Source: a virus
Strand: one strand, 5' to 3'
Virus record (IMG/VR): IMGVR_UViG_3300037258_000144
Coordinates: 1 to 22,885 of that record
DNA length: 22,885 nt
A program made the position numbers and the translations under genes. Shown here piece by piece: positions 1 through 22,885 of the stretch. The notes beneath the pieces were generated by a model that ran no database searches, was not told the origin of the DNA, and saw only the letters and a program-made list of their open reading frames with translations. The first letter of the stretch is position 1. The number at the start of each line of letters is the position of its first letter.

Positions 1-1
1 C

Positions 2-571
2 GTCATGCGCGCACTCTGGATTTACTATCCGCAGGATTCCAGGGCCGCAGCAACCGACGACGCCTACATGTGGGGAAGCTCGATCCTGGTTGCGCCGGTG
101 ATCGAGAAAGGGGCCATGCAGCGAAAGACCTATCTGCCACAAGGACAATGGTGGGACTTCTGGACTCACGCCAGGATTGACGGCGGAAAGGACGCGGTGC
201 GGGATGTGGACCTCGAGACCCTGCCTCTCTACGTCAAGGCAGGCTCAATTCTGCCGATTGGGCCTGTCAAACAATATGCCGATCAATATGCAGATCAAGA
301 AGCCGCTGAGCCGCTCACGCTGAGGGCGTACCCAGGTGCCGATGGGAACTTCAGCCTTTACGAGGACGATGGAATTAGCTACGGCTACGAGCACGGGGGG
401 TTCACAAGACTTGAATGCGCGTGGAACGACAGGTCTCGGACACTCTCCCTCAAGATAATCGCGGCTCAGAAAAAGCCGGAGGTCTCCCGGCAACTTGTGA
501 TCGAGGTAGTCGGCATGACCGGCAATAAAACAGTCACTCTGGACGAGCGCCCGCTCGCCGTCAAGTTCTGA
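2..571 (+). CDS. GH31 alpha-glucosidase family protein, C-terminal part
   Basis: The reading frame is open to the left window edge, so only the last 190 or so residues are visible; the catalytic barrel lies outside. What remains matches the C-terminal beta-sandwich region of glycoside hydrolase family 31: MWGSSILVAPV near residue 22, YLPQGQWWDFWT near 43, LPLYVKAGSILPIGP near 73, then a final sandwich domain with SLYEDDG. The family hydrolyses alpha-glycosidic bonds (alpha-glucosidase, alpha-xylosidase and others); substrate cannot be told from this piece. The ATG at position 5 is internal to the frame, not the true start. The gene runs rightward and converges on the ATP-grasp gene, with a hairpin between them. 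It is ordinary host chromosome and marks the prophage flank. Family call is firm; subfamily unknown. Confidence 0.9.
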   Translation, partial: VMRALWIYYPQDSRAAATDDAYMWGSSILVAPVIEKGAMQRKTYLPQGQWWDFWTHARIDGGKDAVRDVDLETLPLYVKAGSILPIGPVKQYADQYADQEAAEPLTLRAYPGADGNFSLYEDDGISYGYEHGGFTRLECAWNDRSRTLSLKIIAAQKKPEVSRQLVIEVVGMTGNKTVTLDERPLAVKF

Positions 572-595
572 ATCAGATTTTGCGAGGGGAGGCGT

Positions 596-618
596 GCTGC
601 GTTCCGCAGCTTCTCTTT
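596..618 (+). terminator. Intrinsic terminator after the GH31 gene
   Basis: A perfect 6-bp stem, GCTGCG (596-601) with CGCAGC (605-610), closes a 3-nt loop TTC and is followed by the T-rich TTCTCTTT. It begins 24 bp after the GH31 stop and just before the end of the convergent ATP-grasp gene. The short stem and interrupted T tract make it a modest terminator. Confidence 0.45.
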
Positions 619-621
619 GAA

Positions 622-1665
622 TTACATTGAGCGTGCGCGGGCCAGTTCCACGATCTTTTCGATCATGTCTGCGTATGAGTAGCTGGCTTTCTTGGCTGCC
701 ATGGTGAACTCGGCGGCGCTGGCGAGCCATGGGTTGGGGTTCGCTTCGATGACGTAGACCTCGCCTTTCTCGTTCAACCGCATATCAATGCGGCCGTAGT
801 CGCGCAGCTTGAGGGCCCGATAGGCGGCGAGCGCGGTGTCCCGAAGGTTTTTTGCGATCTCCTCGTCGAGGTCTTCAACCGGCGCGGATTTTGTCACTTT
901 GTAGGCCTCGGTCTCGTAATCGAACTTCACGTCCTGGCCGGCGATCCGCGGGGTTCCTTTGGGAAGCTTGGAAAGGTCGAGTTCAATAAGGGGCAGCACC
1001 TCGGCATTATCGTTGCCCAGAATAGAGGCGTAGATTTCGCGGCCTTCAATGTACTCCTCAATGAGCGCCGGGCTGTCGAATTCCTCGTGAATGTAGTCGA
1101 TGCGTTCCATAAGCTCTTTCACGCTTTCGACGACGGAGCCGTTGTCGATGCCGATAGACCCGTCTTCGGAGACAGGCTTCACGATCAGCGGAAACTTGAT
1201 ATCGTGCGAGTGATCGGTGCGGCCTTTGTAGGACGTTGCGAAGTCAGGGGTATTTATCTTGTGGAAGTCGAAAATCTTTTTTGCGATCGACTTGTCCTGC
1301 GCAAGATAGAGCGCCTGCGGGTCGCTGCCGGTATATGGAATGTCCAGCAGCTCCAGATAGGCGGCGATGTTCTTGTCCATCCTGTCGTCGCCGGCGTAAG
1401 ACTCTGTGAGGTTGAAGACGAGGTCGGCGCCGGACCTTGCAAGCGCAAGCAGCGATTGATTCTTGCCGTCGAGGACATGATAGGAAGGTTCATGCCCAAG
1501 CTTTGTCAATGCCTCGAAGATCTCTTCGCGGTCGTGCAGCGGATCTTTTTTCTTCTTTGGACGCTTGCCGCTCTTACCGCGCGGCGCCTTCACCGGCTCC
1601 GGCTCAGGCTCAGGCGGGCCCTCTTCCCAGACGTCGTGCAATATCGTTACTTTCAGGTTTGCCAT
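622..1665 (-). CDS. ATP-grasp ligase, D-Ala-D-Ala ligase-like
   Basis: A 347-residue cytosolic ATP-grasp protein. Seen in the sequence: an N-terminal strand (residues 4-14), then an unusual Pro/Glu- and Lys-rich low-complexity insert (about 15-42), a pre-ATP-grasp domain with DLVFNLTES (81-89) and the AQDKSIAKKIF helix (122-132), ATP-binding segment FPLIVKPVSEDGSIGI (158-172), LIEEYIEGREIY (201-212), and the metal-binding end DMRL...YVIEANPNPW (294-313). These parts match D-Ala-D-Ala ligase-type ATP-grasp enzymes, which join a carboxylate to an amine through an acyl-phosphate. The substrate is not evident: the insert and divergent C-terminus argue against a plain housekeeping Ddl. ATG start with GAGG five bases upstream. 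It is the second gene of an operon, 62 bp after the metallopeptidase, which suggests a joint function. Superfamily call strong, reaction unknown. Confidence 0.85.
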   Translation of the reverse strand: MANLKVTILHDVWEEGPPEPEPEPVKAPRGKSGKRPKKKKDPLHDREEIFEALTKLGHEPSYHVLDGKNQSLLALARSGADLVFNLTESYAGDDRMDKNIAAYLELLDIPYTGSDPQALYLAQDKSIAKKIFDFHKINTPDFATSYKGRTDHSHDIKFPLIVKPVSEDGSIGIDNGSVVESVKELMERIDYIHEEFDSPALIEEYIEGREIYASILGNDNAEVLPLIELDLSKLPKGTPRIAGQDVKFDYETEAYKVTKSAPVEDLDEEIAKNLRDTALAAYRALKLRDYGRIDMRLNEKGEVYVIEANPNPWLASAAEFTMAAKKASYSYADMIEKIVELARARSM

Positions 1666-1727
1666 GATGCCTCTACGCCTTTTCGGTTTGACTCACATCC
1701 GCAGCCGATGGCGATGTGAAACGCCAA

Positions 1728-2741
1728 TCACGGCAGAATGAACTTGCCCCGAGTGATGTAGTTCATCGCCAGAGCTGTCGCGTATACAGCGACCTCGGTC
1801 AAATAGTCTCTTTCACATTTTATGTCCGCACGCAGGCCGAAGTCGCTGACTTTTGCTTCAATGGCTTCCACCAGCTTCTTCACCAGCGGGCGCTGAACGC
1901 CGGTCCAGTAATTCACTTTGTCGACGAGAATCTTGCGGTTCTCGCGAAGAAGATCGACCGCGGGACGAACATCGTTCCTGCGATGCTTCGATACGTTGAA
2001 GATGTCCCGCAGATCAGCGTCGAGTGGAAGCTCGCCGGGAGTAAGCTGCTGATCGAGCGCCCGCTGATAGAACTCGCCGACCGTCACATCCATTTCGTCG
2101 ACGGTAATATCGGTATCGCCGTGCGCGACTACCGGGTCGGCGCCGCCGAGCTTGTGGCCTGTGCGATCCATGTAGAGCAGCTTCTTCATCGCGCCCCATC
2201 CTTTGTACCGCTTGCGCCAGTTGGAGCGAGGTGTCAGCCAGACCGCGAAGGTTTCAGCGAAGTCCTCATCGGGATGTTTTTGTGCGTACCAGCCTTCCAT
2301 GTGCCGTACGAACTGGCGCGAGAACGGAACCGGTTTGTAGCTATCCCGGTAAGGCCGCCGGAACGGTCCGAAGAGGCTGCGCCACTCTTCCGTTTTATAC
2401 AGAGCGTAAGCGTAGTTGAAGGCGTGGCCGGCCTCGTGGCGCATGTACATCATGATCTGCCGCGCGTCTTCAATGTCGTTCATCTCCGATTCAAGCCGCT
2501 GCAATTTCGGATCGGCCAGATAGAACGGAATTCCGATGACGGGCTCCATGTTGGGGCATCCCCACTCATCGGTGAGGTAGCACTTAGGGCGGAACCTATT
2601 GAGCTTCTTGGCATCCAGCTCTTTGTAGAGTTGCTGAACGAAGCGTTCAAGGGGAGAGCCTTCCAGCTTCAGGCCGAGCTGCTGAATTGGTTTGGATAGG
2701 ATCTCCTGGACCTCAACCGATGTTTTTTCGAAGTTGGCCAC
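1728..2741 (-). CDS. Putative zinc metallopeptidase (HEAGH)
   Basis: A 337-residue protein with no signal peptide or membrane segment seen, so probably cytosolic. The zinc signature is clear: MRHEAGHAFNY puts H102, E103 and H106 in an HExxH motif, and HPDEDFAETFAVW (156-168) supplies a likely third ligand, E163, about 57 residues later, as in gluzincin-type peptidases. The N-terminus (1-60) and a long helical C-terminus are not recognised. It starts at GTG (2741). It is the first gene of a probable two-gene operon with the ATP-grasp protein downstream. Together they resemble peptide- or cell-wall-related modification pairs, but the substrate is unknown and this is inference. An equally long frame on the opposite strand is a codon-bias shadow. 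Confidence 0.75.
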   Translation of the reverse strand: MANFEKTSVEVQEILSKPIQQLGLKLEGSPLERFVQQLYKELDAKKLNRFRPKCYLTDEWGCPNMEPVIGIPFYLADPKLQRLESEMNDIEDARQIMMYMRHEAGHAFNYAYALYKTEEWRSLFGPFRRPYRDSYKPVPFSRQFVRHMEGWYAQKHPDEDFAETFAVWLTPRSNWRKRYKGWGAMKKLLYMDRTGHKLGGADPVVAHGDTDITVDEMDVTVGEFYQRALDQQLTPGELPLDADLRDIFNVSKHRRNDVRPAVDLLRENRKILVDKVNYWTGVQRPLVKKLVEAIEAKVSDFGLRADIKCERDYLTEVAVYATALAMNYITRGKFILP

Positions 2742-2915
2742 AGATGGTCAAAGCGTAGCACAGGGAAGGTGCAGTTCGATTGGATGCCAGTTGCCTTCCG
2801 GAGGACAATGTGGCAGTGTCCGAAAGAGGCCCGGTCAGTCTATAACAATAATATTTTCAGTTAGTTGAGTGGTTGAGATGCGATGTTCCCGGGGAAAGTG
2901 AAGTGACGGAAAGGA

Positions 2916-2992
2916 TGGTGGCAAGGGACGGGATTGAACCGCCGACGCCAGCCTTTCGAGGGCCGCGGACCACACCACTGCGCTATCGCTCA
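2916..2992 (-). pseudogene. Degenerate tRNA-Phe copy (pseudo-tRNA)
   Basis: A full-length copy of the neighbouring tRNA-Phe, offset by 124 bp in the same direction. A 26-nt block (2924-2949 against 3048-3073) covering the T arm is identical, the CCA end is kept, and the D-loop and anticodon stem remain alignable. The 5' acceptor strand reads TGAGCGA and cannot pair with the 3' strand CCTTGCC, the D arm carries two extra bases, and the anticodon loop is CTCGAAA rather than CTGAAAA. It would not fold as a functional tRNA. The most likely origin is tandem duplication and decay; a remnant of an older integration event is possible. Confidence 0.7.
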
Positions 2993-3039
2993 AGGGGCCG
3001 AGCGCGGCAAATGTTTTGTGCTTGGATGTTGGATGTAAG

Positions 3040-3114
3040 TGGTGGCCAGGGACGGGATTGAACCGCCGACGCCGGCCTTTTCAGGGCCGCGCTCTACCAC
3101 TGAGCTACCTGGCC
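3040..3114 (-). tRNA. tRNA-Phe (GAA)
   Basis: The minus strand gives a complete 75-nt cloverleaf: acceptor GGCCAGG pairing with CCTGGCC, TA, D arm GCTC-AGTGGTAGA-GC, anticodon stem CGGCC/GGCCG around loop CTGAAAA (anticodon GAA, phenylalanine), T arm with TTCAATC, discriminator A and an encoded CCA. The pairing is perfect in the acceptor and anticodon stems. It lies between the host operon and the prophage, with a promoter candidate about 100 bp upstream and a decayed copy downstream. Confidence 0.95.
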
Positions 3115-3214
3115 TCAGTGCAGACTTTGAGTTGCAACTACCTGCGCGGGTCCCGGCGGAGCCGGAAAGAAGGATGGTCTTGATCCACGGACAGTGCTCT
3201 GCAACAACCTGAAT

Positions 3215-3243
3215 AGTATACCAAGTTCTCTTGACGCGACCAA
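3215..3243 (-). promoter_or_regulatory. Sigma70-type promoter candidate for tRNA-Phe
   Basis: On the minus strand a -10 element TATACT (3215-3220, five of six consensus bases) lies exactly 17 bp from a weak -35 TTGGTC (3238-3243). Transcription from here would start near 3208 and give a leader of roughly 95 nt before the tRNA. The -35 is poor, so this rests mainly on the -10, the spacing and the position. Confidence 0.4.
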
Positions 3244-3264
3244 ACGGCAAGCGGCGCTTCCGGC

Positions 3265-3360
3265 CTTCAAACCACTCATCGAACTGGCCATTGAACCGGC
3301 CATCGAACCGGCCATTGAACCAGTCATCGAACCAGCACGTGAACGACTCCGCGAACCACT
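3265..3360. repeat. 12-bp minisatellite
   Basis: Five clear units of 12 bp, alternating CATCGAAC(C/T)GGC and CATTGAACCGGC, occupy 3277-3336. Degenerate units that keep the GAAC or AACC core flank them on both sides. In one plus-strand frame this translates as repeats of Ile-Glu-Pro-Ala type, and on the minus strand as Gly-Ser-Met-Ala type. Neither frame has a convincing start or codon pattern, so it is recorded as a DNA repeat. Confidence 0.75.
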
Positions 3361-3412
3361 CTTCGCAGACGTGAATTTCTCCGCCGCAAATGGGTAAAGA
3401 TTCAAGCAGTGT

Positions 3413-3456
3413 GGCTGCCGGATTTACGTGTCACCGGCTGCCGGATTTACGTGTCA
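3413..3456. repeat. Tandem 21-bp repeats, possible prophage terminus
   Basis: GGCTGCCGGATTTACGTGTCA occurs at 3413-3433 and again, without a mismatch, at 3436-3456, a repeat period of 23 bp. It is immediately preceded by T, so the outer edge reads TGGCTGCC, with the terminal TG expected of Mu-type and IS21-type transposon ends. The pair lies between the last tail gene and the host flank. In Mu the right end carries two adjacent transposase-binding sites of about 22 bp, so this may be the right end of a transposable prophage. An IS remnant is the main alternative. A 7-bp inverted match, GGCAGCC, occurs at 3518-3524. Confidence 0.5.
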
Positions 3457-3472
3457 TGACTCGTGACATACA

Positions 3473-3506
3473 ATTCTGGGTGGCCCTGTCATAAACCACC
3501 CAAAAT
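3473..3506 (-). terminator. Hairpin downstream of the tail operon
   Basis: An 11-bp stem with one mismatch (3473-3483 with 3496-3506) and a 12-nt loop lies 30 bp after the stop of the last tail gene. The stem has a GGGTGG/CCACCC core and A/T flanks on both sides. There is no long T tract, so it may be a weak terminator of the late transcript or a bidirectional one. Confidence 0.35.
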
Positions 3507-3535
3507 CAGGGCTAGACGGCAGCCCAATCCATCCC

Positions 3536-4843
3536 TCAAGAGAAGGTATGCCAGGAACCGCTGTGATAGCAGTACCCCTGCCAGGGAGAGGCTGTGGTAT
3601 CGAAACAAATAGCCTTATCCACGCCCGGCAGCGCGCCGCTCGGATTGGCCTTCAGAGCGACGATGAATTCGGCCCATTTCGTCGACCCGCTGAAGGTGAA
3701 TGCATAGCTCTCCGCTCCAGAGCTTCCTTGCACGTTGTAGCCACTCGCCCAAGCCGTGTTGCTCTGAAGCGCTGTGAGGTTCGTACTCACCGAGGGAGGC
3801 GGTCCACCCGACTGGACGCAAATGCCGGCAAGGATCAGATCGTCGACCTGCGTCGCCGTAAGGCTGAACGCTGTCGGGGAGGATGAATTGCCGCTCTGAG
3901 TTGCCCAAGCAACATCCGCCGTGGTGATCGTACCGCTGAACTCGGCGACGAAGGCACCCACGAGGTTCGAGCCGCCTGAAAGTGTGACCGTATTCGCGCC
4001 GGAACCGCCAGCAATCCCAACTAATAAAGTCATCCCATTGTCAAATGATTGTGTCTGGATACCCCCGACTTCGGTGTAAGAAGTGCCGACTGAATCTGTA
4101 GCTCCGGTGGGTGTGCCAATTTGCGCTTTACCTATAACAACAAGTAAGTTACCGGCAACAACCGGATTAGTGAATGTCGCCGTCGCACCCGTTGTAGTTG
4201 AAGCGGATTGAACCAAGGCAGGAACCAGCACGCCGCCTGTAGTGTTCGGATCGCCCGAATTGAGTGTGACAGTACCACTGGCAGTGGGCGCTATCCACGA
4301 CGGCGCGGCGCTGGAACCATTCGACTGAAGAAGGTAGCCGGCGGTCCCCGGAGCTAAACGAGTAGCTGTTCCGCCCACTCCAGCGCTGATCATATCGCCC
4401 AGTGTGGTCATTGGATTTGAAAAGCCGCCTGAGCTCGATCCGCCGCCGATAATCTGGAAGTTTGTTCCGTCATAGCAGAGGGGGACGATCTGGCCAGCGG
4501 ACATTTCACCGCCGCTGAGAGCGCTCGATCCCTGCTTTTTGATCGGGATAGCGGAGCCGCCGTTGACGGCTATTGTCGATGCGCCAGTGTTTGCATTCGC
4601 AATCTTTACAAGGATGCATATCCCTGCAATCAGCGTCGCGATCGCACTGAAGGCCACGGCGTAGGCATTGGCGGAGCCGGTGTCGGCTGCGTAGCTCATA
4701 TGAGGCGTGACCACATCCCAGCTTGTGCCGTTGTCATAGAGCACCGCGCCGATGTCTGTGGCAAAGAAGATGCGCCCAGCTTCGCCGGCCGCTGGCAGCG
4801 CAGAATAATTTCCCTCAACGATGACTGAGCTTAAAGTGATCAT
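3536..4843 (-). CDS. Tail-fibre / receptor-binding-type protein
   Basis: A 435-residue protein and the last gene of the tail cluster. The N-terminal RIFFATDIGAVLYDNGTSWDV (24-44) is typical of short tail-fibre proteins that describe a shaft attached to the tail tip. The middle is rich in Gly, Ser, Thr and Ala. Residues about 210-390 form a likely beta-sandwich (GNLLVVIGKAQIGTPTGATDS, then DNGMTLLVGIAGGSGANTV and FVAEFSGT), and the protein ends with an aromatic Cys-containing tip. No enzyme motif is seen. ATG start with AGGAGAA upstream, seven bases after the preceding stop. The role in host recognition is inferred from position and composition. Confidence 0.65.
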   Translation of the reverse strand: MITLSSVIVEGNYSALPAAGEAGRIFFATDIGAVLYDNGTSWDVVTPHMSYAADTGSANAYAVAFSAIATLIAGICILVKIANANTGASTIAVNGGSAIPIKKQGSSALSGGEMSAGQIVPLCYDGTNFQIIGGGSSSGGFSNPMTTLGDMISAGVGGTATRLAPGTAGYLLQSNGSSAAPSWIAPTASGTVTLNSGDPNTTGGVLVPALVQSASTTTGATATFTNPVVAGNLLVVIGKAQIGTPTGATDSVGTSYTEVGGIQTQSFDNGMTLLVGIAGGSGANTVTLSGGSNLVGAFVAEFSGTITTADVAWATQSGNSSSPTAFSLTATQVDDLILAGICVQSGGPPPSVSTNLTALQSNTAWASGYNVQGSSGAESYAFTFSGSTKWAEFIVALKANPSGALPGVDKAICFDTTASPWQGYCYHSGSWHTFS

Positions 4844-4850
4844 GGTTCTC

Positions 4851-6035
4851 CTACTCGACGTAGATTGGGTTGCCGTTCACGTAAATGATGTTGCCGAAGC
4901 TGTCGGTCAGGACAGTGGCATCGGTGAGATCGAATCCCCACACATTGACAAGAGCTGATCCGGACGCCGAAGGATCAGCCACGCTCACCGCAGAGATCGT
5001 GTGAGTTCCGGAGGCTTCCGGCGCGGAGTAATTTCCTGAAGCATCGATAATGCCGACTGTGACGTTGCCGCCAACAATCCCGTCAACCTTCCAAGTGACT
5101 GCCGGGTTTGTGTTGTTCAAAACGGCAGCCGTGAAGGCGCAGCTCGCGCCAGCGCCCACAGTGGCTGATCCAGGCGATACATTCACTATCGTCGCGAGCG
5201 CGATCCCTGATGTGCAGTAAAGGGCAAAGAGATCAGCAGTGCCGTACCAGGTAGCACCTGTGTCGTCGTTGAAGGATGCGTGGACGATGTTATCGGCGTC
5301 GACAAAGCATGCTCCTACGCCCTGCGCGTGACCACCCGACGACGTGTAAAAAGAATCGCTGGTGCCGGCGAGTATCTGGAGCGTCTCTCCTACACCTTCG
5401 CCGGCTGGCACGTCAAAAGTCGATCCGTTCGCCATGTTCTTAGCACAGCCCACGCCGAAGACTTGACCATTAGGAAGCGTGCATTGAATCCAAGCACCCG
5501 CTCCCAAGGTTACCGGGATGATTGTGCCCACGTTGTTTTTCCACGCGAAGACGAGCACCGTTGCGTTTCCAGCCCAGATATTCCCTGAGTGATCAGTTGC
5601 CTCGCAGTGAACGACGAAGCCTCCATCTACCCACGCACCCACGAGAAACATAATGTGGCTCGTCGATGCTTGGTCGTGGACATAGGCAGTGGCGAACGAC
5701 TGGCTGGTCGTAAATCCTGTTGGGAGCGAAATGGTGGTTCCATCGGCGAGGATTCCAACGCCGAAGAGAATTTCCTCTCCACCGAGCAGCGTGAGTTGAA
5801 TCCAAGTTATCCCACCACTGCTCGTCGTCATGTCACTGCTGAGCCACGCGAGCGCAGCAAAATTGACCTGGCCACCCCAAGTGTGACCTTCGCAGTCGTC
5901 ATAAATCAGCGAGAGCAGGTTGCTCGTATTCGCTTCGCAAAGACGAATTATGTGTGCGGAGTGAAACTCGATCGCAGAGCTGGCCGCGGCCGCCCATGCC
6001 ATGCGATTTGCGGCTGGATATCCAGTCGACGGCAA
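4851..6035 (-). CDS. Tail-tip protein with internal repeats and an Ig-like domain
   Basis: A 394-residue protein between the hub and the fibre. It contains about two and a half copies of a repeat of 80-100 residues: about 40-116, 141-222 and a shortened 250-274. The repeats share D-x-G-x-x-W-x-G, then a hydrophobic strand, W-I-Q-x-T-L and FGVG. Residues about 283-366 look like a bacterial Ig-like domain (VNVSPGSATVGAGAS to THTISAVSVADPSASGSALV), often found in surface-binding phage proteins. A short tail of 26 residues follows. The start is taken as TTG (6035), which touches the TAG stop of the hub gene; an ATG at 6002 is the alternative but has no ribosome site. Role in adsorption is inferred. 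Confidence 0.6.
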   Translation of the reverse strand: MPSTGYPAANRMAWAAAASSAIEFHSAHIIRLCEANTSNLLSLIYDDCEGHTWGGQVNFAALAWLSSDMTTSSGGITWIQLTLLGGEEILFGVGILADGTTISLPTGFTTSQSFATAYVHDQASTSHIMFLVGAWVDGGFVVHCEATDHSGNIWAGNATVLVFAWKNNVGTIIPVTLGAGAWIQCTLPNGQVFGVGCAKNMANGSTFDVPAGEGVGETLQILAGTSDSFYTSSGGHAQGVGACFVDADNIVHASFNDDTGATWYGTADLFALYCTSGIALATIVNVSPGSATVGAGASCAFTAAVLNNTNPAVTWKVDGIVGGNVTVGIIDASGNYSAPEASGTHTISAVSVADPSASGSALVNVWGFDLTDATVLTDSFGNIIYVNGNPIYVE

Positions 6036-7943
6036 CTAAAATGGTGTGCCGCCTTGTTCTGCACCGGAGAAGAATGCGGCTTGCCCCGATGCCAACGGAA
6101 TTACGGTAAATTCTGAGCTATTGCCTGGCTCACTGCCCGGCACACTTGGCCATCCGGCCTGCGTTGGGTCGCTGGTGTCGTAGAAGACTGTCGGGTTATA
6201 AGGCCCAAACGGAAACTCGATCTCTCCGCTTGTGGGGTCCGGCGTGAGTTGGATGGAGGCGCCAACGCCTTTTGCCTGGACGCCAGGTAGCGTTTTGATC
6301 AGACCGTCAAGAACCTCGTAATCGCCGGCATATTGAAAGTTTAAGGTCGCATCGATAGTGACGCGATCACCGAGCTGGATGGCCGCGGCAAAATTGCCAG
6401 CCGCGTCACGCGCAAAGAATGAAGTTTTCACTTTCGCAACGGCCGGCGTTAAATATGGTGTTTGATCGAGTCCCAGCAGCCGATCGCGTTCATAGGTTGT
6501 CAAGCGGCTGGCCTGGTCCCACGTCGTCGTCGAGAACTCAAGCTGCTGCTTTACCTTGTTGCGCTGGCGCGCTATGCCGATCCCAAGCGCGCCTTTGGCA
6601 AGCATGTTCTGTTTGTGCCAGAACTCCGGTGATCGTTCTTTGAAGCGCGAGTAGAGGAGGCCGATCGCGCCTCCTGAGCCAACAGATCTCGGATAATTCC
6701 ATCCTTGAGATATGAGAGTAAAAGTTGTGGGACTGACCTGCTCAGGCGTGCCTGGGTTGATCACGTCTGGAACTGAGTAGATCTGCCAATTCGTGTCGTA
6801 AGGCGTGTTCGTTCCACCGACTGCGATGCGGTCGCCGGCGAGGAATGGATGCGGATCTTCCGTCGTTACTTCGAGACCCACGATCGAAGCGATCACCGAA
6901 CAGGCCGGGACAAGCACATCGCGGAAATTTGCGACGAAGCGGTTTGCTGTTTTATGCAGAGTCTGATCTGAGTCGTTCCACGAGCCGGGCAGCACATTAG
7001 TGCGGCTGAAAGTGAACACACTCGATCGCGGCATATCACATTTGATTGAGATTTTTCCGGCGTATTCCGAAATGAAGCCACGGCAGCACTGAAGCATCGT
7101 TTCGAGAACAGCCTGGAGCGATGTCTGCTGGCTAAATGAATAGTTTCCTTCGAAGCGGCGACGGCCGTTCGCCAAGAACTCGTCGAAGTATTGAGCAGCC
7201 GTGAAGATCGATCCCCAATCGAACCTGTTGGCCACCGCCGCAGGCAGCGCGTCGGGACCACTGGAGATATCGAGGCTGTAATCAGGAAACAGCTTTCGGC
7301 GCAGAAGGACATCAACGATATGCCATGCGGGATTAGTGGTGAACGCATAACCCGTCTGATTGCCCTGGTCGTCAAATAGCCGGCAGCGGAGACCGCGCCA
7401 AAGGCCAACAGGCGCGACGTCCGCCCACTGCGTCGGGTCTGTCTGATGATCGTTGGTCTGATATAGAACAGGCTGCTTTCGCAGGATCGAGTAATAAGCT
7501 ATGCGTGAAAAGTTGAGAGGCTGAATCGCTGGTGGGAACTGCGCCCAGAGAATGTCCACGCCCTGATCCGGACCATTCGACGAAGGCGTCAAGCCCGAGC
7601 CGATTATAGAATCGCAGCCGGTATGGAAGTCGAACACGAGATCTTGCTTCGGATAGTCCAGCGCACCATACCAACGCTGGCCAAGCCAATCGCTTTTAAC
7701 CGTCGTGTCGCCGGTCCACGCGAGCATGTCGTTAATCCAGAGCTCAATGAGACCATCCCACTCGCCATGGCCGAGGAGCCAAATTCCTACGCGCGTGTAA
7801 TCGAGCCCAGTAAGACCGGTGTTCTGCAGCGTCGTATATGCGTGACGCTTGCCGGTCGCCCACACATAGCCATAGCTCAGCGGGACCGGCTGCCCGGTCG
7901 TATCGCTGGCGCTGCTCGTCTGTGTGCTGGCCGCGTTGGGCAT
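6036..7943 (-). CDS. gpJ-like central tail hub protein
   Basis: A 635-residue tail-tip protein that matches the layout of lambda gpJ-type hubs. The segment NPAWHIVDVLLRRKLFPDYSL (about 205-225), FDWGSIFTAAQYFDEFLANG, RRFEGNYSF and LQAVLETMLQCCRGFISEYAG corresponds to the conserved hub region that forms the ring closing the tail tube. The region around 320-560 holds further hub domains (NRFVANFRD; KQNMLAKGALGIGIARQRNKV). The last 60 residues are Pro/Gly/Ser-rich and may connect to the fibre proteins. Its start overlaps the preceding stop (TAATG), which implies translational coupling. It is shorter than lambda gpJ (over 1100 residues) and lacks the long fibronectin-rich fibre, so that role probably passes to the two downstream genes. 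Confidence 0.75.
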   Translation of the reverse strand: MPNAASTQTSSASDTTGQPVPLSYGYVWATGKRHAYTTLQNTGLTGLDYTRVGIWLLGHGEWDGLIELWINDMLAWTGDTTVKSDWLGQRWYGALDYPKQDLVFDFHTGCDSIIGSGLTPSSNGPDQGVDILWAQFPPAIQPLNFSRIAYYSILRKQPVLYQTNDHQTDPTQWADVAPVGLWRGLRCRLFDDQGNQTGYAFTTNPAWHIVDVLLRRKLFPDYSLDISSGPDALPAAVANRFDWGSIFTAAQYFDEFLANGRRRFEGNYSFSQQTSLQAVLETMLQCCRGFISEYAGKISIKCDMPRSSVFTFSRTNVLPGSWNDSDQTLHKTANRFVANFRDVLVPACSVIASIVGLEVTTEDPHPFLAGDRIAVGGTNTPYDTNWQIYSVPDVINPGTPEQVSPTTFTLISQGWNYPRSVGSGGAIGLLYSRFKERSPEFWHKQNMLAKGALGIGIARQRNKVKQQLEFSTTTWDQASRLTTYERDRLLGLDQTPYLTPAVAKVKTSFFARDAAGNFAAAIQLGDRVTIDATLNFQYAGDYEVLDGLIKTLPGVQAKGVGASIQLTPDPTSGEIEFPFGPYNPTVFYDTSDPTQAGWPSVPGSEPGNSSEFTVIPLASGQAAFFSGAEQGGTPF

Positions 7944-9175
7944 TAGATTTTTCGTCTCCGGTTTTGAACGTTATAAGAAGTGTTGGCGCTCGAATCCCCA
8001 TAGTTCTTCTCGAAGTTGTTGAGCGCCATCATCGGCCGCTCGATAACCTGGCACGTCTCGAAGCTGTATTGACACTCAGTAGTCTCCGTCGATCCGCAGC
8101 GTGGTCCGCCCCATTGGAGCTGGCATGTTTCGCAATAGACTTCGAGAGGCGTGTCATCCTGCGCTGGATTGAGGAGTTGCACGCCATTGAGCTGGACAGT
8201 GTCGACACCCTTCGTGCCAAGCGTGAGAGTGCCGTGTACTTCGAGCCACGAAGCTTGCGCATCGGGCTGGAAATAGCGATAGATGAAGAACGCACCTTCC
8301 AGCGCAGTCAATCTCGCGAGGCGTTCAAAGTCCCGGCTGAGAGTGTCACCGCTGAGATTCTGAATTACGAACGCACCTGTATCCGAAGCGAGAGAGCGAT
8401 TGAAGGTGAACTTGGGCACACTGAGAATCCACGGCTGATAGGGTCCGCTGTTAGATTGATCGACTGGCACAATACCTGTGCCGCCGCCCCCGACCGGAGG
8501 CCACTGATAGTAGATGGCGATGCCCACAAAGGTGACCGTCAAGTCCTGAAAGAAACCGGAGCCGGGCAACGTGTTCCAGAGACATACTCCGATTCGGCCG
8601 GTCGTGACAGCATCGGCGGTGTTGCCAAGAGTAGAACCGCTGTATTGGTTTTCCACCGTTGCGGTCGTACTGAAGATGACGACTTCGCGGTCGTCAGTTG
8701 GCTGCGCGTTGATAGCCAGCGATGGTCCCGAGTCGGCGATCGCGACGGCGGGATTCGGTCCATCGGTGCCGAACGCAATTACAACTGGATAGATCGCCTC
8801 AATGACAGCGCCAGACGGCAACGAAGGAAGTCGGAAGCTCTGCCACTGCGCCCAAGCCTCAACGGGAAGAAATGGCCCACTCTCAGTGATAGTGAGATAG
8901 GCGGAATCGATGCCAGCGCTTGAAGTGCCAGCTCCCGCATACGCTCCATGGAGAACCTCTGTGGGGAGCGCCCACGCGACCCGCTGGCCAGCAGGAACAG
9001 GAACCGGCGGAGTAGCTGAGATACCACCAAGTCCGGTGATCGCGTTAGGAGCAATGATCTTGCGATCGGACCAGTAGTAGACATTCCCATTCACGTCCTG
9101 CACGTCGAGCAGAGATACCGGCGCAATGCCGGTGTGCGCGCCTGTAGCGATCAGGGACGGGGCGAAGCTGATCAT
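7943..9175 (-). CDS. Lambda gpL-like minor tail protein with Cys cluster
   Basis: A 410-residue tail-tip protein. Residues about 348-375 carry five cysteines spaced C-x2-C-x8-C-x7-C-x6-C, including the sequence CETCQLQWGGPRCGS. This resembles the C-terminal Cys cluster of gpL/DUF2163-type adaptors; lambda gpL is known to bind an iron-sulfur cluster there. The N-terminal 270 residues look like beta-sandwich insertions, not found in lambda gpL. The segment LARLTALEGAFFIYRYFQPDA precedes the cluster, as expected for the adaptor domain. The chosen ATG forms an ATGA overlap with the previous gene; a longer upstream start (9244) would lie inside that gene and is rejected. Position between the distal-tail protein and the hub supports the call. 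Confidence 0.65.
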   Translation of the reverse strand: MISFAPSLIATGAHTGIAPVSLLDVQDVNGNVYYWSDRKIIAPNAITGLGGISATPPVPVPAGQRVAWALPTEVLHGAYAGAGTSSAGIDSAYLTITESGPFLPVEAWAQWQSFRLPSLPSGAVIEAIYPVVIAFGTDGPNPAVAIADSGPSLAINAQPTDDREVVIFSTTATVENQYSGSTLGNTADAVTTGRIGVCLWNTLPGSGFFQDLTVTFVGIAIYYQWPPVGGGGTGIVPVDQSNSGPYQPWILSVPKFTFNRSLASDTGAFVIQNLSGDTLSRDFERLARLTALEGAFFIYRYFQPDAQASWLEVHGTLTLGTKGVDTVQLNGVQLLNPAQDDTPLEVYCETCQLQWGGPRCGSTETTECQYSFETCQVIERPMMALNNFEKNYGDSSANTSYNVQNRRRKI

Positions 9176-10029
9176 CGCATGACCTCGATCGCGTACCAAC
9201 CGATTGCAGTCCCCGTCGCCGACGTGTTCTTTGCGTCGTCGCAAATGACCTGCACGTCGTGAATGTCCAGTGGGATACTCGCGTTTGTATAAACAATCTG
9301 CGGACCTATGTCTGTGGCGTTATAGCAATCGATGGTCACGACAAAGGCCCCATCGATATAGAGATCGCACTTGCCGAATTCAAGCCCCTTCAGCAGATAA
9401 AGCCTGAAGCCGTAGCCGCGATATTCATAAGTCGCCCAATCACCGGCCGCCGAGCCCGGATTATCCATCGTCGTGTAAGCCGCGCCTACAGGAAGCGGAA
9501 CCTGCTCGGTGCCCTGGCTACCGGCGACGGCTGTGCGTGCGGTCTGTGTCCAAGCTCCATTCGTGGCCAGCTTCTGATCGCCGAAATCGTTGGTAACAAA
9601 AAAGGCAACGGCGTCGTTCGCCCAATCGCTGGGATATTCAAGCATTGCCTGCTGCGGGATTTCTTCGAAGGTGACATTCTGCACATCCCACATGCCGTTT
9701 CCGGTCTCGACGGGAATCACCTCGCTCGTGAAGCGGCCGACATATTGCCTGCCCCCACCGTCCCAGTCGACGATGGTGAAGAAGCCGTCCTCATATTGCT
9801 CGTAATAACGCTTCAGGCGCTGCACGCAGGCCCATGTACGAGTCAACCAAGAGAAGGTGAAGGTATGGCCGGTGTTAGAGGTTTCGCGCGTCCACGGAAC
9901 ACCGCCGATCGCTTTCTTGTTCAGCTTCGTGCTGGTGCGCTTTCTATCGAAGCCATAGTTCGGCGTCATGGAGTCCTGAATATCTTCGCTCCACGTCGTT
10001 GTCGCGTTGAGGATGTCGCTCGCCGGCAT
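9172..10029 (-). CDS. Distal-tail-type minor tail protein
   Basis: A 285-residue protein directly upstream of the gpL-like gene and coupled to the Gly-rich gene by a TAATG overlap. Residues about 85-130 contain YEDGFFTIVDWDGGGRQYVG and FTSEVIPVE, then VQNVTFEEIP, as in proteins that start the tail tip. The C-terminal part (about 145-285) appears to be a separate beta-rich domain (YEYRGYGFRLYLLKGLEFGK; DLYIDGAFVVTIDCYN; DIHDVQVICDD), similar in layout to carbohydrate-binding modules found in distal tail proteins. No catalytic motif is seen. Function is inferred from place and architecture. Confidence 0.55.
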   Translation of the reverse strand: MPASDILNATTTWSEDIQDSMTPNYGFDRKRTSTKLNKKAIGGVPWTRETSNTGHTFTFSWLTRTWACVQRLKRYYEQYEDGFFTIVDWDGGGRQYVGRFTSEVIPVETGNGMWDVQNVTFEEIPQQAMLEYPSDWANDAVAFFVTNDFGDQKLATNGAWTQTARTAVAGSQGTEQVPLPVGAAYTTMDNPGSAAGDWATYEYRGYGFRLYLLKGLEFGKCDLYIDGAFVVTIDCYNATDIGPQIVYTNASIPLDIHDVQVICDDAKNTSATGTAIGWYAIEVMR

Positions 10030-10946
10030 TAGAGACCGCCTCCGGAGTTCTCTGCCAGGCTGTCATTCACCGCGCCGCGAATCACATGCTTGTTCTGCAT
10101 CAGAAAATTGACGCCGGAGGCTGCGTCGATCGCGTTCATGTGGACATGGACATCACCGCCAAAACCCGATTGCACTGGCATCGTCGCCGCTTTCTCAAAC
10201 GCCGAGGTCATCCGTTCGTTGTGGTCAGCAGTGAAGATTCGCTCGCCTCTGTGGACTTGGGCGACCTGATCTTCCGGAACGAAAGGAGACCCGACATCAT
10301 AGGAAGCGCCCGAGAATGTGTACATGCTTCGGCCCGCGCGCTGCTGCGAAGTGAGGCTTCCCATCGCTTGCTTAAGCTCTGTCTTGATCGTGTCCTGGTA
10401 GTAGCTCTGCGCGGCCGGTCCCATCTTGTCAGTCGCTTTCGCCGCCGTGGTCTGCAGCTCCTGCAGGTCGTTATATGCGCTCAGATAGTCCATGCTTCCG
10501 GTCTGGAAGCCGGCCATATCGCCAGCCATCTGCGGCCGAACGTTCTTCAAGTCATAGACCCGCGCCTTCTCGCGGCCACCAAAACCGATCGCGCCGAGGA
10601 TTGCGCCGCCGGCCGCGCCGATCGCCGCGCCGATGGGACCGCCGAGGGACATGCCGAGCTGCATGCCGCTGGCAGCTCCACTCAACGCACCGCCGACGCC
10701 GCCGTTGCTCTCGAACGCGCTGTAGACGCCTAGCGCGCCACTTGCAGCGCCGCCTACGTTGTTCATGAAGCCGCCGCCGTTCAGCATTCCGCCGCTCGAT
10801 CCAGATGAGCCGCCAGGCGCCCAGTTGCCATTTTTATCGAACTGACCGCCGAGGTCGACGCTCGTCGTTTCAGCCAGGCCATCGCCAGATCCCCCAGAAC
10901 CGCTGTGGCCGCCGAATAGGCCGCGCGCTTGCTGGAATAGGCCCAT
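10029..10946 (-). CDS. Gly-rich tape-measure partner protein
   Basis: A 305-residue protein that starts three bases after the tape-measure stop. The N-terminal 90 residues are Gly/Ser-rich. About 95-125 is a hydrophobic glycine-zipper-like stretch (LGGPIGAAIGAAGGAILGAI) that could insert into a membrane. Residues about 225-245 contain AQVHRGERIFTADHNERM, a signature usually found at the C-terminal end of full tape-measure proteins, followed by HVHMNAIDAASGVNFL. It therefore looks like the detached C-terminal part of a tape measure, perhaps acting at the tail tip during DNA entry. It is not a frameshift artefact in any obvious way, because the upstream protein has its own long Gly-rich end and a clean stop. 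Confidence 0.6.
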   Translation of the reverse strand: MGLFQQARGLFGGHSGSGGSGDGLAETTSVDLGGQFDKNGNWAPGGSSGSSGGMLNGGGFMNNVGGAASGALGVYSAFESNGGVGGALSGAASGMQLGMSLGGPIGAAIGAAGGAILGAIGFGGREKARVYDLKNVRPQMAGDMAGFQTGSMDYLSAYNDLQELQTTAAKATDKMGPAAQSYYQDTIKTELKQAMGSLTSQQRAGRSMYTFSGASYDVGSPFVPEDQVAQVHRGERIFTADHNERMTSAFEKAATMPVQSGFGGDVHVHMNAIDAASGVNFLMQNKHVIRGAVNDSLAENSGGGL

Positions 10947-10949
10947 CCC

Positions 10950-13346
10950 TTAAGAAATCGCCGGCATCGCGCCAGTGCGCCCCGTAGCGGCCGCGCTAGG
11001 CATCGTAAAGCCGCTTGCGGTTGATCCCATCGAACTGAAACCAGGAGCGCCTCCGCCACCCGATGAGAAGGCGCTCGATCCGCCGCCAGAGAAGCCACTG
11101 GAAACGCCGCCAGAGAAACCGCTCACGCCTGCGGTATGGAAGCCTGTGCTTGCAGGCGCTCCCAAGCCTGCGATCATTGCGCTGCCCACATAGATCGTCG
11201 CCGAGGAGACGCTCATGGTTGAGCTTTGACCAACACGCGATCCGAAGCCAGGATGGCCGCCCGCAGCGATTTCAGGCGGCACAGCGCCGCCGAGGTCCAA
11301 TCCGCCGAGGATTCCCCCAAACAGTCCGCCGGTGCGGCCTGTACTGCCTCCCGCCGATCCGTGCTGCTGTACACGCTGGACCATCGCCGCCGCGGCCTGC
11401 CCAGCGACCTTGTCGCCCAAAGTCTGGAGGTAGCGAAGGGGATGATCCATGCCACGGAAGAACTGCTCGAACTCGCCGGCCATCTTCTGGCGCGCTTCAG
11501 TGGCCGCCTGGACCATCTCGGCATTCGCGTTCTGCGCCGCGGCCGCCACGCGCCGGTTGTAATCCTGCTGCGAGATCTCCTGAGCGTCGAGCTGCTCTTT
11601 GTACTTCTCCAGCCGCTGCTCATACTCACTCTCGATCGCGGCCGTCTTTTGCTTTTCGGAGTCAAGATATCGGACGCGTGCCTCTGTCTCGATCTGTGAG
11701 GTCTCGTCTTCATTGCGACGCGCGAGATCTGCAGCCTGCCCGGAAGCGCCCTGGTTGATCGCATTGACGCCGCGAGCCAGGTCAGCAGGATTGCCACCTT
11801 TGTCGGCATATTCACGTTGAAGCTGCTGGATCTGATTTCCAGCCTCTTCCCGGATACGTGCAAATCCCTGCAGCTCGCGATTAGCGCTCTGGCCAACGAT
11901 CTCGTCGACGCGGTCCTTGAAAGACTTGTTCAGCTCGCCGATCTGCTGCGCGGTCTGATCATTGACAGCTTTCACTTCGGCCAGCATCTGCCCAGGATTC
12001 AGACCGGCGTTGTTCCGATAGATATCAGCGAGCTTGTTCGCGCCCTCCTGGCGGACGCGGGCCGGACCGGTCAAACCGCTTAGAGCCGATTCCTCGCGCA
12101 TTCTGGATACTTCGCGGTTTTCATCCTGCAGGCGCTTCATTTCTTCGTTGTGAAATTTCAGGCGCACGTCATTGATCGCCTGCGGCGTTGCCATTCCCTG
12201 CTGCTTTAGTTCTCGCTCGGCGGCGAGTTCCTGCTCACGGATCAGCGCCGTACCCTTTAAGCCGGCGTCGATAGCCTCTTCATGAAGTTTTCGCAGCTCT
12301 TCTGCCTGCGCTTTTTCTGCAGTAAACAATTCAGCATTAGCCTTAGCCTGCACAATGGAGTTTTCGGCTTTTTGCTTGGCAGCACCAGCATCGGCGGCCA
12401 CTGGGTTCCCTAGAATGCGGTCTTGCTCGTTTGCGTATCTGCGTTCTTCCTGCGAACGCGCGGACTGCTCTCTTATCTGGGCATCGTGCTTCGCCCTGGC
12501 CTGCGCCGCGGATGGCATCTTGGCGATCCGCGAATCGTCTAAAGCTGAACCGAGCGTAATATCCTGCAGCCGCTCATCGTGATATTGAGAGCCTTCGGTA
12601 AGCTGATTTAATTTGTCGATCTGCTGCCGTCGCTCGATCGCTTTAGCCTCTAGGTTATTGGCGTTGCCCTGCTGATGCCAGGATTCCAGCATCGATCCAG
12701 CGCCAGGCGCCACGAGATCTAAGGAACTTCGCCAACCGACTATGGTTCGCTTTGCATCCGCCGCCCTCTGATCAAACTTGTCCATCGAGTCATAGGCTTG
12801 CTCGATGCGCAGGCGGGTGGTCTCAATCGAATGTGTATCTCCAAATTCTTCGTTCTGGCTTTTCTTGACTTCTTTGACGTAATTCTCTACAGCTTTTTCG
12901 ACGCCGCCATAGTGATCGATCACGGCGTCTATTCCGCGAAGTGCTTCAGCTCCGAACGCAACGACGATGCTTCCGAAGCCAATGCCGGCCATCAGACCGC
13001 CAAGCTTGGCGATGCCGCTCATGAGCATGTCATTCTTGGCGATCAGCGTTTCCATCGCACGCGGAACGTGAATGCCGAGCTCCTGGCGGAGCAGGCGCAC
13101 TTTATCGAGAGATGTCTGAACGTGATCGCCGACTTCCTGCACAGCCTGGCGCGTCCAGCGCAGCGCTGGCGGCGCAACCTGGCCAAGATTCGATACCTCT
13201 TGCACGAGGACCTTCATCTTGGAGCCAGACGCGCTGCCAGCCGCGCCGAGCTTATCGAGATTCTGGGTGACGCTAGAGATCACCGCGGCCGAGTTGGCAT
13301 CGGAGACGCGGATTACGATCTCTACAGCATTGGCGTCAGCAGGCAT
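10950..13346 (-). CDS. Tail tape measure protein
   Basis: At 798 residues it is the longest gene here. It starts with a short beta/alpha segment (VEIVIRVSDANSAAVISSVTQNL), typical of tape measures, followed by one hydrophobic helix near 110-135 (LGGLMAGIGFGSIVVAFGAEA). A very long charged helical region (about 145-640) is rich in Glu, Gln, Arg and Ala, with repeated EL.R...AN...IY-type heptads. The last 140 residues are Gly/Ser-rich. The protein sets tail length and is packed in the tail tube; by the usual rule of about 1.5 Angstrom per residue it would specify a tail near 110-120 nm. It starts two bases after the stop of the zinc-ribbon gene. It lacks the C-terminal signature found in the next gene. 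Confidence 0.85.
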   Translation of the reverse strand: MPADANAVEIVIRVSDANSAAVISSVTQNLDKLGAAGSASGSKMKVLVQEVSNLGQVAPPALRWTRQAVQEVGDHVQTSLDKVRLLRQELGIHVPRAMETLIAKNDMLMSGIAKLGGLMAGIGFGSIVVAFGAEALRGIDAVIDHYGGVEKAVENYVKEVKKSQNEEFGDTHSIETTRLRIEQAYDSMDKFDQRAADAKRTIVGWRSSLDLVAPGAGSMLESWHQQGNANNLEAKAIERRQQIDKLNQLTEGSQYHDERLQDITLGSALDDSRIAKMPSAAQARAKHDAQIREQSARSQEERRYANEQDRILGNPVAADAGAAKQKAENSIVQAKANAELFTAEKAQAEELRKLHEEAIDAGLKGTALIREQELAAERELKQQGMATPQAINDVRLKFHNEEMKRLQDENREVSRMREESALSGLTGPARVRQEGANKLADIYRNNAGLNPGQMLAEVKAVNDQTAQQIGELNKSFKDRVDEIVGQSANRELQGFARIREEAGNQIQQLQREYADKGGNPADLARGVNAINQGASGQAADLARRNEDETSQIETEARVRYLDSEKQKTAAIESEYEQRLEKYKEQLDAQEISQQDYNRRVAAAAQNANAEMVQAATEARQKMAGEFEQFFRGMDHPLRYLQTLGDKVAGQAAAAMVQRVQQHGSAGGSTGRTGGLFGGILGGLDLGGAVPPEIAAGGHPGFGSRVGQSSTMSVSSATIYVGSAMIAGLGAPASTGFHTAGVSGFSGGVSSGFSGGGSSAFSSGGGGAPGFSSMGSTASGFTMPSAAATGRTGAMPAIS

Positions 13347-13348
13347 CG

Positions 13349-13750
13349 TTACTTGCTCTTCCGTTGGAATTTAACGCCACAATGCTCGCAATCGCGGCAG
13401 AAACGATTCTGGAGCCGGCATCCACACCCACCGCACGAAGGATGTTTCGACTCGAAAGCTGTTCTGGAGCGATCGAGTGCAATGATCCCGTCAATTTCAC
13501 ATGCTGCGAGATCTCGCGCCGCGAAAGTGATGCCGGCACGACGCAGCGCGTCGAGATGGAAGAGGTGATCTCCGAAACGGTAGTAGCCCGACGCGAGTGT
13601 CCGCTTCGGCAGTCTGGCTTCCATGCGTTCGCGCGTTTCCGCATTGGCTCCCTCGGCTTCGCGATCAAGGCGTGCGCGCGCGAAATCTTCCTCGAACATC
13701 TCTTCGAGAGCGATACGCACGCCTTCTGTGTCGCGCCAAACATCAATCAT
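13349..13750 (-). CDS. Small zinc-ribbon protein in the tail-chaperone slot
   Basis: A 133-residue protein between the 247-residue protein and the tape measure. The N-terminal half is charged and helical. The end carries six clustered cysteines, C106, C109, C111, C118, C121 and C124 (SCGGCGCRLQNRFCRDCEHC), which would make a zinc ribbon. Its ATG lies inside the last codons of the upstream gene (8-base overlap, GGAGG just upstream), so it is coupled by reinitiation. In siphophages this position holds the second tail-assembly chaperone, usually made by ribosomal frameshift. Here the relative frame is +1, no slippery run is visible, and the gene has its own ribosome site. The chaperone role is inferred from position only. 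Confidence 0.6.
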   Translation of the reverse strand: MIDVWRDTEGVRIALEEMFEEDFARARLDREAEGANAETRERMEARLPKRTLASGYYRFGDHLFHLDALRRAGITFAARDLAACEIDGIIALDRSRTAFESKHPSCGGCGCRLQNRFCRDCEHCGVKFQRKSK

Positions 13751-14486
13751 TGCCTCCCTCGATCTTTGGGATCATTGGAGCGAAGAGCTGGTTTGCCGCG
13801 GCAACCTTGTGATAGGCATCCATGTACTCGACGATGGAATCCTTGTCGCCGTCCTTGAACGGGTCACCGTCGACGCCGTATCCGTCGACGCCGGTGATCA
13901 GCTCGTCGTACAGATCGACGAGTGTCGACTGAGCACCCAGCCAGAGCGTCTTGCCTGATCGAGATCCACCGACAACAACAGACCGGCTGCTATCGCGCGA
14001 GAACCGCCGTTGCTGATCCCCTGTCGGAGATTTGAAGTCGTGGCGCAGGCCGACCTGCTGGAAGGTCTTGCCTTCTGCATTTGCACCCCACACCGCGTCG
14101 ATCAAAACGGATTCGACACCAAGCCGAATTGGAGCATCGGAGATGTGGCTGCTTGGACCGGCCGAGGCAAGTACGGCCCCAACGCCGAGGCGGTGAGACA
14201 CCGGAAGCTGTGATGTCCAGTTTGGAATTGAAGTGATGTTAAGGACACCCTCCGGAAGCGGATAGCCCTGGGCATCTGTGAGCGCCGACTCAACCAGCTC
14301 TACCCGAGCTCCGCTCCAATCAAAGGTGTCGATCTTCTTTCCGTCTTTATTTTCCGAAGTGTTAACAATGTTCTCGAAATAAACCAGCCAGGTTTTTTTG
14401 GGAATCCTGTTGACGACGAGTTTGTAGGTCTTATCGCGATCTTCGATCACGATGATGCGCGGCGTTTTCAGATCAATGCGAACCAT
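13743..14486 (-). CDS. Tail-chaperone-slot protein with Walker A-like motif
   Basis: A 247-residue protein between the tail tube and the tape measure, the usual place of the tail-assembly chaperone. The N-terminus (1-40) is beta-rich. About 145-200 reads RHDFKSPTGDQQRRF, a chaperone-like segment, then VVVGGSRSGKT (170-180), which fits the P-loop pattern GxxxxGKT exactly, then LGAQSTLVDLYDELI. No Walker B or other nucleotide-binding motifs are evident. The start is ATG 14486, chosen because GAGGAA lies just upstream; an in-frame start 33 codons earlier would translate the intergenic hairpin and is rejected. A strong ribosome site (GGAGG) for the next gene lies at its end. Function uncertain. 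Confidence 0.55.
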   Translation of the reverse strand: MVRIDLKTPRIIVIEDRDKTYKLVVNRIPKKTWLVYFENIVNTSENKDGKKIDTFDWSGARVELVESALTDAQGYPLPEGVLNITSIPNWTSQLPVSHRLGVGAVLASAGPSSHISDAPIRLGVESVLIDAVWGANAEGKTFQQVGLRHDFKSPTGDQQRRFSRDSSRSVVVGGSRSGKTLWLGAQSTLVDLYDELITGVDGYGVDGDPFKDGDKDSIVEYMDAYHKVAAANQLFAPMIPKIEGGND

Positions 14487-14550
14487 AGGTTCCTCTTTCG
14501 TTTGTGAATTGGAGTTTTGTTCTTCCAGGTGAGGAACCCGGTCATGCTTG

Positions 14551-14579
14551 AAGTCCCGCGTAGCCCATGCGGAACTTCT
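14551..14579 (-). other. Stem-loop in the leader of the chaperone-slot gene
   Basis: A 10-bp stem with a single G-U pair (14551-14560 with 14570-14579) and a 9-nt loop lies about 65 bases before the next start codon. It follows another hairpin at 14617-14638, so the 165-bp gap holds two in tandem. No T tract follows, so it may affect RNA processing or stability rather than termination. Confidence 0.5.
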
Positions 14580-14616
14580 AACCACAGCGGAGCAGTGCTG
14601 CGGGAATTGCGGTAAT

Positions 14617-14638
14617 GGGCGCGCCTTGAGACGCGCCC
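14617..14638 (-). terminator. GC-rich hairpin after the tail-tube gene
   Basis: A perfect 7-bp stem, GGGCGCG with CGCGCCC, and an 8-nt loop begin 13 bases after the tail-tube stop. It resembles the hairpin after the capsid gene in sequence. The T tract is absent, so it could be an attenuating terminator or a 3'-end stabiliser of the tube mRNA. Confidence 0.5.
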
Positions 14639-14651
14639 GGCCGGTGAACGA

Positions 14652-15671
14652 TTACGAAGTTGCCAGATATGCAGCAACGCCGTTGATCACGGTCGCCGTA
14701 ATCGGTGCCGTGGTCCCATTCACGTCATAGCAGGTGGTCTCGTCCGCGTCGATCTGGTAGACGACCATGTCACCGTCAAAGCCAAGTTTCGTGGACTTGA
14801 AGTGACCGTGCGGAATCGAGATTGTTAGCTGCGCTTGCCCACCGGAGTTGACGGCGAGCTCGTAATCCGTCTCTGTGTCGCTCTGGAAGAGCGTGTAGAT
14901 ATCATCCGAGTCTTTCGCTGCGAACGTGGTTGACAGCGAGAACTTCGGATTACCCTTCCGAACGAAGATGCCATACTGGCCGCCGCCTGGCGCTTTATGG
15001 ACCGTGAGCTGATTCTCAAACTTCAGCGTGGAATTCATGTGGCGGCCGATGAAGCTTGCAGTGCTGCCGACAGGCCCAAAGGTCAGAGCCGCATCGGAAC
15101 CGAGGATATAGCTCTCTGCGGCCACCGCAGGCACGCTGCCCATCGCGGCCTGGATCTGACGGCCGGTTCCCATCATCGTCATCTCGGCCATGATCGCGCC
15201 GATATCGTTGATGGTGAAAGTAATGTCATTGACGCACATGTCCGGGCACTTGTATTTCACCGCCTCAGTGTCTTCGAGATAGACGGTAGTGGGAACGGCT
15301 GTGCGAGTCGTTTCGTCAAAGTCGAAGGTGTGTGTGTAGGGAGCGGCCGATCCTGTGACTGTGTCGGTTCCCATGCAGAACGCCAGTAGGTAGCCGGCGA
15401 GCCAGGGCGAGAGTTCTGCCTTGAAACCGGAGAACGATGTGTCAAAGCTCGTGACCTGGCCGCTGGTTGCAAACGCAGTGCCTTTGCCGGCATATCCCGA
15501 ATCACTACGCCGCGTCGTCTTCAGCTCCAGAACCGCGCTGCCATCGAAGCGCTGGCGCTGCAGGAGCGCCGCGTCCGCCAGAACGGTATTCCACGCCGCC
15601 TGGGCCTTCGCACTGAGAACAAGGTTTCGTGCTGTTTTCCACTGCGAAACGAAATTGTAAGGACCGGACAT
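14652..15671 (-). CDS. Major tail tube protein
   Basis: A 339-residue protein of the siphovirus tail-tube type. Features that fit: RFDGSAVLELKTTRRSDSGYAGKG near 41-64, GFKAELSPWLAGYLLAFCMG near 81-101, then AAPYTHTFDFDE and ITFTINDIGAIMAEMTMMGTG, which form the repeated beta strands of the tube fold, and a mostly beta C-terminal half. The protein polymerises into hexameric rings around the tape measure. It is coupled to the preceding gene by TAATG and followed by a GC-rich hairpin. No sheath gene is found next to it, so the tail is probably non-contractile. Confidence 0.8.
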   Translation of the reverse strand: MSGPYNFVSQWKTARNLVLSAKAQAAWNTVLADAALLQRQRFDGSAVLELKTTRRSDSGYAGKGTAFATSGQVTSFDTSFSGFKAELSPWLAGYLLAFCMGTDTVTGSAAPYTHTFDFDETTRTAVPTTVYLEDTEAVKYKCPDMCVNDITFTINDIGAIMAEMTMMGTGRQIQAAMGSVPAVAAESYILGSDAALTFGPVGSTASFIGRHMNSTLKFENQLTVHKAPGGGQYGIFVRKGNPKFSLSTTFAAKDSDDIYTLFQSDTETDYELAVNSGGQAQLTISIPHGHFKSTKLGFDGDMVVYQIDADETTCYDVNGTTAPITATVINGVAAYLATS

Positions 15672-15997
15672 TACTTCACCTCGGCTTTAGCGGCGTTTGT
15701 AGCCGCGGATGTTGTTTGTGCTACGGGCGCTGCAGATGCCGCGCTTGGCGGCGCTGGCGCAGCGGGTTTCGATGGCGCTGCCAATGGTTCGACAACTTCG
15801 AAAATCGGATTCCCGTTGTACCGCCTCGTTGACAGCACGCGATCCCACTCGCTAGTGAGAACGCGGACCGGAGCGCCGCTCTTGAACTCATAGTCGAGAC
15901 GGCCGTTCGCGATCCTCACTACGCCATCAGCGCCCGCAAACGTGACGCCCGCTGCGCTAAGGCCAACCTGGATGAAATCAGAAGACTTCGAGTTCAT
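15671..15997 (-). CDS. Small head-tail region protein of unknown function
   Basis: A 108-residue protein between the gp37-like and tail-tube genes, in the place of Mu gp38. The first 70 residues form a compact beta-rich domain (IQVGLSAAGVTFAGADGVVRI; YEFKSGAPVRVLTSEWDRVL), and the rest is a low-complexity Ala/Pro/Ser/Thr tail. It overlaps the upstream gene by ATGA and the downstream gene by TAATG, so it is made in step with both. I do not recognise the family. Confidence 0.7.
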   Translation of the reverse strand: MNSKSSDFIQVGLSAAGVTFAGADGVVRIANGRLDYEFKSGAPVRVLTSEWDRVLSTRRYNGNPIFEVVEPLAAPSKPAAPAPPSAASAAPVAQTTSAATNAAKAEVK

Positions 15998-16515
15998 GAG
16001 CCAAACCTCGCATTCGGTCCATCGAACTGCGCTATGCCGTTCACAAGAACGGTGATCGAAAAGAGTTGATCGACGGGGCCGTCATCAGTTACGACCGGCG
16101 AAACAGATTTGAGTGTCAACGGCATTGTCGAGGTTCCATCCTGAAGCGCCAGGCGCGCGCCCGCGAGCTGATTCACCGCGACCTCAACCAAAACAAGTAT
16201 GGCAATGCGTTCGTCCTTCTTGCTCCGAAGGTTCGACTCGAAGCACATTATGTCGAAAGGCATTCCCGCTTCATAAGTGAGCCGCTGGTTATCGCGGAGG
16301 TTGCTGTATTCGGAACCGCCAAAGCGAACACGCATTGACGGCGGCCGAAGAGCAAGTTGCCCCTGCGCATTGAAGTCCCGGTCGCCGATCGAATCGATGT
16401 CGATCGAAGTCGAACCTCCCTGCGCGCTATAAGCGGCGGGCATCATGCTATTGAGGAGCGAAATCAGCGCGGCCTCAACATACGAGATCTGAAACTGAGA
16501 AGGTGATCCGCTCAC
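15994..16515 (-). CDS. Mu gp37-like (DUF1834) tail terminator candidate
   Basis: A 173-residue protein. It resembles the gp37/DUF1834 family by size and position, with an N-terminal helix (FQISYVEAALISLLNSMMP), central strands (PSMRVRFGGSEYSNL; TYEAGMPFDIMCFESNLRSK), a long helix (ERIAILVLVEVAVNQLAG) and final strands. Members sit between the gpG-type protein and the tail genes and are thought to cap the tail at the head-proximal end. It starts at GTG inside the previous stop (GTGA), with GGGGGGAG upstream. Confidence 0.65.
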   Translation of the reverse strand: MSGSPSQFQISYVEAALISLLNSMMPAAYSAQGGSTSIDIDSIGDRDFNAQGQLALRPPSMRVRFGGSEYSNLRDNQRLTYEAGMPFDIMCFESNLRSKKDERIAILVLVEVAVNQLAGARLALQDGTSTMPLTLKSVSPVVTDDGPVDQLFSITVLVNGIAQFDGPNARFGS

Positions 16516-17186
16516 TGCGCTCCCCCCAATCCGGCTGCGATGCTAGCGCGACGGCAATAGCTATTCACGAGGCTCTGAATGCGCCGAGGATCTTCGGGAC
16601 GAAACACAAGATACGGCCGCGCCGGAATATTCTGATGACGCGAGAAAGACCTCACGTTCACATTGAACTGATTGCGCGGACCGAGGATCATGCGCCTGAC
16701 AGTCTGGTTGCGGCCTGCAGCGTTAACGATCCGCATCTTTCCAACGCGCTGCTTTGAAAGGCGATCGTAGCTATGCTCCTTGACCTTCACCGTCGACTCA
16801 GCCCGCTCCAGCGTAAGCGGGCGGCTGCTGATGCCACCGTGATCGCGCGAGCCGAACTGATGGATGGGTGCATACTTCAAGTTTGTTCCGATGATCACCA
16901 GGCCAGGCTCCGTGTGGAAGCCGATTGAATTGAGAAGGTCGCCTTTGTCGATCAGAAGCTTATGACCCGATCCATACTTGGACGGGTTCTTTGCGATGGT
17001 CGATGGCGCAAGAGGTACCCACGAATTCGCGGGTGAGCCCTGGTCGCGAAATGTGCGACGAACAGAGAGGAGCTGCGACGCGCCGATCTCGCGCAGCAGC
17101 TCAGCGTTCTGAGCGAGCGAAAGATGGAACTTTCCCAAGGCGACTTTAACGCTGCTGTCGTCGACCTGGACAAGTGCCGTGCTCAT
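16512..17186 (-). CDS. Mu gpG-like virion morphogenesis protein
   Basis: A 224-residue protein of the phage virion morphogenesis (gpG / tail completion) family. Typical parts are an N-terminal helix with LREIGASQLLSVRRTFRDQG, the sequence SWVPLAPSTIAKNPSKYGSG near 55-75, LLIDKGDLLNSIGF, NLKYAPIHQFGSRDHGG and the ending ARPYLVFRPED. These proteins act in joining heads to tails. An insert of about 50 residues (128-180) lies between the HQFG and ARPY segments, as in many Mu-like phages. It overlaps the DUF1320 gene by ATGA. In Mu the gpG gene follows gpF; here it follows the gp36-like gene, so the head module is rearranged. Confidence 0.8.
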   Translation of the reverse strand: MSTALVQVDDSSVKVALGKFHLSLAQNAELLREIGASQLLSVRRTFRDQGSPANSWVPLAPSTIAKNPSKYGSGHKLLIDKGDLLNSIGFHTEPGLVIIGTNLKYAPIHQFGSRDHGGISSRPLTLERAESTVKVKEHSYDRLSKQRVGKMRIVNAAGRNQTVRRMILGPRNQFNVNVRSFSRHQNIPARPYLVFRPEDPRRIQSLVNSYCRRASIAAGLGGAQ

Positions 17187-17641
17187 ACGAACCCCTCAAG
17201 GTTGCGATCGCTGAATTTCAAATGCCGATCTTTGTTCGAGACCTGCGGACCGCTCATCGAGCTCTGCGGCGTATTCCCCACCGGCTGATCGAGCGATGCC
17301 TTCGCGCTCGAAATATCCTTCAGGAACGCCATTGCCTGACTAAAGCGTTGCTGCACCGTTTCGCTGAGCTGAGTCTCACGACGCCGGCTGAATAACAGGT
17401 AGACCGCGATGTCGATGGTTAGAGACTTAACATCGTCGGTGACCTGCAGCGGCGTCACGTAGCGTGCGCGGCAATAGCTGTCGACACGTCCAGACGCCTC
17501 TTCTAAAGCAGCCGAAGTGACAGAGGCCATGATTGGATTGTCAGTATCCGGAATCCCTGTCGGCTCATCTACAGTGAGCTCGAACAGATCCTTCTGCGTG
17601 AGCCGCAGGGGAACCAGATCTGATTGCACCGCATAAGCCAT
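17183..17641 (-). CDS. Mu gp36-like protein (DUF1320)
   Basis: A 152-residue protein matching the DUF1320 family of Mu-like phages: an N-terminal MAYAVQSDLVPL, the helix ALEEASGRVDSYCRARYVTPL (46-66), and DDVKSLTIDIAVYLLFSRR (69-87), followed by a helix with RFSQAMAFLKDIS. These proteins belong to the head-completion connector, between portal and tail. Start is ATG, six bases after the stop of the small protein upstream, with GAGGAG preceding it. The last 40 residues are polar and end by overlapping the gpG-like gene. Confidence 0.8.
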   Translation of the reverse strand: MAYAVQSDLVPLRLTQKDLFELTVDEPTGIPDTDNPIMASVTSAALEEASGRVDSYCRARYVTPLQVTDDVKSLTIDIAVYLLFSRRRETQLSETVQQRFSQAMAFLKDISSAKASLDQPVGNTPQSSMSGPQVSNKDRHLKFSDRNLEGFV

Positions 17642-17647
17642 CGATGC

Positions 17648-17857
17648 TTACTGCTCCTCGGTCTCTTCTTCAAGCGGCTGCTCGGGGGCAAGCGTGACAA
17701 CTTTGCTTTTGAGAAGCGGGGCCGCGTGCGCGTCGGAAAGACTTACTGTCGATCCGGGCGCATAGCCTTTGCCGTGATGACGAAGATTCTTGCGAACGGA
17801 GTAGATTGTCTCCGGACCTGCATCCGGCGCGGATGCCGATTTCTTCTTCGCTGCCAT
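17648..17857 (-). CDS. Small Lys-rich head-associated protein
   Basis: A 69-residue protein between the capsid and DUF1320 genes, a position commonly held by a similar short protein in Mu-like phages. It has a Lys/Ala/Ser-rich N-terminus, a core of the form SVRKNLRHHGKGYAPGSTVSLSDAHAAPLLKSKVV, split here as SVRKNLRHHGKGYAPGSTV (20-38) and LSDAHAAPLLKSKVV (40-54), and an acidic end. The core pattern (arginine, hydrophobic, G-x-x-Y-x-P-G) recalls the small FluMu-type domain. GGAGGAA lies at the right distance from its ATG. Role unknown, probably virion-associated. Confidence 0.7.
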   Translation of the reverse strand: MAAKKKSASAPDAGPETIYSVRKNLRHHGKGYAPGSTVSLSDAHAAPLLKSKVVTLAPEQPLEEETEEQ

Positions 17858-17894
17858 TGGTGTTTCCTCCGGTTGATGAATTGTTCTGTGGAAA

Positions 17895-17921
17895 GGGGCG
17901 CGCCTCCGTGAAGCGCGCCCC
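17895..17921 (-). terminator. GC-rich hairpin after the capsid gene
   Basis: A perfect 9-bp stem, GGGGCGCGC with GCGCGCCCC, around a 9-nt loop begins 17 bases after the capsid stop on the minus strand and is followed by TTTCC. It is the strongest hairpin in the window. It may terminate part of the transcripts or protect the 3' end of the capsid mRNA. Confidence 0.55.
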
Positions 17922-17938
17922 GCCTACCGCTTGCTGCT

Positions 17939-19003
17939 TTAGCCTTCGATGTCGCTGGGAACCGTACCCATCGGGTAGTTCGCGCTCGATACAGCGTTCA
18001 AGATGGGGATGCCGGTTTCGATAGCCGTCACCTCAATCCCGTAGTACCAGTCGGCCGAGATCCAATCCTTCTTGGAGTCGAGATAGGGATCGGGGAACTC
18101 AAGCACACCGTAGCCGTCGACGGTATTGTCGGGACCGGGAAGCGTGCCGCCCTTGTCGTCCTGGCCGCCAGCCCACACGAAGGTCTTCGCGCAACTGACA
18201 TCCATCTGCGTGGGAGCAGCCGAGGCATAGCCAAGAAATGCGTCGTATCCCCACACCCACGACGCGACGTTCCCCTTGCTGAGCGAGATCGCGCTGGCCT
18301 GAATCACTTCGACACCGAAGACCTTGCTCAGCATCTCGTTGGTGATGATGCCGCCGGTATTGGTGAACTTGAAGCGCTCCACGATGAGCGGGTGATTGCG
18401 GACGGCGGTCGCGACGGGATCAGATAGCACCAGGGCCATCTCGCTGTCCTGAATCCCCGCCTGGCGCATAAGCCCCTTGTAGCCGTCGATGACCACGATA
18501 GGATTCGATGTGACGGTATCGGGCGTATCATCGGCCGGCGTGGTGACGTAAGAGTCCCACTGCGATCCACCGCTCAGCGTGACCCCATTCGTGAAGTTGC
18601 TGGTGTTCAGCAGAGTATTCGCAATCGCGATCTCGCGATCGAGATTGAGCTGATTCATGATCTGCTGAGTCGCCTGCTTCTTCGTGCTGAAGCCGAGCCC
18701 AAGGCCGTAAGCCTCGGTCTCGCGCGGGATGTCCGTCGAGATCGCGTGGCTTGTGCACATGTATGGCGCGACCGAATATCCGCGCCGCGTGGTGATCGGA
18801 CGATCGCCGGCCGCGCGCTGCGTGTTGCCGGGGACGCGGAAGTCGTCGCGGTTCCAGATGACGTACTGGAAAGACTGCCGCGCTACCGGAACGCGCGGTG
18901 CGAACCGCTCGCCGATTAACGCATTGTTGCGGAACTGCTTTGCGAAGTTGCTCAGCGCAACGTTCAGAGTCCCGACCGGCATTGTGCCGACAAAGCCACC
19001 CAT
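17939..19003 (-). CDS. Major capsid protein
   Basis: A 354-residue HK97-fold-type major head protein. Visible cues are NALIGERFAPRVPVARQSFQYVIW near the N-terminus, AHAISTDIPRETEAYGLG-type segment (here SHAISTDIPRETEAYGLG), then ATQQIMNQLNLDREIAIANTL, DGYKGLMRQAG, ALVLSDPVATAVRNHP and EMLSKVFGVEVIQAS near 220-240, in the order expected for the E-loop, spine helix and A-domain. No N-terminal delta domain is visible, which fits with a separate scaffold function in the protease gene upstream. The AGGAGG ribosome site eight bases before the ATG is among the best in the window, as expected for the most abundant protein. A strong hairpin follows. Confidence 0.85.
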   Translation of the reverse strand: MGGFVGTMPVGTLNVALSNFAKQFRNNALIGERFAPRVPVARQSFQYVIWNRDDFRVPGNTQRAAGDRPITTRRGYSVAPYMCTSHAISTDIPRETEAYGLGLGFSTKKQATQQIMNQLNLDREIAIANTLLNTSNFTNGVTLSGGSQWDSYVTTPADDTPDTVTSNPIVVIDGYKGLMRQAGIQDSEMALVLSDPVATAVRNHPLIVERFKFTNTGGIITNEMLSKVFGVEVIQASAISLSKGNVASWVWGYDAFLGYASAAPTQMDVSCAKTFVWAGGQDDKGGTLPGPDNTVDGYGVLEFPDPYLDSKKDWISADWYYGIEVTAIETGIPILNAVSSANYPMGTVPSDIEG

Positions 19004-19070
19004 ACTTGGTTCCTCCTACTGCTATCCGCTCATCGCGGAGAAGTCGTGAAACTTGAAACCGATGCGCCGA

Positions 19071-19469
19071 TTAGGCGTGAGTCGCGTCTGAACCAAGCAA
19101 CCGTACGCAGATGTAGTCGCCCGCGCTGGGATTGCCCGAAAGCGCCTTGGCGACGATGACATTGCCTGAAACCGCGGTGATGAGCTGGCCGCTAGCATTC
19201 GTCGCCAGGAGCGCGCCAGCCACAACGGCCGCGCCGATCTGCGCCACGGTTTGGCCGCCCTCGACGACGAGAAGCGGAAGACCTGCCACGGCATCTTCGG
19301 CGATCAAGCCGGTGATTGCGACGCCAGCGGACGCAATAAGCGTCGCGCCCTGGCCATCCGTACCGGAGGTGTAGCCGACAGCCAGGCCGCGCGTGTAGCC
19401 GGAAGTTGCGGCCGGCGTGAGGCTCTCGGTGATCTGCGGGCCTTTCGGCATTTTCGTTTCGACATTCAT
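19071..19469 (-). CDS. Head decoration protein
   Basis: A 132-residue Ala/Gly/Val/Thr-rich protein just upstream of the capsid gene, resembling DUF2190-type capsid cement proteins. The core is beta-rich with repeated short strands (TRGLAVGYTSGTDGQGATLI; GLIAEDAVAGLPLLVVEGG; GALLATNASGQLITAV; KALSGNPSAGDYICVRLL). Such proteins sit on the outside of the mature head and stabilise it. Start is ATG with GAGGAG upstream. Ending 68 bases before the capsid start, it is probably made from the same message. Confidence 0.7.
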   Translation of the reverse strand: MNVETKMPKGPQITESLTPAATSGYTRGLAVGYTSGTDGQGATLIASAGVAITGLIAEDAVAGLPLLVVEGGQTVAQIGAAVVAGALLATNASGQLITAVSGNVIVAKALSGNPSAGDYICVRLLGSDATHA

Positions 19470-19501
19470 AGCTCGCTCCTCGCGAAAATCCTTAAAGTCG
19501 G

Positions 19502-19532
19502 CCGCGGCTCTGTCCCGGTTACTGAGCCGCGG
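19502..19532 (-). terminator. Hairpin after the protease/scaffold gene
   Basis: A perfect 9-bp stem, CCGCGGCTC (19502-19510) with GAGCCGCGG (19524-19532), around a 13-nt loop lies in the 108-bp gap between the protease/scaffold and decoration genes. It has no run of T after it. It is placed as the hairpins after the capsid and tube genes are, before genes expected to need different amounts of product. Confidence 0.5.
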
Positions 19533-19577
19533 TCATTATCCCTACTGAGACCAAACCGGGTGACACCAGCACGGAAC

Positions 19578-20717
19578 CTAGACAGCGCCCGCTTGCGAAC
19601 CGCCCGGCTGCGCCAGCTCCGGATGATCGGCAATCACGCGATCGAGCGCCTCGCTGAAGGTGACGTTCTTTTCCTTTGCAAGCGCCGTGGCCTGATCGTT
19701 GAGCGCGATCGAATTCGAATCCGCCTTGACACCCTTCCCCTCGGTGAATTGAGCGGTGCCACGCTTCGGGACCGTCACAGGCGCGCCCGTAAAAGTACGG
19801 CCACCCGGAACGATCTTCGGCAGACCCTCAAGGAACAGAACAAGCGTTTCGAGTGGCGTGATGGTCTTCTTCGCGTCACCCTCGCCAAACTCGACCGTCG
19901 TAGTGACCTTCGCCAACTCCTCGAAGACCAGGCCGAGGCCCATCTTCTCGAACGCTGGCACCCAATTGCCAGAACCCTTCAAGCGATTCACGGCTTCAAT
20001 CGCGCGCTGCTTGGTCTCGCTGGTTGCGATCTTGGTTTCGCGCTCGCCGAATTTCGCAGTTTGCGCCGTGAGATCAGTCTTGAGCTGCGTGATCTCCGCC
20101 TGCAGCGGCTTCGCGGCGCTCGTGGCCGCCTCGGTTGCGATGCGCTGAACTTCCGCTTCGCTGAAGGTCTTCGAGGCGGAGCTGGAGCCGGGCATGTGTT
20201 CCTTCAGCCAGGCCATAAGCCCCTCGGCAAATGTCTTTTCGGTATTGTCCACTGTTTCCTCCTCGCCGAAATCGACCGCGGTAAACTTGCGGCCGGCGTC
20301 GTCGAAATTTAAGTTTTTGAGTCCCTTTACCTCGGGCGGCTGCGCGCCGAGGAATGCCACATGACGAAGCCCACTAATACGGCCATCGTCATCGAGATAG
20401 AAAGCGGCGGAGCGCTTTTTAAAGCGGCCAGCGAGAACAGCTTTCTCGAATGCCGGATCTACCTCTTTGAATTTCGCAAGCAGAGTGTCGCCCTGGCGCA
20501 TCAGGCGATCGGCCCAGCCGTATGCCGGCAGATCATCCTTCGGATGGCCGATACACGCGGGAGCTTCGTGGAAGCTCGGATCGTAATTGGAGATCACGCG
20601 ATCTAGGTCGGCGGAAGTAAATGATCCCTTCTCGCCGTAAGTGCCGGCGCGGAATATCTCAATCCAGCCATCGCCGAAGTCAGACTTCCCGTCAACCGTC
20701 TTTGTGATATCTGCCAC
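19578..20717 (-). CDS. Mu gpI-like head protease with scaffold region
   Basis: A 379-residue protein similar to Mu gpI-type prohead proteases. Residues 1-140 hold the conserved block: GWIEIFRAGTYGEKGSFTSA, ISNYDPSFHEAPACIGHPK, PAYGWADRLMRQGDTLLAKF, VLAGRFKKRSAAFYLDDDG and LRHVAFLGAQPPEVKGLK. H58 and S103 are candidates for the catalytic pair by analogy with other prohead proteases, which is inference. Residues about 185-245 form a predicted coiled coil and the C-terminus is polar, as in a scaffold that is cleaved away after head assembly, so one gene may supply both functions. It starts at GTG 20717, with a weak ribosome site, after a 110-bp gap. No separate scaffold gene is seen. Confidence 0.75.
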   Translation of the reverse strand: MADITKTVDGKSDFGDGWIEIFRAGTYGEKGSFTSADLDRVISNYDPSFHEAPACIGHPKDDLPAYGWADRLMRQGDTLLAKFKEVDPAFEKAVLAGRFKKRSAAFYLDDDGRISGLRHVAFLGAQPPEVKGLKNLNFDDAGRKFTAVDFGEEETVDNTEKTFAEGLMAWLKEHMPGSSSASKTFSEAEVQRIATEAATSAAKPLQAEITQLKTDLTAQTAKFGERETKIATSETKQRAIEAVNRLKGSGNWVPAFEKMGLGLVFEELAKVTTTVEFGEGDAKKTITPLETLVLFLEGLPKIVPGGRTFTGAPVTVPKRGTAQFTEGKGVKADSNSIALNDQATALAKEKNVTFSEALDRVIADHPELAQPGGSQAGAV

Positions 20718-20809
20718 GGAGCCAATGTAGCGGCCAATCGAGATGCACCGTGGATAACCTGCTTGACGCGCAAAAGATGCAATAGTCGCACGCGCGCCAA
20801 GCGTTCTGG

Positions 20810-20825
20810 AGCGACAAGCGTCGCT
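20810..20825 (-). other. Short stem-loop after the MuF-like gene
   Basis: A 6-bp stem, AGCGAC with GTCGCT, around GCTT starts two bases after the stop of the MuF-like gene. It is weak and has no T tract. The gap 20718-20827 that contains it shows no convincing promoter or small gene. Confidence 0.35.
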
Positions 20826-20827
20826 GT

Positions 20828-21673
20828 TTACGCGGCCATCAGGCTGCGGAATTCGTTGCTTTCAAGTTCCAGTATGGTGAGCGGCTTCAGCGCAATGCGC
20901 TCCAATCCGCCTTCGCTCGCGTCTGGATCGATGTCGAGCGCCTCATCCTCTGGGATCGGAACCACTGAGCAGCGGCAATTGAAATCCCAGGGCGGATAGA
21001 TCTTACGCCATACTGGGTCGATCGCGCGCGCAATGAATCCGTCGAGCTCCGCATGACCAGGCCGCACGCGCGTATCGCCGACCGTCCAATACTGCCAGAA
21101 AGGCAGAGCGTCCAGCATGTGCGGCTCTTGCATCTGTTCGAGCCGTCCGGCCGAATAGGCTTTCTGCATGCCGGTTTGAAACGCGGTGTCTAGCGTGAAT
21201 GCGTTCAGATCCTCAACGCCAGCATCGCTCGTGAGTTTCTGAACGGCCGCGTGAAAGTCTGCGGGCGTCTCACCGTTCTTTGCAATCTCCGCCATGCGAT
21301 CGCGGATCTTGGCGATCAATCGCACATCGCTCGTGCCGGCGAGGGTGAACGCATCTTTGCGATATTGCGACGTAAGCCCATCGAAGAGCTCTCGCGTAAT
21401 CGGCGTTAGATTGCTCAGATACTTTTCCGCCGCAACGTTCGGCATGTCGAACGAAAATCCAGTCGTGATGCTCTGGTCATCGTCTTCTGCGAATCGCAAT
21501 GAGCGCGCGCCGGTCGCGAGCGGCAACGCTTTGCCCGTCTTGTTCTGGGCGTGGCGCAATATCTGCATGCGCCCAAGCATGTCGGCCGAGGCCAGGCGCC
21601 GCGCCAGCAGTTCGCCTAGCTGGCGCTGCACACCGTTATCGCGCGGCGTGCCGAAATGGAAGCCGAGCTTCAC
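20828..21673 (-). CDS. MuF-type head morphogenesis protein
   Basis: A 281-residue minor head protein of the Mu gpF / SPP1 gp7 family. The C-terminal signature is complete: TAFQTGMQKAYSAGRLEQM (185-203), then FWQYWTVGDTRVRPGHAELDG, DPVWRKIYPPWDFNCRCSVVPI. The N-terminal part is helical. These proteins associate with the portal and enter with the DNA in some phages. It starts at GTG one base after the portal stop, with AGGAAG upstream, so the two are coupled. The length is usual for the short form of the family and shows no C-terminal toxin domain. Confidence 0.9.
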   Translation of the reverse strand: MKLGFHFGTPRDNGVQRQLGELLARRLASADMLGRMQILRHAQNKTGKALPLATGARSLRFAEDDDQSITTGFSFDMPNVAAEKYLSNLTPITRELFDGLTSQYRKDAFTLAGTSDVRLIAKIRDRMAEIAKNGETPADFHAAVQKLTSDAGVEDLNAFTLDTAFQTGMQKAYSAGRLEQMQEPHMLDALPFWQYWTVGDTRVRPGHAELDGFIARAIDPVWRKIYPPWDFNCRCSVVPIPEDEALDIDPDASEGGLERIALKPLTILELESNEFRSLMAA

Positions 21674-21674
21674 G

Positions 21675-22885
21675 CTACTTCCTCATGACAGGAGTGACGG
21701 CGTCCGCGATCTCCTGGATGCGCTGCTTAAAGAGGCCGGTGGATTGAGTCTGTAGATCCTTAAATACTTTGTCGAACTCTTCCATCTCTTGATGTGCCTG
21801 AGCCTCTGGAGATACTTCAGCAAAGGTTGCACGCGCCTGGTCCGCGATCGCCACTTGCGGGGCTGTGATATTCGGCTGCAGGATGTCATCCGGATTCTCG
21901 CCATTCTCGCCGGCCGCCAAGGGCACGTCGTAGCGCTCCGTGATGTATCCAACGGTGAATTTCTTGCCCATACGCTGCAGGCCCGCGTCGACAGCGAGAC
22001 GGTTGACCAGGTCTTCGCCTTCTTCGATCTCGATGGTCCACTTCGGCATCGGAGCATCCGGTCCATAGTTCCACAGAACCAACGGTCGGATGAGCTGCCG
22101 ATTCACGACTGTCATCACGGCTTTCGACAAAGCGACCGAGCGCCGCTGCAGCGTATCAGCGTGCGTTTCGCCCTGAGCCTTTGATCCAGCTCCGTCCTCA
22201 TTGCCGAAGCTGGTCAGCGTCTCGCCGAGCACGCGGCGGATGATGGAGTACTGCATTGCTTTGAAGAGATGCTCGTGAACATCTGGACTCAAACTTCGCG
22301 CCGTCTTCAGCAGCTCTGTCTCCACCCTCAATCCTTGCGGCACTGCGATTGCGACGTTATCGACAATCGCCTGCGCAATGTCTACGGCTTGCTGGCGCTC
22401 GGCCTGGTTATCCGGATCGTTGTAATACACCATCGCGGTGCCAGGTCCCTTTTCCGCATACTGCATCCAGAGTCGCTGGACGTTGCGCTTAAACCAACTC
22501 GGCCAGAAAAGACTTTTAAGCAACGGCCGTCCCATGCGATTGCGCGCACGCTTGCGATAGCTCGTAATGATGAACTTATGCTCGGGCACTTCCTGGCCCT
22601 CGGCCGCCCACGGTTGATCGATGAACTGCATCGGCCCGACCTGCGGATAATAACGGTTGCCAAACAAGAACAACTCTTGCGGACAATCATCGATCTCTAA
22701 TAGAGAAGCTTGGCCGGCGCTCACATCGAAGATCATCTCCTGCACGCTGAACCCGTAGCCTGGCGCATCCAGAATGCAGTCCAGTACCGAGTCGAAGTTA
22801 ACGTTCTCCAGTTGTTGTTCGATGAATTCCTTGATGTCGACCGCGAGCGAATCATTGTCGTTGGCCGGCGCAACCGCGCGCGGAC
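21675..22885 (-). CDS. Mu gp29-like portal protein (DUF935), 5' end outside window
   Basis: The frame is open to the right window edge, so only about 403 C-terminal residues are seen. Parts that fit the Mu gp29/DUF935 portal family: DCILDAPGYGFSVQEMIF, the LFWPSWFKRNVQRLWMQYAEKGPG helix region, DNVAIAVPQGLRVETELLKTA, and VNRQLIRPLVLWNYGPDAPMPKW, followed by TVGYITERYDVPLAAGENGENP. Twelve copies would form the DNA channel at one head vertex. GTG 22745 is an internal codon, not the start, because the frame continues 46 codons further upstream. Terminase should lie just outside the window. Confidence 0.9.
   Translation of the reverse strand, partial: PRAVAPANDNDSLAVDIKEFIEQQLENVNFDSVLDCILDAPGYGFSVQEMIFDVSAGQASLLEIDDCPQELFLFGNRYYPQVGPMQFIDQPWAAEGQEVPEHKFIITSYRKRARNRMGRPLLKSLFWPSWFKRNVQRLWMQYAEKGPGTAMVYYNDPDNQAERQQAVDIAQAIVDNVAIAVPQGLRVETELLKTARSLSPDVHEHLFKAMQYSIIRRVLGETLTSFGNEDGAGSKAQGETHADTLQRRSVALSKAVMTVVNRQLIRPLVLWNYGPDAPMPKWTIEIEEGEDLVNRLAVDAGLQRMGKKFTVGYITERYDVPLAAGENGENPDDILQPNITAPQVAIADQARATFAEVSPEAQAHQEMEEFDKVFKDLQTQSTGLFKQRIQEIADAVTPVMRK

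Follow-up and report, generated by a model that had tools for sequence, protein, structure and literature searches.

The window analyzed here, which is the complete 22,885-base IMG/VR record IMGVR_UViG_3300037258_000144, very probably contains the attR-like right terminus of a Mu-type transposable prophage inserted in an Acidobacteriaceae host. According to its sequence and placement, a tandem 21-bp repeat at this end almost certainly represents two transposase-binding sites, arranged as they are in phage Mu. The record stops before the left end of the phage, and this left end, the transposase gene and the second copy of the target sequence all lie outside its 22,885 bases. A transposable-phage right end had been proposed in the first-pass annotation, and the proposal is supported by relatives of the phage, which carry the same tandem repeat, TGTG/CACA termini and 5-bp target duplications and encode a DDE transposase along with a MuB-like protein.

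The repeat unit, GGCTGCCGGATTTACGTGTCA, occurs as two identical 21-bp copies at 3413-3433 and 3436-3456, spaced 23 bp start to start, as originally described. These were the only two matches in the whole window when up to three mismatches were allowed, and none was obtained in 100 dinucleotide shuffles. The repeat also lies where it had been placed, i.e., between the last tail gene and host DNA, the latter with a tRNA-Phe gene and a D-Ala-ligase-like gene. The outer edge does begin with TG, as had been claimed, but its location had to be moved from 3412 to 3410 (TGTGG), two bases further out, because TGTGGCTGCC at 3410 is kept in the related right ends and the flanking sequences diverge just beyond it. 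A third, inverted copy at 3463-3482 had been overlooked; it is weak in the window and clear in most relatives. Further inside the phage, the Mu-like nature of the head genes was confirmed by matches to Portal_Mu, Phage_Mu_F and Phage_Mu_Gp36 and by a Mu I-like protease (Table 1). Since the record holds half a phage, which a contig break or a decayed element may explain, the feature could also be a right end left by a transposable prophage that has decayed and lost its mobility. We consider such a defective remnant improbable, however, given the perfect mutual preservation of R1 and R2 and the open reading frames of the head and tail genes scanned.

Table 1. Features of the prophage right end and its surroundings in the window
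Feature	Position	Strand	Basis
Host (Acidobacteriaceae) chromosome flank	1..3409	.	D-Ala-ligase-like ORF and DNA alignment
Terminal TG, right-end prophage boundary; phage runs rightward from here	3410..3411	+	TGTGGCTGCC kept in relatives, flanks diverge
R1, putative transposase-binding site	3412..3433	+	Shares its 21 bp with R2; homologous site present in relatives
R2, putative transposase-binding site, direct, 23-bp period	3435..3456	+	21 bp identical to R1; homologous site in relatives
R3, putative inverted third site (GTGACATACAATTCTGGGTG)	3463..3482	-	13/20 to inverted R1, p=0.016
Last tail gene, transcription toward right end	3536..4843	-	Tail PHROG matches phrog_19068/phrog_4900
Tail fibre J-like protein	6036..7943	-	phrog_31, 4.6e-17
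Major capsid protein, marker for finding relatives	17939..19003	-	phrog_1005, 3e-45; 50-68% identity to relatives
Head maturation protease (Mu I-like)	19578..20717	-	phrog_976, 6.8e-69
Mu F-like minor head protein	20828..21673	-	PF04233, 5.2e-17
Mu-type portal protein, cut by record end	21675..22883	-	PF06074, 4.7e-62

Scans of viral contigs with the exact double repeat and with 20-mers yielded no relatives, and blastn against plasmids and phages returned no match. As the end sites diverge too fast for such sequence scans, relatives were sought through the capsid protein. This search recovered one viral contig at 50% identity, then three Acidobacteriaceae metagenome-assembled genome (MAG) contigs at 56-68%, and further viral contigs; homologues of the capsid gene were present in 11 of 398 genomes of the family (E<=1e-20). 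The first relative, the viral contig with 50% capsid identity, carries two 22-bp repeats with a 23-bp period just beyond its last tail gene, adjoining a non-phage (phosphatase-like) reading frame on the outer side. Read inward, these repeats correspond to TGGCTGCCGGAATTACGTGTCG, with 0 to 2 mismatches to a degenerate form of the window repeat. The same right-end plan was found in six genomes of the collection (G002, G003, G005, G127, G055, and G399) and in viral contigs L099, L100, and L102. Near many of the ends lies TTTTCATAG/CTATGAAAA, which is inconsistently placed and absent from the window.

A search that required inverted TG/CA ends and identical 5-bp flanks revealed four complete Acidobacteriaceae prophages of 41.3-42.7 kb that share the capsid gene. 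All have 5'-TGTG...CACA-3' ends and exact 5-bp target duplications, namely TCGTC in G002 (42,534 bp), TTGGA in G003 (41,525 bp), AGAGA in G127 (42,743 bp), and CTTTT in G055 (41,344 bp). The duplication is exactly 5 bp, and the sixth flank base differs in all four. AGCAG (3405-3409), the last five host bases of the window, is the predicted target duplication of the window phage. A comparison with uninterrupted relatives, which the first-pass annotation had recommended, turned up an empty site for G002, whose joined flanks with one target copy align contiguously to G421, G361, and G307 at 76-77%. The four complete relatives occupy four different, unrelated loci (n=4), and the G127 and G055 insertions adjoin short interspersed repeats. 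In the window, 12-bp tandem repeats (GGCCATYGAACC) occupy 3262-3333, within host DNA and some 75 bp beyond the phage end. The repeats beside these three insertions recall the BIME hotspots of a Pseudomonas aeruginosa transposable phage (PMC5977238). A uniform scan for target duplications and end geometry found no paired ends in G391, G148, G353, G262, or G208, although G353 and G391 carry the right-end-like TGTAGCTGCCGGAATT. In addition, one MAG contig (G004:C312, L030) begins exactly at a candidate right-end TG, at position 1, as would be expected of a phage inserted at several sites across the population.

The relatives encode a 733-759-residue protein that matches the phrog_310 transposase (1.1e-79) as well as rve and, above the cut-off, Mu-transpos_C (PF09299). 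The adjacent gene matches phrog_296, a DNA transposition protein, i.e., a MuB-like ATPase (9.4e-20). Both genes point to the left end, opposite to the head and tail genes, whose transcription runs to the right end. Best matches of the transposase among named phages do not exceed 28% identity, and none of the solved structures matched it by sequence; profile comparison with the MuA, RcapMu, and B3 transposases gave 97.8% with an E value of 7.7e-13. Candidate catalytic residues are D335, D406, and E462, which are invariant among three relatives. The ends of IS21 elements carry tandem repeats and their IstA and IstB proteins resemble MuA and MuB, and an IS21-type remnant at the prophage edge had been named in the first-pass annotation as a possible lookalike. 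We nevertheless regard it as very unlikely. Membership in IS21 would imply an IstA-type transposase in a multicopy element of a few kb, and NCBIfam gave sub-cut-off matches to IS481 and IS3 for the relatives' transposases, with no IS21 model among them. Nor is the repeat scattered as part of an insertion sequence: among the matches listed in the 398 family genomes at up to three mismatches, all were single imperfect copies except for a tandem pair at the G002 prophage end. In the relatives, an IS21 origin is refuted by right ends that pair with left ends 41-43 kb away, at phage length and with 5-bp duplications.

On the host side, the D-Ala-ligase-like ORF at 622-1665 shows up to 91% identity to genomes in the same genus group as the Acidobacteriaceae MAG G002, and positions 595-2801 share 80-85% DNA identity with four genomes of that group. 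The left part of the window is, judging from these matches, host DNA from the family Acidobacteriaceae, and the setting is a soil or peat chromosome. Synteny breaks at 2801-2900, the D-Ala-ligase/peptidase genes and the tRNA-Phe being neighbours in the window and not in the relatives compared. No empty site was obtained for the window phage, as host homology of the flank ends at 3243 and the record includes a single flank. A complete tRNA-Phe gene is located at 3040-3114, adjoined by a degenerate second copy at 2916-2990 (92% over 52 bp), and this tandem arrangement recurs at several other Acidobacteriaceae loci. Insertion by a tyrosine integrase at this tRNA pair, less than 0.5 kb from the phage edge, with the tandem repeat being unrelated (e.g., an operator), is scarcely credible, since some 300 bp separate the edge at 3410 from the 5' end of a complete tRNA, the tandem arrangement also exists in genomes that lack this phage at the corresponding place, the relatives are inserted at unrelated loci and bear 5-bp duplications, and no integrase was detected among the proteins scanned (a subset of the ORFs).

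Returning to the transposable-phage reading, the geometry of the ends was determined by counting site positions in nucleotides from the terminus. The right ends have two direct sites of 22-23 bp, R1 from nt 6 and R2 from nt 28-29. An inverted R3 at nt 53-54 was significant in G001, G003, G005, G127, and G399 (p<=0.0015 against at least one of R1 and R2), where, as in L099 and L100, it matched at 14-18 of 20 positions. It was weaker in the window and in G002 (p=0.048), and was not found in G055 or G004 by the same comparison; in G004, R1 and R2 are themselves poorly alike. In 10 distinct left ends, L1 is terminal and L2 starts at nt 112 (111 in G002). L2 was clear in four unselected left ends and marginal in G127, and viral contigs supplied five more distinct left ends, each with L2 at nt 112; left ends beyond the four with a target duplication were placed by similarity, and some were found with a pattern that included the TTTTCCACA box. 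When the sequence of Mu itself was subjected to the same comparison, its sites fell at nt 7, 112, and 152 (L1, L2, and L3) and at nt 7, 29, and 55 (R1, R2, and inverted R3). Each end of Mu is reported to carry three MuA sites, with strand transfer staggered by 5 bp (PMC3362531). As read from these alignments, the ends follow Mu's site plan although the site sequence is unrelated. The outer half-site differs from phage to phage (TGTCA, TGTCG, TGCAC, GACAC, and GCCCC) and is common to the sites within a single phage, a variation that may reflect co-evolution with the transposase DNA-binding domain.

The left ends share an additional motif, TTTTCCACA, which matches the DnaA-box form TTWTNCACA. 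It is invariant at nt 83-92, in the L1-L2 spacer, in the left ends of G002, G003, G127, G055, and G004 (L026, L027, L063, L066, and L032), all five of which were found without using the motif. The remaining spacer has a mean pairwise identity of about 51%, and a 9-column run arose in 0 of 20,000 column shuffles. The motif is absent from the left 150 bp of Mu, RcapMu, and B3. It is preceded by a partly conserved GGATTGACGCGGG, and a reverse copy is present near nt 233-245 in three of the five left ends. In Mu, the left-end complex is shaped by HU. A precedent for involvement of the host initiator comes from Tn5, whose ends contain a DnaA site (PMC3347997). We hold it doubtful, though conceivable, that the left ends of these phages recruit DnaA through TTTTCCACA; if so, the protein might give the left-end complex its shape or link transposition to the initiation of replication. 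By eye, nt 140-370 of the left ends of G055, G003, G127, and G002 also contain a 13-15-bp repeat with a phage-specific core (e.g., AATCCAACGGAAGTG, AATCCAACCCAACTG, and AATCCAAGTGCCA), present about four times in each phage and possibly an operator or transposition-enhancer array.

We propose that the MuA-like DDE transposase of the phage would bind R1, R2, and inverted R3 on the right and L1 and L2 on the left, and would synapse the two ends. It would then nick beside the CA-terminated 3' ends, which it would join to target DNA 5 bp apart, hence a 5-bp duplication, the target probably being delivered by the MuB-like ATPase. The window phage presumably behaves as its relatives do and, like them, would replicate by transposition. 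The relatives add Acidobacteriaceae transposable phages whose ends are exactly defined. In full-text searches of open-licence papers no publication paired transposable phages with Acidobacteria, nor did those read on Mu-like prophages and Acidobacteria describe such a phage, which is not proof of novelty. The relatives keep the Mu site spacing while the site sequence has changed phage by phage, and together within each phage. This contrast separates the needs of Mu transpososome geometry from what the transposase DNA-binding domain reads, and it supplies natural site-transposase pairs. Defined ends would also permit mini-transposon tools for a host group poor in genetic tools, and the conserved DnaA-box-like motif offers a concrete lead.

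Among known systems, Mu-type transposable phages (saltoviruses) are matched by the TG..CA termini, seen as TGTGG at the right end of the window and at both ends in four relatives, and by the 5-bp duplication and the DDE transposase with its MuB-like ATPase in the relatives. The putative R1, R2, inverted R3, L1, and L2 likewise reproduce the several-sites-per-end arrangement of Escherichia phage Mu, with direct R1 and R2, an R3 of opposite orientation near nt 55, and L2 at nt 112; the portal, F, gp36 and protease genes and the Mu-transpos_C transposase are also shared. Unlike these phages, Mu has site sequences without similarity to theirs, early genes that run the opposite way, no TTTTCCACA in its L1-L2 spacer and an L3 at nt 152, a site not established in the Acidobacteriaceae phages. 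Pseudomonas phage B3 has the same divergent early and late halves, its transposase and ATPase genes facing the left end and those for head and tail the right end, but it makes a 6-bp target duplication (PMC8705779), whereas the 5-bp duplication of the Acidobacteriaceae relatives sets them apart from the B3 group. Rhodobacter phage RcapMu carries annotated attR1 and attR2, two tandem 22-24-bp sites at its extreme right end, and a related capsid (27% identity), yet its transposase gene points rightward and the R3 and L2 geometry is undetectable in it by the same test. Finally, the transposable prophages of Leptospira resemble those described here in occurring outside Proteobacteria and Firmicutes, and differ in their 6-bp duplication and, in some, TA-TA ends (PMC8705779).
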